This document shows positions 1-64,000 of a stretch of 64,000 nt of DNA, in pieces. The notes beneath the pieces are model-generated. The model saw nothing but the letters and a program-made list of their open reading frames with translations. It had not been told where the DNA came from and searched no databases. Source of the DNA: an uncultured Prevotellaceae bacterium (GTDB taxonomy: Bacteria > Bacteroidota > Bacteroidia > Bacteroidales > Bacteroidaceae); NCBI GenBank assembly GCA_902778255.1, contig CACYXD010000009.1:1-64000 (forward strand), written 5' to 3'. A program made the translations under genes and the position numbers. Numbering within the stretch: the stretch's first letter is position 1; each line of letters begins with the position of its first letter.

Positions 1-15
1 TGCATCGACAATACA

Positions 16-108
16 CCTTCGCGAAGGAGGAAGTAGGGGTAAACGGGGCAGGATGTAGGGGTTCGCGACCCGCGAGCCACAAGCTCCTAAGCCGCGAACT
101 GCGAGAAC
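16..108 (+). repeat. 93-bp dispersed intergenic repeat, copy 1
   Basis: This G-rich segment carries two GTAGGGGT motifs followed by an imperfect inverted repeat (GTTCGCG-acc-CGCGAGC near 61-77). It aligns without gaps, at roughly 80% identity by eye, with the reverse complement of 32562-32654. Both copies are intergenic. The rest of 1-219 holds no gene, only the promoter of the next CDS. The function is unknown. Confidence 0.7.
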
Positions 109-162
109 CTCAAAAACTAAGAAGCATGAAACTTGGAAGTGATAAAAAAATGAATAAATCCT

Positions 163-193
163 TTTGTGGTTCAACCAACTTTTCGTAACTTTG
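163..193 (+). promoter_or_regulatory. Bacteroidetes-type promoter of the CobW-type gene
   Basis: TTTG at 163-166, a 19-nt spacer and TAACTTTG at 186-193 match the Bacteroidetes -33/-7 consensus exactly. The start codon lies 26 nt downstream. Confidence 0.75.
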
Positions 194-219
194 CACTCCG
201 AAAAAGATTGTAAAAAGAA

Positions 220-1467
220 ATGAACAGATTAGAGACTCCCGTACTGCTGCTGACTGGCTATCTGGGCAGCGGCAAGACAACATTACTGAACCGTATCCTT
301 CAGAACGAGAAGGGCATTAAATTTGCTGTTATCGTGAATGATATCGGCGAGGTGAACATCGACGCAACGCTGATACAGCAGGGCGGCGTGGTGAACCAGC
401 AGGACGACTCGCTGGTGGCCCTGCAAAACGGTTGCATCTGCTGCACGCTGAAAATGGACCTGGTGAAACAGCTGCAGGACATTATCGAGATGCAGCGCTT
501 CGACTATATCGTGATTGAGGCCAGCGGCATCTGCGAGCCTGGTCCTATTGCACAGACCATCTGCTCGATACCCTCGATGGACCCAGAGCTGACCAAGGAG
601 GGCTACCCCCGACTGGACTGCATCGTGACAGTGGTGGATGCGCTGCGTATGCGCGACGAGTTTGAGGGCGGTGCGCTACTAACCCGTCCCGACATTGATG
701 AGGAGGATATTGAGAATCTGGTGATCCAGCAGATTGAGTTCTGCAACATCGTATTGCTGAACAAGGCGGCAGAGGTGAGCGCCGAGGAACTGGGACGCGT
801 GCGCAGCATCGTACGTACGCTGCAGCCAAAGGCTGAGATCATAGAATGCAACTATGGCGACGTGGATTTTGACAAGATTCTGAACACTAACATGTTTGAC
901 TTCGACAAGGTGGCTACATCGGCAGCCTGGATTCAGGAGGTGGAGCGCCATCACGAAGAGGAAGAGGACGATGATGACGACGATCACGATGAGCACAAGC
1001 ATCACCACCACGACCACGATGATGACGACCACGACGAGCACGAGCATCATCACCACCACCATCATCACCACCATGATGATGATGAGGGCGAGGCTGAGGA
1101 ATATGGCATCGGCACTTTCGTGTATTATCGCCGAGCTCCCTTCAAGTTGGGACTCTTTGATGAGTTCGTGGCCCGCAAATGGCCAAAGGGCATCATCCGC
1201 GCTAAGGGCATCTGCTATTTCCACGACGAGCAGGATATGTGCTACCTATTCGAACAAGCTGGCAAGCAGGTGAGTATCCGTCAGGCAGGCCAATGGTTTG
1301 CCACGATGCCCAAGGACGAACTGGCCCAGATGATGGAGCGCGACGCTGCCCTGCGTGCCGACTGGGACGAGCAGTATGGCGACCGTATGCAGAAGATCGT
1401 GTTCATCGGCCAGCACCTGGATAAAGAACTTATCACAAAAGAATTGGACGAATGTTTGGCTGAATAA
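220..1467 (+). CDS. CobW/COG0523-type G3E GTPase with His/Asp-rich metal-binding insert
   Basis: Probable cytoplasmic metallochaperone of the CobW/ZNG1 branch of the G3E GTPases, which use GTP to deliver Zn, Co or similar metals to target proteins. Visible are the P-loop GSGKTT near residue 16, the family metal motif CICC (GCICCTLK, near residue 71), the E-A-S-G-I-C-E segment near 107 and an N-K-A guanine-specificity motif near 185. A long His/Asp/Glu tract (about residues 244-294) separates the GTPase domain from the C-terminal CobW_C domain. Such tracts are known as metal stores or sensors in this family. The gene has its own promoter and no operon partner upstream. The metal cannot be read from sequence; zinc is the default guess. 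At 415 aa it is a normal length for the family. Confidence 0.9.
   Translation: MNRLETPVLLLTGYLGSGKTTLLNRILQNEKGIKFAVIVNDIGEVNIDATLIQQGGVVNQQDDSLVALQNGCICCTLKMDLVKQLQDIIEMQRFDYIVIEASGICEPGPIAQTICSIPSMDPELTKEGYPRLDCIVTVVDALRMRDEFEGGALLTRPDIDEEDIENLVIQQIEFCNIVLLNKAAEVSAEELGRVRSIVRTLQPKAEIIECNYGDVDFDKILNTNMFDFDKVATSAAWIQEVERHHEEEEDDDDDDHDEHKHHHHDHDDDDHDEHEHHHHHHHHHHDDDEGEAEEYGIGTFVYYRRAPFKLGLFDEFVARKWPKGIIRAKGICYFHDEQDMCYLFEQAGKQVSIRQAGQWFATMPKDELAQMMERDAALRADWDEQYGDRMQKIVFIGQHLDKELITKELDECLAE
949..1101 (+). repeat. CAC/GAT/GAC low-complexity tract coding His/Asp/Glu
   Basis: This run of His, Asp and Glu codons lies inside the CobW-type gene. Such triplet tracts tend to vary in length between strains, which could tune metal capacity. 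The long antisense ORF here, rich in Val and Met, is only its shadow. Confidence 0.85.
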
Positions 1468-1486
1468 AATAAAATATGTACCTTTG
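1455..1486 (+). promoter_or_regulatory. glyA promoter, -33 element inside the upstream gene
   Basis: TTTG at 1455-1458, a 20-nt spacer and TACCTTTG at 1479-1486. The -33 element overlaps the last codons of the CobW-type gene. Confidence 0.7.
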
Positions 1487-1545
1487 CAGGCGCAAAAGTG
1501 TATAAAATACGGCAATTTTTAACCAACCCAACAAATAAAACAAAA

Positions 1546-2826
1546 ATGAAAAGAGACAACACCATTTTTGAGTTGATCGAGAAAGAGCATCAGCGCCAGT
1601 TGAAAGGCATTGAGCTGATTGCCAGTGAGAACTTCGTTAGCGACCAGGTGATGGAGGCTATGGGCTCCTACCTGACCAACAAGTATGCCGAGGGTTATCC
1701 TGGTAAGCGCTACTACGGCGGCTGTCAGGTTGTTGACGAGGTAGAGCAGCTGGCCATCGACCGCGTATGCAAACTGTTTGGTGCAGAATATGCCAACGTG
1801 CAGCCCCACTCTGGCGCACAGGCTAATGCTGCCGTGCTGCTGGCTGTGCTGCAGCCTGGCGACACCTTTATGGGTCTGAACCTGGCACACGGTGGTCACC
1901 TGAGCCACGGCTCGCTGGTCAACACAAGTGGTATCCTCTATAAGCCCGTAGGCTACAACCTGAATGAAAAGACAGGTCGCGTAGATTACGACGAGATGGA
2001 GCGTCTGGCACTGGAGCACAAGCCCAAGCTGATTATCGGTGGTGGCTCGGCCTACAGCCGTGAGTGGGACTACAAGCGTATGCGCGAGATTGCAGACAAG
2101 GTAGGCGCGCTGCTGATGATCGACATGGCCCACCCCGCTGGTCTGATTGCTGCAGGCTTGCTGGAGAACCCCGTAAAGTACGCTCACATCGTGACCTCTA
2201 CCACCCACAAGACCCTGCGTGGTCCTCGTGGCGGTATCATCCTGCTGGGTAAGGACTTCGACAATCCTTGGGGTCTGAAGACACCTAAGGGTGAGATCAA
2301 GAAGATGTCGGCCCTGCTTAACAGCGCTGTATTCCCTGGACAGCAGGGTGGTCCTCTGGAGCACGTCATCGCTGCCAAGGCCGTGGCCTTCGGCGAAGCT
2401 CTGCAGCCCGAGTTCAAGGAGTGGGCAAAGCAGGTTCAGAAGAACGCCAAGGTGTTGGCCGACGAGCTGATCAAGCGCGGCTTCACCATCGTTTCTGGTG
2501 GTACCGACAACCACTCTATGCTGGTTGACCTGCGCTCAAAGTATCCTGAGCTGACAGGTAAGGTAGCTGAGAACGCCCTGGTGGCTGCCGACATCACCGT
2601 GAACAAGAACATGGTGCCTTTCGATAGCCGTAGCGCCTTCCAGACCTCTGGTATCCGTCTGGGTACGCCTGCCATCACCACCCGTGGTGCCAAGGAAGAC
2701 CTGATGATTCAGATTGCTGCCTGGATTGAGGAAGTGCTCAACGATCCCACCAACGAGGAGGTGATCGCCAGCGTCCGTGCTCGTGTGAACGAGAAGATGA
2801 AGGAGTATCCCCTCTTCGCATATTAA
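1546..2826 (+). CDS. glyA: Serine hydroxymethyltransferase
   Basis: PLP enzyme that interconverts serine plus tetrahydrofolate with glycine plus 5,10-methylenetetrahydrofolate, the main one-carbon entry point. The 426-aa product has the expected length and family landmarks: the N-terminal ENF-S segment, [14 protein letters not shown], and the PLP-lysine signature [12 protein letters not shown] with the lysine near residue 222. I chose the ATG at 1546 (MKRDNTIF) because earlier in-frame codons lie within the promoter and leader. Its own promoter (1455-1486) and terminator (2841-2885) make it a single-gene unit. Confidence 0.97.
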
Positions 2827-2840
2827 TATTCCAACCCGAT

Positions 2841-2885
2841 ACTGTGCTCATATTCCCATATTTGGGGATTGAGCGCAGTCTTTCA
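2841..2885 (+). terminator. Rho-independent-like terminator after glyA
   Basis: A 10-bp stem (2841-2850 with 2870-2879, one G-U pair) encloses a second short stem (ATTCCC/GGGGAT) and is followed by CTTT. It sits 14 nt after the glyA stop codon. Confidence 0.6.
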
Positions 2886-2926
2886 CCAACTAAAAACTAA
2901 AACTAAAAAATCCGACAACCAATAAG

Positions 2927-5900
2927 ATGAACCTGAAACGAATACTTTTTATCACTATTGGCTTATTAGCTGTTAATATCAGCATCATAGCCGGCGACGA
3001 GGTCAACTGGACCGACGTCACCAAGCGCTTTGTCAAGAACACCGATTTCAATAGTGGCAACTACGACGGATGGACGGTAGAGAGTAATGCCGGCCAGAAG
3101 ACGGTAAGCGCAAAAATCATGCGATTCTGGAACGGCACCTTCGACTTCAGTCAAGAGATTGTGCAGCTGCCCAAGGGCAAGTATCGTCTGTCGGTACAGG
3201 GGTTCTATCGTGCTCATGGCGACGACTACCAAGCCTACAAGAACGGCACAGAGCAGATTACGGCTTTCCTCTATGCCGGCAATGCAAGCACCCCCCTGGT
3301 TAGTGTCTATTCCGAACCTATGATCACCAATGCCGGCAATCGCCAGCAACACGACGGGAAATACTACCCCGACAATAGTGCCAGCGCTGCTGCCGCCTTT
3401 GAAGAGGGAAACTATAAAGGCAACTATCTGGAGTTTGAAGCCGAAGGAAATGTGACCATAGGCGTGAGATGCGAACAGGGAGAACAGGACAACTACTGCG
3501 CTCTGGACAATTTCAAGTTGGAATATGCCAGTCCTATCGGTCCCGACGGCAAGTCGTGGATAGACATGACTGACCTGATGCTCACCAACCCAGAATTTAC
3601 AAATAACGACAAAAGCGGATGGACGATCAATTGCACTGCATGGTCGCAGGCTGCCGATTGGGACTGTATGGAGTTCTGGAATGGCACTTTCGACATCTCG
3701 CAACAGTTCAACAACGCCCCCATAGGAAAATACCGTCTCAGCGTGCAAGCATTCTATCGCTGTGGGGATAACGGAGAAAGCTATTCGAAATACCAGGAAG
3801 GCACAGAGGAGATCACCGGCTATCTGTATGGTGGCGATACTCAGCAAAAACTGGCGAGCGTCTATTCGCAGACGATGAAGGAAAATGCCAATGGCTGCTG
3901 GTCCCCTGATTGGCAGCACATTTTCCCCAACGGAATGGAGTCGGGACGAGCTGCCTTTGACCAAGGAATGTATTGGAACACACTCGAATTCGAGGCTGGC
4001 GGTGATTTCAGCATAGGACTGAGATGTGAGAAAAGCCAGAGCAACAACTGGTGTCTCTTTGATAACTTCCGACTGGAGTACTACGGCGACGTAGTGAAAG
4101 TTAGCAGCATTGACGTGAGTGCCGACAAGACAGAACTCATCATCGGCGAGACAGCCACAGCCACAGCCATTGCCTTGCCAGCCAACGCCACCTTTACATG
4201 GGTGGACTGGTCGTCGGACAACGAGCAAGTGGCTACCATAGACCAAACAGGAAAAATTACTGCTCACGCCATCGGTACGGCAACCATCACGGCAACAGCC
4301 CTCGACGGATCGGGCACCACAGGTACGATGACCATTAGTGTAACAAGAAACCCTGCTACGGCCAACTCGCTCTTCATCAACGAGATCATGGCTGCCAACG
4401 TGGACGAATATATCAGTCCAGCCTTCAACTTCGACGGATGGATAGAGCTGTATAATCCCACTGAAAGGCCCGTAGAACTGGGCGGACTGAAAATCAGCGA
4501 CCCCACCAACGGCAAAGGTCCGTGGAGAATACCTCAGGAGGTAGGTATCATTCCTGCCAAGAGTTTCAAGATTATATGGTTCGACTCTGCTGACCTGCGT
4601 TCTGATCAGGTTTCCTTTAAACTGGATAGCGACGGTGGCACCATCCTGATTACCGACGAGAACGACAACGTGATTGTACAGCAGGACTATCCCGCTGCCT
4701 TAGAGCGCATCAGCTATGCACGCGCTACGGATATGACAGGCAAATGGGGATATACCAGCACACCTACACCCGAGGCAACGAACAACGGCATCACCCTGCT
4801 GACACAGCAACTGGAAGCACCCGTGGTAGATCAGCCCTCACAGCTGTTTAATGGCACTCTGACCATCAACGTAAGCATCCCCAGCGGATGCACGTTGCGC
4901 TATACCACAGATGGCACACTTCCCACGTTAGAAAACGGACAGACCAGCACGACAGGAAAGTTCTCCTTCGCCAATACCAGCAACTATCGCTTCCGACTCT
5001 ACAGCAACGACAAGTTGCCCTCGCGCGTCACCACGCGTTCTTATATATTACGCGGTATGAACTATTACCTACCCGTGGTGTCGGTGGTCAGCGATCCTGA
5101 CTTTATCTATAGTACAGAGATTGGCGTCTTCGAAAAAGGCCCCAACGGACGACCAGGCAACGGACAGTCGGAAAACTGCAACTGGAACATGAACTGGGAG
5201 CGCCCAGTGAACTTCTCGTTCCTTGACGGAAACGGAGAGATGATGCTGAACCAGGACGTCAATCTGGAGATGTGTGGCGGATGGAGCCGTGCTTACACCC
5301 CACATTCCTTCAAATTGAAAGGCGACAAGGAGATGGGGGGCAACAAGCACCTGCCCTACCCCTTCTTTGAGCAAAAGCCATATATCCGCAACCGCACCCT
5401 ACAGATTCGTAATGGCGGCAACGATACTAAAGCTCGTTTCAAAGACCCTGCCATTCAGGTCATCCTGCAAAGATCAGGTCTCAACCTCGACTGTCAGAGC
5501 TACCAACCCGTGCATGAGTTCATCAATGGCAAGTATATTGGTGTGCTCAACATGCGTGAGCCCAACAACAAGCATTTTGTGTATGCCAACTACGGATGGG
5601 AAGATGACGAGATAGACCAGTTTGAGATGGGGCCCGACTCGGGCTACGTGCAGAAATGCGGCACACCAGATGCGTTCAACGAACTGGTTGACGTCCTATC
5701 GCCCAATGCAGCAAACGCGCAGACCTATGAGGAGATATGCCGTGTGCTGGACATCGACGAGTTTATCAACTATATAGCCACACAGATGTATCTGGGAGGT
5801 ACGGACTTCCCCCAGAACAACGTCAAAGGTTTCCGTCATCGCGAGGGAGGCAGGTTCCGCTTGGTAATCTTCGACCTCGACTTCGCCTTCAACACCAATG

Positions 5901-7273
5901 ATCCCTTTAACACGTTCTTCAACAAAGAGACATACCTGTTCAACGAGCTATATCCAAGGACACTGGGACGTATTCAAGACCAAATCAAACTGGTAACCCT
6001 CTTTAAAAATCTGCTGAAGAACGAAACATTCCGTCGCCGCTTCATCGACACCTACTGCATCATAGGCGGTAGCGTGTTTGAGCCTACACGCTGCAATGAG
6101 ATCATCAACGAATTGCTGGATCGTGTAGAACCTGCGATGAACCTGAAGAACGAGTCAGCGAGCGGCACGGCCAACGATGTGAAGAATGGCTTCAAAAACC
6201 GACTTAACACTGCTATCAATGCGTTGAAGAATTACAAAACCTTCAATCTCTCGTCGGCAACGCCCGTACAGATAAAGCTTAGCAGCGATATGGAAGGCGG
6301 GAAACTGTATATCAACGATATAGAAGTGCCCACAGACAAGTTCAACGGAAAGCTCTTTGCACCTGCCAGCATCAAGGCCGTGGCACCTGCTGGCTACAAG
6401 TTCAACAGATGGGAACAAGAGAATGGTCAGGCATACTCTTTCATATCGGAGATCTCGCTGCCTACATCAGATATCAATCTAGTAGCAACATTCACAGCTC
6501 TCACCAACAAAGAGAAGACAACTAGGGGTATCACGCCTGTGCGCATCAACGAGGTGAGCGGTTCGAATGACAGCTATATCGACGAATACGGCAAGAAGGG
6601 CGACTGGGTGGAGCTCTACAACACCACCAGCGAACCTGTGGACGTAGAGGGGATGTATCTGACTGATAACATGGAGAAGCCCACGAAATACCAGATTACA
6701 AAGGGCAGCACACAAGCCAACACCATCATACCAGCTCACGGATATCTGATTATCTGGTGCGACAAGCGCGAGACAAGCGACCAAGGATTGCACGCGTCGT
6801 TCAAAATTGACGGCGATGGCGGCGTATTGGCGCTGACAGCAGCCGACCAGAGTTGGCAGGATGTTATCGTCTATGAAGCTCATGATGCACGAACCACAGT
6901 AGGTCGCTATCCTGATGGTTCGTCAGACGTCTATGCCTTGAGCCAGGCCTCTATCAGCAAGAGTAATATCAAGACATCGTATATGACTGCTGTTGAGCAG
7001 GATATCGAGAAAGCTACCCATGTGACCAATATCATGGCAGCCAACGGTCTGCGCATCTGCTACGGTTCTCAGCAACTGCTTATCAACAGCGATGATGCCG
7101 ACTGGGCCGACGTAAAAATATATCAGGCTAACGGACAACTGGTATCCCAGCAGAGCGTCAGCCTGATTGGTGGAAAAGCCCGCATTGATGTTTCCTCGCT
7201 TGGTCGTGGACTCTACGTAGCCCGTGCCATCAGCAATAAGGGGACAGGTGCGAACTGTAAATTCGAGCGATAA
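2927..7273 (+). CDS. Large secreted multidomain protein with CotH kinase-like domain and two lamin-tail domains
   Basis: A 1448-aa exported protein whose signal peptide ends near residue 23. Two homologous N-terminal modules (about 27-200 and 210-390) each carry an F/M-W-N-G-T-F-D core and look like carbohydrate-binding jelly rolls. Then come a BIG2-like Ig domain (about 393-470), a lamin-tail domain (about 485-610), a chitobiase C-terminal-like Fn3 domain (about 640-715), a CotH domain (about 715-1105), an InlB-like repeat region (about 1120-1185), a second lamin-tail domain (about 1200-1320) and a C-terminal sorting-type domain (about 1390-1448). CotH landmarks are H-E-F-I-N-G-K-Y-I-G and the metal-binding type D-L-D in F-D-L-D-F-A-F. 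CotH proteins are atypical kinases that phosphorylate spore coat proteins in Bacillus; a role here, perhaps modifying or anchoring surface proteins, is inferred. No consensus promoter was found in the 47-nt leader after the glyA terminator. Confidence 0.85.
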   Translation: MNLKRILFITIGLLAVNISIIAGDEVNWTDVTKRFVKNTDFNSGNYDGWTVESNAGQKTVSAKIMRFWNGTFDFSQEIVQLPKGKYRLSVQGFYRAHGDDYQAYKNGTEQITAFLYAGNASTPLVSVYSEPMITNAGNRQQHDGKYYPDNSASAAAAFEEGNYKGNYLEFEAEGNVTIGVRCEQGEQDNYCALDNFKLEYASPIGPDGKSWIDMTDLMLTNPEFTNNDKSGWTINCTAWSQAADWDCMEFWNGTFDISQQFNNAPIGKYRLSVQAFYRCGDNGESYSKYQEGTEEITGYLYGGDTQQKLASVYSQTMKENANGCWSPDWQHIFPNGMESGRAAFDQGMYWNTLEFEAGGDFSIGLRCEKSQSNNWCLFDNFRLEYYGDVVKVSSIDVSADKTELIIGETATATAIALPANATFTWVDWSSDNEQVATIDQTGKITAHAIGTATITATALDGSGTTGTMTISVTRNPATANSLFINEIMAANVDEYISPAFNFDGWIELYNPTERPVELGGLKISDPTNGKGPWRIPQEVGIIPAKSFKIIWFDSADLRSDQVSFKLDSDGGTILITDENDNVIVQQDYPAALERISYARATDMTGKWGYTSTPTPEATNNGITLLTQQLEAPVVDQPSQLFNGTLTINVSIPSGCTLRYTTDGTLPTLENGQTSTTGKFSFANTSNYRFRLYSNDKLPSRVTTRSYILRGMNYYLPVVSVVSDPDFIYSTEIGVFEKGPNGRPGNGQSENCNWNMNWERPVNFSFLDGNGEMMLNQDVNLEMCGGWSRAYTPHSFKLKGDKEMGGNKHLPYPFFEQKPYIRNRTLQIRNGGNDTKARFKDPAIQVILQRSGLNLDCQSYQPVHEFINGKYIGVLNMREPNNKHFVYANYGWEDDEIDQFEMGPDSGYVQKCGTPDAFNELVDVLSPNAANAQTYEEICRVLDIDEFINYIATQMYLGGTDFPQNNVKGFRHREGGRFRLVIFDLDFAFNTNDPFNTFFNKETYLFNELYPRTLGRIQDQIKLVTLFKNLLKNETFRRRFIDTYCIIGGSVFEPTRCNEIINELLDRVEPAMNLKNESASGTANDVKNGFKNRLNTAINALKNYKTFNLSSATPVQIKLSSDMEGGKLYINDIEVPTDKFNGKLFAPASIKAVAPAGYKFNRWEQENGQAYSFISEISLPTSDINLVATFTALTNKEKTTRGITPVRINEVSGSNDSYIDEYGKKGDWVELYNTTSEPVDVEGMYLTDNMEKPTKYQITKGSTQANTIIPAHGYLIIWCDKRETSDQGLHASFKIDGDGGVLALTAADQSWQDVIVYEAHDARTTVGRYPDGSSDVYALSQASISKSNIKTSYMTAVEQDIEKATHVTNIMAANGLRICYGSQQLLINSDDADWADVKIYQANGQLVSQQSVSLIGGKARIDVSSLGRGLYVARAISNKGTGANCKFER

Positions 7274-7276
7274 GTA

Positions 7277-7948
7277 TCAATAGATGCGAGGGCCGAAGAT
7301 GGTGGTTCCGATACGCACCATCGTAGATCCATGACGCACGGCGATGTGATAATCATCACTCATGCCCCATGAACGCTCACAGAACGCATCGTCGTGGGAG
7401 AAATACTGCTGCTTGACTTCGTCAAAGAAGTCAGCAGCAGTTTGAAATTCTTGGGCTATCTGAGCTTCATCGTCAATATTGGAGGCCATCATCATGAGGC
7501 CGCAAATCTGCACATGAGTCATCTGGCGCCATTCGCCATCGGCCAACAGCTGGCGACAAGCATCGAGGGTAAGTCCATACTTGGTAGCCTCCTCAGCGAT
7601 ATGAAGTTCCAGAAGCACACGCACCATCCTATTAGCCTTGGCAGCCTGCTTCTCAATCTCACGCAACAGCTTGAGAGAATCTACAGCCTCAATCATTGAG
7701 ATATAGGGGGCTATATACTTCACCTTGTTGGTCTGAAGATGTCCGATGAAGTGCCACTCAATATCCGAAGGTAATGTCTGCACCTTACGAGCCAACTCCT
7801 GCTCATGACTCTCGCCAAAAACGCGCTGCCCCTCCTCATAGGCGGCCATGATATATTCCTCGGGGTGGAATTTACTGATGGCCACGAGCCGCACACCCTG
7901 AGGAAGATTATGCAGCACCTCGTACAGTTTTTCCTTTACTGGATACAT
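7277..7948 (-). CDS. yggS: YggS/PROSC-family PLP homeostasis protein
   Basis: A 223-aa single-domain PLP-binding TIM-barrel protein of the YggS/PLPBP family, which buffers pyridoxal phosphate and has no known catalytic activity. Family landmarks are V-A-I-S-K-F-H (PLP lysine near residue 26), F-G-E-S-H-E-Q-E, W-H-F-I-G-H-L-Q-T-N-K and the C-terminal phosphate-binding R-I-G-T-x-I-F-G. Its start is 6 nt past the stop of the DUF4494 gene, so the two are probably co-transcribed. It converges on the CotH gene with a 3-bp gap and no visible terminator. Confidence 0.93.
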   Translation of the reverse strand: MYPVKEKLYEVLHNLPQGVRLVAISKFHPEEYIMAAYEEGQRVFGESHEQELARKVQTLPSDIEWHFIGHLQTNKVKYIAPYISMIEAVDSLKLLREIEKQAAKANRMVRVLLELHIAEEATKYGLTLDACRQLLADGEWRQMTHVQICGLMMMASNIDDEAQIAQEFQTAADFFDEVKQQYFSHDDAFCERSWGMSDDYHIAVRHGSTMVRIGTTIFGPRIY

Positions 7949-7954
7949 AGTATG

Positions 7955-8446
7955 TTACTGCTGTTCGTATTCTGGTTTATCTTCCTGTTTGGTGGACTTG
8001 GCAACATGCTCAAACACATCCATCAGCGTAGTCTCAGCAACGCTGGAGATGGTATAGTCGATCATGGTGCCACCCATCACCTCTTCCAGGTTCTTCACAG
8101 CGCCATTGAACGAGCCAGCCTGAACCAGATAATTGACGCTAGTGCGCTTTTCTTTCTCCGTCTTCTCGTCGATTGTGATAAACTGGAGCTTTGCCTTATA
8201 CCAACTGTCAGCCATCTCCTGATCGCTGAAGAAGATCTCGCCATAAGGCGCCTTCTTGATGTCTGTAACAGTAAACTCGCCACTGATATACGACGACATC
8301 TCCTCAATGATACGTTCCTCGGCCTCGCTGAAGCTGAGGGCATCAACAACATATGCCTCCGTCACTTTCTTCTGCAGGCCATCCTCCATGGTCTTCTCGT
8401 AACGGATCTTGCATTCAAACCACGTTGCAGTTCTACTTCTCATCAT
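7955..8446 (-). CDS. DUF4494 family protein
   Basis: A 163-aa cytoplasmic protein matching the Bacteroidetes DUF4494 family by recognisable segments: T-W-F-E-C-K-I-R-Y near the N-terminus, the S-F-S-E-A-E stretch, and S-V-N-Y-L-V-Q-A near residue 106. The sequence gives no signal peptide, membrane span or catalytic motif, and its function is unknown. It lies between the pseudokinase gene (33-nt gap) and yggS (6-nt gap) on the same strand, so it is probably the middle gene of a three-gene transcript. Either of the first two Met codons could be the start. Confidence 0.8.
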   Translation of the reverse strand: MMRSRTATWFECKIRYEKTMEDGLQKKVTEAYVVDALSFSEAEERIIEEMSSYISGEFTVTDIKKAPYGEIFFSDQEMADSWYKAKLQFITIDEKTEKEKRTSVNYLVQAGSFNGAVKNLEEVMGGTMIDYTISSVAETTLMDVFEHVAKSTKQEDKPEYEQQ

Positions 8447-8479
8447 AATTCTTTTTCCTTGTTATATTTATAAACTTGA

Positions 8480-9721
8480 TTATTCATCCGAATCACCATT
8501 TCCCTGTCCGGCTTTGATGTAGCCGTGACGCGATAGTGTCTTCTGCTTCTGCTCTGTCAGTCGCTCAACGATTTCATGACCTATACGACCTGCCAAGCTC
8601 TCTGGCAGTCCTGTCTCTTCGGCCAGTTGCTGCTGAGTCTTCAGCAATTCTTCAGCCATCGACTGGCTGTTGGCCATGAAGGTCTTTTCCGATGAGCCCA
8701 TATGCTTGCTATTATAAACCTTCGACAGAATCTCGTCGGCAGCTTTCTCATAGCGCTTACGATATATGGCTTCTGCCTTGGCATTCAGCATCTCGTCAGT
8801 AATATCCAACGTGTCATTATCAGTCAAATCAAAACCTGATCCATACTGGCTGTCGTATGATTCAGTGGTCTCTGCCTGGGGAGCCGGCTCAATAAACTCG
8901 ATAGATTCTGTAGAAGGCAAAAGCTCGATATAGACAAAGAATGCCAATACAGAGATGATGACAGCACCAAGCAACATGAACACAGAACGGCGGAAATTAC
9001 GAATTTTTTCTATCGCGCTACGCATCTCATCCAAGGACTTATAACGCTTGTCAGGGTTTTCAGAAGTGGCTTTCTTCACAACCCGCTTATATTCCATTGG
9101 TATGGAACTCTGATTGAACAGAAACGCAATAAGACGGCCTATGGAATACACATCGCTACGCTGATCATAATCCTGACCTGCAAGCACCTCAGGGGCTATG
9201 AAATCATGAGAGCCCTGAAAAAGGGCAGCCTTGTCTGACACATTCTTATAAAAAGAACCATGAAACAGCAGCAACGGACTATTATCTCCCTTACGCACAA
9301 ATATGTTTTGTGGAGAATAACAGAGATAGAAGATTTGCTCAGCATTCAGACGAGAGGCATTTTCAAGAAGCGCATCTACCAAATGATCAACGAATCCACG
9401 ATGGGCCACTACTGCCGGATTATCATTAAGCAAGGCTGACAGAGTCTGATAGTTACCCGGTTCAAGTTCTATTTCTGTCAAATGATTGCCATCATCATGA
9501 AGATCGTAATGCAACTGATGCTTGCCATGCTGACGGAGCGACCATGCCTGTTCGGCTTTCAAGGACTCACAGAACACAAGATTATCAGTCAGTTCAGGAC
9601 GGAGGTCTATAACAAAACGGAATTTTCCGTTTACCTGACGACGATAGAAGCCACCAAAAGGCAATTCCTCACGATGAGGAGACAATCCCTCCTGAATACT
9701 TAGCAATTCCTCATAATTCAT
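8480..9721 (-). CDS. Membrane-anchored protein kinase-like protein, probable pseudokinase
   Basis: A 413-aa protein starting at MNYEELLS; the upstream in-frame extension runs through the promoter. Residues about 20-255 resemble a Ser/Thr kinase C-lobe: an F-I-A-P-E-V activation-segment end, then D-Y-D-Q-R-S-D-V-Y-S-I-G with the conserved D-x-Y-S. The expected catalytic loop H-R-D-x-x-x-x-N appears as Y-S-P-Q-N-I-F, without the Asp, and the DFG position reads F-H-G-S-F. No clear glycine loop is seen. A single transmembrane segment lies near 270-290, followed by an acidic then Gln/Lys-rich tail, probably extracytoplasmic. I infer a non-catalytic sensor or scaffold. The gene heads the DUF4494-yggS transcript. 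Confidence 0.75.
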   Translation of the reverse strand: MNYEELLSIQEGLSPHREELPFGGFYRRQVNGKFRFVIDLRPELTDNLVFCESLKAEQAWSLRQHGKHQLHYDLHDDGNHLTEIELEPGNYQTLSALLNDNPAVVAHRGFVDHLVDALLENASRLNAEQIFYLCYSPQNIFVRKGDNSPLLLFHGSFYKNVSDKAALFQGSHDFIAPEVLAGQDYDQRSDVYSIGRLIAFLFNQSSIPMEYKRVVKKATSENPDKRYKSLDEMRSAIEKIRNFRRSVFMLLGAVIISVLAFFVYIELLPSTESIEFIEPAPQAETTESYDSQYGSGFDLTDNDTLDITDEMLNAKAEAIYRKRYEKAADEILSKVYNSKHMGSSEKTFMANSQSMAEELLKTQQQLAEETGLPESLAGRIGHEIVERLTEQKQKTLSRHGYIKAGQGNGDSDE

Positions 9722-9746
9722 AATGATACTCCTCAATTTTGACGTG

Positions 9747-9778
9747 CAAAAGTAAGCAATAAATCCGAAATGCGCAAG
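9747..9778 (-). promoter_or_regulatory. Promoter of the pseudokinase operon
   Basis: On the minus strand, TACTTTTG (9747-9754) follows a CTTG-like -33 element (9775-9778) after 20 nt. It sits 25 nt before the ATG at 9721 and supports that start. Confidence 0.55.
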
Positions 9779-9806
9779 TAAAAGCCGTTTTTTTCTGTCT
9801 AATCTG

Positions 9807-9836
9807 TTGTTATATCGGAAGAAAATCGTAACTTTG
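9807..9836 (+). promoter_or_regulatory. Promoter of the aminotransferase gene
   Basis: TTG at 9807-9809, a 19-nt spacer and TAACTTTG at 9829-9836, divergent from the pseudokinase promoter. Confidence 0.65.
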
Positions 9837-9865
9837 CAGGCAATTACAAAAAAGGACATAACAAG

Positions 9866-11071
9866 ATGCCGGAAATATCAGTACGAGGACTGGAGATGCC
9901 AGAATCGCCAATTAGAAAATTGGCTCCATTGGCTGTTGCCGCAAAAAAGCGTGGAACGAAGGTTTATCACTTAAACATTGGCCAGCCTGACCTGCCAACA
10001 CCACAGGTAGGATTGGATGCGCTGAAGCAGATAGACCGTTCTATCTTAGAATATTCTCCATCACAGGGCTATCAGAGTTATCGCGAGAAATTGGTGGGCT
10101 ACTATGCAAAGTACAACATCAATGTCACAGCGGATGATATCATCATCACCAGCGGTGGTTCTGAGGCGGTGCTCTTCGCGTTCTTGTCATGTCTGAATCC
10201 TGGCGACGAGATTATCGTACCAGAGCCTGCCTATGCCAACTACATGGCGTTTGCCATTTCGGCTGGTGCCAAGATTCGTACTATCGCCACAACGATTGAG
10301 GAAGGCTTTTCGCTGCCAAAAGTAGAGAAGTTTGAGGAGCTGATCAACGAGCGCACACGTGCCATCATGATCTGCAACCCCAACAATCCCACGGGCTATC
10401 TCTACACGCGTCGCGAGATGAACCAGATCCGTGACCTCGTAAAGAAATACGACCTGTATCTTTTCTCTGACGAGGTGTATCGCGAATATATCTACACGGG
10501 CTCTCCCTATATCTCTGCCTGCCATCTGGAAGGTATCGAGCAGAACGTGATCCTGATCGACTCCGTATCAAAGCGCTACAGCGAGTGTGGTATCCGTATC
10601 GGCGCACTGATAACAAAGAATAAAGAGGTACGCGCGGCCGTGATGAAGTTCTGTCAGGCACGCCTTTCTCCTCCACTGATTGGTCAGATAGTAGCTGAGG
10701 CATCACTCGATGCACCAGAGGATTACTATCGCGACGTGTATGATGAGTACGTAGAGCGACGTAAGTGCCTGATTGACGGACTGAACCGCATTCCTGGCGT
10801 TTACTCGCCTATCCCCATGGGGGCTTTTTATACTGTTGCCAAGTTGCCAGTCGATGATGCAGAGAAATTCTGTCGTTGGTGCCTGTCGGAATTTGAGTAC
10901 GAGGGACAAACGGTGATGATGGCCCCAGCAGCTGGATTCTACACCACACCAGGCGCTGGCATCAACCAAGTGCGTATAGCCTACGTCTTGAAGAAAGAGG
11001 ATTTGATGAAAGCCCTCGTTGTGCTTCAGAAAGCATTAGAGGCCTATCCGGGAAGAGTCCTTGAGAAGTGA
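9866..11071 (+). CDS. Class I/II PLP-dependent aminotransferase
   Basis: A 401-aa fold-type I aminotransferase of the aspartate aminotransferase superfamily. Seen are the N-terminal L-N-I-G-Q-P-D motif, I-T-S-G-G-S-E-A cofactor phosphate loop, N-P-N-N-P-T-G, S-D-E-V-Y, the PLP-lysine site D-S-V-S-K-R-Y, and the C-terminal substrate arginine context N-Q-V-R-I-A-Y. The amino acid used cannot be decided from sequence; aspartate, alanine or aromatic substrates are all possible. It has its own promoter and is followed after 35 nt by a permease gene, which looks like chance co-transcription. Confidence 0.9.
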   Translation: MPEISVRGLEMPESPIRKLAPLAVAAKKRGTKVYHLNIGQPDLPTPQVGLDALKQIDRSILEYSPSQGYQSYREKLVGYYAKYNINVTADDIIITSGGSEAVLFAFLSCLNPGDEIIVPEPAYANYMAFAISAGAKIRTIATTIEEGFSLPKVEKFEELINERTRAIMICNPNNPTGYLYTRREMNQIRDLVKKYDLYLFSDEVYREYIYTGSPYISACHLEGIEQNVILIDSVSKRYSECGIRIGALITKNKEVRAAVMKFCQARLSPPLIGQIVAEASLDAPEDYYRDVYDEYVERRKCLIDGLNRIPGVYSPIPMGAFYTVAKLPVDDAEKFCRWCLSEFEYEGQTVMMAPAAGFYTTPGAGINQVRIAYVLKKEDLMKALVVLQKALEAYPGRVLEK

Positions 11072-11106
11072 AGAGTGAAAAGTAAAGTATTTGCCACCGC
11101 TTTAGA

Positions 11107-12342
11107 GTGAACTTTCCTTTATTCATAGCCAAAAGAATATATAGCAACAAGGGCGACCACAGAAAAGTGAGCCGCCCTGCTATTCGTATTGCTACCATTG
11201 GGGTGGCTATAGGTCTGGCCGTGATGATTGTCACCGTCTGCGTGGTATTAGGTTTCAAACATACCATCAGCGAGAAGGTGGCTGGCTTCGGAAGTCATAT
11301 TCAGGTGTACAACGTGCAGGCTGCTGGCTATCCTCTCTGTATTGACGACAGCACGCTGCAGGCCTATGAGGCTACCGAGGGGGTGCGACATGCAGAACGA
11401 ATAGCTTTGACACAGGGTATTTTGAAAACGGATGAAGATTTCCTTGGCGTTATATTCAAGGGCATCGCCCAGGAATACGACACTACTTTTCTTAGCCAGA
11501 ACCTGGTAGAGGGCTCGTTGCCACAATTCTCAGATTCAGCCACGAATTATCCGTTGGTCATCTCAAAGAGTATGGCCAACAAACTGCGTGTAAAAACAGG
11601 CGACCGCATCTTTGCATATTTTATTGATACGGACAATGTCAGGGCACGCCGTTTTACCATCTGTGCCCTCTATCAGACCAACATGAAACGGTTTGACGAC
11701 CAGACTTGCCTGACCGACCTTTACGCCACTCAGCGACTGAACGGATGGGACAGTCTGCAATGTACAGGTGCAGAACTGCTGGTTGACGACTTCGAGCAGC
11801 TGAAGCAAACCAACATAAACGTACTGCACACGCTGAAAGGGAAGACTGATCGCGACGGCAACGGCAGCGTAAGCTATGCCATTACAGAGGTTTATCCACA
11901 GGTGTTCTCATGGTTGGAACTACTTGATATCAACGTCTATATCATCCTGGGACTGATGATTGCCGTAGCAGGATTCACAATGATTAGCGGATTGCTTATT
12001 ATCATATTGGAACGCACGCAAATGATAGGACTGATGAAGGCCTTGGGCGCACGCAACAGCTCTATTCGTCACACCTTCCTTTGGTTTGCCGCCTTCATTA
12101 TTGGGCGCGGACTGCTATGGGGAAATGTGGTTGGACTAGGTATTGTTTTGCTGCAGAAATATACTGGCATCATCACGCTGGACGCCCAGACCTACTATGT
12201 GAACGAGGCTCCCATGGAGATTAATATTCCGCTGATTATCCTACTCAACGTGGTCACATTACTAGTCAGCGTTTTCGTGCTCATTGCTCCAAGTTTCCTG
12301 GTGTCGCATATCCATCCAGCACGCTCTATGCATTACGAATAA
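11107..12342 (+). CDS. LolC/LolE-type ABC transporter permease (FtsX domain)
   Basis: A 411-aa inner-membrane protein of the lipoprotein-releasing permease family. One transmembrane helix near residues 28-50 follows the N-terminal F-I-A-K-R-I-Y motif. A periplasmic MacB-like domain spans about 55-270, then three helices form the FtsX domain with G-L-M-K-A-L-G-A. The family extracts outer-membrane lipoproteins with LolD and LolA. No ATPase gene is adjacent, so the partner must be encoded elsewhere. Start is GTG at 11107, which gives the intact N-terminal family motif. Confidence 0.88.
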   Translation: MNFPLFIAKRIYSNKGDHRKVSRPAIRIATIGVAIGLAVMIVTVCVVLGFKHTISEKVAGFGSHIQVYNVQAAGYPLCIDDSTLQAYEATEGVRHAERIALTQGILKTDEDFLGVIFKGIAQEYDTTFLSQNLVEGSLPQFSDSATNYPLVISKSMANKLRVKTGDRIFAYFIDTDNVRARRFTICALYQTNMKRFDDQTCLTDLYATQRLNGWDSLQCTGAELLVDDFEQLKQTNINVLHTLKGKTDRDGNGSVSYAITEVYPQVFSWLELLDINVYIILGLMIAVAGFTMISGLLIIILERTQMIGLMKALGARNSSIRHTFLWFAAFIIGRGLLWGNVVGLGIVLLQKYTGIITLDAQTYYVNEAPMEINIPLIILLNVVTLLVSVFVLIAPSFLVSHIHPARSMHYE

Positions 12343-12412
12343 GCCTAAAGTCCACGCATATTCGCCATTTTTTCCATAATTACATTTTACGCATAAAAAA
12401 CTGCACTTTTTT

Positions 12413-12444
12413 TTTGGAAATGTGCAAAAAACAGCGTATCTTTG
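12413..12444 (+). promoter_or_regulatory. Promoter of the tandem acyl-CoA ligase genes
   Basis: TTTG at 12413-12416, a 20-nt spacer and TATCTTTG at 12437-12444. The start codon is 23 nt further on. Confidence 0.7.
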
Positions 12445-12467
12445 CACAATAATTTGAAATTTGTGCA

Positions 12468-14123
12468 ATGGATTCGAATATAAGCTTTAATAAGTATGTT
12501 TACGATGCCATTATCAAAAACTGGGATGCCGATGCCCTGACAGACTATCAGGGAGCCACGCTTCAGTTTCACGATGTAGCCCGTAAAATTGAAAAACTTC
12601 ACATTGTTTTTGAGAACTGCGGTATAGAGAAAGGTGACAAGATTGCCATCTGTGGTCGTAACTCTGCCCACTGGGCCGTTACTTATTTGGCCATACTGAC
12701 CTATGGAGCCGTAGCAGTACCCATTCTTCACGAGTTTAATGCCGAACAGATTCATAATATCGTCAACCATTCAGGTTCCAAAGCTCTCTTTGTAGGCGAC
12801 TTTGTTGCTAAAGAGATAGACCCAGATCAGATGCCCGATCTTGAAGGCATCGTGTTCCTTCCTGATTTCTCGCTGATGGTATCACGATCTGAGAAGTTGA
12901 CTTACGCACGCGAACATCTTAATATGATGTTTGGCGAAAAGTATCCAAAGGCATTCAGACAAGAGCACGTACACTATCATGAAGACTCACCCGATGAGTT
13001 GGCGCTGATCAACTATACCAGCGGAACGACAGGCTTCTCGAAAGGTGTGATGCTTCCCTATCGCGCCATCATGGGTAACCTTACATTCTGTCTGCGTCAT
13101 CTGGGTTCAAAAGTTAAGGCTGGCGACCCCTTGCTCGACATTCTGCCTATGGCTCATATGTATGGACTTGCCATTGAGTTTATCTTCGGCTTCTGTAATG
13201 GTTGTCACCTATTCTTCCTCAACCGTTTGCCGTCACCAACACTGATTGCAAAAGCTTTCACAGAGGTACGTCCTACGCTGGTAGTATCAGTACCACTGAT
13301 TATCGAGAAGATTATCCGTAAGAAGGTGTTCCCCATCATACAGACCAACAGGATGAAACTGTTGTTGGCAATGCCTATCGTCTCATCAAAGGTGAAGACA
13401 CGTATCTGTCAGCAAGTGTACGAGGCTTTTGGCGGACGTGCCTACGAAGTCATCGTGGGTGGTGCGCCTTTGTCAAAAGAGGTGGAGCAATTCCTGATGA
13501 GCATCGGTTTCCCCATTACTGTGGGCTATGGAGCCACAGAGTGTGCACCTCTTATCAGTTATCGCGACTACAAGGAGTTTGCGGCCAGCTCATGCGGATG
13601 TCCTGTAGATAATATGGAGGTACGTATTCTGAGCGATGATCCACAGAACATTCCTGGCGAGATCGTCACTCGCGGTATGCATGTGATGCTGGGCTACTAT
13701 AAGAACGAGGAAGCTACACATCAAGCGATTGACAAGGACGGCTGGTATCACACTGGCGATCTGGGCACGATGGACGAGAAGCAGAACATCTTCATCCGCG
13801 GACGTATCAAGAACATGCTACTGGGTGCCAGCGGACAGAATATATATCCGGAGGAGATTGAGGACAAATTGAACTCTATGCCGATGATTTCTGAGAGCCT
13901 CGTTGTGCAGGATGGCGACAAACTGGTAGCACTGGTCTATCCCGATCAGGACGAGGTGGTGAATTTCTCACAAGAAGAGTTGGAAGCCGTGATGGATCAG
14001 AACCGCGAGAACCTAAACGCAACGTTACCCGCTTACAGTCGTATAAGCCGCATCGTACTGCGTGATGAGGAATTCCAAAAGACGCCAAAGAAGAGTATTA
14101 AACGTTACCTTTATCAAGCATAA
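12468..14123 (+). CDS. AMP-forming acyl-CoA ligase, paralog 1
   Basis: A 551-aa ANL-superfamily enzyme, probably a long-chain fatty acid-CoA ligase that activates fatty acids through an acyl-adenylate. Motifs in order: the AMP-binding loop Y-T-S-G-T-T-G-F-S-K-G (about 182-192), G-Y-G-A-T-E (about 355-360), Y-H-T-G-D-L-G (about 425-431), the hinge G-R-I-K-N-M, and the C-terminal catalytic lysine context T-P-K-K-S-I-K-R-Y. No signal peptide is seen. The next gene, 14 nt downstream, is a close full-length paralog. Substrate chain length is undetermined; use in phospholipid or exogenous fatty acid metabolism is inferred. Confidence 0.9.
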   Translation: MDSNISFNKYVYDAIIKNWDADALTDYQGATLQFHDVARKIEKLHIVFENCGIEKGDKIAICGRNSAHWAVTYLAILTYGAVAVPILHEFNAEQIHNIVNHSGSKALFVGDFVAKEIDPDQMPDLEGIVFLPDFSLMVSRSEKLTYAREHLNMMFGEKYPKAFRQEHVHYHEDSPDELALINYTSGTTGFSKGVMLPYRAIMGNLTFCLRHLGSKVKAGDPLLDILPMAHMYGLAIEFIFGFCNGCHLFFLNRLPSPTLIAKAFTEVRPTLVVSVPLIIEKIIRKKVFPIIQTNRMKLLLAMPIVSSKVKTRICQQVYEAFGGRAYEVIVGGAPLSKEVEQFLMSIGFPITVGYGATECAPLISYRDYKEFAASSCGCPVDNMEVRILSDDPQNIPGEIVTRGMHVMLGYYKNEEATHQAIDKDGWYHTGDLGTMDEKQNIFIRGRIKNMLLGASGQNIYPEEIEDKLNSMPMISESLVVQDGDKLVALVYPDQDEVVNFSQEELEAVMDQNRENLNATLPAYSRISRIVLRDEEFQKTPKKSIKRYLYQA

Positions 14124-14137
14124 AATAAATCTAAATT

Positions 14138-15799
14138 ATGGAAACAATACCAAGTTTTAATAAACTAATACAGGACAGCATCATTGCCAACTGGGATGCT
14201 GACGCGCTGACCGACTATAAGGGACAGACATTGCAGTTCCACGACGTAGCAAGAAAAATTGAGAAGGTGCACATCCTTTTCGAAAACTCAGGCGTACAGA
14301 AGGGTGACAAGATTGCGCTTTGCGGACGAAACAGCAGCCAGTGGGCTGTGGCATTCATCGCCACGCTGACCTATGGAGCTGTGGCTGTACCCATTCTGCA
14401 TGAGTTCATGCCTGAGCAGATACATAATATCGTAAACCATTCTGATGCCAAGTTGCTCTTCGCTGGCGATCATGTAGCTGGAACGATAGACCCAGAACAG
14501 ATGCCACATCTGGAAGGTATCATCCGCAACACAGACTATTCACTCCTTATTTCACGTTCAGAGAAACTCACGTATGCACGCGAGAACCTGAATGCGCTCT
14601 ACGGACAGAAATTTCCTAAGTATTTCCGCCAGGAACACATCAACTACTATATAGAGCAGAGTCCAGACGAACTGGCACTTATCAACTATACAAGTGGTAC
14701 TACGGGATTCTCTAAGGGTGTGATGATTCCTTATCGTGCTTTGTGGTCGAACTATGACTTCGCCTGCAACGTACTGGGCACCACCATCAAGAAGGGTGAC
14801 AAGATTATCTCTATCCTGCCAATGGCCCACATGTATGGTATGGCCTTCGAATTTATCTTCGAATTCCTGCACGGCTGCCACGTATATTACCTGAACCGCA
14901 CGCCGTCGCCTGCCATCATCGCCCAGGCCTTTGCAGAGGTAAGACCACGCATCATCATTGCCGTGCCTCTGGTTATCGAGAAGATTATCCGCAAGAAGGT
15001 ATTCCCCAAGATCCAGAACAACCGTATGCGCCTACTCCTGCAGATGCCTATCATCTCTGCAAAGGTACGCGAAATGATTTGTCAGGAGGTACGCAAGGCC
15101 TTTGGCGATAATTTCTATGAGATTATCATTGGCGGCGCTGCCTTCAATCAGGAGGTAGAACAATTCATGCATCGCATCAACTTCCCCTATACCGTGGGAT
15201 ATGGTGCCACCGAGTGCGCCCCCATCATCTGTTATAGCGACTGGCATTCCTTTGTACCAGGCTCTTGCGGACGCGCCGTTGTACATATGGAGGTCAAGAT
15301 CGATTCACCCGACCCAGCAACCATTCCTGGCGAAATCCTCACACGCGGACTCAACGTGATGCTGGGCTATTACAAGAATGAGGAGGCTACAGCTGAAACT
15401 ATCGACAAGGACGGATGGTACCACACTGGCGACCTTGGAACAATGGATGCAGAAGGCAATGTCTTCATCAACGGACGCTCAAAGAATATGCTACTGGGAC
15501 CTAACGGACAGAATATCTATCCTGAGGAAATCGAGGATAAACTCAACTCTATGGCAATGGTGGTAGAGAGTATCGTGGTACAGCGCGACAACAAGCTGGT
15601 GGCACTTATACACCCTGACTTGGACGAAGCTCAGACGCTCAATTTCACCAAGGAAGACCTCGAAGGCATTATGGAGCAAAACCGCGAAACCCTGAATCAA
15701 CAGTTGCCTGCCTACGAGAAAATTGCCGAGGTGGAAATCCGTGAGGAAGAGTTTGAAAAGACACCAAAGAAGAGTATCAAACGCTATCTGTATAAGTAA
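14138..15799 (+). CDS. AMP-forming acyl-CoA ligase, paralog 2
   Basis: This 553-aa paralog aligns end to end with the preceding ligase, including the N-terminal A-N-W-D-A-D-A-L-T-D-Y opening and the T-P-K-K-S-I-K-R-Y-L-Y ending. All adenylation motifs are intact (Y-T-S-G-T-T-G-F-S-K-G, G-Y-G-A-T-E, Y-H-T-G-D-L-G), so both copies should be active. The 14-nt gap implies co-translation from one mRNA. The two differ most in the middle region that normally lines the acyl tunnel, which suggests different substrates, but that is inference. Confidence 0.9.
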   Translation: METIPSFNKLIQDSIIANWDADALTDYKGQTLQFHDVARKIEKVHILFENSGVQKGDKIALCGRNSSQWAVAFIATLTYGAVAVPILHEFMPEQIHNIVNHSDAKLLFAGDHVAGTIDPEQMPHLEGIIRNTDYSLLISRSEKLTYARENLNALYGQKFPKYFRQEHINYYIEQSPDELALINYTSGTTGFSKGVMIPYRALWSNYDFACNVLGTTIKKGDKIISILPMAHMYGMAFEFIFEFLHGCHVYYLNRTPSPAIIAQAFAEVRPRIIIAVPLVIEKIIRKKVFPKIQNNRMRLLLQMPIISAKVREMICQEVRKAFGDNFYEIIIGGAAFNQEVEQFMHRINFPYTVGYGATECAPIICYSDWHSFVPGSCGRAVVHMEVKIDSPDPATIPGEILTRGLNVMLGYYKNEEATAETIDKDGWYHTGDLGTMDAEGNVFINGRSKNMLLGPNGQNIYPEEIEDKLNSMAMVVESIVVQRDNKLVALIHPDLDEAQTLNFTKEDLEGIMEQNRETLNQQLPAYEKIAEVEIREEEFEKTPKKSIKRYLYK

Positions 15800-15844
15800 G
15801 CCAACAACTTTTCACTGAAAAATAACAACTGTTTGCTTAAAAAG

Positions 15845-15878
15845 TTTGGTCATAACTCAAAAAAAATGGCTAACTTTG
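15845..15878 (+). promoter_or_regulatory. Promoter of the small secreted protein/beta-helix pair
   Basis: TAACTTTG at 15871-15878 with TTTG at 15845-15848. The 22-nt spacer is slightly long, so the -33 assignment is tentative. Confidence 0.55.
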
Positions 15879-15923
15879 CAGGCAAACAGTTTTTGTATTG
15901 ACTATAATAAAATAATGACAAAT

Positions 15924-16325
15924 ATGAAAAGATTGGTTCTTGCAGGCCTGATAATGATTGGCGCACTTCAGGTGCAGGCCTACGATTATTCCTATCTAGC
16001 ATTCCAGAATGCAGAGGGAGCAACAACTTTCATGGCTATAGAGCAACTTAACATCACCATTTCTGATGGCAAACTCATTGTCACGAATACAGATGGCAGC
16101 CAGACATTCCAACTTACTGACCTCAGTAAGATGTTTTTCACTCAAACTGCCGACCTCACTGGTATCAGTAACACAGAGACCGTGAACGAAACTGTGGAGG
16201 TATTCACCACAGGCGGTTTGTCATTGGGAAAATTTCAGGATATCAATACGGCAAAGGTATCGCTGAAACCAGGTCTCTATATTATGAAAAGTAAGTCAAA
16301 GACTACAAAAATAGCAGTAAGATGA
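15924..16325 (+). CDS. Small secreted protein of unknown function
   Basis: About 133 aa, starting at MKRLVLAG (an ATG nine bases upstream is equally possible), with a signal peptide ending after V-Q-A. The mature part contains a D-G-S-Q-T-F-Q-L-T-D-L-S-K-M-F-F stretch resembling the D-I-S-K-M-Y-V stretch near the N-terminus of the next protein. It ends in a short tail with G-L-Y-I, like the other secreted proteins of this window. Its last codon overlaps the next start (ATGA), indicating translational coupling. I do not recognise a family. The similarity suggests both proteins share an N-terminal domain type and act together at the cell surface. Confidence 0.7.
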   Translation: MKRLVLAGLIMIGALQVQAYDYSYLAFQNAEGATTFMAIEQLNITISDGKLIVTNTDGSQTFQLTDLSKMFFTQTADLTGISNTETVNETVEVFTTGGLSLGKFQDINTAKVSLKPGLYIMKSKSKTTKIAVR

Positions 16326-18493
16326 AAAAGATATATAGCCTACTCATTGGCCTTATGCTGACAATAGCAGCACAGGCTCAGACCTTGAATGTCGTAATAG
16401 GCGATGTCACTTATCAGTATCCTGCTTCACAGGCAGGCCTGATGAACTACAGCGATGGCACCACCTTAACCATCTTGGACAAGACGTTCTCCGTCAGCGA
16501 CATTTCAAAGATGTATGTTGATGCATCAGAGGTTGAAGCAAATAGTGTCAACATATCTTATAATGGTACGTCAGCCAAAGTTTCTATCGCAGGTAACATT
16601 GCATCCTACGTCAATGCCTCCGTCAGCGGTGCCCACATTAGCATCAGCCAGACAAACACGGCAGATATCGATGGCGATGAGATCACCTACATTCTTAGTG
16701 GCACCACCAACGATGGATCGCTAAGCCTCGATGGCTCCTATAAATGCACTATTCAACTGGCTGGTCTCACACTGACTAACCCAAGTGGTGCTGCTATCAA
16801 CATTACGAATAAAAAACGCATCCAGATCAGCGTCAAGAAAGACACGGAGAACACTCTTACTGATGGAGCCAACGGGTCACAAAAAGGATGTATCTATAGT
16901 AAAGGACAGCTACAGATGCAAGGCAACGGTATACTGAATGTAACTGGCAACACAGCACATGCTATCAAAAGTGGTGACTACGTTAGTGTGAAGAATTTGA
17001 CACTCAACATTCTTGGTGCAGTAAAGGATGGAATTTCCTGCAACAAGTTTTTTCAGATGAAAAGCGGAAATGTAACGATTAAAGCCGTGGGCGATGATGG
17101 TATACAAGCCGAGTTAGAGTCCGACGACACCACAACATCTGAGACCGATGGCCACGAAGACGAGAATTCAGGCAACCTATATATTGAAGATGGCACACTC
17201 ACAATTAGCGTTCCTACAACTGCAGCAGGAGGCAAATGTCTGAAAGCTGAAGGTCTGGCACGTATCGACGGAGGTACTATAACGCTGAATGCAGCAGGAA
17301 AGGTAGACACAAGCGATAGTACAGATCCTTCCTATTCTGCGGCTATCAAAGGAACAAATGTCATCATCAATGACGGAACAGTAGGCATCACAGTTACAGG
17401 TACTGCTGGACGTGGTATTTCTGCTGATAATACAATTACCACTAATGGTGGCACCCTCAATATTACCAACAGCGCTACTCCCACCACTATCAGTAGCGAC
17501 GTGAAAGGAGCCAAAGGACTTAAAGCCCTCAACATAGCACTTAATGCCGGCACCATCACCATCAACATGAGTGGTAATGCTGCTAAGGCTATACGCTGCG
17601 GTGACGGCACGCAATCCTCCAGCGGCGGAGGCATGGGGCCTATGGGCGGTGGAACGAAATGGACCAATGTTACTGGTTCTTATACCCAGGGAAAGAGTGA
17701 CGGCACAGGTCCTACCCTCACGGTCAACAGCACAGGCAGCGCCTATAGTTCTTCTTCTGCCAAGGCCATCAAGGCAATATGCGCAGTCGTCATCTATGGC
17801 GGACAAACAGAGGTATATACAAAATCAAGCGGTGCAGAAGGACTGGAATCGAAGACCAGTGTTGACATTCAAGGCGGCAAGCACTATTTCCAGTGCTACG
17901 ACGACTGCATCAACTCAGCAGGAAAGATTATGTTCAACGGAGGTGTCACCGTATGCTACTCTAACGGAAACGATGCTGTTGACTCCAATGCTGGTACAAC
18001 TGGGGCTATCACGATAGGCAATGGTGTCGTCTTTGCCTACACCACCAAAGGAGCACCTGAGGAAGGTCTCGACTGCGACAATAACTCATACATTCAGATT
18101 ACAGGAACAGGCATAGGCATCAGCGCAGGAGCCAATCAAGGTGGTGGCGGCGGTGGCGGACGTCCTGGTCCCGGTGGTAACACCTCAAGTGGCAACACCA
18201 TCTCAAATGCTGCTCAGGGCTATGCTTTCGTCACCAGCACGATTAGCTATCAGGCCAATCGATATTACACTTTGGCAGATGCTTCTAGCAACAACCTCGT
18301 GACCTACAGCTTTGCCGCTTCTTGCAGTAGCAGTCTGGCACTTTTCACAGCCAAAGGCATGACGAAAGGATCATCATACAACGTAAAGTATAGCACCACT
18401 AAGCCAACCGACGCAACAACAGAATGGCATGGCCTTTACTTAGGATCTACCCATCAGGGAACAACAAGTGTTACTACATTTACTGCACAATAA
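16322..18493 (+). CDS. Secreted Cthe_2159-type carbohydrate-binding beta-helix protein
   Basis: A 723-aa exported protein with a signal peptide ending near residue 19 (A-Q-A). Residues about 100-610 consist of repeats such as I-T-N-K-K-R-I-Q-I-S-V, G-D-D-G-I-Q-A-E and A-A-I-K-G-T-N-V that form a right-handed parallel beta-helix. They match the Cthe_2159 family, whose founder binds polygalacturonic acid and cellulose in a calcium-dependent way. Gly-rich loops occur at about 437-445 and 608-625. Acid-pectin binding would fit the pectin locus 20 kb away, but that link is inferred. It is translationally coupled to the preceding small gene and followed by a strong bidirectional terminator. Confidence 0.8.
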   Translation: MKKIYSLLIGLMLTIAAQAQTLNVVIGDVTYQYPASQAGLMNYSDGTTLTILDKTFSVSDISKMYVDASEVEANSVNISYNGTSAKVSIAGNIASYVNASVSGAHISISQTNTADIDGDEITYILSGTTNDGSLSLDGSYKCTIQLAGLTLTNPSGAAINITNKKRIQISVKKDTENTLTDGANGSQKGCIYSKGQLQMQGNGILNVTGNTAHAIKSGDYVSVKNLTLNILGAVKDGISCNKFFQMKSGNVTIKAVGDDGIQAELESDDTTTSETDGHEDENSGNLYIEDGTLTISVPTTAAGGKCLKAEGLARIDGGTITLNAAGKVDTSDSTDPSYSAAIKGTNVIINDGTVGITVTGTAGRGISADNTITTNGGTLNITNSATPTTISSDVKGAKGLKALNIALNAGTITINMSGNAAKAIRCGDGTQSSSGGGMGPMGGGTKWTNVTGSYTQGKSDGTGPTLTVNSTGSAYSSSSAKAIKAICAVVIYGGQTEVYTKSSGAEGLESKTSVDIQGGKHYFQCYDDCINSAGKIMFNGGVTVCYSNGNDAVDSNAGTTGAITIGNGVVFAYTTKGAPEEGLDCDNNSYIQITGTGIGISAGANQGGGGGGGRPGPGGNTSSGNTISNAAQGYAFVTSTISYQANRYYTLADASSNNLVTYSFAASCSSSLALFTAKGMTKGSSYNVKYSTTKPTDATTEWHGLYLGSTHQGTTSVTTFTAQ

Positions 18494-18521
18494 AATCCGA
18501 TTCCTAACACCTATAAAGCAC

Positions 18522-18557
18522 AGAGGCTCTGCATCTTTCAACAGATACAGAGCCTCT
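18522..18557. terminator. Bidirectional terminator between convergent genes
   Basis: A perfect 10-bp stem (18522-18531 with 18548-18557) continues inward with ATCT/AGAT. It lies between the convergent beta-helix and Crp/Fnr genes. Confidence 0.8.
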
Positions 18558-18574
18558 CTTATGTTTTACCTCTA

Positions 18575-19174
18575 TTAGGAGTTCAAAAGAACTGCGGTAC
18601 GTACACGACTTAGCGTTTCAGGTGTCATCTGCAAATAACTTGCCACATAGACCAAAGGTGCACGCAAAACCAACTGAGGAGAATTCTTTACTAACTTCTG
18701 ATAACGGTCTTGCGCACTTTCAAAACGCAACATATCAGCACGCTGTTGGCTGATAATCAACGACTCCTCTAAGATCTTTCGATACAGAATCTGAATATTC
18801 ACGCTACGCATAGCTACAGCTTCCAGATCTTTCTTTGGCATCGCATATATAATGGTAGGCTCAACAGCTTGAATTACCTGAGTTGAAGGCTTTTCCTTAA
18901 ACAGACTTTCAATGCTCATCATTATAGTATTCTCTGTTGCCATATATTCAGTCAACTCCTTGCCATTTTTGAAATAATATTGTCGCGCCAAACCCTTCAC
19001 GACCCAATATATATGTTCGCACGTTTCACCTTCGCCAAGAATTATCTCGTTCTTGGCAAATTTCATTGGCACAAGGACACTCTCCAAGATATCAAGTTCC
19101 TCGTGTGTCATTGTACTATATCTGCGGGCCAGTTCGCGGGCCACATCGCGTGGGGTTAAACTTAGGGTTAGCAT
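18575..19174 (-). CDS. Crp/Fnr family transcriptional regulator
   Basis: A 199-aa regulator with an N-terminal cyclic-nucleotide-binding-like domain (about residues 30-130, with I-I-L-G-E-G-E-T and the Y-Y-F-K-N-G-K-E-L-T-E-Y segment). The C-terminal helix-turn-helix is L-V-Y-V-A-S-Y-L-Q-M-T-P-E-T-L-S-R-V. No Cys cluster for an Fe-S centre is visible, so an oxygen-sensing Fnr is unlikely. The ligand and targets are unknown. It starts 31 nt after the lepA stop and may be co-transcribed with lepA. Confidence 0.88.
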   Translation of the reverse strand: MLTLSLTPRDVARELARRYSTMTHEELDILESVLVPMKFAKNEIILGEGETCEHIYWVVKGLARQYYFKNGKELTEYMATENTIMMSIESLFKEKPSTQVIQAVEPTIIYAMPKKDLEAVAMRSVNIQILYRKILEESLIISQQRADMLRFESAQDRYQKLVKNSPQLVLRAPLVYVASYLQMTPETLSRVRTAVLLNS

Positions 19175-19205
19175 AGTAATTGCTTTATTGTGTTAGTAGA
19201 AAAAA

Positions 19206-20987
19206 TTAATCCAGTTTCAATACCGCCAAGAAGGCTTTCTGAGGTACTTCCACATTTCCAATCTGCTTCATACGCTTCTTTCCGCGTTTCTGCTTCTCCA
19301 AGAGTTTGCGCTTACGACTCACATCACCTCCATAACACTTGGCCAACACATCCTTACGAACCTGTTTCACCGTTTCTCGTGCTATAATCTTGGCACCGAT
19401 TGCTGCCTGAATGGCGATATCAAACTGTTGACGAGGAATGAGTTCTTTCAACTTCTCACACATACGACGTCCAAAAGTTACAGCATTGTCCTGATGGGTC
19501 AATGTAGATAGAGCATCTACAGGTTCACCATTCAACAGAATATCTAATTTGATAAGTTTCGAGGGACGAAACGAATCGATATGATAGTCAAAAGAGGCAT
19601 ATCCCTTAGATATAGATTTCAGTTTATCGTAGAAGTCTATAACTATCTCACCCAACGGAAGCATAAAATGCAGTTCTACCCTATTGCCACTCACATACTG
19701 CTGGTCAATCAGTTCACCTCGCTTATCTAGGCAGAGCGTCATAATAGGACCAATAAACTCGGCAGTCGTAATAATGCTGGCACGGATATAGGGTTCCTCA
19801 ATATGGTCAATCATCACAGGCTCAGGCATACCGGAAGGGTTGTGCACCTCTTTCACCTCTCCCTGTTTCGTATAGCACATATAGGTAACGTTGGGTACAG
19901 TCGTTATCACATCCATATTGAACTCACGATCCAAACGCTCCTGCACAATCTCCATATGAAGCAGTCCGAGGAATCCACATCGGAAACCAAAGCCCAATGC
20001 AATCGAAGTCTCGGGCATAAAGGTGAGCGAAGCATCGTTCAACTGGAGTTTTTCCAATGATGCGCGCAAGTTCTCATAATCAGTCGGATCAATTGGATAG
20101 ACACCAGCAAACACCATAGGCTTTACTTCCTGAAAGCCTTCAATGGCTTTGTCACAAGGATGGTCCACATGGGTAATCGTATCACCAACCTTAACCTCCT
20201 TGGCATCCTTAATACCACTAATGATATAGCCTACCTCACCTGTTCCAAGTTCCTTATGGGGAATCATGTCCATCTTCAGTACACCCACCTCGTCAGCCTC
20301 ATACTCCATACCCGTGTTAAAGAACTTCACCTTGTCGCTTTTTGCAATCTTGCCATTCAACACTTTGAAGTAAGCAATAATACCACGGAAAGAGTTAAAC
20401 ACAGAATCGAAGATTAGGGCCTGTAATGGGGCATCTGGGTCTCCCACTGGATGAGGAATACGATCTACCACAGCATTCAGAATATCTTCAACTCCCTCAC
20501 CTGTCTTTCCTGAGGCACGGATAATATCTTCTGGATCACAGCCAATAAGATCAACTATCTCATCCTCCACTTCTTCTGGCATAGCGCTAGGCATATCAAT
20601 TTTATTGATAACAGGAATGATTTCCAGATTATTATCAATAGCCATATAGAGATTTGAGATAGTCTGAGCCTGTACACCTTGAGTAGCATCTACCACCAAC
20701 AAGGCTCCCTCACAAGCGGCAATACTACGTGACACCTCGTATGAGAAGTCAACGTGTCCTGGAGTATCAATCAGGTTGAGTATATATTTTTCGCCATCAC
20801 GCTCATATTCCATCTGAATAGCGTGACTCTTGATGGTGATACCACGTTCCCGTTCCAAGTCCATATCGTCAAGCATCTGACCCTCAGTCACTTGTATGGT
20901 TTTGGTATATTCCAGCAATCTGTCGGCAAGGGTTGACTTACCATGATCTATATGGGCAATTATGCAGAAATTCCTGATATTCTTCAT
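19206..20987 (-). CDS. lepA: Elongation factor 4 (back-translocating ribosomal GTPase)
   Basis: A 594-aa translational GTPase, the standard LepA length. Visible are G1 A-H-I-D-H-G-K-S-T near the N-terminus, G2 R-G-I-T-I-K, G3 D-T-P-G-H-V-D-F, G4 N-K-I-D, EF-G-like domains, and the LepA-specific C-terminal domain ending [13 protein letters not shown]. LepA acts on stalled or mis-translocated ribosomes. The chosen ATG (MKNIRNFC) is 20 nt downstream of a good promoter; the longer ORF would start beyond it. Confidence 0.96.
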
Positions 20988-21007
20988 TTCTATGTCTCTT
21001 TTCGCTG

Positions 21008-21039
21008 CAAAGATAGTTATTTTTTTGCGAAAAAACAAA
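21008..21039 (-). promoter_or_regulatory. lepA promoter
   Basis: Minus strand: TTTG (21036-21039), a 20-nt spacer and TATCTTTG (21008-21015). Confidence 0.75.
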
Positions 21040-21093
21040 ACATGTTATATTTTTTAGTTATATATACCCATATATAATGGATAAATCATATTT

Positions 21094-21990
21094 CTATCTT
21101 GGTTCTACATGCACGGCAATATGCGTATCCTCACCATATTGACGTTTAAGCGATTCCTCCACTTCCGAAGCTTTGTCATGCGCATCTTTCAGGCTGATGT
21201 CGCCATCCATAAGAATATGCAATTCAATAGCATAGTGGTTACCAATTCTTCGAGTACGAAGATCATGAGGTTCTACCACACCTGGCACAGAAGCAGCAAG
21301 ACGTAAGATTTCCGACTCCACGTCATCAGGCAACGACTGCTCCATTAAATCACCTATACCTTGACGTAATAGTCCAATGCTCACTTTCACGATAAAGAAG
21401 CCCACAATCACTGAGGCGACAGGATCAAGTACCGTCCATTGTCGCCCCCAAAAGATAGCACCTCCAATTCCCACTGCCGTACCAATCGACGATAGTGCAT
21501 CGCTGCGATGATGCCAGGCATTGGCCTCAACTGCCGGTGAACTCAATTGTCGAGCTTTTATCATCGAATAGCGATAGACAGCCTCCTTCATGACTATAGA
21601 CAACAAGGCAGCCCATAAAGCCAAAGTACCGGGTGCTTCCAATTGCTGTCCATTCCACCAGTTCCATATCTTCGCTGCACCACCATAAACAATCCCTATA
21701 GCAACGAGCAACAAGGCTATACCGATAATGGTCATTGCCAGTGTCTCATATTTGCCGTGCCCGTAATCATGAGACTTATCTTTTGGTTTGCTACTGATAT
21801 GTATAAAGGCAATGACGATGATATCGGTAACAAAGTCACTTAGCGAGTGAACGGCATCAGCCACCATTGCGGCACTATGGCCCAAGATACCGGCTACAAA
21901 CTTAAAGACAAGTAACACAACGTTAACGGCTCCTCCCACTAACGTCACCTTATATATTTGTCTCTGTCGTTGTTCGTCTGTCAGTTCCAT
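21094..21990 (-). CDS. Cation diffusion facilitator (CDF) metal/proton antiporter
   Basis: A 298-aa inner-membrane divalent metal exporter (Zn, Fe or Mn). Six transmembrane helices are followed by a cytoplasmic ferredoxin-like domain (E-P-H-D-L-R-T-R to the end). The metal site is visible as D-A-V-H-S-L-S-D in helix 2 and H-H-R-S-D in helix 5. The ATG at 21990 (MELTDEQ) is only 5 nt from the -7 element, so the mRNA would be nearly leaderless. An upstream in-frame start at 22026 would lie inside the promoter and is unlikely. Confidence 0.92.
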   Translation of the reverse strand: MELTDEQRQRQIYKVTLVGGAVNVVLLVFKFVAGILGHSAAMVADAVHSLSDFVTDIIVIAFIHISSKPKDKSHDYGHGKYETLAMTIIGIALLLVAIGIVYGGAAKIWNWWNGQQLEAPGTLALWAALLSIVMKEAVYRYSMIKARQLSSPAVEANAWHHRSDALSSIGTAVGIGGAIFWGRQWTVLDPVASVIVGFFIVKVSIGLLRQGIGDLMEQSLPDDVESEILRLAASVPGVVEPHDLRTRRIGNHYAIELHILMDGDISLKDAHDKASEVEESLKRQYGEDTHIAVHVEPR

Positions 21991-21995
21991 TACTG

Positions 21996-22027
21996 CAAAA
22001 TTACAACTTGTTGCACAAACCACCAAA
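21996..22027 (-). promoter_or_regulatory. CDF gene promoter, leaderless-type spacing
   Basis: Minus strand: TTTG (22024-22027), a 20-nt spacer and TAATTTTG (21996-22003). The expected transcription start almost coincides with the ATG at 21990. Confidence 0.65.
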
Positions 22028-22041
22028 TTTTTTGTCTTTAG

Positions 22042-22073
22042 TTTCGGCTTTTCTCTTTTTTTTCATAATTTTG
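22042..22073 (+). promoter_or_regulatory. Promoter of the small lipoprotein gene
   Basis: TTTC at 22042-22045, a 20-nt spacer and TAATTTTG at 22066-22073, divergent from the CDF promoter. Confidence 0.6.
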
Positions 22074-22099
22074 CAAAGAAATTAATATAAAACGAGAAT

Positions 22100-22504
22100 A
22101 TGATGAAGAAACTTATATTGATAACCACAGCAGCCATTGTGCTCACATCATGCCAGGAATCGCTTGAAGAAAGGGCAGCACGCGAAGCTCGTGAAGTCAC
22201 AGAAGCGAAATGTCCTATGCCTATTGGCAACAACATGTACCTTGACAGTATCGTCTTCGATATACCTTCGCTCACACAGACTCAGTATTTCAGATTCATA
22301 GGCGATACTGACAACGACAGTATGGTAGTGAGTATGAAAGATACAGACTTAAAAGGCGCCCTTGTTCAGGAGCTGAAAAACACTCCTAACTATAAAACGC
22401 TAATGAAACGTGGGGCCAATTTCCGCTATATCTACCGTTCGTCAAAGAACCCTGAAAAAGTCTATTTCGATTTCATCATCAACAAGGCTGATTACGATAA
22501 ATAA
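22100..22504 (+). CDS. Small lipoprotein of unknown function
   Basis: A 134-aa protein with a lipoprotein signal: M-K-K-L-I-L-I-T-T-A-A-I-V-L-T-S-C, with Cys near residue 18. A charged Glu/Arg-rich segment follows (E-E-R-A-A-R-E-A-R-E), then a compact domain of about 100 residues. I recognise no family. It is probably anchored in the inner or outer membrane, facing the periplasm. Either of the first two Met codons may be used. It has its own promoter and terminator, so it is a single-gene unit. Confidence 0.75.
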   Translation: MMKKLILITTAAIVLTSCQESLEERAAREAREVTEAKCPMPIGNNMYLDSIVFDIPSLTQTQYFRFIGDTDNDSMVVSMKDTDLKGALVQELKNTPNYKTLMKRGANFRYIYRSSKNPEKVYFDFIINKADYDK

Positions 22505-22505
22505 A

Positions 22506-22536
22506 AAAACGGATAGAAACTAAATCTATCCGTTTT
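22506..22536. terminator. Bidirectional terminator
   Basis: A 12-bp perfect stem (22506-22517 with 22525-22536) with A-rich and T-rich ends and a 7-nt loop, between the convergent lipoprotein and yebC genes. Confidence 0.85.
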
Positions 22537-22556
22537 CTATTTATAATCTACAATGT

Positions 22557-23285
22557 TTATTCCTCAGGTTTCATGTTGGTGTAAACAGTCTGCACGTCAT
22601 CGAAGTCCTCGAGTTTCTCAACCATCTTGTCGATAGTCTCGCGCTCCTCAGGTGTAACGTCCTTCAAATCATTGGGGATACGGGTGAACTCGGCACCAGT
22701 TACCTCAAAGCCATTCTCCTCCAGATGTTTCTGGATGGCAGCGAAACTTGAGGGCTCACCATAGATGGTGATGCTGTTCTCTTCCTCGTCCTCGTCAAAT
22801 TCATCGTCCACACCGAAGTCAATCAGGTCGAGAATCATCTCGTCCATATCCATACCGTCCTTTTTCTTGAAGGTAAATACAGACTTGTGGTCGAAGAGGA
22901 AGCTCAGAGAGCCCTGAGTACCCAGGTTACCATTAAACTTGTTGAACACGCTGCGAACGTCGCCCACAGTACGTGTGGTGTTGTCAGTCAGGGTCTCAAC
23001 GAAGATAGCCACTCCGTGAGGACCATATCCCTCGTAGGTTACCTCCTTGTAATCGCTCTGGTCCTTACCCATTGCGTTCTTGATAGCACGCTCAATGTTA
23101 TCCTTCGGCATATTCTCGCGCTTAGCATTGGCAATGCAGGCACGGAGTGCAGGGTTGTTCTCTGGTTCTGGACCGCCTGCCTTCACAGCAATGGCGATCT
23201 GCTTACCAATCTTTGTAAAAGTCTTGGCCATGTGGCCCCATCTCTTCAGCTTTGTAGCTTTACGATATTCAAATGCTCTTCCCAT
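22557..23285 (-). CDS. yebC: YebC/PmpR family protein
   Basis: A 242-aa member of the YebC/TACO1 family, historically called transcriptional regulators and now linked to translation of proline-rich stretches. Landmarks are the N-terminal G-R-A-F-E-Y-R-K segment, K-R-E-N-M-P-K-D-N-I-E-R-A, Y-E-G-Y-G-P-H-G-V-A and the C-terminal E-R-E-T-I-D-K-M-V-E-K-L-E-D-F-D-D-V-Q segment. An acidic run (E-F-D-E-D-E-E-E-N) sits near residue 160. It follows pheT on the same strand after an AT-rich 36-nt spacer. Confidence 0.93.
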   Translation of the reverse strand: MGRAFEYRKATKLKRWGHMAKTFTKIGKQIAIAVKAGGPEPENNPALRACIANAKRENMPKDNIERAIKNAMGKDQSDYKEVTYEGYGPHGVAIFVETLTDNTTRTVGDVRSVFNKFNGNLGTQGSLSFLFDHKSVFTFKKKDGMDMDEMILDLIDFGVDDEFDEDEEENSITIYGEPSSFAAIQKHLEENGFEVTGAEFTRIPNDLKDVTPEERETIDKMVEKLEDFDDVQTVYTNMKPEE

Positions 23286-23286
23286 A

Positions 23287-23324
23287 TTTTTAATTCTTAA
23301 TTCTAAATTCTTAGTTCATAATTA
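23287..23324 (-). repeat. AT-rich intercistronic repeat, GAATTAAGAATTAA type
   Basis: Short tandem units related to TTAATTCTTAATTC fill the pheT-yebC gap. The pheT stop codon lies inside the repeat. The same repeat type occupies 28941-28975. Confidence 0.55.
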
Positions 23325-25769
23325 ACGAAGCTCTGCATTAAGCTGCTTCTTGATGTTAGCGATGAGTTTCTGCATGATAGCATCAATCTGTTTGTCGTTC
23401 ATCGTCTTCTCTGTATCCTGCAGGATGAAGTTTACTGCATACGACTTCTTACCCTCTGGCAGGTTCTTACCCTCATAAACGTCGAACAGTTCCACCTTCT
23501 TCAGCAGTTTCTTCTCAGTCTGACGGGCAATCTGCTCAATCTGTGCAAACTCTACGCTGTTATCCACCAACAGAGCCAAGTCGCGGCTCACGGCAGGATG
23601 CTTGGATATCTCGGTAAAGGTCACCTCGTTCTTCTTCGTAGCCTTCATCAGCTGGGTCCAGTTGAGTTCAGCGAAATAGACGGGCTGCTGCAGGTCAAAC
23701 TGCTTCAGGAGCTTCTTAGACAGGATACCCATCTCAATGAGCTTCTTGCCACCACGATTCTCAATGACGATGCCGGCAGAGAAGTTAGGATTCTCACTCT
23801 TCTTTTGAACCATCATGCTCTGCTTCATGCCAATACGGCTCAGGATATTCTGAACGTATGCAGCCAGCTCGTAATACGTAGAATCTTCATTGGGATGTGC
23901 CCATGAACCTTCCACACGCTTACCTGTTACCCAAATGCCCATGAAGTTCTCCTCCTTGTAGGCCTGCATAGGATTCTCCTCATCTTTCTTCTCAGGATCG
24001 AAGAAGTAGCAGTTGCCAAACTCGAAGAAACGCAGGTTGGCATTCTTTCGCTTCACGTTGTGCTCCACACTCTCAAGACCACCATAAAGCAGCGTCTGGC
24101 GCATCACGCCAAGATCGCTTGACAGGGGGTTCATAATCTTCACGACGTCCTGTTTGTTGTCGTAATACGACAACTTACTCAACGAGTTATTCAGAATTTC
24201 GTTGAAGCCTGCACCTACCAACTGCTCTGAAACGAGGTTCTGCAACTTATGCTTGCGGTCCTCATCGGCCTTGATAACGAGGCTTGACTTCAGCTGTGTA
24301 GGAATCTCTACATTATTATAGCCATAGATACGCAGGATATCTTCTACTACGTCGCAGGGACGCTGTACATCCACACGATAAGCAGGAATCTCCAGCTTCA
24401 GTGCCTCGGGCGTTTCCCCAAGGATCTTCATCTCCAATGTCTCGCAGATGCTCTTGATAGTCTCAACGGGAATGTCCTTACCCACGAGGTTATGTACATA
24501 GCTGTACTGCAGGTCAACAACGGCGTTCTCCATTTTCTCAGGATAAACATCGCAGATCTCCATAGAGACCTTACCGCCAGCCAACTCCTTACAGAGCAAA
24601 GCAGCCTGCTTCAGGGCATAGATCACGCCATTGGGATCGATGCCACGCTCGAAACGGAACGAAGCATCAGTAGAGAGGCCGTGACGACGGGCACTCTTAC
24701 GAATCCATGTGGGATGGAAGTAAGCACTCTCAAGCACCACGTTCTTGGTGGTCTCGTAAGTACCACTACCCTTTCCGCCAAACACACCAGCGATACACAT
24801 GGGATCTTCAGCGTTGCAGATAGCCAGGTCGCGGTCAGAAAGTTTATGTTCCTCACCATCGAGTGTCACGAAAGGTGTGCCCTCGGGCATGGTCTTCACC
24901 ACAATCTTATGATCCTTCACCATATCGGCATCGAAGGTGTGTAAAGGCTGACCATAGGCCATCATCACATAGTTGGTGATATCTACGATATTATTAATAG
25001 GACGCAGACCAATGGTGGTCAACTTATTCTTCAACCAATCGGGTGATTCCTTCACCTCACAACCAGTAACGCTCACACAAGCATAGCGCTTGCAGGCCTC
25101 CGTATTCTCAATCTCTACAGAGATGGGGAGGTCGTGGTTATCGACGACGAAAGCATCATCAGCAGGACGATGAATACTGGTCTCATAGCCATTCTGCTTC
25201 AACCAAGCATAGAGGTCGCGAGCCACGCCCCAATGAGACAGGGCGTCAGCACGGTTAGCCGTGATGTCCACCTCGATGAGCCAGTCGCTCTCCAGGTTGT
25301 AATACTCAGCAGCGGGTGTACCTACCACAGCATCTTCAGGCAGCACGATGATACCATCATGACTGATGCCCACGCCAATTTCGTCCTCGGCACAGATCAT
25401 ACCGTTAGACTCGACACCACGCAGTTTTGATTTCTTGATAACAAATTCCTGATCGCCGTCATAGAGCACGCAGCCCAGGTCAGCCACAATCACCTTCTGA
25501 CCAGCAGCCACATTAGGAGCGCCACACACAATCTGTGAGGGTTCGCCCTTGCCCAGGTCAACCGTTGTTACATGCAGGTGATCAGAGTTGGGATGCACTT
25601 CGCAAGTGAGCACCTTGCCCACATAGAGTCCTTTCAGTCCACCACGTATGGACTGCACTTCTTCCAGAGCGTCAACTTCGAGTCCCGTAGAGGTCAGTGC
25701 ATCGCATACCTGCTGCGGCGAAAGGTCGAAATCAACGTATTCTTTCAGCCATTTATAAGAAATATTCAT
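23322..25769 (-). CDS. pheT: Phenylalanyl-tRNA synthetase beta subunit
   Basis: An 815-aa PheRS beta subunit that pairs with PheS to charge tRNA-Phe. Domains in order: an N-terminal tRNA-binding (EMAP-like) domain with H-P-N-S-D-H-L near residue 60, B3/B4 editing domain, B5 domain, catalytic-core-like domain, and C-terminal FDX-ACB anticodon-binding domain (S-K-H-P-A-V-S-R-D-L-A-L to the end). The ATG at 25769 (MNISYKWLKEYVDF) is the standard N-terminus; the longer ORF starts in the promoter. pheS is not in the window. Confidence 0.96.
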   Translation of the reverse strand: MNISYKWLKEYVDFDLSPQQVCDALTSTGLEVDALEEVQSIRGGLKGLYVGKVLTCEVHPNSDHLHVTTVDLGKGEPSQIVCGAPNVAAGQKVIVADLGCVLYDGDQEFVIKKSKLRGVESNGMICAEDEIGVGISHDGIIVLPEDAVVGTPAAEYYNLESDWLIEVDITANRADALSHWGVARDLYAWLKQNGYETSIHRPADDAFVVDNHDLPISVEIENTEACKRYACVSVTGCEVKESPDWLKNKLTTIGLRPINNIVDITNYVMMAYGQPLHTFDADMVKDHKIVVKTMPEGTPFVTLDGEEHKLSDRDLAICNAEDPMCIAGVFGGKGSGTYETTKNVVLESAYFHPTWIRKSARRHGLSTDASFRFERGIDPNGVIYALKQAALLCKELAGGKVSMEICDVYPEKMENAVVDLQYSYVHNLVGKDIPVETIKSICETLEMKILGETPEALKLEIPAYRVDVQRPCDVVEDILRIYGYNNVEIPTQLKSSLVIKADEDRKHKLQNLVSEQLVGAGFNEILNNSLSKLSYYDNKQDVVKIMNPLSSDLGVMRQTLLYGGLESVEHNVKRKNANLRFFEFGNCYFFDPEKKDEENPMQAYKEENFMGIWVTGKRVEGSWAHPNEDSTYYELAAYVQNILSRIGMKQSMMVQKKSENPNFSAGIVIENRGGKKLIEMGILSKKLLKQFDLQQPVYFAELNWTQLMKATKKNEVTFTEISKHPAVSRDLALLVDNSVEFAQIEQIARQTEKKLLKKVELFDVYEGKNLPEGKKSYAVNFILQDTEKTMNDKQIDAIMQKLIANIKKQLNAELR

Positions 25770-25802
25770 TCCTAAAACAATTGTTAAATTCGAATTCGGC
25801 TG

Positions 25803-25810
25803 CAAAGGTA
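25803..25810 (-). promoter_or_regulatory. pheT -7 promoter element
   Basis: TACCTTTG on the minus strand, 33 nt before the pheT ATG. No convincing -33 element is visible. No Phe-rich leader peptide is found here, unlike the pheA operon. Confidence 0.5.
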
Positions 25811-25878
25811 CTAAAAAAAAATGAAAGACCCACCATATTTCTTGATGAATCTTTCATTCTATTTTAAGCAAAAAAGTG

Positions 25879-26673
25879 TTATCGCTTTATTTCGATGTCA
25901 CGACGCACATTATCGCGAATCTTAGTGAGATAACGCTTCATTCCATCTGCATCTTTATTATCGATAATCTCAAGGAGTTCCTTCAACTCCGTACGGATCT
26001 GAGACACCTGGTCGTGGGTGTAGGGGTTGAACAGAATTTCCTGAAGCAGATAGTCATCCTCGTTCAATACGCCCTTGGCAATACGCATGTGGCGTTTGAA
26101 GGTAGTACCAGGTGCATCCTGATGCTTCATCACAGCTGCGAATACAAAGGTCGATACAAAGGGGATACTCAGCGAGTAAGCCACCGTCTTATCGTGCTCT
26201 TCGAACGTGTACTCATAGATATTCAAGCCCAACTTCTGGTAGAGGTCCTTGAAGAAGATGCGTCCCATGTAGTCACCTTCGCTGATGATGATGGCATTTT
26301 CCTCCGACAACTGCTGCAGGTTGGCAAACGTTGGACCAAACATGGGGTGCGTAGATACATAGCGCATACCCGTCTGCTCGTAAAAATCCTTCAAGTCTGT
26401 CTTCACGCTGGCTATATCGCTGATGATACACTCCTTAGGCAGATAAGGAATCACCTCCTTAAACACAGGAATGGTATATTTCAGCGTTACTGCATTGATC
26501 AGCAATTCTGGTTCAAACGCCTTGATTTCCTCGTATGTAGTAAACCGCTGGCAGTTGTAAGTGAAGCGCATACGTTTGGCATCACGTTCAAACACAGCCA
26601 CCTCGTGGTCAAAACTCAGCAGGTCGATGAAAAAACTTCCCATCTTACCTGCGCCCATCACAAGAATTTTCAT
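25879..26673 (-). CDS. tyrA: Prephenate dehydrogenase, short form
   Basis: A 264-aa NAD(P)-dependent enzyme converting prephenate to 4-hydroxyphenylpyruvate, the tyrosine branch. The Rossmann loop is V-M-G-A-G-K-M-G-S-F at the N-terminus; the substrate-site segment S-T-H-P-M-F-G-P-T (about 141-149) is intact. No C-terminal ACT domain is present, so feedback control must come from elsewhere, for instance the operon attenuator. It is the last gene of the aromatic operon, starting 1 nt past the upstream stop. Confidence 0.9.
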   Translation of the reverse strand: MKILVMGAGKMGSFFIDLLSFDHEVAVFERDAKRMRFTYNCQRFTTYEEIKAFEPELLINAVTLKYTIPVFKEVIPYLPKECIISDIASVKTDLKDFYEQTGMRYVSTHPMFGPTFANLQQLSEENAIIISEGDYMGRIFFKDLYQKLGLNIYEYTFEEHDKTVAYSLSIPFVSTFVFAAVMKHQDAPGTTFKRHMRIAKGVLNEDDYLLQEILFNPYTHDQVSQIRTELKELLEIIDNKDADGMKRYLTKIRDNVRRDIEIKR

Positions 26674-26674
26674 A

Positions 26675-27739
26675 TTACTTATTGATAATCTCAATCTGTT
26701 GTCTTACACTCTCTTCGTGAATACCCTCGAAGACCTTAGCTACGAACTCAGCGCCCATACCCAGCAGCGAACCCTGAGCACCACGCTTAGCCAGAATCTC
26801 GTTGTAGCGCGAAGTCTGTAACACCGTCATGTTGTGTTCCTTCTTGTACTGACCTATCTCACGACATACGCGCATACGCTTGGCCAGGAGATCCATCAAT
26901 TGGTTATCTAGCTCGTCAATCTGCTTACGCAACTGCTGAATACCCTCAGTAGTAGCATGTTCATCACGGATGACCAACAGCGAAAGGATATAGTCAAGCA
27001 CATCGGGCGTCACCTGCTGCGAGGCATCGCTCCAAGCCTTATCGGGATCGCAGTGGCTCTCGATAATGAGGCCATCGAAGCCCAGGTCCATAGCCTGCTG
27101 ACACAGAGGTGCAATCAGTTCGCGACGACCACCGATATGACTGGGGTCGCTAATGATAGGCAACTCAGGTATACGACGATGCAGCTCAATGGGAATCTGC
27201 CACATCGGCATATTGCGATAAATCTTCTTCTCGTAAGAAGAGAAGCCACGATGAATAGCGCCAAGACGCTTCACGCCAGCCTGGTTGATACGCTCTAAAG
27301 CACCTATCCACAACTCCAGGTCTGGGTTCACAGGGTTCTTCACAAACACAGGGATGTCAACACCCTGGAGCGAATCGGCCAAAGCCTGCATGGCAAAGGG
27401 GTTTGCTGATGTGCGTGCGCCAATCCACAGAATGTCGATACCATATTTCAGGGCCAACTCCACATGCTCAGGAGTAGCCACCTCAGTAGATACCAACATC
27501 TTCGTTTCTTCCTTCACCTGTTTGAGCCACTGCAAGGCGGGCTCTCCGTGACCTTCGAAGCCACCTGGCTTGGTGCGAGGCTTCCACACTCCTGCACGGA
27601 AGTTATGACAGCCTTTCATAGCCAACTGCTTGGCTGTGTTCATCACCTGTTCCTCAGTCTCTGCAGAGCAAGGGCCTGCAATCACGAAGGGACGTTCGTT
27701 GTCACTCGGTAAATTCAATGGTTGAAGTTCAAGTTCCAT
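26675..27739 (-). CDS. Bifunctional DAHP synthase / chorismate mutase
   Basis: A 354-aa fusion. Residues about 1-260 form a class I DAHP synthase of the KDO8P-synthase-like type (V-I-A-G-P-C-S-A-E, G-V-W-K-P-R-T, D-P-S-H-I-G-G-R-R), which joins PEP and erythrose-4-phosphate at the start of the shikimate pathway. Residues about 265-354 are an AroQ-type chorismate mutase (Q-I-D-E-L-D-N-Q-L-M-D-L-L-A-K-R-M). Such fusions are known in Bacteroidetes and Bacillus, where chorismate or prephenate inhibits the synthase through the mutase domain. It sits between the aminotransferase and tyrA in the Phe/Tyr operon. Confidence 0.94.
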   Translation of the reverse strand: MELELQPLNLPSDNERPFVIAGPCSAETEEQVMNTAKQLAMKGCHNFRAGVWKPRTKPGGFEGHGEPALQWLKQVKEETKMLVSTEVATPEHVELALKYGIDILWIGARTSANPFAMQALADSLQGVDIPVFVKNPVNPDLELWIGALERINQAGVKRLGAIHRGFSSYEKKIYRNMPMWQIPIELHRRIPELPIISDPSHIGGRRELIAPLCQQAMDLGFDGLIIESHCDPDKAWSDASQQVTPDVLDYILSLLVIRDEHATTEGIQQLRKQIDELDNQLMDLLAKRMRVCREIGQYKKEHNMTVLQTSRYNEILAKRGAQGSLLGMGAEFVAKVFEGIHEESVRQQIEIINK

Positions 27740-27744
27740 ATCTT

Positions 27745-27782
27745 AATTTACAATTTGACGATTTACAATTTACTATTTATTG
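27745..27782 (-). repeat. 38-nt AT-rich intercistronic repeat, copy A
   Basis: This segment matches 56942-56979 at 37 of 38 positions although the two lie about 29 kb apart in unrelated operons. It sits just upstream of the DAHP synthase start and contains the stop codon and last codons of the upstream aminotransferase. Confidence 0.75.
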
Positions 27783-28939
27783 AACAATTTTTCAATTCTT
27801 CGAAGCGCCTCTTGGATTTTCTCCTCCTTGGCGCACAAAGATATTCTAATATATCTTTCGCCATTCGATCCGAAGATAAAGCCTGGGGTTATGAAGACGC
27901 GAGCCTCGTGGAGCACACGCTCCGTCAGGTCTTCCACGTTCTGAATATCAGCAGGAATCTTGCCCCAAAGGAACATACCCACCTGATCCTTGTCGTATGT
28001 GCAACCCAGGATATCCATAATCTTCTCGGCCCACTGGCGACGACGTGCATAGGTCTCGATATTATATTCACGATGCCAAGCCTCGTCATTCTTGTAGGCC
28101 TCGGCAGCAGCCAACTGAATACCACGGAAAGTACCGCTCTCAATATTCGACTGCACCTTCAGTATCCACTGGATGAACTGTGGATTCGATGCACATAGTC
28201 CCACGCGCCAGCCAGGCATATTATGACTCTTCGACATCGAGTTGAACTCAATACAGCAGTCCTTAGCACCAGGCACCTGCAGAATACTCAAGTGCTCCTC
28301 GCTCAGGATGAAGCTGTAGGGATTATCGTTCACAACGACTATGTCGTGGTCCTTAGCAAACTTCACCAGTCGTTCGTAGGTTTCCATCTGAGCACGACCG
28401 CCCGTCGGCATATTGGGATAGTTGGTCCACATCAGCTTTACCTTCGAGAGGTCTATCTTCTCCAACTGATCGAAATCGGGCTGCCAGCCATTATCCTCGC
28501 GCAGATCGTAGTTCACAATCTTCGCACCCAGAATCTTAGATAATGAGGTATAGGTGGGATAGCCAGGATTGGGCACCAGCACCTCGTCGCCAGGATTCAC
28601 AAAGGCCAGCGTCACGTGCAGGATACCCTCTTTCGAACCTATCAATGGCAGCACCTCACTCTTGGCATCCAGATCAACATCATACCAGCGCTTATAGAAC
28701 TGCGCCATTGCCTCACGCAACTCTGGCGTACCCTGTGTGGGCTGATAACCGTGTGCATTGGGTTGGTTGGCCACCTCGCACAACTTGTCTATTGTCTGCT
28801 TTGAGGGGGGCATATCTGGACTGCCAATGGCCAACGAGATAATATCCTTGCCCTCGGCATTGAGTTGTGCCACCTCCTTCAGTTTTCTGCTGAAGTAGTA
28901 CTCCTGTACTAAACTTAATCTGTCTGCTGGTTGTATCAT
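27773..28939 (-). CDS. Class I/II aminotransferase of the aromatic operon
   Basis: A 388-aa fold-type I PLP enzyme. Motifs: I-G-S-P-D-M-P, G-Y-Q-P-T-Q-G, the PLP-lysine site F-N-S-M-S-K-S-H-N, and R-V-G-L-C. From its place between prephenate dehydratase and DAHP synthase it is inferred to transaminate phenylpyruvate and hydroxyphenylpyruvate to Phe and Tyr. Sequence alone resembles the LL-diaminopimelate/alanine type group, so the substrate is an inference from context. It ends inside intercistronic repeat copy A. Confidence 0.88.
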   Translation of the reverse strand: MIQPADRLSLVQEYYFSRKLKEVAQLNAEGKDIISLAIGSPDMPPSKQTIDKLCEVANQPNAHGYQPTQGTPELREAMAQFYKRWYDVDLDAKSEVLPLIGSKEGILHVTLAFVNPGDEVLVPNPGYPTYTSLSKILGAKIVNYDLREDNGWQPDFDQLEKIDLSKVKLMWTNYPNMPTGGRAQMETYERLVKFAKDHDIVVVNDNPYSFILSEEHLSILQVPGAKDCCIEFNSMSKSHNMPGWRVGLCASNPQFIQWILKVQSNIESGTFRGIQLAAAEAYKNDEAWHREYNIETYARRRQWAEKIMDILGCTYDKDQVGMFLWGKIPADIQNVEDLTERVLHEARVFITPGFIFGSNGERYIRISLCAKEEKIQEALRRIEKLFNK

Positions 28940-28940
28940 T

Positions 28941-28975
28941 ATTCTTAACTCTTAATTCTTAACTCTTAACTCCTA
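28941..28975 (-). repeat. AT-rich intercistronic repeat, AACTCTTAATTCTT type
   Basis: Tandem units of about 7-8 nt (ATTCTTA, ACTCTTA) between pheA and the aminotransferase gene. The pheA stop codon is within the repeat. It is related to 23287-23324. Confidence 0.55.
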
Positions 28976-29803
28976 ATTCGCCTTGTACTCTCCCAATATC
29001 TTCAAGTCGCGTGTCAGGGGGATGATGGCATCCACAGCCTGACGATAGCGGGTCAAGTCGTTGTAGGTCACATCCACATAGAACAGGTATTCCCACTCCT
29101 TGCCGATGATAGGCAACGACTGAATCTTTGTCAGGTTGATCTTATAGAACGACAGGATGGCAAGTACTGCCGAGAGCGAACCCTCTTCGTGAGGCAGAGC
29201 GAAAACGATGCTGGCCTTGTTGGCTTCAACAAGCGGACGCAGCATATCTGCCTTCTGAGGTGCCGAACATACAAGGAAACGCGTGTAGTTGTGCTTATTG
29301 TCCTCGATACCGTTTTCCAGCACCTTCAGGCCATAAAGCTTGGCAGCCTCTGCATGACAGATGGCAGCCCATCCTTGATGATGACCCTCGGCTATCATCT
29401 TAGCCGACCCAGCCGTATCGTCACCTTCCACAATGCGCAAATTGGGATGATGCTCCAGATAGTGGCGTGTCTGCATCAAGGCTACTGGATGCGAGTGTAC
29501 CTCAGAGATGGTGTCCCAGTCATCCTCGGGCAGACAACAGATGCAGTGGGTAATGTGGAGTTTATGCTCTCCAACCACCGTTGTACCACTGTCGCGCAGC
29601 AACTCGTAGTTGTGCAACAGTGAGCCGGCAATGGTGTTCTCGATGGCTGCCATGCCTATCACCGTTGGGTCCTGGCGCATATTCTCATACACCTGTTCGA
29701 AGGTATTACAGCAGATCAGCTGCAACTGTTCCCCCTCGAAATACTGATGGGCAGCGATGTCGTGAAACGACCCTATCTCTCCTTGTATTGCTATTCGCTT
29801 CAT
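28973..29803 (-). CDS. pheA: Prephenate dehydratase
   Basis: A 276-aa monofunctional enzyme converting prephenate to phenylpyruvate. The N-terminal catalytic domain shows I-Q-G-E-I-G-S-F-H-D, the I-E-N-T-I-A-G-S segment and the family signature N-Y-T-R-F-L-V near residue 170. The ACT regulatory domain follows from about residue 190 (S-I-V-F-A-L-P-H-E-E-G-S-L), which in this family binds Phe for feedback inhibition. It is the first structural gene of the aromatic operon and is preceded by the candidate attenuator. Confidence 0.95.
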   Translation of the reverse strand: MKRIAIQGEIGSFHDIAAHQYFEGEQLQLICCNTFEQVYENMRQDPTVIGMAAIENTIAGSLLHNYELLRDSGTTVVGEHKLHITHCICCLPEDDWDTISEVHSHPVALMQTRHYLEHHPNLRIVEGDDTAGSAKMIAEGHHQGWAAICHAEAAKLYGLKVLENGIEDNKHNYTRFLVCSAPQKADMLRPLVEANKASIVFALPHEEGSLSAVLAILSFYKINLTKIQSLPIIGKEWEYLFYVDVTYNDLTRYRQAVDAIIPLTRDLKILGEYKAN

Positions 29804-29833
29804 ATTTCAACTATTCACTTTTCACTTAATAAG

Positions 29834-29868
29834 AAGCCCCACTATCACTCTTCGTGAAGCGGGGCCTT
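29834..29868 (-). terminator. Attenuator terminator hairpin before pheA
   Basis: On the minus-strand transcript, AAGGCCCC (29868-29861) pairs with GGGGCTT (29840-29834), leaving one bulged G. An inner TCAC/GTGA stem (29857-29854 with 29848-29845) has a 5-nt loop. A U-rich stretch (CUUCUUAUU) follows. The hairpin lies between the leader peptide and pheA, 30 nt before the pheA ATG, so it can only act on read-through into the operon. Confidence 0.75.
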
Positions 29869-29926
29869 ATCTTAATTTTCAACTTTCAATTTGCAATCTT
29901 CAATTACATACGACTACCCGCTTCAC
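29854..29926 (-). promoter_or_regulatory. Candidate antiterminator pairing of the Phe/Tyr attenuator
   Basis: Transcript segment GUGAAGCGGG (29926-29917), inside the leader ORF just after the aromatic codons, is perfectly complementary over 10 nt to CCCGCUUCAC (29863-29854), which forms the 5' side and upper part of the terminator hairpin. The two pairings exclude each other, as in classical amino acid attenuators. Confidence 0.75.
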
Positions 29927-29978
29927 AATTGCTTGTAAAGTAATAATAAAAGTAGAAGTATGCATTAAATTTTGTCAT
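29904..29978 (-). CDS. Phe/Tyr-rich leader peptide of the aromatic operon
   Basis: A 24-codon ORF, M-T-K-F-N-A-Y-F-Y-F-Y-Y-Y-F-T-S-N-C-E-A-G-S-R-M, starting about 24 nt after the predicted transcription start. Codons 7-14 are all Tyr or Phe, and with codon 4 the peptide has five Tyr and four Phe in 24. Its product is expected to have no function; ribosome stalling on these codons under Phe or Tyr starvation would leave the 29926-29917 segment free to form the antiterminator. A ribosome that reaches the stop at 29904 would cover that segment and let the terminator form. The reading frame, codon run and pairing are seen directly; the mechanism is inferred from known trp/phe/his leaders. Confidence 0.8.
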   Translation of the reverse strand: MTKFNAYFYFYYYFTSNCEAGSRM

Positions 29979-30006
29979 TTTTGTTACTATTTGTAATTTT
30001 CGGATG

Positions 30007-30038
30007 CAAAATTATAACAATTCTTTGAAACAACCAAA
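30007..30038 (-). promoter_or_regulatory. Promoter of the Phe/Tyr operon
   Basis: Minus strand: TTTG (30035-30038), a 20-nt spacer and TAATTTTG (30007-30014), a full consensus. It places the leader peptide ATG about 24 nt into the transcript. Confidence 0.75.
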
Positions 30039-30055
30039 TAAAATCGAAGAAAATT

Positions 30056-30934
30056 TCAAATTCCAAAGGGATTCATGTTGGAATAGGCACGCTTCACTTG
30101 CTGTTCCACACCTTCAGCAGAGTAATCACCGCTCACATCGGCCATCTCTTCAGGATTCAGTTCCAACACTTTCTGCATATCTTCCTGTGCCCCACTCTTG
30201 TCACCACGTTCAAACTTTATCTGTCCGCGCTCACGATAGGCATCAACCTGGAAAGGATTCACATCTACCACCTTATTATATATATCTATAGCCTCGTCAT
30301 CGTTGCCTTTTGCATGGGCTATGCGAGCAGCAATCAGTAGCACGTCCTCCTCATCTTCCGTATGTTCCATCAACCAATTCACATCCTGTTCAGCACCGTT
30401 CACGTCACCCATCGACAGCAGCGTCTTGGCACGCAACAGTCGGGCATCGCCAAAATCATCCCTCAGCACGATGGCTTTCGTCAACTGAGCGATACCGTTA
30501 ATCAGGTCATGCTGCCCCAGGTCGGCCTGTGCCATCTGATAATAGGCTGTGGCATTGTCAGGAGCTATCGCTTGCACCTTCTCAGCCAGCGTATGCATCT
30601 GCGCATAGTCTTCCAACATATATGCCACGTGGGCCGCATGTATCATCACCTGTACGTTATCTGGCTGTTCCCGGCTTATCGTCAACAGCCCTTCGAGGGC
30701 CTCCTGTAGTCGGTTCATGTGCAGCAACGTCTGCGACAGATAGTCGTGAATTTCCAAGTCATCATGCACCTTCAACGCCTCGCGGAAGCATTTCTCAGCA
30801 TATTCAAACTGACCAATGCGCATAGCCTTCACACCATCATATTTCATCAAGTCAAACTGCTTGGCGTCAGCATCTTTTTTCTCCTCTTCAGGGCTTTGCT
30901 CCTCCCCTCCGAAAAATGATTTCCAAAATCCCAT
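30056..30934 (-). CDS. Tetratricopeptide repeat protein
   Basis: A 292-aa cytoplasmic protein with a charged N-terminus (E-E-Q-S-P-E-E-E-K-K) and at least five TPR units, for example A-M-R-I-G-Q-F-E-Y-A-E-K-C-F-R-E-A-L near residue 35 and A-Y-R-E-R-G-Q-I-K-F-E-R-G-D-K near 230. No signal peptide or catalytic motif is seen. TPR arrays mediate protein-protein contacts, and the partner is unknown. It is divergent from tatA and lies directly upstream of the Phe/Tyr operon promoter, which starts 18 nt before its stop is reached. Confidence 0.85.
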   Translation of the reverse strand: MGFWKSFFGGEEQSPEEEKKDADAKQFDLMKYDGVKAMRIGQFEYAEKCFREALKVHDDLEIHDYLSQTLLHMNRLQEALEGLLTISREQPDNVQVMIHAAHVAYMLEDYAQMHTLAEKVQAIAPDNATAYYQMAQADLGQHDLINGIAQLTKAIVLRDDFGDARLLRAKTLLSMGDVNGAEQDVNWLMEHTEDEEDVLLIAARIAHAKGNDDEAIDIYNKVVDVNPFQVDAYRERGQIKFERGDKSGAQEDMQKVLELNPEEMADVSGDYSAEGVEQQVKRAYSNMNPFGI

Positions 30935-30961
30935 TTCTGTATTACTTTAAAAATTTGGCTA

Positions 30962-30969
30962 CAAAATTA
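30962..30969 (-). promoter_or_regulatory. -7 promoter element of the TPR gene
   Basis: TAATTTTG on the minus strand, 27 nt before the ATG. The -33 element is not clear. Confidence 0.5.
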
Positions 30970-30990
30970 CGAAAAAAGAATTTATTTTCG

Positions 30991-30998
30991 TAACTTTG
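30991..30998 (+). promoter_or_regulatory. -7 promoter element of tatAC
   Basis: TAACTTTG, 28 nt before the tatA ATG. A matching TTTG -33 element is not evident. Confidence 0.55.
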
Positions 30999-31026
30999 CA
31001 TCGATTTAAATCAAAAAACATACGAT

Positions 31027-31218
31027 ATGACTACACTTAACACATTACTTTTCCTCGGACTTGGTCCACAGGAGTTGTTGCTTATCGCCCTGATTGTACT
31101 GCTCCTCTTCGGAGGTGCCAAAATACCTGAACTGATGCGCGGTCTTGGCAAGGGTGTCAAGAGCTTCAAGGAAGGTATGAAGGAGGTCAGCGACGAGGTA
31201 AAGAAAGATGAACAGTAA
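31027..31218 (+). CDS. tatA: Twin-arginine translocase subunit TatA/TatE
   Basis: A 63-aa pore-forming subunit of the Tat pathway, which exports folded proteins. It has one N-terminal transmembrane helix ([13 protein letters not shown]), the hinge F-G-G-A-K-I-P-E-L, an amphipathic helix [12 protein letters not shown] and a short charged tail. The length is near the TatA minimum. Its end overlaps the tatC start by 11 nt, so the two are translationally coupled. Confidence 0.95.
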
Positions 31219-31966
31219 CGAACCAGCCACCTTTTGGCAGCACCTCGATGTGCTCCGATGGGGCATTCTGCGTTCACTCATTGTCGCTGCTCTCTTCGCT
31301 GCAGTGGCTTTCTGCCTGAAAGACTGGCTTTTCACCATTGTCTTAGCCCCTCGCACCAGCGAGTTCATCACCTTCCAGTGGTTGGGTGTAGAGCCTTTCA
31401 GCATTCATCTGATGAACACAGGGCTCACCGAGCAGTTTATGACCCACATGCGTGTGGCCATCTATGCCGGCTTGCTCTGTACCGCCCCTTATATCATCTT
31501 CGAGCTTTTCCGTTTCGTCTCTCCTGGACTCTATCATAACGAGCGTCGCGCAGCTTTCTGGATAGTCACCTCAGGCTACATGATGTTTATGCTGGGTACA
31601 GCGCTCAACTACCTGCTCATCTTCCCCCTCACCGTCCGCTTCCTGGGCACCTATCAGGTCAGTACCGAGGTGGAAAACATGCTCACCCTGCAGTCCTATA
31701 CCGACACCCTCATCTCCATGAGTCTTGTCATGGGTGTCATCTTCGAGCTACCAGTTGTCTGCGCCATCCTGGGCCGCATGGGCATCCTCAGCAGCCATCT
31801 GATGAGCCGCTATCGTCGCCACGCCATCGTGGCCATCCTTGTCGTAGCAGCCATCATCACCCCCACCACCGATGTGTTCACCCTGCTCGTTGTCTCCCTT
31901 CCCATCTGGCTGCTCTACGAGTTCAGCATCCTTTTGGTCAAGGTCATGCAACCTGCCCACAAGTGA
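31208..31966 (+). CDS. tatC: Sec-independent translocase subunit TatC
   Basis: A 252-aa inner-membrane protein with six predicted helices; TatC recognises twin-arginine signal peptides. Landmarks are the N-terminal [10 protein letters not shown] (family consensus H-L-x-E-L-R), [12 protein letters not shown] and the M-S-R-Y-R-R segment. No tatB gene is adjacent, consistent with the TatA-TatC two-component systems common in Bacteroidetes. Confidence 0.95.
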
Positions 31967-32005
31967 CCCTCACGCGTCTCATCTGCTCATTTTATCTTGC
32001 TTTTA

Positions 32006-32036
32006 TTTGTTTATTCAGAATTTATAATTAACTTTG
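32006..32036 (+). promoter_or_regulatory. Promoter of the 153-aa unknown gene
   Basis: TTTG at 32006-32009, a 19-nt spacer and TAACTTTG at 32029-32036, a full consensus. Confidence 0.7.
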
Positions 32037-32062
32037 CAGACAAAAGTTAATAAAGGAAAATC

Positions 32063-32524
32063 ATGACTCAGCTTACAAATGAAGATCATAAGAAGCAGAT
32101 GGCCGACATGAAGGCTTTCGATGAACAGATGCCTTGTATTGGTATTTTCTGGTACGATCCAGAAGACAAATCCTTTTTTGGTGTCCGTAAGAAAGAGATA
32201 ACGCCAAAGATGGTTGAGGAAGCTGCCGACAAGGGTCTTCCCTTTATCAACTATCCTCATCTGCATAGACAGGTATGGATGAAGGAATACTTTAAGGCAC
32301 AGGCCAAACATGTGGACACAAAGTTTAAAGGTGACTATACCCAAGTGCCAAGAGGGCGTGTGGCTTGGAATATCGATAAGTTCATCGTCCTTGTTGGCCA
32401 TTGGGCAGAGCCTATTCTTGATGAACTTACGATACTTATCGAAGAAGAATTCTCTCTTCCGTACTTCGAGTTTGTCTATGACGAGCACTGGGATCTTGGT
32501 CATGGCTGGTCTGGAGACATGTAA
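32063..32524 (+). CDS. Conserved-looking protein of unknown function
   Basis: A 153-aa cytoplasmic protein without signal peptide or membrane segment. Features are an aromatic-rich start (G-I-F-W-Y-D-P-E-D-K-S-F-F-G-V), an L-H-R-Q-V-W-M-K-E-Y-F-K segment, P-R-G-R-V-A-W near residue 93 and a W/H-rich C-terminus (D-E-H-W-D-L-G-H-G-W-S-G-D-M). It has its own good promoter, which supports it being real. I do not recognise the family. The 366 nt after it contain no gene. Confidence 0.65.
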   Translation: MTQLTNEDHKKQMADMKAFDEQMPCIGIFWYDPEDKSFFGVRKKEITPKMVEEAADKGLPFINYPHLHRQVWMKEYFKAQAKHVDTKFKGDYTQVPRGRVAWNIDKFIVLVGHWAEPILDELTILIEEEFSLPYFEFVYDEHWDLGHGWSGDM

Positions 32525-32561
32525 GATCTAATTATAATTGAAACAGCACTTCGTTTATGCT

Positions 32562-32654
32562 GATCTCGTGGTTCACGGCTTAAGATCTCGTGGTTCGCGA
32601 CCCGCGAACCCCTACATCCTCCCCCGCTTACCCCTACATCCTCTTTTGCGAACC
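32562..32654 (-). repeat. 93-bp dispersed intergenic repeat, copy 2 (inverted)
   Basis: The reverse complement aligns over its full length with 16-108 at roughly 80% identity by eye. It includes a perfect 8-bp inverted repeat, GGTTCGCG-acc-CGCGAACC (32592-32610), and direct repeats of ACCCCTACATCCTC. Confidence 0.7.
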
Positions 32655-32890
32655 TAAAGTAACCCCTACACCCCACCCTAACAGACTACCATCAAAGGTA
32701 GCCTGAATGACGAAGGGAGAGTGTTGGGGGGAGTGATGTGGTTACTGTTGTGCTAACACTAACCCCTACGCTTTCCCTTTGTACAAAGGCGTTTCCGCTA
32801 ATTTGGGTGGAGTGTTGAGCAATGGAGGACTTGTTCTGGTGATTCTTTGACTCAATCCTGTTCCTCTGATTCAGGTGTCACCCAGATTCA
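32655..32890. other. Gene-free stretch downstream of the restriction cluster
   Basis: No coding sequence is supported here. It has two more ACCCCTAC motifs (about 32661 and 32762) related to the adjacent repeat and a perfect 14-bp palindrome, CCTTTGTACAAAGG (32776-32789). It may be repeat-derived debris. Confidence 0.4.
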
Positions 32891-33772
32891 TCAGTCTAAG
32901 AAAGGAAGTCTGTCCTCTATATCCTCATGAAAAGCGAAGCATTCCGGCTGAATGGATTCGGCCTTTACAATGTCTGGAATCTTTCTCTTGTATTTGGCAA
33001 ACGTTTTAGGAATCTCTATCTCTTCACGACGAGTCTTGCTGATGGCTACAAACGCCTCATCTTGCTCAATTCCAAGGAAACGACGTCCCAGCAGATTAGC
33101 TGCAATACCTGTCGTGCTGCTACCAGCAAAAGGGTCCAGAATCCAGGCGCCAGGCTCTGTGGATGCCATGATGATACGACTCAATAAGCCCAGAGGTTTT
33201 TGCGTGGGATGTTTGCCACACGATTTTTCCCAAGGAGCAATAGCAGGCAGACGCCACACATCAGTCATCTGCTTGTTGTCATTAATATGCTTCATCAACT
33301 CGTACCTATAATAATGTGCGACCTTCTCTTTCTTGCGAGCCCAAATAATGAATTCTGTAGAGTAAGTGAAGTATCGACACGATATATTGGGCGGTGGATT
33401 TGTCTTGGCCCACGTTATCACATTCAGGATTTTATAGCCCAACTGCGTGAGACAGTTTGCAACAGAAAAGATATTGTGGTATGTGCCAGAGATCCAGATG
33501 GTGCCATTATTCTTCAGTTTCTCTCTGCACAAGGAAAGCCATTTCAGATTAAAAGCATTAATATCTTCCTGAGACATACTCTTATCCCAGTCGCCCTTAT
33601 CCACACAAACTACCTTTCCACTCTGCACGCTGATACCGCCGCTTGACAAGAAATATGGTGGGTCGGCAAATATCATGTCGAACTTGAAGCTGAACTGTGG
33701 CAGCAACTCAAACGTATCGCCACAAACCAAGTTGAAGTCGTGATTAGGAGATTTATAGTAGGGTGTAATCAT
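32891..33772 (-). CDS. DpnA-like DNA adenine methyltransferase (second GATC methylase)
   Basis: A 293-aa beta-class DNA methyltransferase. The catalytic D-P-P-Y lies near residue 37 (F-A-D-P-P-Y-F-L-S-S-G-G), the target-recognition region is in the middle, and the AdoMet motif D-P-F-A-G-S-S-T-T-G is near residue 217 after H-P-T-Q-K-P. This motif order and the neighbours match DpnA/MboC-type methylases, which modify GATC including single-stranded DNA and protect incoming DNA. Its start overlaps the endonuclease stop by 4 nt. Specificity is inferred from the cluster. Confidence 0.88.
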   Translation of the reverse strand: MITPYYKSPNHDFNLVCGDTFELLPQFSFKFDMIFADPPYFLSSGGISVQSGKVVCVDKGDWDKSMSQEDINAFNLKWLSLCREKLKNNGTIWISGTYHNIFSVANCLTQLGYKILNVITWAKTNPPPNISCRYFTYSTEFIIWARKKEKVAHYYRYELMKHINDNKQMTDVWRLPAIAPWEKSCGKHPTQKPLGLLSRIIMASTEPGAWILDPFAGSSTTGIAANLLGRRFLGIEQDEAFVAISKTRREEIEIPKTFAKYKRKIPDIVKAESIQPECFAFHEDIEDRLPFLD

Positions 33773-34593
33773 CCTTTCAAGCCAGCAATGAATGAACTAA
33801 TATTTGTAAGATTATATACGCTTGGTATGATAGAATATGCTTCCTGAAGTTTGTTCTTGGCGCTGTTCCATCCGATGCCATCCGTAATCCATACGAACTC
33901 AAAACCAGGAACGGAGTTAATCTTTGGAGCGATATCTGAATAAGAACGCGCAACCTCATTTAACTTGCTACCACCTCCACTATAGAAATTTACTTCTATC
34001 AGATAGGTTGTATCTTTGGTCTCAATGACAAAGTCAAAGCGTTTCTCATCGTCACCAAGGACTTTTGTAATCGCAGGCCATTCACTTGAATAAACTTCCT
34101 GACGATAATGAATGCCGTTCTTGTCAAGGATACGCGCCACCATCCCTTCCATCACATGTCCGCTCCGATTCTTACGGGCATTTGTGTCCAGGCCAGTTTC
34201 TATACCAAAAACATAATCAACAAGATCGTTTATTTTCTTTGATTGGAATATCTCTGTCAATCTTGTATTATCAAGGAACTCCATTACGCCATCAACTGAC
34301 TCAAACAGAGAGTCAAGAACCACGCAATTCCCAAGACTGTCAAGAACTTTTTTCTTGCCCTCGCTACGAACTGCGATTAGGATGTCCATAACATTGAATG
34401 CAGACTTGTCGCGTTTCCATATTGTTTCTACAGACTTTCGCATATCAGTAGAACCAATGAGGCTGTTCAGCATACAAAGACTGAGCTTGATATCCTCAAC
34501 ATTCTGTGAAATCTTATTGAAATCACAGAAGAAATCTAATGTCTGGTTCGTCTCTTGAAGTTGAGACATAAATAGATTGAAATCTTTATTCAT
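33769..34593 (-). CDS. DpnII/MboI-type restriction endonuclease (GATC)
   Basis: A 274-aa type II restriction enzyme of the DpnII family, expected to cut unmethylated GATC. Seen are the family C-terminal core R-F-D-F-V-I-E-T-K, then Y-L-I-E-V-N-F-Y-S-G-G-G-S-K-L-N-E-V-A-R-S-Y. These contain the acidic residues of a PD-(D/E)XK nuclease site (D in F-D-F, E in I-E-V-N). It is sandwiched between two methylases and overlaps the Dam-like gene by 8 nt and the second methylase by 4 nt. This tight coupling keeps cutting and protection in step. Confidence 0.9.
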   Translation of the reverse strand: MNKDFNLFMSQLQETNQTLDFFCDFNKISQNVEDIKLSLCMLNSLIGSTDMRKSVETIWKRDKSAFNVMDILIAVRSEGKKKVLDSLGNCVVLDSLFESVDGVMEFLDNTRLTEIFQSKKINDLVDYVFGIETGLDTNARKNRSGHVMEGMVARILDKNGIHYRQEVYSSEWPAITKVLGDDEKRFDFVIETKDTTYLIEVNFYSGGGSKLNEVARSYSDIAPKINSVPGFEFVWITDGIGWNSAKNKLQEAYSIIPSVYNLTNISSFIAGLKG

Positions 34594-35482
34594 AGTTTTT
34601 AATCAATAGTTCAGTTAATTTACCGCGTTTACTTGGATTAGCATTGATAAATCGTGCGGCATAGACACGCTTAATACGATAATTCTCATATAGTTCTTCG
34701 AAGAATCTGTCTTCAGAATTCTTGGCAGAACAATCTGAGTTGCTTTCCATCCAAAGACATCCTCTTTCTGCTAGTTGGTGGCAGAAAACTGCAAGTGCTC
34801 GCTGGTCGTCATCATTGAAATCGCCTTTAGCGTATGCCGTAAAACTTGATGTGGCATCCAATGGGCGATAGGGAGGATCAAGATATACAAATGTAAGACC
34901 ATTGATTTGCTGCAGAGTCTGGGTGTAATCACCTTGACAGATCTCTACTTGTGCAGATTGGAGTAGTTGGCTGTCAGCTCTTAATAGTTTTGCATTGCAA
35001 ATGGTTGGATTCGCATATTTACCAAAGGGCACATTAAACTCGCCCCGTCTGTTTACCCTATAAAGGCCATTGAAACATGTCTTATTCAAGAATATCAGTT
35101 GGGATGCTCGTTCTATGCTGTCTCCGATATGTTGGTTATATCGTTCACGAACCTCGTAGAATATCTGGCTTCGCCCGTTTTGGTCAGTTATAGCCAAATA
35201 GTCTTTTTCTAATCTGTCGAGGTTAGCAATCAAGGCTTCAACATCATCTTTGATAATCCGATAGGTGAGAATCAAATCCTCATTGACATCATTAATAACT
35301 GCCTTCTTAATGTTGCCAGAATGTTGCAACATATAGAATAGCATTGCCCCACCACCAACAAACGGCTCGATGTACGTAAATGGTTCGTTGCTTATTCTCT
35401 CTGGTAGATGCGCAGACAACTGACTTAGTAGTTGTCCCTTGCCTCCAGCCCATTTCAAAAAGGGCTTCGCTTCTGTACTCAT
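34586..35482 (-). CDS. Dam/DpnM-family DNA adenine methyltransferase (GATC)
   Basis: A 298-aa alpha-class N6-adenine methylase of the Dam family. Landmarks are the N-terminal F-L-K-W-A-G-G-K-G-Q-L-L, AdoMet motif E-P-F-V-G-G-G-A near residue 40 and catalytic Y-L-D-P-P-Y-R near residue 183. It should methylate the A of GATC and protect the genome from the adjacent endonuclease. I start it at MSTEAKPF (35482); the ORF continues upstream to 35539 toward the nested hairpin without family support. A -7 element at 35756-35763 implies an untranslated leader of about 270 nt. Confidence 0.93.
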   Translation of the reverse strand: MSTEAKPFLKWAGGKGQLLSQLSAHLPERISNEPFTYIEPFVGGGAMLFYMLQHSGNIKKAVINDVNEDLILTYRIIKDDVEALIANLDRLEKDYLAITDQNGRSQIFYEVRERYNQHIGDSIERASQLIFLNKTCFNGLYRVNRRGEFNVPFGKYANPTICNAKLLRADSQLLQSAQVEICQGDYTQTLQQINGLTFVYLDPPYRPLDATSSFTAYAKGDFNDDDQRALAVFCHQLAERGCLWMESNSDCSAKNSEDRFFEELYENYRIKRVYAARFINANPSKRGKLTELLIKNYE

Positions 35483-35539
35483 CGTTCTTTTTGTCTTTAG
35501 GCGTGGACAAAAAGAAAGCGCACCACCTCCGTTTTCCAA

Positions 35540-35680
35540 CTCTTAACGAAGGCCGTCCACCATAGAAGCCCATACAGAGAGAAGGAAAGGAAGGGGTACG
35601 CCTATACAGAATAGGCGTATCCGCATTCCCCGAGACTCTCTGTAACTACTATTAGTTTGGTGGACTGTTTTCGTTAAAAG
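35540..35680. repeat. Nested inverted repeat in the methylase leader
   Basis: Outer arms 35540-35562 and 35658-35680 are complementary with about four mismatches in 23. Middle arms TACAGAGAG (35573-35581) and CTCTCTGTA (35636-35644) are perfect, as are GGGG (35593-35596) with CCCC (35628-35631). A perfect 9-bp inner stem TACGCCTAT (35597-35605) / ATAGGCGTA (35611-35619) has a 5-nt loop. The whole could fold into one long interrupted hairpin. It is either a small non-autonomous element (MITE-like) or a leader control structure; no target duplication is obvious. Confidence 0.7.
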
Positions 35681-35755
35681 TCTCTTCGAATTTAGATACT
35701 GCTATCTAATTTTCCACGATGTCATTTGCGCTAATGATGAGTATCAAAAGCGGTG

Positions 35756-35763
35756 CAAAGATA
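35756..35763 (-). promoter_or_regulatory. -7 promoter element ahead of the methylase-endonuclease genes
   Basis: TATCTTTG on the minus strand, between the DpnD-like gene and the nested repeat. No good -33 element is visible, so this may be a regulated or weak second promoter. Confidence 0.45.
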
Positions 35764-35791
35764 GTTATTTTCTTTTGAAAACTACATGCCT

Positions 35792-35971
35792 TTACTCTGA
35801 TTTTTCATCTTTCACGCTGAATTCTGTCATTTTGTAGTCAGAATCATCCAGCACGATCTCGCATTTCCGATACTTTTGTCTCACCTGTTCAATGGCATCC
35901 TCTTTGTATAAGGCATCCACTTCCACGATGCGGCTTAGCACCTCTAAGACTTCTATGCTGTACTTCTTCAT
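35792..35971 (-). CDS. DpnD/PcfM-like small protein
   Basis: A 59-aa protein starting at MKKYSIEVLE. It matches the DpnD-PcfM type: a short beta-rich fold with V-E-V-L-S-R-I-V-E-V-like strands, D-A-I-E-Q-V-R-Q-K-Y-R helix and E-I-V-L-D-D-S-D-Y ending. DpnD is the small extra product of the Streptococcus pneumoniae DpnII locus, and PcfM occurs on conjugative plasmids; neither function is known. Here it heads the GATC restriction cluster, 309 nt before the methylase start. The promoter lies 8 nt upstream of the ATG, so its mRNA may be almost leaderless. The longer ORF start at 36031 lies upstream of the promoter and is rejected. Confidence 0.75.
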   Translation of the reverse strand: MKKYSIEVLEVLSRIVEVDALYKEDAIEQVRQKYRKCEIVLDDSDYKMTEFSVKDEKSE

Positions 35972-35979
35972 ACGAGGCA

Positions 35980-36049
35980 CAAAGTTAGTATAAATACAGG
36001 AGATTTTTGCAATTAGATCAAAAGTTAACAAAATAGATCAAAATAGATC
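35980..36049 (-). promoter_or_regulatory. Promoter of the restriction cluster with three phased GATC sites
   Basis: The -7 element TAACTTTG (35980-35987, minus strand) and a weak ATTG-like -33 near 36010-36013 lie beside GATC sites at 36016-36019, 36036-36039 and 36046-36049. The spacings are 20 and 10 bp, and each site sits in the same A-T-rich context, T-A-GATC-A. These are targets of the methylases encoded downstream. Confidence 0.55.
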
Positions 36050-36100
36050 AGATGACCAAAGTTGAGAATCCCTTGAGACTTATAGCCTAAATCACCATGC

Positions 36101-36188
36101 GAAATAGCCTGAAACGCGAGGTGAAATAGGCTTAAACGCAAGGTGAAACAGCCTAAAACGCAACCTAAAACAGGCTGAAACGCAAGAC
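36101..36188. repeat. 22-bp tandem repeat, four units
   Basis: Units at 36101-36122, 36123-36144, 36145-36166 and 36167-36188 share the pattern GAAAyAGsCTnAAACGCrAGGT, with a degenerate partial unit before them. There are no spacers, so it is not CRISPR. The period is close to two helical turns. The array lies between the divergent restriction-cluster and LruC promoters; the 322-bp gap around it holds no gene. Confidence 0.85.
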
Positions 36189-36258
36189 GTTTAAGGCCAA
36201 AAGAGAAAAAGCGAAAATAAAAAATGGCTCGGCACGGAAAAGTTTCAGAAATTATATT

Positions 36259-36266
36259 TATCTTTG
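36259..36266 (+). promoter_or_regulatory. -7 promoter element of the LruC gene
   Basis: TATCTTTG, 27 nt before the ATG. The -33 element is unclear. Confidence 0.55.
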
Positions 36267-36293
36267 CAGCGCAAATAAATCTTTGAGAAAGAT

Positions 36294-37952
36294 ATGAAGA
36301 TGATGAAACTGAATCATTGTTTGATGATGGTTGGGCTGACTGTTTTCTGCGCAAGCTGTAGTCACGACACCATGGAATATCAGACTTATAACGTGACTGA
36401 TCAAGAGCGTGTCGACTATGCCGAGAAGCAGTTGGGCGTGAAGATAGACCCCAAACAGGACTGGGTGCTCACGAGGCAAGCCAGCGTCAACATCACAGCC
36501 GATGCCGAAATGGAAGACATTGCTCAGGTGATGATACTCGATCGTAACGTCTATGACGGCGTGGCGGAGATACTGGCAGCTGGCGACATAGCCAATGGCG
36601 GTACTGCTAAGCTTTCCTTCCAGGCTCCAATCAGCCAGAAGGTGCTGTATGCAGCCTGCGTGACGAAGGACAACAAATTCCTGGCGCGTCCGTTCCTGGC
36701 AGACACAGATACAGAGATATCATTTAAGGCCATGGACGAGGCTGAGGAGGAAGAGGCCAGCGAGAGCCGCGCCACACGCGGATGGAGCGACGATGCCATT
36801 GCGAAAGACGAGTTTAAAGATTGCAGAGATCAAATAGACCTGCCTGGACTTCAGGCTGAGGTGCACGCCTTCCTGCCTGCGAAGACTGACAACAAGGACA
36901 AGGTGCTCGCCCTGGACAATCACTCTATGAAGGTAAAGACATCCCTATGGGGTGGTTTCGCCCAGATCTCTGCCAGATATATCTATGGCAATAGTGACTC
37001 AGCAGGTACTAAGTTCGGCTATCGTCACTATCCTGGCTCCTCGCGTTCCAGTTATCAAACCTTCATGGTGAACAATCCTATTGATCCATCGAAAGGCTTT
37101 GACTACAAAGATCCCAATTATAAGTTGCCCTTTGCTATGCTGTATTTCAAGCACGACGATGGCGTGGTAAACAGCAGGGCGTCAGACGGAACGGTGTACG
37201 ACTTCTTTGCCATGAAGGGCAATACAGACCTGAGTGACGATCTCACACGCGTATGTATCTTTAAGGTAAACGGTCATCGCTATATGGCCATTGAGAGTGG
37301 CGACGACTGGGACTTTAACGACATGGTGTTTTACTTCCCCTCGCCAACGCTCATCGATATTCCTGATGCCAACGTACAGCCTGCACCTCCTGTGGCAGCA
37401 GTATGGACCTATGCCTTTGAGGACAAGGACTTTGGCGACTACGACATGAACGACTGTCTGGTACGTGCCAGAGAAAACCCCAACGACGACTCCAAGATCG
37501 ACATCACCCTTGTGGCTGTGGGGGCCAAGCGCAATCTCTATCTGCTCTTTGCTGCCAACAACAAGGATGTGTTTGGCAAGGAGCTACATGAGGCATTAGG
37601 GGTACCTGCTGCTACGCTTGTCAATACTGGACGCGGTGAGACTGTGCCTACCGTTACGGTGACCCTGCCCAAACCCGCTGGCTTCAACTTCCAGACCAAC
37701 TCCTTCCGTCTGAAGGTAGCCATCGACTATGACCCTGTTTATGGCCCTGGATTCTATTATTATGACATTGCTGGTCAGGGGCAGGACCCTCACGGCATCG
37801 TCATACCAGGCAACTGGTCGTGGCCTACCGAGACCACCAGCATCGTGGCTGCCTATCCGATGTTCAGCAAATGGGCTACTGATGCATCTGATACCACAGC
37901 ATGGGAATGGTATAAACATCCCATTGCTGACAGGGTTTTCTTCGTGAAATAA
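36294..37952 (+). CDS. LruC domain lipoprotein
   Basis: A 552-aa exported lipoprotein with lipobox V-F-C-A-S-C (Cys near residue 22). The C-terminal half matches the LruC/DUF4842 family of Bacteroidetes surface proteins: W-T-Y-A-F-E-D-K-D-F-G-D-Y-D-M-N-D-C near residue 365, preceded by a related W-D-F-N-D-M-V-F-Y segment near 342. The Asp-rich loops suggest calcium binding, which is inference. The function is unknown. It precedes the pectinesterase-like gene by 60 nt with no terminator between, so both probably share a transcript. Confidence 0.82.
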   Translation: MKMMKLNHCLMMVGLTVFCASCSHDTMEYQTYNVTDQERVDYAEKQLGVKIDPKQDWVLTRQASVNITADAEMEDIAQVMILDRNVYDGVAEILAAGDIANGGTAKLSFQAPISQKVLYAACVTKDNKFLARPFLADTDTEISFKAMDEAEEEEASESRATRGWSDDAIAKDEFKDCRDQIDLPGLQAEVHAFLPAKTDNKDKVLALDNHSMKVKTSLWGGFAQISARYIYGNSDSAGTKFGYRHYPGSSRSSYQTFMVNNPIDPSKGFDYKDPNYKLPFAMLYFKHDDGVVNSRASDGTVYDFFAMKGNTDLSDDLTRVCIFKVNGHRYMAIESGDDWDFNDMVFYFPSPTLIDIPDANVQPAPPVAAVWTYAFEDKDFGDYDMNDCLVRARENPNDDSKIDITLVAVGAKRNLYLLFAANNKDVFGKELHEALGVPAATLVNTGRGETVPTVTVTLPKPAGFNFQTNSFRLKVAIDYDPVYGPGFYYYDIAGQGQDPHGIVIPGNWSWPTETTSIVAAYPMFSKWATDASDTTAWEWYKHPIADRVFFVK

Positions 37953-38012
37953 ATGAAAGCAGAAATCTCTAAAAACATTTATAACTATAAAAACTTACAA
38001 AATCAAAACAAC

Positions 38013-41000
38013 ATGAACAAACTTTCACGCTTAACACTATTGAGTCTGCTCAGCATCGTTTGCGGAGCGACTCCTGTCTTTGCCGATGATGACATCACAG
38101 GCACATGGGACTATGGTAATGCCGACATCATGGCAGCCACAATGGCGCTTTCAGGCTCTACAGAGGCTGGCCAGATAGAGGCAATAGAACAGAACGGTCT
38201 GAAGATGACTGTCGAGGCCAATGGTGCCTCGTTCCGCAACAATGGCAACAACATCCAAGTAAGAAGCGGCGCCGTATTCAAGATTCCTGTGAAGAATGCA
38301 GGCGACCTGATCACCGTGAAGGGCTATACAGATTATTCTTATTATACCATTGGTAGCAGCACGCAAGAGCTGAAGAATGAGAATACCTACACAGCCAAGG
38401 CCAGCGACGCACAGGCAGGCTTTGTGGCTGTGACCTCTACAAACGACAACAACTACTATCTGTCGCTCTCAGTTACACAGTATGCGCCGAAAGGAAAGGT
38501 AACACTTGACAACGAGGCTGCCACAGCAACCTTCGCATTCAACCAGGGTACGGAAGGACAGACGGCTACATTCTCGAATGCCAGCTATTTTCTGAACAGC
38601 AAGGTAAGCGTAGGCAGCAACTTTACTATTGAGGATAAGAACAGCCAGAGCGGTTTTGACCAGACCCGTCTTTTGAGCGCAAGCAAGCAGAATGGTGCCG
38701 AGGAGTCAAACCTTGTAGTGTTCCAAATCACGCCGAAGCCAGGCTTCACCTTCACGCCGACAAAAGTGAGCTTCAAATCTACACGCTACGGCACCGATGG
38801 TGGTAAGATGGACATAGCATGGATCAACCCTGACAAGACAAAGGTGACCTTAGCAACAGCACAGACACCCAACCGTGAGAACGGAAAGGATGCCAACAAA
38901 GAGCAGACCGACTTCAAGTATTCTGAATACAACTATAGCATCACCACAGCAACGCCTGCAGAAGGCACCTGCGGACTGGGCATCAATATCTATAGTCTGG
39001 ATGCCGGCAAGAGACTGGGGTTTGCAGACATCGTCATTGAGGGTACGCTGAACGGTACAGAGAAAGAGGTGCCCATTCTGGCTTCATTCAAGGCCAACGG
39101 CACGGAATACTCCGTAGAGAATGTGTTTGGCGAGGCTTACGAGGCTACGCTGGAACTCTCGAAGAAAGAGACGATGATCAGCGCCGAGAACCCGCTGACA
39201 GATCTGGCTGCCGCCAATGGCGAGATTGGCACCGTGACCTATGAGGGCACAGCTACTACCTGCAAGGTGACCATCCCCATGACTGCAGGCGAGACACAGA
39301 TGAGCTACATATTGAACGTAGTGCAGAAGCCTGACTTCACACTGAGCTATATCGACATCGATGGTACTACCGTATTGAAGACGCAGATTGTTGAGAAGGA
39401 CGCCACCATTGGTGAGTTTGCCTATGACATTGCCAACGTGGCTGCCTCGAAGGAGGGCTACAAGGCTCGCGGATGGTTCAAGCAGAACTACGCTGGTGCG
39501 AAGTTCACCACAGCCGATGCAATCACAGCCGACACCAAGCTCTATGCCGTGGAGACTGAGATGGAGGTGGCAAGTCTCAGCCGTAAATACGTCTATAACT
39601 TGACTGACCCCAACTTCTATGATGAAGACCACGAAGGCTTCAACTCTGTGGGTACTGGCCTTTGGCACGATACTCAGCACGGATGGGTGTTTAACAACGG
39701 CGATAAGATTGAACTGCTGGTAGGCCCCAAGGCAACCATCAACTTCGGCCTCTGCAAGTATTCAAAAGCAGGTGCTACTATCGAAGGCAGCAATGGCGCC
39801 AGCATCAATGCTGTAGTAGAAAGCGACGGCGCTGCAGGCTCAATGGACTACGAGGGCGAGGCAGGCACGCTGACCTTGACCATCAAGTCAGAGGGAGCCG
39901 TCTATCTCCACAGCATCACCGTATTCAACACCAGCGAGACCAACTTCACCAAGCAGGGTGAATGGATCATCGTGAAGCAGGGCGATGCCAGCAGTCTGCT
40001 GGATGCCATCGAGGTGGCCAAGGGCATCGAGAACGCCAAGATATTCCTGCCCGACGGCACCTATGATCTGGGTAATACCGTTCAGACTACCATCTCAGGC
40101 AAGAACGTGTCGCTCATCGGACAGAGTGCCGAGAAGACCATCATCACCACACGTCCTCCTGTGGAAGGTCTTGACAAGGCCGACCTGCTGAAGAATACTG
40201 GCGAGGGACTCTATATGCAGGACATCTCGCTGAAGAACGACTACTCATACGGTGGCAACGACGGACGCGCAGCATCACTCCATGATCAGGGCACCAAGAC
40301 CATCGGCAAAAATGTGTTCCTGCTCTCACATCAGGACACCTATTATTCTCACAAGGTAGGCGGTCTGTTCTACTGGGAAGGCGGCGAGCTGCACGGAACG
40401 GTGGACTATCTCTGCGGCAATGGTAAGGTTTATTTCAACGAGGTGAAACTGGTCAACGAGGTTCGCGGCAGCGCTACCATCACCGCCAACTCGGAAATCT
40501 ATGTGTTCAACAACTGTACGGTTGAAAACCATGCCACCACCTATAACCTCGGACGTGCCTGGAGCGACAACCCCGTCTGCGTTTATCTGAATACCACCCT
40601 ACTCGACCCCAGCAGTCTGGTAGCCACACGCTGGAACCTCAGCGGCATCAACAGCGACTACAGCGTAGCAGGCGAGTATGGCACCAAGAACGAGAGTGGC
40701 ACCATCATCACTCCAGAAAAGAACGAGGTGACCTTCACAAAGGCCAACACCAAGCTGAACACCATCCTTGATGCCAGCGCACTGGAGACCTACTCTATTG
40801 AGAATGTGCTGGGCGACTGGGCTGCCATTGCCAAGAATGAAGCTCGCCAGCTGGAAGCTCCCGCTGATGCCAAGTACGAGAACAACAAAGTGACATTCAG
40901 CATGGCAGACAACGGCATGATTGCCTGCGCCCTGTTCAAGAACGGCGAGTTTGTTGGCATCTCTGCCGATGGCACATTCAACGACATCACCATCGACCCC

Positions 41001-41207
41001 GCTAAGGATGCACTCACTATCCGCACAGCCAATATGCGCGGCGGATTCGGACCTGAGGGACCAGTGGAAGGCACAGCAGCCAGCGTGAAGACAGTAAAGA
41101 CTGCTGCCAATGCCAATGGAGCCATCTACAACATGCAGGGAATGCGCATACAGAAGCCACAGAAGGGGCTGTATATCATCAATGGCAAGAAGATGGTGAT
41201 AAAGTAG
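38013..41207 (+). CDS. Secreted multidomain pectinesterase-like (CE8) protein
   Basis: A 1064-aa secreted protein starting at MNKLSRLTLL, with a signal peptide ending near V-F-A. The N-terminal two thirds hold beta-sandwich regions, including G-T-W-D-Y-G-N near the mature N-terminus, and an InlB-like repeat (G-Y-K-A-R-G-W-F, about residue 485). Residues about 650-950 form a right-handed beta-helix resembling pectin methylesterase: F-L-P-D-G-T-Y, Q-D-T-Y-Y-S-H and H-G-T-V-D-Y-L-C-G-N-G, corresponding to the CE8 QDT and G-x-V-D-F-I-F-G-N catalytic motifs. The C-terminus ends in a G-A-I-Y-N-M-Q-G and G-L-Y-I-I-N-G-K-K tail shared with other proteins here. It should de-esterify homogalacturonan for the lyase downstream. 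Confidence 0.85.
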   Translation: MNKLSRLTLLSLLSIVCGATPVFADDDITGTWDYGNADIMAATMALSGSTEAGQIEAIEQNGLKMTVEANGASFRNNGNNIQVRSGAVFKIPVKNAGDLITVKGYTDYSYYTIGSSTQELKNENTYTAKASDAQAGFVAVTSTNDNNYYLSLSVTQYAPKGKVTLDNEAATATFAFNQGTEGQTATFSNASYFLNSKVSVGSNFTIEDKNSQSGFDQTRLLSASKQNGAEESNLVVFQITPKPGFTFTPTKVSFKSTRYGTDGGKMDIAWINPDKTKVTLATAQTPNRENGKDANKEQTDFKYSEYNYSITTATPAEGTCGLGINIYSLDAGKRLGFADIVIEGTLNGTEKEVPILASFKANGTEYSVENVFGEAYEATLELSKKETMISAENPLTDLAAANGEIGTVTYEGTATTCKVTIPMTAGETQMSYILNVVQKPDFTLSYIDIDGTTVLKTQIVEKDATIGEFAYDIANVAASKEGYKARGWFKQNYAGAKFTTADAITADTKLYAVETEMEVASLSRKYVYNLTDPNFYDEDHEGFNSVGTGLWHDTQHGWVFNNGDKIELLVGPKATINFGLCKYSKAGATIEGSNGASINAVVESDGAAGSMDYEGEAGTLTLTIKSEGAVYLHSITVFNTSETNFTKQGEWIIVKQGDASSLLDAIEVAKGIENAKIFLPDGTYDLGNTVQTTISGKNVSLIGQSAEKTIITTRPPVEGLDKADLLKNTGEGLYMQDISLKNDYSYGGNDGRAASLHDQGTKTIGKNVFLLSHQDTYYSHKVGGLFYWEGGELHGTVDYLCGNGKVYFNEVKLVNEVRGSATITANSEIYVFNNCTVENHATTYNLGRAWSDNPVCVYLNTTLLDPSSLVATRWNLSGINSDYSVAGEYGTKNESGTIITPEKNEVTFTKANTKLNTILDASALETYSIENVLGDWAAIAKNEARQLEAPADAKYENNKVTFSMADNGMIACALFKNGEFVGISADGTFNDITIDPAKDALTIRTANMRGGFGPEGPVEGTAASVKTVKTAANANGAIYNMQGMRIQKPQKGLYIINGKKMVIK

Positions 41208-41231
41208 TCCGTTTTTTCGCTTCAGTTAATC

Positions 41232-41269
41232 ATAGGAGGCACTTTTACCGAGTGTCTCCTATTTTTTTT
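41232..41269 (+). terminator. Strong rho-independent terminator before susC
   Basis: A 12-bp stem with one mismatch (41232-41243 with 41251-41262) is followed by eight T. It separates the LruC-pectinesterase transcript from the SusC/D operon. Confidence 0.88.
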
Positions 41270-41277
41270 GCAAATAT

Positions 41278-41309
41278 TTTGTTTGTTACTGAAAAATTAT
41301 TTAACTTTG
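41278..41309 (+). promoter_or_regulatory. SusC/D operon promoter
   Basis: TTTG at 41278-41281, a 20-nt spacer and TAACTTTG at 41302-41309, followed by an 87-nt A-rich leader. Confidence 0.7.
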
Positions 41310-41396
41310 CACCGATTACAGACTAATCTATCAAAAAAACTAAAACTAACAACGGGCTAATAAAACCTATCAAATTATAACAAAACAAAAGAATCT

Positions 41397-44300
41397 ATGT
41401 CAAAAAAATTAAAGAGTATCAGAGCTACGCTTGTCTTTGCCCTATTGCTATTTGTGGGCTCCATACAAGCGCAGACCATCAAGGTCAATGTGAAGGACTC
41501 GAGCGGTGAGGCAGTCATCGGAGCAAGTGTCATGGAGAAAGGCACAAGCAACGGCGCTGTCACCGACTTCGACGGTAATGCCACTATCAAGTCAACAGGC
41601 AAGCCCCTGACGATTTCGTATATTGGCATGAAGAAAAAGACTGTTGATCCGAAAGGCAAGTCTCAACTCAATGTCGTACTTGAAGATGACAACACCACGC
41701 TGAACGATATCGTTGTGATTGGTTATCAGACAGTACGCAAGAAAGACCTGACTGGAGCTGTTGCATCAGTCAGTTCAAAGCAATTGGAAGACATTCCCGT
41801 AACAAACGTAACAGAGGCCATGACGGGTAAGCTTGCTGGTGTGAGCATTACCACATCTGAAGGTTCACCCGATGCCGAGGTAAGTATCCGTGTACGTGGT
41901 GGCGGTTCGCTTTCACAAGACAACTCACCTCTTTATATTGTCGATGGTTTCCCCGTTGCCAGTATTAGCGATGTGGCTCCAAGCGACATTCAAAGCATTG
42001 ACGTGCTGAAAGACGCTTCATCTACAGCCATCTATGGTGCTAAAGGTGCTAATGGTGTTGTAATCATTACCACCAAGAGCGGTAAGGAAGGAAAAGTGCA
42101 GGTCAACCTGTCGGCACAATACGGCTTACGCAAGTCTGTTGGCGAGGTTAAGGTTGCAAGCCCATACGAGTTTGCACTCTATCAGCAAGAGTGGGCTTCT
42201 TCATCAAACCCCAACCCTTACGGCAACTATTCAGACCTCGACATCTATAATTCACTGGGCGGTCGCAACTACCAAGACGAGATGTTTGGCCGTACTGGCA
42301 ACACCTCACAATTAAGCCTTAACGTCAGCGGCGGTAGCAAAGAGACGAAATGGTCAACGAGCTATACCCGCAGCGATGAAAAGGCCATCATGTTAGGTTC
42401 AGGCTTTAAGCGCGACAATTTCACTATCAAGCTGCAAACCAAGCTGAACAAGTGGCTCACCCTCGATGTCAACGACCGCTTCTCATATACAACCGTTGAC
42501 GGTCTGAAGGGCGGTGCCGATACTGGTGAGTCAAGCAAGGCTTACTCTGTGGCTGCCAATGCCATCAAGGAGCGCCCCATCAATCGTCTGACCAGTGATC
42601 TGGACGACGAGGCAGGCTCCGACAACTTTATCGATCCTATCACCCGTGTCAATGCTACATATAAGCAGCAGAACCGTCTGCAGAACAACATTAACGGCGC
42701 GCTGACTTGGGAGCCTATCAAGGGTTTGAAGTTCAAGTCTGAATACGGCTATGGCTGGCGCTACAACAATACTGATCAGGTTTGGGTTGACGGCAATACT
42801 GGAAACTCAAAGATTGGTGGTTCTGGACAGCCACGCGCAGAAATCAACAAGCGTGTGCAGAAGGAATGGCGATGGGCTAATACCGTCAATTACGACGTCA
42901 AGAAACTCATCACTAAGGGTGACCACTTCAATGTGCTGTTTGGACAAGAGGTTAGCAGTTCTTTCTACAACGACACTTACAATTCAGCCATCAACTTCGA
43001 CAACAGCGCCACTGTTGATCAGATTCTGGCCATGATGGGTCAGGGCGGTGAGAAAAACGTAACTACCTACATTGGTCTGAAAGACAATATGTCATCATAT
43101 TTCGGACGTTTGAACTATACACTTTACGACCGTTATCTGATGACCTTCACCATGCGTGCCGACGGTTCAAGCCGTTTCACTGAGGGCAACCGCTGGGGCT
43201 ACTTCCCCTCTGTGGCATTGGCTTGGCGAGTTGTCGAGGAGCCTTGGATGAAAGGTACTACAGACTGGTTGTCAAACCTGAAGTTGCGTCTCTCTTATGG
43301 TACAGCTGGTAACAACCGTATCGATGCTAAATACATGTACACGACCTACTCCACCAGTACTGCCGCTATTTACTATGGCGATGCTACAACCCAACAGATA
43401 GGTCCAGGCTCATTGCTCTCAAATCCGAATCTGAAATGGGAGACCACGATTACACGTAACGTCGGTATCGACTTCGGATTCTTGAACAGCCGTATCAATG
43501 GTAGCTTTGATTTGTATTGGAATACGACGAAAGACCTGCTGATGCGTCAGACCATCAACGAGGCTTCTGGTTTCTCATATCAATACCAGAATGTTGGTCA
43601 GACCAGCAACAAGGGCTTTGAATTGCAGTTGAATGCAAACATCCTGGACAAGAAAGAGTTTGCCCTTGACTTCAACTTCAATATCTCATACAACCGTGGC
43701 AAGATTGACAAGTTCCCCTATGCAGGTGCCAACGGCAAATACTGGGTTAGCTCAGCATGGGCAGGTACTGCCGCTGTTTGTAACAACGACTTCCTGATTG
43801 AGGAGGGCGGACGCCTTGGCGAAGTTTACGGCTACCAGTATGATGGTGTTTACACCACCGACGATCTGAGATTTGATGGCAGCAAGTGGGTTATCCGCAA
43901 TGATGCAAGTGGCAATCCTGTGGCAGTAAACAGCACAGGCTTGACTGGTGCCACACTTGAGCCAGGTGCTATCAAGATTAAGGATACCGACGGCAACGGC
44001 GTTGTTGACGCTGACGACAAGGTACGCCTTGGCAACACCGTACATCCTTGGACTGGTGGTTTCGGCTTCAATGGCCGCTTCTTAAAAGGCTTCGACTTTA
44101 ATGTGTTCTTCAACTACCAGTTGGGCGGCAAGTTGATCAATGGCACCAAGGCCTATTCAAGCTACCGCGTTGGTTCTGAGCAGAACAAGAATATCAACGA
44201 TGACTTTACCATCAACAAGCGTTGGTCTCGTTTAGATCCTGCTACTGGCGAGAATATCCTCGACCGCAACTATGCTAACAGCTATATTGCAGCCAACGGT

Positions 44301-44651
44301 GAAGATGCCTACTACGCATTTATCAACAATGTGAATGCTGGTAAGTCAACCTATAATGCAGCAAATGCGACAACACGTCCTCTGCTCGACATGGATTTGG
44401 AGAACGCTTCATTCCTGCGTCTTCAGACCATTACCCTGGGTTACACTCTGCCAAAGAAACTTGTTCAAAAGATTGGTCTGAGCAATGTACGCGTATTCGC
44501 TTCGGGCTATAACCTCTTCTGTCTGACAAGCTATTCAGGCGTAGATCCCGAGGTTAATGCATGTTCTGACAACCCAATGACTCCTGGTGTTGACTACGCT
44601 ACTTACCCCAAGAGCTACTCTATTCTCGGAGGTATCAACGTCTCATTCTAA
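41397..44651 (+). CDS. susC: SusC/RagA-like TonB-dependent outer-membrane transporter
   Basis: A 1084-aa outer-membrane receptor that imports oligosaccharides with its SusD partner. A signal peptide ends at S-I-Q-A. Then come a carboxypeptidase-D-like domain (about 27-110: V-K-D-S-S-G-E-A-V-I-G-A-S), a plug domain (about 115-235: G-K-L-A-G-V, R-V-R-G-G-G-S-L, I-Y-G-A-K-G-A-N-G-V-V) and a beta-barrel ending in aromatic-final I-N-V-S-F. The position beside SusD and pectin enzymes suggests pectic oligosaccharides as cargo. No HTCS or ECF-sigma regulator is present in the window. Confidence 0.95.
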   Translation: MSKKLKSIRATLVFALLLFVGSIQAQTIKVNVKDSSGEAVIGASVMEKGTSNGAVTDFDGNATIKSTGKPLTISYIGMKKKTVDPKGKSQLNVVLEDDNTTLNDIVVIGYQTVRKKDLTGAVASVSSKQLEDIPVTNVTEAMTGKLAGVSITTSEGSPDAEVSIRVRGGGSLSQDNSPLYIVDGFPVASISDVAPSDIQSIDVLKDASSTAIYGAKGANGVVIITTKSGKEGKVQVNLSAQYGLRKSVGEVKVASPYEFALYQQEWASSSNPNPYGNYSDLDIYNSLGGRNYQDEMFGRTGNTSQLSLNVSGGSKETKWSTSYTRSDEKAIMLGSGFKRDNFTIKLQTKLNKWLTLDVNDRFSYTTVDGLKGGADTGESSKAYSVAANAIKERPINRLTSDLDDEAGSDNFIDPITRVNATYKQQNRLQNNINGALTWEPIKGLKFKSEYGYGWRYNNTDQVWVDGNTGNSKIGGSGQPRAEINKRVQKEWRWANTVNYDVKKLITKGDHFNVLFGQEVSSSFYNDTYNSAINFDNSATVDQILAMMGQGGEKNVTTYIGLKDNMSSYFGRLNYTLYDRYLMTFTMRADGSSRFTEGNRWGYFPSVALAWRVVEEPWMKGTTDWLSNLKLRLSYGTAGNNRIDAKYMYTTYSTSTAAIYYGDATTQQIGPGSLLSNPNLKWETTITRNVGIDFGFLNSRINGSFDLYWNTTKDLLMRQTINEASGFSYQYQNVGQTSNKGFELQLNANILDKKEFALDFNFNISYNRGKIDKFPYAGANGKYWVSSAWAGTAAVCNNDFLIEEGGRLGEVYGYQYDGVYTTDDLRFDGSKWVIRNDASGNPVAVNSTGLTGATLEPGAIKIKDTDGNGVVDADDKVRLGNTVHPWTGGFGFNGRFLKGFDFNVFFNYQLGGKLINGTKAYSSYRVGSEQNKNINDDFTINKRWSRLDPATGENILDRNYANSYIAANGEDAYYAFINNVNAGKSTYNAANATTRPLLDMDLENASFLRLQTITLGYTLPKKLVQKIGLSNVRVFASGYNLFCLTSYSGVDPEVNACSDNPMTPGVDYATYPKSYSILGGINVSF

Positions 44652-44672
44652 ATCATTAAAACAACTATCAAC

Positions 44673-46643
44673 ATGAAGAATATATTAAAATCAGTTATAT
44701 GTCTGGGAACGGGAATGCTTCTGACAACATCCTGCTCTGACTTCCTTGATCAGACATCTCCTTCCGAGATGTTCCCCGACGTAGTATATAATAACGAATC
44801 ATTTGTAGAGCAGGCTGTCACCTCCATCTATTCCGGACTGACCAAGGACGTGACCTATGGTAGCCGTTTCCCGTTCAACTATTCTATGAATACTGATACG
44901 GAAATTGCAGATGCCATTGCAGAAGACCGCGTAAAGGAAGTGAGCCGTCGTGGCGCTTGCAACTACAACCCAAGTGTTGACTGGGCTGACCTGCCAAAGT
45001 CCTGGAAAGAGATGTATAGCATGATCGAAAAGGCCAACAGTGCCATCGAGGGCATCAGAGGCTCCAGCAGCCAGAGCAAGAAGATGAAGCAGTATCTGGG
45101 TGAGGCCCTGACACTGCGTGCCATGCTTTATTTCGACCTGATTCGCAACTTCGGCGATGTGCCTATGAAGATGGAGCCATCGAAAAGCGACCTGTCTAAC
45201 GTAGATCTGCCTAAGACCGATCGTGACGTCATCATGGATCAGCTGCTCGTTGACCTGCAGCAGGCTGCCGACTATCTGCCTTGGGCCAGTGCTAACCGTT
45301 CTACAGAACATATCACCAAGGGATTTGCACTCGGTCTGGCAGCACGTATCGCCCTGTTCGAGGCTGGCTACTCTATCCGTGAGAGCGCAAAAGAGGGATA
45401 TGTAAACCTGAGCGAGAAGCGTGAAGGTCAGAAAGGCTATAGTGATGCCACCTATCCTACCATGCGTCCTGGTGATGCCAAGCGTACGGAGCTTTACACC
45501 CTGGCAGCAAAATGCCTGGCACAAGTCATCAATGAAGGTCCTCACAAGCTGAATCCCAGTTTCAAGGACGAATGGACAAAGATTAATGAGCGAGTGCTTG
45601 ACAATGCCTATTTTGAGAATGTATTCGAGATTGCACATGGCCTTGACTATTCAGGCGAGATGGGCTACACCGCTGGCGTACGTCTGAACACGGATGGCGT
45701 CTTCGGCAAGGGCAACTCTTCTGGTGCCGTCAAGATTCCCGCTCCCATGTTCTATAAGTTCGATGCTCAGGATCTGCGTCGCGACGTGACCTGTGCGCCT
45801 TATGAGCTGCGTAATGCTGAAGCCACCCAGACGCTGACCAACAATCCTTTCAATGGTATTTATGTTGCAAAATGGGACGTGCGTCTCATGGGTGACGAGT
45901 GGAAAGCCAAGAATCTGGCCAAGTCAACGAAATGGGGCTATGGTATCAACTGGGTCATGATGCGCTACTCTGACATCCTGCTGATGTATGCAGAGGTTGT
46001 CAACGAGCTGGTAGGTCCTACTGGTACTGCCGACGGCTGTGCCCTGACTGCCAAGGAAGCCTTGCGCCAGGTGCGTGCACGTGCCTTCGACAGCGCTAAT
46101 CAGGCTGCAAAAGTAGATGCCGTTGTCGATGCCGCTGCAGGCAGCAAGCAGTTATTCTTCAATGCAATAGTTGACGAGCGCGCCCTTGAGTTCGTAGGCG
46201 AAGCCGTTCGTAAATACGACCTCGTACGCTGGGGACTCCTTATCGATAAGATTGTAGTCATGCTCGACGATTATCGCCTTGGCATCCTGAACGACAAATA
46301 CCCTGCCAAGCTTTGGTACAACGAGGCTACTGGTGTAGATGCATGGTATCTCATCAACTATCCCAGCATCCAGTGGTATGAAGAGCCTACAGGAACCGAC
46401 TATGCTAAGAGCGCCAGCTGGTTTGGCGGTGTCAAGAAGAGCGATGGCACTATCGACTATACCAATGCCAACTACTCAGCCATCCAGTTCCTCTGCAATG
46501 GTTTGATTCAGTATGACAAGGAAGCTACTGGCGAGACAGGTTTCCTCGGCACGGCAAATGTTGTCAACCGTCACCTGTTGCCAATAGGTGCCAACACACT
46601 GAACACCAACAATGGTGCATTCAAGAATTCCTACGACTTTTAA
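44673..46643 (+). CDS. susD: SusD/RagB-like glycan-binding lipoprotein
   Basis: A 656-aa surface lipoprotein with lipobox L-L-T-T-S-C (Cys21). It has the SusD N-terminal S-D-F-L-D-Q-T-S-P signature, a TPR-like alpha-helical scaffold (A-L-T-L-R-A-M-L-Y-F-D-L-I-R-N-F-G-D-V-P) and the C-terminal E-R-A-L-E-F-V-G-E-A-V-R-K-Y-D-L-V-R-W motif. It caps the SusC barrel and captures glycans. It starts 21 nt after susC, in the usual order. Confidence 0.95.
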   Translation: MKNILKSVICLGTGMLLTTSCSDFLDQTSPSEMFPDVVYNNESFVEQAVTSIYSGLTKDVTYGSRFPFNYSMNTDTEIADAIAEDRVKEVSRRGACNYNPSVDWADLPKSWKEMYSMIEKANSAIEGIRGSSSQSKKMKQYLGEALTLRAMLYFDLIRNFGDVPMKMEPSKSDLSNVDLPKTDRDVIMDQLLVDLQQAADYLPWASANRSTEHITKGFALGLAARIALFEAGYSIRESAKEGYVNLSEKREGQKGYSDATYPTMRPGDAKRTELYTLAAKCLAQVINEGPHKLNPSFKDEWTKINERVLDNAYFENVFEIAHGLDYSGEMGYTAGVRLNTDGVFGKGNSSGAVKIPAPMFYKFDAQDLRRDVTCAPYELRNAEATQTLTNNPFNGIYVAKWDVRLMGDEWKAKNLAKSTKWGYGINWVMMRYSDILLMYAEVVNELVGPTGTADGCALTAKEALRQVRARAFDSANQAAKVDAVVDAAAGSKQLFFNAIVDERALEFVGEAVRKYDLVRWGLLIDKIVVMLDDYRLGILNDKYPAKLWYNEATGVDAWYLINYPSIQWYEEPTGTDYAKSASWFGGVKKSDGTIDYTNANYSAIQFLCNGLIQYDKEATGETGFLGTANVVNRHLLPIGANTLNTNNGAFKNSYDF

Positions 46644-46658
46644 TTAAAGAGAACAACA

Positions 46659-48350
46659 ATGAAAACGACAAAACATATTTTCCCCATTGCGCTTGCATTA
46701 TTGACGGGCATGACTGTTACCTCTTGCCGCGAGACAAACGACTGGGAGACTGGCGGAAGCTACTCACGTCTGTTTGCTCCAAACAACAAGACTTCCATCA
46801 ATGCAAGCGACATTACGGCTGAAGTGACTTTCACTGGTGTACCAAAGGCAGAGTATTACATCATTGAGGTGAGCACCGACTCTCTCTACGACGACATTGC
46901 CCAGGGAGGTACAGCCCACTCTATCGTCTTTGGTCTTGACAAGAGTATTGTCAAGTCTCCTACCACCATCTCGGGATTGGCAGGCGACACCAAGTATTTC
47001 TTCCGCATGAAAGCTATGGCCACTGGCATCAACGACTCTAAATGGAGCTATCTGGCTAAATCTACCTTCAAGACATTGGCAGAGCAGATTTTCCAGCCCA
47101 CCAGTGCCAGCGACCGCGGTGATAATCAAATCCACGTCGTTTGGGACGCCACCAAGACGGTAACCCACCTGATTGTCATTCTGGACGAAGAGAATCAGAC
47201 TACCATCACTCTTGACGATGCTGCTAAGGCCGCAGGTGAATACACCATTACCGGACTGACTCCTACGACCACCTACACTATCAAGATCATGAATGGAGAA
47301 GCCGTACGCGGACAGCTCATCGTAAGCACTACAGCAGCAATGCCCGCTGCCGACTATAAGTACACGTTGTCTGCTGAGGAAACAACCATCTCTCCCGAGC
47401 TGCTCGAGCAAATTGCCGTTCTGGCTAAGGCTGCTGCAGCAGAGAAGGGCGTGGCCGACGCAGAGACGAACTATAGTGCCACCATCGGTATTCCTGCTGA
47501 TGCCACCATCGACTTCCACGGAACAAGCGATACCGACGGCGGTGCCACAAACGTGAAGATACCTGACGGCATGTCTGTGACCTTCTTCGGCATGGCTGGC
47601 GGCGAGGCTCCTGTCATCAAGTTCCAGAAGAACCTTGAGCTGGCTGGTTCACACGCTTGGATTGGATTCGAGAACGTCACCGTTGTCAACGACGGAGCTG
47701 GCTATTTCGTAAACCAGACAAACGAATGTAATATTGCCGAGTTCAAGATCAAGGACTGTGAAATGTCTGGCTTCGGCACCTCGTTCTTCCGTTTCCAGAA
47801 GAGTAATGCTAAGAACATCGATAAGGTATCGATTACCAACAGCATCTTCCACGATATGTGTTCTGGATACTCGTTCTTCCACATCGATGCTGATAAAGGC
47901 GCAGGTGGTGGCGTTAAGAACATCTATATGAGTGGATGTACGCTCTATAATGTGGCAACGGGTGGCAAGATGTTCATCTATAGCCGCGAGACAGCTATGG
48001 AGAGCATTATCATCAAGAACGTCACATTCTACAATTGTATTGGTAACGGAAACTATTGGGTTGACTTTGGTGCCAACACCTTCGGCACAAGTGGCGAGTT
48101 CTCGTTCACCGACTGTCTCTTCACCAAGACACCTGACGAGGCTACCAACAAGAACATACGCGCTTCAGCTGATCCTGATGTAGTTGGTTGCTACAGCACC
48201 AGCGACTTCTTCAAGAACATCAAGGGTGCTGAGAAACTGGAGAAGAGTGCCGCCGATATCTTCGTTGATCCTGAGAATGGCGACTTCCACTTCAAGGCTG
48301 GCGAGGAACTCAACGCTGGCGACCCACGCTGGTTCCCCACAGAACAGTAA
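46659..48350 (+). CDS. Surface lipoprotein, DUF4957/DUF5123-like (pectin locus)
   Basis: A 563-aa lipoprotein (lipobox V-T-S-C, Cys23). Residues about 40-140 and 145-230 look like fibronectin-III domains. Residues about 270-560 form a short beta-helix with N-I-A-E-F-K-I-K-D-C-E-M-S-G-F-G and I-T-N-S-I-F-H-D-M, resembling DUF4957/DUF5123 proteins that accompany SusC/D in pectin loci. It probably binds pectin fragments at the cell surface in the SusE/F position. It is 15 nt after susD and is followed by an intercistronic hairpin. Confidence 0.75.
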   Translation: MKTTKHIFPIALALLTGMTVTSCRETNDWETGGSYSRLFAPNNKTSINASDITAEVTFTGVPKAEYYIIEVSTDSLYDDIAQGGTAHSIVFGLDKSIVKSPTTISGLAGDTKYFFRMKAMATGINDSKWSYLAKSTFKTLAEQIFQPTSASDRGDNQIHVVWDATKTVTHLIVILDEENQTTITLDDAAKAAGEYTITGLTPTTTYTIKIMNGEAVRGQLIVSTTAAMPAADYKYTLSAEETTISPELLEQIAVLAKAAAAEKGVADAETNYSATIGIPADATIDFHGTSDTDGGATNVKIPDGMSVTFFGMAGGEAPVIKFQKNLELAGSHAWIGFENVTVVNDGAGYFVNQTNECNIAEFKIKDCEMSGFGTSFFRFQKSNAKNIDKVSITNSIFHDMCSGYSFFHIDADKGAGGGVKNIYMSGCTLYNVATGGKMFIYSRETAMESIIIKNVTFYNCIGNGNYWVDFGANTFGTSGEFSFTDCLFTKTPDEATNKNIRASADPDVVGCYSTSDFFKNIKGAEKLEKSAADIFVDPENGDFHFKAGEELNAGDPRWFPTEQ

Positions 48351-48370
48351 TCCCTATTTACTAATCATAT

Positions 48371-48400
48371 GCACGCGGCCTTTCATGGGCTGCGTGCTTT
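48371..48400 (+). terminator. Intercistronic hairpin 1 of the pectin operon
   Basis: A 10-bp stem GCACGCGGCC (48371-48380) / GGCTGCGTGC (48388-48397, one mismatch) is followed by TTTT. A near copy lies at 49595-49625. It may be a partial terminator that sets expression ratios. Confidence 0.65.
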
Positions 48401-48425
48401 TAAAAACTAAAAAACAACAAAGCTT

Positions 48426-49571
48426 ATGAAGAAAATTTTTACGCTGATTGCTATGGCCCTTATGGCTATGGGTGTACAGGCACAGACCGAAATCAGTTTT
48501 GCAGGTTTAACCATGTCAGACTTCGCTTTTACTGAAGGCGAGTATGCCGCAACAGAAGTTGAAGGCGGAGTATCCATCAATTATACTAAAGGCGGAGGCA
48601 CATGGTGCACGCTCAAAGTAAAGGACATACCGTTCAGATACAAAAACTCGAGCACGAAAGAAAAGTTCTTTGTTTCTACGCCCGATTATTTTACTATTGC
48701 CGGCAAGGGAGTCGAGGTGCAATTAGCAAATGCCAAACTGGGACAGGTCATCACCTTTAATGTGGCAAAGAAAGATGATCCCGATGCTGAGAAGGGCACA
48801 CGTCAGCCTGGCTTTGCCGCCACAGGCGCTAAGTTAGAGAGCAACGGCATAGCCGATTCCACCATGAAAGAAGTGTTTGCCGACGTCGTATTCACAGTTA
48901 CTGCCGATGGTACTGTAACCATCAAGAACAATGAGAACGCATACCTCATCAAGTCTATCAAGATTGTAGATGGCGATGCACCTGAGATGAATGGCGTGAT
49001 TGACTACCCGACCTTCAAGACTGGCATTTCTCTTATTGAGAATAGCAGTGTCACGTTTGCAGATGTAAAGATTAATAATAACGCCAATCCTATCACGGCT
49101 ATTAAGTTTGCAGGCGGCTATACCACCGAAGGTGTGCTGAACAACAACTATGCCAAGTTAGAGACCGATGGAGGTTTCAAGGCTGGTGACATCATCACCT
49201 TAGCAGGTGTTTATAACAATGCAGACACCAAGATTTCCCTCATCGACATTTTCACCTATGCCGATGAGACTATCGACAAGCTGTTCACCTCGCAGGAGTT
49301 TATCAATGGCCGTACAAGCGCTGATGACCCTGCTGACGAAGTATTCGTTCTGACAGCCGATGCTCCAGCGCTTTACATGGGCAGAAGCAGTACTGCACAA
49401 ACCGCCACATATATCACCAAACTGAATATCAAGCGCGGCGATATCACGCTGATCCATACCGTGAAGCCCGCTCAGGCCAATAGCGGCATTGTTTACAACC
49501 TCGCTGGTCAGAAGGTAAGCAACAGCTTCAAGGGTATCGTCGTAAAGGACGGAAAGAAAATCAAGAAGTAA
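48426..49571 (+). CDS. Secreted protein of unknown function with GKK-type C-terminal tail
   Basis: A 381-aa exported protein with a signal peptide ending G-V-Q-A-Q. The body is beta-rich with two related halves; the first ends in V-T-A-D-G-T-V-T-I-K-N-N-E-N-A-Y-L-I-K-S-I-K-I, typical of carbohydrate-binding jelly rolls. The C-terminus has G-I-V-Y-N-L-A-G-Q-K-V and V-V-K-D-G-K-K-I-K-K, a short sorting-type tail. I do not recognise a family. Its place between the surface lipoprotein and the pectate lyase suggests glycan binding, by inference. Confidence 0.75.
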   Translation: MKKIFTLIAMALMAMGVQAQTEISFAGLTMSDFAFTEGEYAATEVEGGVSINYTKGGGTWCTLKVKDIPFRYKNSSTKEKFFVSTPDYFTIAGKGVEVQLANAKLGQVITFNVAKKDDPDAEKGTRQPGFAATGAKLESNGIADSTMKEVFADVVFTVTADGTVTIKNNENAYLIKSIKIVDGDAPEMNGVIDYPTFKTGISLIENSSVTFADVKINNNANPITAIKFAGGYTTEGVLNNNYAKLETDGGFKAGDIITLAGVYNNADTKISLIDIFTYADETIDKLFTSQEFINGRTSADDPADEVFVLTADAPALYMGRSSTAQTATYITKLNIKRGDITLIHTVKPAQANSGIVYNLAGQKVSNSFKGIVVKDGKKIKK

Positions 49572-49594
49572 CCCCTACTCCATCTAATCTATAT

Positions 49595-49625
49595 GCACGC
49601 GGCCTGCCTTGGCTGCGTGCTTTTT
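49595..49625 (+). terminator. Intercistronic hairpin 2 of the pectin operon
   Basis: The stem GCACGCGGCC (49595-49604) / GGCTGCGTGC (49611-49620) plus T-tract is almost identical to hairpin 1, but here the pectate lyase gene starts within 15 nt, so it also forms part of that gene's leader. Confidence 0.65.
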
Positions 49626-49633
49626 AAATCAAA

Positions 49634-51271
49634 ATGAAACATCTACTACTCCCCCTACTCGCCTTGGCACTCACAGCCAGTGCCCAGCAGTCATCACTTC
49701 CCGCCTTCCCTGGCGCTGAAGGCTTCGGCATGTACACCACTGGCGGACGCGGCGGCGAAGTGATCCACGTCACCACGCTCGACGACGGTACCCAGAAAGG
49801 CACCTTCCGCTATGCCTGCACGCAAAGCAAGACGCGCACCATCGTCTTCGACGTCAGCGGCACCATACACCTCACCTCAGAGCTCAAACTCAACAAGGAC
49901 AATGTGACCATAGCAGGACAGACCGCCCCTGGCGACGGCATCTGCATTGCCGACTATCCCTTCGTGGTATCGGCCAACAACGTCATCATCCGCTATATGC
50001 GCTTCCGACTGGGCAACAAGCAGGTGGCCAACCATGAAGGCGACGGACTGGGCGGCATGGACAAGAAAAACATCATCATCGACCACTGCTCCGTCAGCTG
50101 GTCCATTGACGAGTGCCTGTCGGTCTATGGCTGCGAGAACCTCACGGTGCAGTGGTGCATCGCCTCGCAGAGCCTCAGAGCCTCAGGCCACAGCAAAGGC
50201 AACCACGGCTATGGCGGCAACTGGGGAGGCGCAGGTGCTTCCTATCATCATAACCTCATGGCCCATCACGACTCGCGCGTGCCCCGTCTTGGCCCCCGCC
50301 CCAGCACGCAGACCCGCGAACAGATGGACCTGCGCAACAACGTCTTCTACAACTGGGCAGGCAATGGCTGCTATGGCGGCGAGGGCATGAAGGTCAACAT
50401 CGTCAACAACTACTACAAGCCAGGGCCCGCTACCAACAAACGCAGCACCACCATCCAGCAGCGCATCGCCGCCGTCAACATACGCACCTCGGAATACACC
50501 AAGCACGACACCTCGTCGCCCAACCAGTGGGACGTCATGTGGCACGTGTGGGGCAAATACTACGTCAATGGCAACGTCAACTCCAAATACAGCAGCGTGA
50601 CCAACGACAACTGGACCTACGGCATGTACAACCAGATAGACAAAAGCGGCAACGACGGCACCTATACCGACAGGACCAAGGACACCATCCGCCTCTCTGC
50701 CCCCATCCCCTTCCAGACTGTCACCACCCATACTGCCGAGCAGGCCTATGAGCGCGTTTTGGACTATGCAGGCGCCTCGCTCCATCGCGACTGGGTTGAC
50801 GATCTCATTGTCAGCGACACACGCCAGGGCGTGGCCACCTATACAGGCTCTGCCGAAGGCGATTATCCTGGCATCATCGACTCGCAGGACGACAACCGTC
50901 CCGTCAATGCCGGCAGCGACTGGCAGCCATGGCCCGTCCTCAACCAGACTGCCCTACCCACAGATACCGATCAGGACGGAATGCCCGATGAATGGGAGAC
51001 CGCCCATGGCCTCAATTCCAACAACGCTGCCGACCGCAACACCCTCGATGCCAGCGGCTACACCAACCTGGAAGTCTATATCAACTCCCTCGTAGCCGAC
51101 ATCACCTCTCAGCAGAATGCCGACGGCACCCTGACCGACGGCATCAGCGCCATCATCAGCCGCCCCATCGTCTCTCCCCACCACCAATACTACACCCTGC
51201 AAGGTCGCGAGGTCACCGCCCCCACCAGGGGCATCTATATCCACGACGGCAAGAAAAGGGTCATCAGGTAA
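49634..51271 (+). CDS. Secreted pectate lyase-like protein (PL1 type)
   Basis: A 545-aa secreted beta-helix enzyme, signal peptide ending near A-S-A-Q. It has the polysaccharide lyase family 1 pattern: F-P-G-A-E-G-F-G, G-G-R-G-G-E-V-I-H-V-T, V-T-I-A-G-Q-T-A-P-G-D-G-I, I-I-I-D-H-C-S-V-S-W-S-I-D-E and H-H-N-L-M-A-H-H-D-S-R-V-P-R, where the Asp and Arg residues correspond to calcium and catalytic positions. A thrombospondin-3-like D-T-D-Q-D-G-M-P-D-E-W segment occurs near residue 445. The C-terminal tail is Y-Y-T-L-Q-G-R and I-Y-I-H-D-G-K-K. It should cleave de-esterified homogalacturonan. Confidence 0.87.
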   Translation: MKHLLLPLLALALTASAQQSSLPAFPGAEGFGMYTTGGRGGEVIHVTTLDDGTQKGTFRYACTQSKTRTIVFDVSGTIHLTSELKLNKDNVTIAGQTAPGDGICIADYPFVVSANNVIIRYMRFRLGNKQVANHEGDGLGGMDKKNIIIDHCSVSWSIDECLSVYGCENLTVQWCIASQSLRASGHSKGNHGYGGNWGGAGASYHHNLMAHHDSRVPRLGPRPSTQTREQMDLRNNVFYNWAGNGCYGGEGMKVNIVNNYYKPGPATNKRSTTIQQRIAAVNIRTSEYTKHDTSSPNQWDVMWHVWGKYYVNGNVNSKYSSVTNDNWTYGMYNQIDKSGNDGTYTDRTKDTIRLSAPIPFQTVTTHTAEQAYERVLDYAGASLHRDWVDDLIVSDTRQGVATYTGSAEGDYPGIIDSQDDNRPVNAGSDWQPWPVLNQTALPTDTDQDGMPDEWETAHGLNSNNAADRNTLDASGYTNLEVYINSLVADITSQQNADGTLTDGISAIISRPIVSPHHQYYTLQGREVTAPTRGIYIHDGKKRVIR

Positions 51272-51300
51272 AAACTCGTTGCGAAAATTACTTACAATAA

Positions 51301-51332
51301 TTTGTATAGTTCGGGAAAACTAGTTACCTTTG
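51301..51332 (+). promoter_or_regulatory. Promoter of the nuclease cassette
   Basis: TTTG at 51301-51304, a 20-nt spacer and TACCTTTG at 51325-51332, a full consensus. Confidence 0.7.
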
Positions 51333-51351
51333 CAATAAATAATACAAGAAT

Positions 51352-51660
51352 ATGAATTGGTACGAGCAATTGCCACCATTATGTCCTCCTGCAGATGCGG
51401 TGCCTTGCGGAGGTAAATATTACAGAATTGCGAAAGGGAATCCTGTTACTGATGGTGATTTCTTCTCGCAAAGGAAGCTCCAACCGGACAAACAGTTTAC
51501 CTGCTTGGGGGTTGACGAATGTATTGCGCGTTCCATATCATTATTCTCAGAAATTAGTGATGCCTCCCGTAGGCTCAAGCAACTATTGGGACAAACGGCA
51601 TTAAGCAAGTTTGGTAAGGTAACAATTGACTATAATAACAATATCATCGAGTTCAATTAG
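51352..51660 (+). CDS. Small protein of unknown function, nuclease-linked
   Basis: A 102-aa protein without signal peptide. The first half has W-Y-E-Q-L-P-P-L-C-P-P, Y-Y-R-I-A-K-G-N-P-V and C-L-G-V-D-E-C-I-A-R-S-I-S-L-F, with several cysteines. The second half is helical and then ends in a short beta strand. It has a full promoter 19 nt upstream and is followed 35 nt later by a nuclease lipoprotein. Codon use and base composition are more AT-rich than in the pectin genes, which suggests a different origin. I do not recognise the family; an inhibitor or accessory protein for the nuclease is possible but untested. Confidence 0.65.
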   Translation: MNWYEQLPPLCPPADAVPCGGKYYRIAKGNPVTDGDFFSQRKLQPDKQFTCLGVDECIARSISLFSEISDASRRLKQLLGQTALSKFGKVTIDYNNNIIEFN

Positions 51661-51695
51661 TTCTTTTGAGAGATAATCGGATTTGTCTTGACTTG

Positions 51696-52526
51696 ATGAA
51701 AAGAAATGCCATTTATGCTATAGTTGTTGTGTTACTTGTTTCTTGTGCTCACAGATCAGGGAACAGGATTAATTCTTTTGTTTCATCTGAGAATGTGATT
51801 CATGAGAATTATGAAGATAATGCCGAAGGGGAAATACATGTTGAAAAAGATGCACAGGTAGACTTTACATATACAGAACCATACATAAATGTCTTACAGA
51901 GGGCGGCTTATATCACTTCTTACAATTCGGAAACAAAGTGTCCCAACTGGGTTGCTTGGCATTTGACTGCAGAACATGCAGACGGAGATGTTGCTAGAGA
52001 TTCAAAATTCTATGAAGATCTTGACGTTCCAACTCCTAGAGCTACTAATGAGGATTATCGTAGAAGTGGATGGTCAAGAGGGCACATGTGCCCTGCGGGT
52101 GATAACAAATGGGATGAAAAGGCCATGCGTGAATCAAATCTGCTTACCAATATATGTCCTCAAAATCAGGAGCTGAACAGTGGTGTGTGGAATGTGATAG
52201 AACGTGATTGCAGAAAATGGGCAAAGAAATATGGGGAGGTGTATATAGTTTGTGGTCCTGTTCTGCTAAATAAAGACCATGAGACTATTGGTACAAACAA
52301 TGTTGTTGTGCCCGAGGCTTTCTTCAAGGTCATTCTTCGTATGAATCCTGAGCCGACGGCAATTGGTTATGTTATTAGAAATAATGAAGGAAAGAAAAAG
52401 CGGGACCAATTTATCAATACTGTTGACGACGTTGAGCATATAACTGGTTATGACTTTTTCCCTGCCCTACCAGATAGTATAGAAGATCTTGTTGAGGCAA
52501 ATGCAAGAATAGAAGACTGGAGATAG
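51696..52526 (+). CDS. DNA/RNA non-specific endonuclease (NUC1) lipoprotein
   Basis: A 276-aa exported nuclease of the EndoG/NUC1 beta-beta-alpha-metal family. The lipobox is V-L-L-V-S-C (Cys17), so it is membrane-anchored. The active-site motif S-R-G-H-M-C-P (catalytic His near residue 130) and the metal-binding Asn segment T-N-I-C-P-Q-N-Q are intact. Such surface nucleases digest environmental or competitor DNA for nutrients, or damage incoming DNA. I start at MKRNAIYA; the upstream TTG would add a segment before the signal. The region is AT-rich. Confidence 0.88.
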   Translation: MKRNAIYAIVVVLLVSCAHRSGNRINSFVSSENVIHENYEDNAEGEIHVEKDAQVDFTYTEPYINVLQRAAYITSYNSETKCPNWVAWHLTAEHADGDVARDSKFYEDLDVPTPRATNEDYRRSGWSRGHMCPAGDNKWDEKAMRESNLLTNICPQNQELNSGVWNVIERDCRKWAKKYGEVYIVCGPVLLNKDHETIGTNNVVVPEAFFKVILRMNPEPTAIGYVIRNNEGKKKRDQFINTVDDVEHITGYDFFPALPDSIEDLVEANARIEDWR

Positions 52527-52577
52527 GGATATAACTTGAATGTTATAGGCTTTATCAAACCTTCTAATCAGTTAATT

Positions 52578-53018
52578 ATGAAGATAGGTAATTTGTTTAA
52601 AAGAGATAATCGTCAGGTGGAGCACAGGATTTTTTCGTGCTTCATCCACGATGATGTAGAGATTCTGGGACAAGTGTTTCATGGTCTCCAGGATATTCAG
52701 GCACATGTGGAGATGTCACAGTCTGTAGGCAGCAGTTGCAAGCCGAGTAAAAGGGAACCTTCGAAAATGGGTAAGGTACATGTTGGGGAACTTTGGATGA
52801 GCTATCCCTGTTTTGACTCGTCGGATTTCTTGTATGAGAACAGAACGTATCAGAACTACATTCTGAGGAAACACCCCATCACATTCGAGGATATGGAACG
52901 ATTGAGAAAACTGCCATCGGGAATGAATGCACAGCGTCTGTCACCATCGGTGCCTGAAGATATGTTGCCAATGGTATATTATGTGGGTGATGGCGATACG
53001 ATGATGGTGGCAATATAA
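52578..53018 (+). CDS. Unknown protein in the AT-rich accessory stretch
   Basis: About 146 aa, starting at MKIGNLFKRD; an upstream TTG at 52536 is possible but weak. No signal peptide. Segments include F-I-H-D-D-V-E-I-L-G-Q-V, L-W-M-S-Y-P-C-F-D-S-S-D-F and a C-terminal V-Y-Y-V-G-D-G-D-T-M. It follows the nuclease gene on the same strand after 51 nt. I do not recognise a family, and whether it is intact is uncertain because 53019-53180 still reads as broken coding fragments downstream. Confidence 0.5.
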   Translation: MKIGNLFKRDNRQVEHRIFSCFIHDDVEILGQVFHGLQDIQAHVEMSQSVGSSCKPSKREPSKMGKVHVGELWMSYPCFDSSDFLYENRTYQNYILRKHPITFEDMERLRKLPSGMNAQRLSPSVPEDMLPMVYYVGDGDTMMVAI

Positions 53019-53194
53019 GCCATCAGGATGCCCTTTTGCTTGAGATCGTTCTCTACATTACCCAATCTTCCACTCCATCAAACGGCGGGTGTCTATGAGA
53101 AGTTGACCCAATCGACTTTGACGGTGAGCAGGAAGACTTGGACTGGTAGAAAGGAGGCAATAAAAAACCTCCATCTGTTAAAGATTATTATAAT
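53019..53194 (+). other. Gene-free gap, possible coding remnant
   Basis: Short open stretches in different forward frames, one ending D-P-I-D-F-D-G-E-Q-E-D-L-D-W before a stop at about 53146, look like the end of a decayed gene. Nothing can be assigned. Confidence 0.3.
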
Positions 53195-53238
53195 ATAATT
53201 ATTATAGTATGATAATTGAAGTATAATAATTATCTTTG
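53195..53238 (+). promoter_or_regulatory. 12-bp inverted repeat overlapping the ATPase promoter
   Basis: ATAATTATTATA (53195-53206) and TATAATAATTAT (53222-53233) are perfect inverted copies 15 bp apart. The right arm overlaps the -7 element TATCTTTG (53231-53238). This geometry suits a repressor operator. Confidence 0.6.
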
Positions 53239-53262
53239 TGGCAACAAAAATGACAAAACTAT

Positions 53263-54384
53263 ATGATAACCAATCCTTTTATACTATATGGCTATGAGTC
53301 GGAGAAGTATTTCTGTGACCGTAAAGAGGAAACTGCCGAGCTGAAACGGTTAGTGACAAATGGGAATAATGTGGCACTTATAGCCCCTAGGCGCATCGGC
53401 AAAACAGGATTGATAGAAAACCTTTTTCATCAGAAGGATATTCAGCAGCATTATTATACTTTCCTGATAGACATCTATGCAACAAAGAATCTGGAAGAGA
53501 TGGTGCTAACGATGGGAGCTTCTATGCTGGCCTCATTACGACCAAGAGGAACAAAGGTTATGCAACGCTTTGTCAGTTTCCTAACATCTTTACGAACTGG
53601 CGTCACATTCGATGCAATAGGTAATCCTTCGTGGAATGTGGAGATTGGCGACATTCACCTTCCTCGAACTACATTGGATGAGATTTTCGAATATATAGAT
53701 GCAGCAGAAAAACCATGCATCATTGCCATCGATGAATTTCAAACAGTAGCAAGCTATCGGAATGAGCAGGCCGAAGCAGTTTTGCGCACATATATTCAGC
53801 ATTGCAAAAATGCAAGGTTCATCTTCTCTGGTTCCCAGCGCTCCATGATGGGCGAGATATTCCTTAGCCCCTCCCGACCATTTTACCAAAGTACGTCGAT
53901 GATGAATATTGGTGGTATCCCCTTGGAGAAATACATACCATTTTCCAAAGGCCACTTCGAAGAGGCTGGAAAGAGCATTTCTGATGAAGTTATTACCGAG
54001 GTGTTCCGGCGTTTTGACAATGTTACATGGTATGTACAGCGAGTAATGAATGAATTTTTCTCGTTAACAGCGCAGCAGACAATGTGCGACATCGATATGC
54101 TGGAACCTGCTATCAGAAATATCCTAAGGTCTAATGAGTTTACATACCAATCCATGCTCTTTCAATTGCCCACAAAGCAAAAGGAATTGCTCATCGCAAT
54201 TGCAAAAGAAGGGAAGGCTATGAACCTCACCTCATCTGCATTTATCAAGAAATACCGTCTGACCAGCAGCAGTAGTGTACAGTCAGCTATAAAGGGACTG
54301 TTGGAAAAGAATTTCGTAACCACGTCTCTAGGGGTATATGAAGTTTATGACAAATTCTTCTCTTTGTGGTTATTGGCAATGTAA
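53263..54384 (+). CDS. Archaeal-type AAA ATPase
   Basis: A 373-aa STAND-like P-loop ATPase of the archaeal ATPase family common in Bacteroidetes. The N-terminal G-Y-E-S-E-K-Y-F-C-D-R-K-E-E segment precedes Walker A A-P-R-R-I-G-K-T-G (near residue 47), Walker B C-I-I-A-I-D-E-F-Q-T-V (near residue 160) and the sensor F-I-F-S-G-S-Q-R near 186. A C-terminal winged-helix-like region follows (S-S-S-V-Q-S-A-I-K-G-L-L-E-K-N-F-V). Function is unknown in the family. The upstream palindrome suggests autoregulation. Confidence 0.85.
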   Translation: MITNPFILYGYESEKYFCDRKEETAELKRLVTNGNNVALIAPRRIGKTGLIENLFHQKDIQQHYYTFLIDIYATKNLEEMVLTMGASMLASLRPRGTKVMQRFVSFLTSLRTGVTFDAIGNPSWNVEIGDIHLPRTTLDEIFEYIDAAEKPCIIAIDEFQTVASYRNEQAEAVLRTYIQHCKNARFIFSGSQRSMMGEIFLSPSRPFYQSTSMMNIGGIPLEKYIPFSKGHFEEAGKSISDEVITEVFRRFDNVTWYVQRVMNEFFSLTAQQTMCDIDMLEPAIRNILRSNEFTYQSMLFQLPTKQKELLIAIAKEGKAMNLTSSAFIKKYRLTSSSSVQSAIKGLLEKNFVTTSLGVYEVYDKFFSLWLLAM

Positions 54385-54415
54385 TAACGTGATGCAATGT
54401 TAATATAGAAAGCTT

Positions 54416-55459
54416 ATGAGAAAACGCGTATTATCAGCTTTGGTGGTCACGATGGCATTGATGGCCTGTGGCGGACGGTCGACGACGGATGCGGAGGTGG
54501 TGAATCCGAGAGATACGGTGGAGGTGCCGGATTACCTGAGCGGCGAGGATAGCATTGCCTATATCGAGGATGCCATTACAAAGAGTCCTATCTCCGTAGA
54601 GGATCTGCTGAGACTGGCAGAGGTGCATGGTGTAGAGGGGGATTACCTGACTACGCACAGGGACTCTGCCGCCAGTAGACTTGCCAGCAGATTCCTGCGT
54701 ATGGCTGAGCTGGTGAACAGGAAGGGGGATGCTAACGACAAGCTGCGATGGGCAGAGGCTGTCAACGTGATTGTGGACACGTTCAGGGTGGCAGAGCCTG
54801 AGGTGCCTGCTGACTCGGTGATCAATGAGATTGAGCGGGTCGTAGCCATAAACTCGTCAGATACTCAGATGGGATTGAACTACTTGAGCCATGTGGGAGC
54901 GCAGGTGAGCTATTACCGCACCATAGAGGCATACAGGTTGTGGCTTAAGGAGGTGAACGACGGCCTGAAGGGGCTGATGCAGGAGGAGTACGCGGCGTGG
55001 CACGATTTCAACGAAGCGCGTTTCTCGCTATGGGACAACGTGTCGTACCGGCAGGAATGGTATAGCATGAGGCCCATGGAGACGCAATGGTACTACGATG
55101 TGATTGTAGCCAATAGGCGGGCTGAACTGGCTATAGAACGGGACATTATCCTAAAGGGTAAGGCGTACCAGCAGAAGGGCAAGACGGTAACAGGAAAGGA
55201 ATGGGAGGAATGGATTGCCAAGAATTCTGTGCCGGAAGACCAGGAGTTTCTGAATGAGGAACAGATTCCAAGCGACAGTCTGGTGACAGTCAAGGTGAAG
55301 AACCTCAGATCGACATTTGCACGATGGATGAGTGCGCGACAGGCTATCGCGAAGGCATTGCCCAAGGCGCAAGGCGACGCTTACGACCACCTCACGGCAG
55401 ACATGCATAGCAGGCTGATAGGAAAGCTGGAATGGCTTGTTGCGTGGGACTGCTGGTAA
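54416..55459 (+). CDS. Lipoprotein of unknown function
   Basis: A 347-aa exported lipoprotein with lipobox A-L-M-A-C (Cys18), then a Ser/Thr linker and a largely alpha-helical domain rich in Trp, Glu and Arg (for example Y-A-A-W-H-D-F-N-E-A-R-F-S-L-W and D-A-Y-D-H-L-T-A-D-M-H-S-R-L). No catalytic motif was recognised. Codon use resembles the core genome rather than the AT-rich genes before it. No promoter is obvious; it may be read from the ATPase promoter across a 31-nt gap. A bidirectional terminator follows. Confidence 0.75.
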   Translation: MRKRVLSALVVTMALMACGGRSTTDAEVVNPRDTVEVPDYLSGEDSIAYIEDAITKSPISVEDLLRLAEVHGVEGDYLTTHRDSAASRLASRFLRMAELVNRKGDANDKLRWAEAVNVIVDTFRVAEPEVPADSVINEIERVVAINSSDTQMGLNYLSHVGAQVSYYRTIEAYRLWLKEVNDGLKGLMQEEYAAWHDFNEARFSLWDNVSYRQEWYSMRPMETQWYYDVIVANRRAELAIERDIILKGKAYQQKGKTVTGKEWEEWIAKNSVPEDQEFLNEEQIPSDSLVTVKVKNLRSTFARWMSARQAIAKALPKAQGDAYDHLTADMHSRLIGKLEWLVAWDCW

Positions 55460-55479
55460 GAGAACAAACAGAACAGAAA

Positions 55480-55506
55480 AAGGCCTTTGGAAATTCCAAG
55501 GGCCTT
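55480..55506. terminator. Bidirectional terminator
   Basis: A 12-bp stem with one G-U pair (55480-55491 with 55495-55506), T-rich on both sides, lies between the convergent lipoprotein and GH57 genes. Confidence 0.8.
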
Positions 55507-55531
55507 CTTTCTATCATGATGTTATTGCGGA

Positions 55532-56941
55532 TCAAGCTTCTTTGGACTCTTCGGCCTTCTTAGGAGCGGCCTTCTTAGGAGCGGCCTTCTTAGGAGCAGC
55601 TTTCTTAGGAGCAGCTTTCTTGGCAGGTGCCTTCTTCTCAGCGGGTTCCAGCTTTTCGAGCTTAGCCTTCAGGCGGGTGATCTCCTTGTCCTTCATCTCA
55701 ATCTCATCGCCCTGGTTGCGGATGGTGGTGAGCAGCGAGTTGAGCTCCTCGTTCTCAATCTCAAGGGGATAGAGGGCGTTTACACGGTTGATGAAGTCGC
55801 CCAGGATGTTCATATAGTTGGTGAAGGCATCGAAGGGTCCGCTATAGATACCACGGTCGAGACCTACGTTAGAGGGCTTGGTGGTCATGAAGCGGAAGTT
55901 GTTGGAAGCCTGCAGATAATCCCAGTCCTGCATGATGCGCGGATCATCGGCAATGAGCAGACGGTCGGCCACGCTGTAGAGCTTGTTGAAGGCCTCGCGC
56001 TGCATGGCGTTACCCAGCCAGCATGAGCAGTCGCGCTCCTCGTCAACCCACGAGAGGGTATCGGGCACGTCGACGGCACCTACGCTCTTCACCTTCATAC
56101 AGATCTCAGTAGGCGTAGAGAAGGTGATGCCCTTTTGTTTGGCGCATACGGGCAGGGCCTTCAGGAAGTCGAGGATATTTGACGACAGGGGCTGAGCGAT
56201 GCCCAGAGCCGAGAGTTCCATGAAGATATTGATGATCTGCTCTTCCTCGGGCAGACGAGCGATGCGGTCGATATAGGCATCGGCAAAGAGGGGGTATCCC
56301 TCCCACTCTGCGTTGTTGAAGCGCAGAGAGATATCGTCAGAGAGCTCTACGTCGCGCAGCAACAGCTTCAGGGATGGAGCCATGTTGCAGTTGTAGACAT
56401 AGTGGGGCGACTTCCAACCCAGCACGTGCTTGGCACCCTCGGTGAGCATACCCTTGAAGCCCAGGGCAGCAATCTGTGCACCAATATCGTCGCTATAGAT
56501 GAGCGATGAGTTGCGTGCCACCTTAGGCTCCTGTCCGAAGTACTCCTTGATCTTTGCCACCTGCTTCTTCATGTCGCGGGCAAAGCTCTGCTCGTTGGCC
56601 AGTGAAGAAAGGCCGTGGCTGTAAGGCTCGGCGAGGAATTCGACACAGCCTGTCTCGTTGAGCTCCTGAAGCTTCTCCAACACCTGTGGAGCGTGCATCT
56701 CAAGCTGCTCGATACCTGTGCCTGAGAGCGAGAAGGCCACCTTGAAATAGTTGCCGTTCTCCTTGATCATCTCCTGCAGGGCATTGAGGGCAGGCATATA
56801 GCTGCGCTCGGCAATGTCGCTGATGCTACGCTCGTTCTCGTAGTCATCGTAATAATAATGGTCGGTACCGATATCAAAGAAACGGTAGCGCTTCAGATGA
56901 ATAATCTGATGTATCTCGAAATATAAACAAATCGTTTTCAT
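55532..56941 (-). CDS. GH57 alpha-amylase-type protein with Lys/Ala/Pro-rich tail
   Basis: A 469-aa protein. Residues about 1-410 resemble glycoside hydrolase family 57: N-terminal Y-F-E-I-H-Q, F-S-L-S-G-T, E-F-L-A-E-P-Y-S-H-G-L-S-S-L near residue 100 and a late F-M-T-T-K segment. GH57 enzymes act on alpha-glucans. A helical segment (about 395-435) is followed by a tail of A-P-K-K-A repeats (about 437-469), resembling histone H1 or the bacterial Lys-rich nucleoid tails. No signal peptide is seen, so it acts inside the cell on glycogen. It is the last gene of the debranching enzyme/glycosyltransferase operon. Confidence 0.87.
   Translation of the reverse strand: MKTICLYFEIHQIIHLKRYRFFDIGTDHYYYDDYENERSISDIAERSYMPALNALQEMIKENGNYFKVAFSLSGTGIEQLEMHAPQVLEKLQELNETGCVEFLAEPYSHGLSSLANEQSFARDMKKQVAKIKEYFGQEPKVARNSSLIYSDDIGAQIAALGFKGMLTEGAKHVLGWKSPHYVYNCNMAPSLKLLLRDVELSDDISLRFNNAEWEGYPLFADAYIDRIARLPEEEQIINIFMELSALGIAQPLSSNILDFLKALPVCAKQKGITFSTPTEICMKVKSVGAVDVPDTLSWVDEERDCSCWLGNAMQREAFNKLYSVADRLLIADDPRIMQDWDYLQASNNFRFMTTKPSNVGLDRGIYSGPFDAFTNYMNILGDFINRVNALYPLEIENEELNSLLTTIRNQGDEIEMKDKEITRLKAKLEKLEPAEKKAPAKKAAPKKAAPKKAAPKKAAPKKAEESKEA
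55552..55626 (-). repeat. 15-bp tandem repeat coding the K-K-A-A-P tail
   Basis: Five units of 15 bp (55552, 55567, 55582, 55597, 55612), three nearly identical and two with silent changes (AGC for CGG context), code the basic tail of the GH57 protein. Such repeats can change length by slippage. Confidence 0.8.
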
Positions 56942-56979
56942 AATTTACAATTTTACGATTTACAATTTACTATTTATTG
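56942..56979 (-). repeat. 38-nt AT-rich intercistronic repeat, copy B
   Basis: It lies between the glycosyltransferase and GH57 genes and differs from copy A (27745-27782) at one position. It directly abuts the GH57 start codon. Confidence 0.75.
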
Positions 56980-57001
56980 TACTATTTTTTCATTTGGCTA
57001 T

Positions 57002-58273
57002 TTACTCTTCCCAGCCAAGGGTGCGGCGATAGAGTGTGCGTATCCAGCGGCCCACCTTCTCCCAGGTAATCTGGTCAACCTCTTTCTTACCCTCGTCCTT
57101 GAGATAGTTGAACAGGGAGTCGTTGACGCAGATGCTGTAGATGGCGTCGGCCAGGGCGTGCACATCCCAGTAATCGACCTTGATACAGTTGTCGAGAATC
57201 TCGGCACAGCCTGACTGCTTGGAGATAATCGAAGGTGTACCACATTGCATTGCTTCTAGAGGCGATATACCGAAAGGCTCTGAGACTGAGGGCATTACGT
57301 AAACATCGGAAGCCTTCAGACATTCATACACCTGCTTGCCGCGCATGAAGCCTGGGAAGTGGAAGCGGTCGGCAATGCCGCGCTCGGCTGCCAGATAAAT
57401 CATAGCATCCATCATATCGCCTGAGCCTGCCATGCAGAAGCGCACGTTGCGGGTGCGGTGGAGCACCATGTTGGCTGCCTCGACGAAATACTCAGGACCC
57501 TTTTGCATGGTGATACGTCCGAGGAAAGTGACCACCTTCTCCTTGCCAGTATGGTCAGGACGAGGAATGTCCTGATACTCCTGTGGCAGAGGATATACGG
57601 CATTGTGAACGGTGAAGCACTTGCGCGGATCTTGATGATACTGGTTGATGACCGTCTGACGGGTCAGCTCAGATACACACATGATACAGTCGGCATTGTC
57701 CATACCGTTTTTCTCGATGGAATAGACGGTGGGGTTCACCTTACCACGAGAGCGGTCGAAGTCGGTAGCATGAACATGGATGCACAGGGGTTTGCCACTG
57801 ACCTGCTTGGCATGGATGCCTGCAGGGAAGGTGAGCCAGTCGTGGGCATGGATGATGTCGAACTCCTCGGTACGGGCCACAACGCCTGCGATGATCGAGT
57901 AGTTGTTGATCTCTTCGTGCAGGTTGCCAGGATAACCACCAGCAAACTCCATGCAGCCGAGGTCGTTGACATGCATATAGTTGAAGTCGGCATAGATATG
58001 CTCACGACACTTGTAATAATATTCTGGGTCCATGATATTGCCCACACGCTGCTTCACGTAGTCGTAGCTGACGTCGCGCCAGGCAATGGGCACAGCATTC
58101 ATGGCAACGATACGACAGGCGTGCTGGCTCTCATCGCCAAAAGGATGAGGCAGACAGAGCACGGTGTCGATGTCGCCCTGAGCCTTCAGACCCTCAGAGA
58201 TACCATAGTTAGCGGTAGCAAGACCACCGAATACATGAGGAGGATACTCCCATCCAAACATTAATACTTTCAT
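57002..58273 (-). CDS. GT4-family glycosyltransferase, probable glycogen synthase type
   Basis: A 423-aa GT-B fold enzyme. N-terminal M-F-G-W-E-Y-P-P-H-V-F-G-G-L-A is typical of starch/glycogen synthase-like GT4 enzymes; the C-terminal nucleotide-sugar site shows F-L-G-R-I-T-M-Q-K-G and the E-x7-E motif E-P-F-G-I-S-P-L-E. Its place between debranching enzyme and GH57 supports a role in glycogen or alpha-glucan synthesis. It starts 12 nt after the debranching enzyme stop. Confidence 0.9.
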   Translation of the reverse strand: MKVLMFGWEYPPHVFGGLATANYGISEGLKAQGDIDTVLCLPHPFGDESQHACRIVAMNAVPIAWRDVSYDYVKQRVGNIMDPEYYYKCREHIYADFNYMHVNDLGCMEFAGGYPGNLHEEINNYSIIAGVVARTEEFDIIHAHDWLTFPAGIHAKQVSGKPLCIHVHATDFDRSRGKVNPTVYSIEKNGMDNADCIMCVSELTRQTVINQYHQDPRKCFTVHNAVYPLPQEYQDIPRPDHTGKEKVVTFLGRITMQKGPEYFVEAANMVLHRTRNVRFCMAGSGDMMDAMIYLAAERGIADRFHFPGFMRGKQVYECLKASDVYVMPSVSEPFGISPLEAMQCGTPSIISKQSGCAEILDNCIKVDYWDVHALADAIYSICVNDSLFNYLKDEGKKEVDQITWEKVGRWIRTLYRRTLGWEE

Positions 58274-58285
58274 CGTCGGTCCTCC

Positions 58286-60235
58286 TTATTTTTGATATGA
58301 ATACTTTTCAAGCAACTTCATGGTGCGCAGGATCTCGGCCACATTCATGGCAAACGACATAGCGCCGCGTCCGTGGAAGGGCGGGTTGCCGTCGAACAGC
58401 TCCGAGATGGTGCCGATAGCATGATAGTCAATCTCATCCTCATAGCCCACCATCTGGCGCTCGACGAACGACAGGCGAGTGCGCTTGTAGAGCTTCAAGC
58501 AGGCCTCCATATAGAAACCGCCCAGCCAAGGCCATGCGGTGCCCTGATGATAGGCGTAGTCGCGCTGGGTCTGCGGGCCTACATACATGGGGTTGTATCC
58601 CCCACTCTTCGGCGACAGCGAGCGCAGTCCCTTAGGCGTGAGCAGCTCGCGGGTACAGATATCCACGACGCTCTTCATCTGCTGCTGTGACAATGGCGAA
58701 TAGTCGAGGGCAACGGCGAAAATCTGGTTGGGGCGCACGCTCCAGTCCATCATGTTACCATCGACATAGTCGAGCAGGTAGCCATATTCGTTGACAAAGG
58801 TCTCGACGAATGACTTCTTGGTCTTGGCAGCCAGAGCCTCCAGCGCTTCAGCACCCTTGGCGTCGCCCTTCTCTGCTGCCATAGATGCGCAGAACTTCAC
58901 AGCGTTATACCACAGGGCATTGAACTCGACGATATAGCCAGAGCGTGGCACCACGGGACGGCCGTTGGCCTTTGAGTTCATCCAGGTGACAGCTTTTTCG
59001 CGGCCATCGGAATAGAGCAGGCCATTATCATCCAGACGGAGGTTGGGATGGCCACCCTCCTTTACATATATAATAATGTCTTGCAACAATTTGCCATACA
59101 TCGCGAAGGCCTTGTCACGGCCCGCATACTTGGCATACTGCTGCATAGCCCATACGGCCCACAGGGGTACGTCGGGCTGATCAATCTCATAGATCTTCAC
59201 GCTCAGGGGCTTGCCTTCCATAAACTCGCGCAGACCACGCTCGGCGGTGTTCATCACCAGCTCGAAATAGTCCTGCTCGTCAATGGCCAGCGTCAAGCCT
59301 GGCAGGGAGATAAAGGTATCGCGGGCACGGCATTTGAACCAGGGATAACCTGCCAGCAGATAGCGGGTATCGTCAGCCTCACGATTGTGGAACTGATGGG
59401 CGGCGGTGACCAAACAATGGTAGAAATTGTCGCGAGGCACGCGCAGGTCAATCTCTTTCTGGAACAGCGCCTTCAGCGTGCTCGACTTGATTTGCGAAGT
59501 AGAGGCAGCAAAGATGATGCTCTCGCCTTTCTTGATGGGCACCTCGAAATAGCCGGGTACATAGAGATCCTCGTTGGAAGCATAGCCACGCTCCTGCTCC
59601 TTAGGATACTCAATGCCACGATACCAGTCGGGCTGGAAGATAAACTCGTTTTTCTTGTTGAACTGCATGAACAGATCAGGATAGCCCCTGTACATGCATG
59701 TCTTGATACCATTGTCGACGTTCTGATACTCGCGGCTGGCTACAGAGTTCTCGTGCGTGAACTGGCGCACAGAACGGAAAGCCAGGAACGGACGGAAACG
59801 CAGGGTGGTAGCAGAATGGGCATCCTCCAGCGTGTAGCGGATCAGGATACGGTCCTCGTAGGCCTGGAAAATCGTCTCACGCTTCAGGATAACGCCACCC
59901 ACACGATAGACGGTGGTAGGCACCAGACTGGCATCAAACTCACGGATGTACTTGTGTCCCTTAGGACTGAAGTTGTTGCCCTGATACTTGTGAAGGCCCA
60001 GGTTGAACTCGGCTCCGTGTTGCACCACCGTACAGTCGAGCGACGACAAGAGCACATGGTTCTCGTCGTCAATCTCAGGTACAGGGACAACCAACAGTCC
60101 GTGGTACTTTCGCGTATTGCAGTCTACCAGGGTAGATGCACTATACGCACCACTACGATTGGTACGGAGCAATTCACGACGCAGACTCTCCTCAAGATTG
60201 GTCATCACGGCTTTTTCGAATCGCAAATAACTCAT
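58286..60235 (-). CDS. Glycogen debranching enzyme (amylo-alpha-1,6-glucosidase type)
   Basis: A 649-aa cytoplasmic enzyme. The N-terminal domain (N-R-S-G-A-Y-S-A-S-T-L-V-D-C-N-T-R-K-Y-H-G-L) and C-terminal (alpha/alpha)6 domain (A-G-Y-P-W-F, R-D-T-F-I-S-L-P-G, R-P-N-Q-I-F-A-V, G-T-A-W-P-W-L-G) match the GDE_N/GDE_C family that hydrolyses alpha-1,6 branch points. It is the first gene of the three-gene glycogen operon and has its own full-consensus promoter. Confidence 0.93.
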   Translation of the reverse strand: MSYLRFEKAVMTNLEESLRRELLRTNRSGAYSASTLVDCNTRKYHGLLVVPVPEIDDENHVLLSSLDCTVVQHGAEFNLGLHKYQGNNFSPKGHKYIREFDASLVPTTVYRVGGVILKRETIFQAYEDRILIRYTLEDAHSATTLRFRPFLAFRSVRQFTHENSVASREYQNVDNGIKTCMYRGYPDLFMQFNKKNEFIFQPDWYRGIEYPKEQERGYASNEDLYVPGYFEVPIKKGESIIFAASTSQIKSSTLKALFQKEIDLRVPRDNFYHCLVTAAHQFHNREADDTRYLLAGYPWFKCRARDTFISLPGLTLAIDEQDYFELVMNTAERGLREFMEGKPLSVKIYEIDQPDVPLWAVWAMQQYAKYAGRDKAFAMYGKLLQDIIIYVKEGGHPNLRLDDNGLLYSDGREKAVTWMNSKANGRPVVPRSGYIVEFNALWYNAVKFCASMAAEKGDAKGAEALEALAAKTKKSFVETFVNEYGYLLDYVDGNMMDWSVRPNQIFAVALDYSPLSQQQMKSVVDICTRELLTPKGLRSLSPKSGGYNPMYVGPQTQRDYAYHQGTAWPWLGGFYMEACLKLYKRTRLSFVERQMVGYEDEIDYHAIGTISELFDGNPPFHGRGAMSFAMNVAEILRTMKLLEKYSYQK

Positions 60236-60292
60236 AGTTCCTATTTTAAGGTTTGTATATTAGATATTAGTCGCTTTAGATTTTTGATTTTC

Positions 60293-60323
60293 CAAAAGTA
60301 CGCATTTTTCTTTGTATGGCAAA
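60293..60323 (-). promoter_or_regulatory. Glycogen operon promoter
   Basis: Minus strand: TTTG (60320-60323), a 19-nt spacer and TACTTTTG (60293-60300), about 57 nt before the debranching enzyme ATG. Confidence 0.7.
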
Positions 60324-60361
60324 ACATTTAGCCACTTTTTTTACTTTTTTCCCTAAAAAAA

Positions 60362-60394
60362 CGAAAAAAGAGGCATCTCAGTGCCCCTTTTTCG
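60362..60394. terminator. Terminator after the lipid kinase gene
   Basis: An A-rich/T-rich hairpin with GGCA/TGCC core (60362-60375 with 60382-60394) downstream of the kinase stop on the minus strand. The symmetric A/T tracts would work in both directions. Confidence 0.65.
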
Positions 60395-60423
60395 ATATTT
60401 ATCGGTAAACCGTAGACAGTAAA

Positions 60424-61356
60424 CTAATCTGGTATCAGGAAATTAATAACTTCCGGCTCTACATGGATCTGATATTCTCCTACTGGCCGTTCTGCCTGAC
60501 GCCCATCCACACACACCAGAGCTTTTTCCGCCTCGACCGACATCTTGCGAACACGATACGGATGCACGCTCTTATGATTCAGCAGACGTCCCGTGACCAA
60601 GAGCCAGAGGCCCTCTATCAACTGCTTTACCTTGGGATTATACACCACCGATACGTCCAGCAACCCGCTATAAGGCACGCCACTGGGCGTCTGTCCGTAG
60701 CCAAGGGCATTGCCCACACATACGGTCATCACAGATCGGTCGGTTACCTCATAGTCGATAGTGAGGCGCATCTTATAGTCGTGACGATGGAACACCATTG
60801 ACAGCAGCGTATAGAAGAAGGCCACCGCCTTAGACCCCAACACCTGGCGACCCTGACGGCGCAGGTTCTGGATATCGGCAGTCAGTCCGATATTCACGCA
60901 ATTCAGGAAGTAGCGTTTCTGATGATCGCCATTCTTATCATTATAGTTGATACAGCCAAGGTCTATCTTCCTTACACGACGTTTCTTGAGCCACGTTATC
61001 GTTTTATCGTCTTCATTTTCATCGTACCCCCAGAAGCGTGCAAAGTCGTTCAGCGTACCATTGGGAATCACGCCCAGAGCCACCTGCTCACGTACCTGCT
61101 TTTCTTCTTTCATCAGGCAGTTGACAGCATCATTCAGCGCCGTATCGCCCCCCATCACGATGATGGTGGTATAGCCATTATGAATCAGCATGGTCATCAG
61201 TCGCTCCACGCTTTCCGTCGATTCACTCTGCACAAAGTCGTACTTCACGCCTTGCGCATTGAGTTCCTTCTGAACTTTCTCCCACCGTCTGCGCGACTGG
61301 TAGATACCTTTTCTTGGGCAATACAGAATGGCCCATCGTGTCGTTTCTGCTGTCAT
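60424..61356 (-). CDS. Diacylglycerol/lipid kinase family protein
   Basis: A 310-aa DAGK/YegS-like kinase. Seen are the nucleotide-binding loop I-V-M-G-G-D-T-A-L-N-D-A near residue 74 and the P-N-G-T-L-N-D-F-A-R segment near 105 typical of this family. The substrate, likely diacylglycerol or another lipid, is inferred. The canonical G-G-D-G-T is changed to G-G-D-T-A, a minor deviation worth noting. It is the third gene of the greA-miaA transcript. Confidence 0.87.
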   Translation of the reverse strand: MTAETTRWAILYCPRKGIYQSRRRWEKVQKELNAQGVKYDFVQSESTESVERLMTMLIHNGYTTIIVMGGDTALNDAVNCLMKEEKQVREQVALGVIPNGTLNDFARFWGYDENEDDKTITWLKKRRVRKIDLGCINYNDKNGDHQKRYFLNCVNIGLTADIQNLRRQGRQVLGSKAVAFFYTLLSMVFHRHDYKMRLTIDYEVTDRSVMTVCVGNALGYGQTPSGVPYSGLLDVSVVYNPKVKQLIEGLWLLVTGRLLNHKSVHPYRVRKMSVEAEKALVCVDGRQAERPVGEYQIHVEPEVINFLIPD

Positions 61357-61362
61357 CGGGAT

Positions 61363-61394
61363 GATTTACAATTAAACGATTTACTATTTACAAT
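61363..61394 (-). repeat. AT-rich intercistronic repeat, divergent copy
   Basis: Related to copies A and B (ATTTACAATT...ACGATTTAC units) but rearranged. It fills the miaA-lipid kinase gap. Confidence 0.55.
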
Positions 61395-62315
61395 TTATTT
61401 TTCCGACTTTGCCATTTCGAGGATTCTTGCCACTTTTTCGTCCATCGGGAGGGTGGCGTCTATCCAGTGGATGGTGAAGCCACGACGCTCCATACCACGA
61501 AACCACGTCATCTGGCGCTTGGCAAACTGATGGATGGCTATCTCTAATTGGCGGAACATCTCATCATAAGAGAGCTTGCCAATGACATACTCCGTCAGGT
61601 ATTTATACTCTAAGCCGTAGTATATCAAGTCTTCTGCAGGAATGCCCTCGGCCAAAAGAGCTCGCACCTCATCCACCATTCCTTCATCCAAGCGCGACTT
61701 CAGACGTCGGGTAATTTTTTCACGACGGAGTTCACGGTCAATATTCACGCCGATAATCAGCGAGTCGATAGGTGGCAACTCACGAAGCGGCATTGGATGC
61801 TCGATGTTATAGGTCTCGATCTCTATGGCACGGATGGCGCGCTGACAGGAATCCACATCTGTGGTATTATGCATGGTCGAGCCCGTTTTCTGCTTCAATT
61901 CAGTCAGCATTTGCGTCAGCTCTTCCAGCGACTTACCCTCGAGAGCATCGCGCAAAGGCTGGTTCTGAGGCACAGGAGACAGCTTATAACCTTTCAGGAC
62001 GGCCTCGATATAAAGGCCTGTACCGCCACAGAGGATAGGCATCTTGCCTCTACCTATTATATCATTATAGGCATCGAAGAAGTCCTGCTGATACTGAAAC
62101 AAATTATATTTCGTACCTGGGTCGCAGATGTCGATGAGGTGATAAGGCACCTCGCCGTAATCTCCCAAGTCCTTACCTGTTCCGATATCCATACGACGAT
62201 ACACCTGACGCGAGTCGGCTGAGATAATCTCGCCGTTAATTCGCGCTGCCAACGCAGCCGCCAAAGGCGTCTTTCCGCTGGCGGTAGGTCCCAGTATCGT
62301 TATCATCCTCTGCAT
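61395..62315 (-). CDS. miaA: tRNA dimethylallyltransferase
   Basis: A 306-aa enzyme that adds a dimethylallyl group to A37 of tRNAs reading U-starting codons. Seen are the P-loop L-G-P-T-A-S-G-K-T, D-S-R-Q-V-Y-R-R-M-D-I-G-T, G-G-T-G-L-Y and the C-terminal Q-F-A-K-R-Q-M-T-W-F-R. Length is standard. It starts 6 nt after the greA stop. Either M1 or M4 could be the start. Confidence 0.95.
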   Translation of the reverse strand: MQRMITILGPTASGKTPLAAALAARINGEIISADSRQVYRRMDIGTGKDLGDYGEVPYHLIDICDPGTKYNLFQYQQDFFDAYNDIIGRGKMPILCGGTGLYIEAVLKGYKLSPVPQNQPLRDALEGKSLEELTQMLTELKQKTGSTMHNTTDVDSCQRAIRAIEIETYNIEHPMPLRELPPIDSLIIGVNIDRELRREKITRRLKSRLDEGMVDEVRALLAEGIPAEDLIYYGLEYKYLTEYVIGKLSYDEMFRQLEIAIHQFAKRQMTWFRGMERRGFTIHWIDATLPMDEKVARILEMAKSEK

Positions 62316-62321
62316 TTTCCC

Positions 62322-62786
62322 TTATAGTTGTATGCTCTCAATACGCAGTTTCAAGAGGCCGGCTGGTACGCGCACCGTCACTTCATCGCCTACTTTCTTG
62401 CCAAGCAGGGCTTCGGCAATAGGCGATTTGATGGAGATCTTGCCTTCACGCAGGTTGGCCTCATGCGGACTGGCAATGGTATAAGTCATACGGGCATTGG
62501 TGTTGAGGTTGGTCATCTCTACCCTACTCAACAGTCCTACGCTTTCGCCACCCAGACGGGATTTATCTATCACCCTGGCATTTTCCAATACCCGCTGCAT
62601 AAAACGTATACGCCCTAAAAGGCGTCCCTGCTCACGTTTGGCGGCATGATACTCGAAGTTCTCGCTCAAGTCGCCCTTATCGCGCGCCTCGGCAATAGCG
62701 TCACGTACCTGCGGCAGTTCAACGCTTTCCAACTGTTTTAATTCGGCTACCAGTTTATCGTAGCCCTCTTGCGACATATATTCCAT
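62322..62786 (-). CDS. greA: Transcription elongation factor GreA
   Basis: A 154-aa factor that rescues backtracked RNA polymerase. The N-terminal coiled coil carries the cleavage-inducing acidic tip (R-D-K-G-D-L-S-E-N-F-E-Y-H-A-A-K) and the C-terminal FKBP-like domain ends in the family pattern (S-P-I-A-E-A-L-L-G-K-K-V-G-D). I start at MEYMSQEGYD, giving the typical length; the longer ORF passes through the promoter. Confidence 0.95.
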   Translation of the reverse strand: MEYMSQEGYDKLVAELKQLESVELPQVRDAIAEARDKGDLSENFEYHAAKREQGRLLGRIRFMQRVLENARVIDKSRLGGESVGLLSRVEMTNLNTNARMTYTIASPHEANLREGKISIKSPIAEALLGKKVGDEVTVRVPAGLLKLRIESIQL

Positions 62787-62812
62787 GATAGTCCTTATTT
62801 CATTCGTGAGCG

Positions 62813-62844
62813 CAAAGTTACAAAACATTTCGTGAACAGGCAAA
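62813..62844 (-). promoter_or_regulatory. greA operon promoter
   Basis: Minus strand: TTTG (62841-62844), a 20-nt spacer and TAACTTTG (62813-62820). Confidence 0.72.
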
Positions 62845-62891
62845 CGAATACCCACAAATCTTTCGTCAAATAAAAAAACTAATACTTTTCC

Positions 62892-62922
62892 TTTGTAGTT
62901 TGCAAAAAAGAATGTACTTTTG
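62892..62922 (+). promoter_or_regulatory. Promoter of the DUF4301 gene
   Basis: TTTG at 62892-62895, a 19-nt spacer and TACTTTTG at 62915-62922, divergent from the greA promoter. Confidence 0.68.
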
Positions 62923-62957
62923 TAGGGCAAAAGAAATAACCCTAAAAACAAGCTAAT

Positions 62958-64000
62958 ATGTTATCAGAAAAAGACCTTAAACAGATTGCCCTGCGTGGCA
63001 TCACAGAGAAACAGATTGAGACTCAGCTGAAGGAGTTTGAGACAGGTTTTCCATTTCTTAAATTAGAGGCCGCCGCTGCAGTAGGAAACGGCATCGTGGC
63101 TCCTAACGAGAATGAGCGCAAGCAATATGTGAAAGCGTGGGAGGACTACAAGGCTGCAGGCAAGCGTATCGTAAAGTTCGTACCCGCCTCTGGTGCCGCC
63201 AGCCGTATGTTCAAGAATATGTTCGCATTCGTGGATGCCGACTACGACGTGCCCACCACTGATTTCGAGAAGAAATACTTCAACGAGATTGAGAAGTTTG
63301 CCTTCTACGAGGCACTGGATGCTGTTTGCGTGAAGAACGAGGGCAAGGGCATCAAGGCGCTGATGGCAGAAGGCAACTATAAGGCTGTGGCTGCCAACAT
63401 GCTGAAGGCCGAGGGGCTGAACTACGGACAGCTGCCAAAGGGTATGCTGCTGTTCCATAAATATGCCGAGGGTGCTCGCACACCTATGGAGGAGCACTTG
63501 GTAGAGGGTGCGTTCTATGCCGCCTCAAAGGGTGAGGCCCACGTACACTTCACCGTGAGTCACGACCATTTGGAATTCTTCAAAGCAAAGGTGGCTGAAA
63601 AGGCCGACGGCTTTGCAAAGAAATACGGCATCAAATACGATATCACCTTCTCTGAACAGAAGCCAAGCACAGATACCGTAGCAGCCAATCCCGACAACAC
63701 GCCTTTCCGCGAGGCCGACGGCTCATTGCTGTTCCGTCCAGGCGGTCACGGCGCCCTGATAGAGAACCTGAACGAGATTGAGGCCGATGTGATCTTCATC
63801 AAGAATATCGACAACGTGGTGCCTGATCGTTTGAAGCCAGAGACCGTAGAATGGAAGCAGGTCATTGCCGGCGTACTGGTGAGTCTGCAGAAGCAGGCCT
63901 TCGAGTATCTGCGTATCCTCGATGGCAACCCATCAGAGGCTCAAATCGCCGAAATCGCCAAGTTCGTAGAAAAGAACCTCTGCACCAACCCCAAGAATAA
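62958..64000 (+). CDS. DUF4301 family protein (3' end outside the window)
   Basis: The first 347 codons of an open frame that runs off the window. It starts M-L-S-E-K-D-L-K-Q-I-A and contains V-P-A-S-G-A-A-S-R-M-F-K near residue 76 and F-R-P-G-G-H-G-A-L-I-E-N-L-N near 257, both typical of the DUF4301 family of Bacteroidetes. The function is unknown; the G-A-A-S-R-M-F-K loop resembles nucleotidyltransferase substrate loops, an inference only. Two promoter elements precede it. Confidence 0.85.
   Translation, partial: MLSEKDLKQIALRGITEKQIETQLKEFETGFPFLKLEAAAAVGNGIVAPNENERKQYVKAWEDYKAAGKRIVKFVPASGAASRMFKNMFAFVDADYDVPTTDFEKKYFNEIEKFAFYEALDAVCVKNEGKGIKALMAEGNYKAVAANMLKAEGLNYGQLPKGMLLFHKYAEGARTPMEEHLVEGAFYAASKGEAHVHFTVSHDHLEFFKAKVAEKADGFAKKYGIKYDITFSEQKPSTDTVAANPDNTPFREADGSLLFRPGGHGALIENLNEIEADVIFIKNIDNVVPDRLKPETVEWKQVIAGVLVSLQKQAFEYLRILDGNPSEAQIAEIAKFVEKNLCTNPKN

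Follow-up and report, generated by a model that had tools for sequence, protein, structure and literature searches.

The window, by which we mean the whole 64,000-nt stretch of DNA analysed, carries on its minus strand pheA, an aminotransferase gene, a gene for a DAHP synthase (DAHPS)-chorismate mutase (CM) fusion and tyrA, in that order and all downstream of a short leader, as the original prediction had stated (Table 1). The aminotransferase most resembles LL-diaminopimelate aminotransferases, and its position in the operon points to a role in aromatic synthesis. An in-frame TTG (26694) lies upstream of the ATG from which tyrA is annotated. Downstream of tyrA follows pheT, whose NCBIfam match is over cut-off, and the gap between the two genes (window positions 25860-25803) holds a terminator-like hairpin, the probable end of the operon, and TACCTTTG (25810-25803); since both sit between tyrA and pheT, the latter probably has its own promoter, without an aromatic leader. 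On the other side of the leader, and on the same strand, lies a TPR gene (30056-30934).

The leader promoter agrees with the Bacteroidetes primary-sigma consensus TTTG / TAnnTTTG (PMC7366714), and transcription probably starts near 29999; a sigma-70 scan of the window, which holds no model for this promoter type, did not list it. All elements claimed beforehand are indeed found on the minus strand: the promoter, the 24-codon open reading frame (ORF) with eight consecutive Tyr/Phe codons, which translation confirms, and the complementarity between a segment of this frame and the 5' side of a hairpin, GTGAAGCGGG being the exact reverse complement of CCCGCTTCAC over 10 nt. The earlier intervals were correct to within 2 nt, the hairpin having been placed at 29868-29834. 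A simple terminator scan of the window did not list this hairpin on the minus strand. It ends 31 nt upstream of the pheA start, which therefore lies outside it. Folding of the 139-nt leader beats all 200 dinucleotide shuffles (z -4.5), and the best fold contains both the terminator and a further hairpin within the ORF, formed by regions 1 and 2, which was absent from the original prediction. A scan of both strands of the whole 3.5 Mb assembly for seven or more TWY triplets in a row gives three distinct sites; two of them consist of TTY alone, and the leader is the only one with a mixture of Tyr and Phe codons.

Table 1. Features of the leader and operon in the window and of the related locus L366 of genome G370
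Feature	Position	Strand	Basis or remark
Promoter, Bacteroidetes primary-sigma type	30007..30038	-	TTTG 30038-30035, 20 nt, TAATTTTG 30014-30007
Leader ORF, 24 codons, MTKFNAYFYFYYYFTSNCEAGSRM then stop	29904..29978	-	translated; conserved in relatives
Regulatory codon run YFYFYYYF, eight successive Tyr/Phe codons	29937..29960	-	read from sequence
Region 1	29933..29940	-	pairs with 29928-29921 (1:2 hairpin), from folding
Region 2, GTGAAGCGGG	29917..29926	-	partner region 1 or region 3
Region 3, CCCGCTTCAC	29854..29863	-	partner region 2 (antiterminator) or region 4 (terminator)
Region 4, 3' side of terminator hairpin	29835..29848	-	folding, pair counts
Terminator-like hairpin	29866-29835	-	-21.3 kcal/mol
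U-rich tract TTCTTATT, interrupted	29828..29835	-	3' of terminator hairpin
pheA, prephenate dehydratase	28973..29803	-	PF00800 180.2 bits, over cut-off; PRK11898 (NCBIfam) 187.6 bits, under cut-off 219
Aminotransferase, LL-DAP/aspartate group	27773..28939	-	NF006756 395 bits, under cut-off 507
DAHP synthase-chorismate mutase	26675..27739	-	PF00793 143.9 bits, over cut-off; NCBIfam both domains, under cut-offs
tyrA, prephenate dehydrogenase	25879..26673	-	ATG start; best NCBIfam prephenate dehydrogenase model 74 bits, under cut-off
Terminator-like hairpin, tyrA/pheT gap	25818..25860	-	terminator scan
Split operon of G370 (L366)	10423-9266, 9247-8192, 8163-7387	-	61, 69, 64% identity to window proteins
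Second putative attenuator of G370 (L366)	10423-10700	-	precedes separate aminotransferase-DAHPS-tyrA operon

We propose, with a probability of roughly 0.92, that this leader is a ribosome-mediated transcription attenuator of the trp/phe type, which senses how much Phe- and Tyr-tRNA is charged and adjusts the expression of pheA, the aminotransferase, DAHPS/CM and tyrA. With both Phe and Tyr plentiful, the ribosome would pass the Tyr/Phe codons, reach the nearby stop codon and cover region 2, whereupon regions 3 and 4 would form the terminator before pheA. When either amino acid is short, the ribosome would stall in the run and leave region 2, whose start lies some 9-11 nt beyond the final aromatic codon, free to pair with region 3; the terminator would then be blocked and the polymerase would enter the operon. 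If no ribosome is stalled there, region 1, consisting of the last run codons and the next few bases, could pair with region 2. The features of a classical attenuator are present, namely clustered codons for the products of the operon, mutually exclusive 2:3 and 3:4 pairings and a terminator between leader and pheA. From these features we infer that the ORF is translated, that transcription ends prematurely, that the leader responds to each of the two amino acids and that the 1:2 stem has a role.

The original prediction had offered conservation of the codon run and of the stems in relatives as one test of itself. To assess how widely the leader occurs, an ATG-started ORF with at least six Phe, Tyr or Trp residues in nine, upstream of pheA, was called as a leader in five sets of regions. 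The genus set comprises the window and 80 named loci, including Prevotella communis, Xylanibacter brevis and P. ruminicola; the family set (40 regions, 20 genera besides that of the window) and the order set (40 regions, 39 of them usable) come from pheA searches; the class set consists of 27 regions, the new ones among the 30 best-scoring loci, with one (L218) from the window's own order; and the set from outside the class consists of 28 of the 30 best-scoring loci, 102 genomes having a match. An aromatic leader precedes pheA in 75 of 81 genus regions, 35 of 40 family regions, and 34 of the 39 usable order regions. In the class set it is present in 15 of the 27 regions, and in the set from outside the class in none of the 28; the reverse-complement control gives 1, 4, 3, 1 and 0 calls for the five sets. 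Raising the threshold to seven leaves 74, 35, 32, 13 and 0 leaders, with 0, 0, 1, 0 and 0 in the control. Additional order regions have it in 19 of 20 cases, as do all 18 regions from the family of genome G360, two of which were already counted. For further tests 55 representatives were taken, one per genus in the window's family and one per other family (36 outside the family). The full promoter motif lies upstream of the leader in 73 of the 75 genus loci (0.4 expected from shuffles). The representatives have it in 23 of 55 cases, and those outside the family in 15 of 36, with 0.2 expected each time.

Six of the 81 genus regions are leaderless, five of them with enough upstream sequence. One (L106) is truncated by the contig end, yet region 2 and the hairpin are visible; in three (L067, L072, L078) another reading frame reaches within 20 nt of pheA, which appears to have been relocated right behind that frame with loss of the leader; and upstream of pheA in L047 no leader was found. 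In L052 the stretch from about 100 to 30 nt before pheA keeps the start and the hairpin, while the aromatic run is gone (MTNKIIIQLRFIDHV), possibly as a decayed attenuator. Five regions of the family set are leaderless as well (L133, L134, L141, L142, L146), and in the first four pheA lies in long frames of about 385-450 aa that may be fusions with chorismate mutase; these have no leader and, in the cases examined, no partner genes. Downstream sequence is available for 11 leaderless loci; one of these (L289) carries the full gene set and others carry part of it, so the leader is not a constant companion of the operon.

The hairpin search found a hairpin with a T-rich tail in all 159 loci that have the run, and among the 55 representatives none of 440 shuffles was as good. 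Pairing between the 40 nt after the run and the terminator arm was assessed by swapping arms between the representatives: the mean energy is -14.1 kcal/mol with a locus's own arm and -10.0 with swapped arms, and not one of 5000 permutations was as low (z -12.9). The 36 representatives outside the family give z -10.6, and for a control zone placed ahead of the leader z is 0.5. The test is not circular, because the arm was picked by the hairpin alone. Terminator arms are alike across loci: the median rank of a locus's own arm is 4, and it comes first in no more than 12 of the 55. The 2:3 duplex is weak in some of the order and class loci, such as L166 (-5.6) and L197 (-8.0). When the family is aligned with MAFFT (106 distinct rows), pairing holds in 91.9% of the 2:3 cells and 92.8% of the 3:4 cells, and both sides have changed in 7 of the 10 pairs of the former and 8 of the 13 of the latter; within the genus (72 rows) the corresponding values are 94.1% and 96.1%, with double changes in 2 of 10 and 3 of 13 pairs, these pair counts having the swap test rather than a shuffle as their control. 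Only two of the ten 2:3 pairs co-vary within the genus because the core GTGAAGCGG is nearly invariant there; the tenth pair is kept in 39 of the 72 rows. Relatives thus preserve the codon run together with both the antiterminator pairing and the terminator, with compensatory change, so that the test set by the original prediction did not refute it, and the comparison, extending to the ORF, promoter, spacing and match of codons to genes, bears out the proposed architecture.

Five genus loci (L066, L070, L071, L074, L075) have an earlier stop, which lies at region 2 in another frame, and have lost the tail of the peptide with region 2 unchanged. Judged from these sequences, reading frame and RNA element evolve apart in this group, and since region 2 is kept even where the leader ends early (L066, L074), selection appears to act on the RNA and not on the peptide tail.

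The spacing between run and region 2 would also suit the classical ribosome-dependent geometry that had been predicted. From the last aromatic codon to the start of region 2 the median distance is 9 nt over the 159 loci and 11 nt over the 55 representatives. If the ribosome is assumed to cover 14 nt past the first base of its A site, a ribosome at the run's first codon would leave region 2 free in 55 of 55 representatives, one at the fourth-last codon in 54 of 55, and one at the last codon in 18 of 55, where 1-10 nt would be covered in the rest. Under the same assumption a ribosome at the stop codon would overlap region 2 in 141 of 159 loci (44 of 55 representatives) and miss it in 18 (11 of 55). 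As for the 1:2 stem, comparison with synonymous-codon nulls gives a mean z of -0.46, with 16 of 55 representatives below -1 and 5 above +1, the window itself standing at +0.93. The four codons nearest region 2 favour TAC (p 0.013) and TTT (p 0.010) relative to the four before them. Selection for the 1:2 stem is thereby only modestly supported.

Codon content of the leader follows the gene content of the operon. Among the 55 representative peptides, 54 have both Tyr and Phe and one has Phe only, while 11 also have Trp. Downstream sequence is available for 68 leader loci (49 representatives and 19 of the 20 further order loci), for which the run was taken as the best nine-residue window. Tyr is present in 65 of these 68 runs, and DAHPS lies behind pheA in all 65, with the aminotransferase and tyrA detectable in 50 each. 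The three Phe-only runs come from three families (L256, f15; L274, f25; L334, f35), and in all of them the aminotransferase, DAHPS and tyrA are absent behind pheA within about 6.5 kb, where L256 and L274 have opposite-strand reading frames and L334 has putative ilv genes (named by eye). The association has a Fisher p of 2e-5 over loci and about 6e-5 with one locus per family, values that are partly post hoc, as the pattern was first noticed in 49 loci with two Phe-only cases; the third Phe-only case, the only one among the 19 loci added later, was found after the pattern had been noticed. The 16 other loci examined in family f15 are outside this count; every one of their runs includes Tyr, and each has one or more partner genes downstream of pheA. 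In L274 two Tyr codons do occur in the peptide, past region 2 and beyond the run.

In the genome of L274 (G370) the aminotransferase-DAHPS-tyrA genes lie on a separate contig without pheA. There, about 200 nt before the first matched base, an ORF (MIKNISVFAYFYYYFYFSKK, then stop) has five Tyr codons in the leader; TAAGAGCGGGATTG begins 9 nt after the run and pairs with the terminator arm (-17.9 kcal/mol), and the terminator hairpin (-16.0 kcal/mol) is followed by Ts. As this second leader and terminator are present, G370 holds two putative attenuators, a Phe-only one before pheA and a Tyr/Phe one before DAHPS-tyrA. A search of the first 20 kb of 20 contigs from the genome of L256 (G360) found neither DAHPS nor tyrA, and only an aminotransferase match of 24% identity.

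One may argue that the same attenuator senses mainly Phe and that the Tyr codons are merely tolerated, given that a single base separates the two kinds of codon and that either kind favours the 1:2 stem. In C. glutamicum the aroR leader, with Phe-Tyr-Phe, is reported to respond to Phe limitation and not to Tyr limitation (PMC11802643), and the codon bias near region 2 suggests that RNA pairing also shapes the run. However, a run without Tyr is seen only at loci whose pheA is unaccompanied by the Tyr-branch and DAHPS genes (3 of 3), all 65 loci with these genes keep Tyr, and the leader of the split DAHPS-tyrA operon in G370 has five Tyr codons, so that a mainly Phe-sensing leader appears unlikely, if still worth serious consideration. 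The prediction that one leader senses both Phe and Tyr accordingly draws support from codon content tracking gene content, and is tempered by the reported insensitivity of aroR to Tyr (PMC11802643).

Three further explanations were considered. The leader might act mainly on pheA translation, by sequestration of the start or by translational coupling, or it might engage a different termination factor, for instance Rho, in place of this hairpin; this would suit a hairpin whose terminator function is predicted and whose U-tract in the window is imperfect, but the window hairpin stops well short of the pheA start, and hairpin and T-rich tail lie far beyond shuffles in the 55 representatives, which makes such a mode of action improbable. 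We give slightly less credence still to the idea that the peptide itself acts, by nascent-chain stalling or in trans like peTrpL of S. meliloti: a trans-acting attenuator peptide has been reported elsewhere (PMC7298713) and the present peptide is very aromatic and conserved, whereas its residues outside the run vary freely or vanish by an earlier stop, Tyr and Phe interchange freely, and what is conserved is the RNA pairing. Finally, the TPR gene upstream on the same strand raises the thought that the hairpin is simply its terminator and the small ORF a product of chance. We reject this as extremely improbable, because a conserved promoter sits between the TPR gene and the ORF and because the run, the spacing and the 2:3 pairing are conserved across families with differing arms.

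Attenuation of this kind is classical in E. coli pheL and trpL and in C. glutamicum aroR (PMC11802643; for the mechanism also PMC1183508). With E. coli pheL-pheA (Rfam RF01859, Phe_leader) the window leader shares a Phe-codon-rich ORF, competing hairpins and a terminator before pheA (PMC11802643, PMC1183508); it differs in its mixed Tyr/Phe run, its four-gene operon with DAHPS and tyrA and its promoter type, and RF01859 scores only 16.1 bits on the window (E 3.1), under the gathering score of 55. The aroR-aroF system likewise has a ribosome-mediated leader, with Phe-Tyr-Phe before a DAHP synthase gene, but it is actinobacterial, has three aromatic residues where there are about eight here, and Tyr is reported to be ineffective (PMC11802643). 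Closer by, clues for leader-peptide attenuation before amino-acid operons have been reported from F. psychrophilum, together with a structured 5' element before pheA that is conserved in Flavobacteriaceae and has no Rfam match (PMC9723704). This element shares gene and phylum with the leader described here and is probably the same element, although the main text of that paper describes neither a peptide nor a codon run, nor any pairing or tie to gene content (PMC9723704). Small ORFs of B. thetaiotaomicron are also reported to resemble leader peptides (PMC7366714). Bacteroid-trp (RF01692) is, as proposed for the present leader, a cis-regulatory RNA of Bacteroidetes, and a motif named pheA has been described in Actinobacteria (both PMC2864571, the former in its Table 1). 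The RF01692 model differs in that it matches neither the window nor any of the 40 leader loci from other genera and families that were searched. Bacteroid-trp RNA is linked to trp genes.

In the comparison with Rfam that the original prediction had suggested, no family, T-box included, reached its gathering score in the window or these 40 loci, and at E up to 5 there were only chance-like matches besides the weak one to Phe_leader. As to its distribution, the mechanism has been considered possibly of gamma-proteobacterial origin and rarely transferred (PMC3766115), and as of 2010 it was described as known only from Proteobacteria and Actinobacteria, before the Firmicutes case of that same paper (PMC2965389). 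The earlier claim that a Phe/Tyr leader would be new to the phylum was thus too strong in view of the Flavobacteriaceae element (PMC9723704) and aroR (PMC11802643). In the open-access literature, outside which most subscription papers fall, neither the Phe/Tyr leader nor its spread nor the codon-gene match was found described. The abstract of Vitreschak et al. 2004 reportedly lists Bacteroidetes/Chlorobi among the groups with candidate attenuators, so part of the present finding may already be in print. On the sequence evidence, then, the kind of attenuator is already known, and what is new is its Phe/Tyr form, broad in Bacteroidia and absent from Rfam, with partial earlier hints in print.

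We lean towards the view that the attenuator is ancestral to Bacteroidia and that its run works as an OR gate for shortage of Phe or Tyr, with Trp codons added in some lineages, the codons evolving to match the genes: where pheA leaves, it would take a Phe-only leader, and the separated DAHPS-tyrA operon would keep or gain a mixed one. The match between codons and genes offers an unusually clear natural experiment on what attenuators sense. The proposed mechanism also yields a prediction for how Phe and Tyr synthesis is controlled in Bacteroidia, among them Prevotella and Bacteroides-like bacteria, which are prominent in the gut and rumen. To our knowledge, the phylum to which Bacteroidia belong lacks classical Shine-Dalgarno signals. 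An ancestral OR gate, if real, would imply close coupling of transcription and translation at these leaders; as classical attenuation requires a ribosome close behind the polymerase, the leaders could serve as a simple reporter of such coupling in Bacteroidia. A covariance model of the leader could supply the missing Rfam family.

Elsewhere in the window's genome, no His-rich ORF was found in the region before hisG, and two chorismate-binding genes and ilvD provide no fair test for a leader because they closely follow other reading frames. No leader of this type was found at a second DAHP-type match (contig C7), which looks like a putative KDO8P synthase when its first residues are judged by eye. 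Among the relatives, Trp codons occur inside the aromatic run of some order and class leaders (for example L152, L155, L163, L172, L199 and L215). Behind 80 pheA loci, queries taken from pieces of the trp region of the window's genome gave one weak match to trp genes (28% identity, L265), so trp genes in the operon do not explain these codons; judging by their codons, the Trp-containing leaders might sense all three aromatic amino acids.
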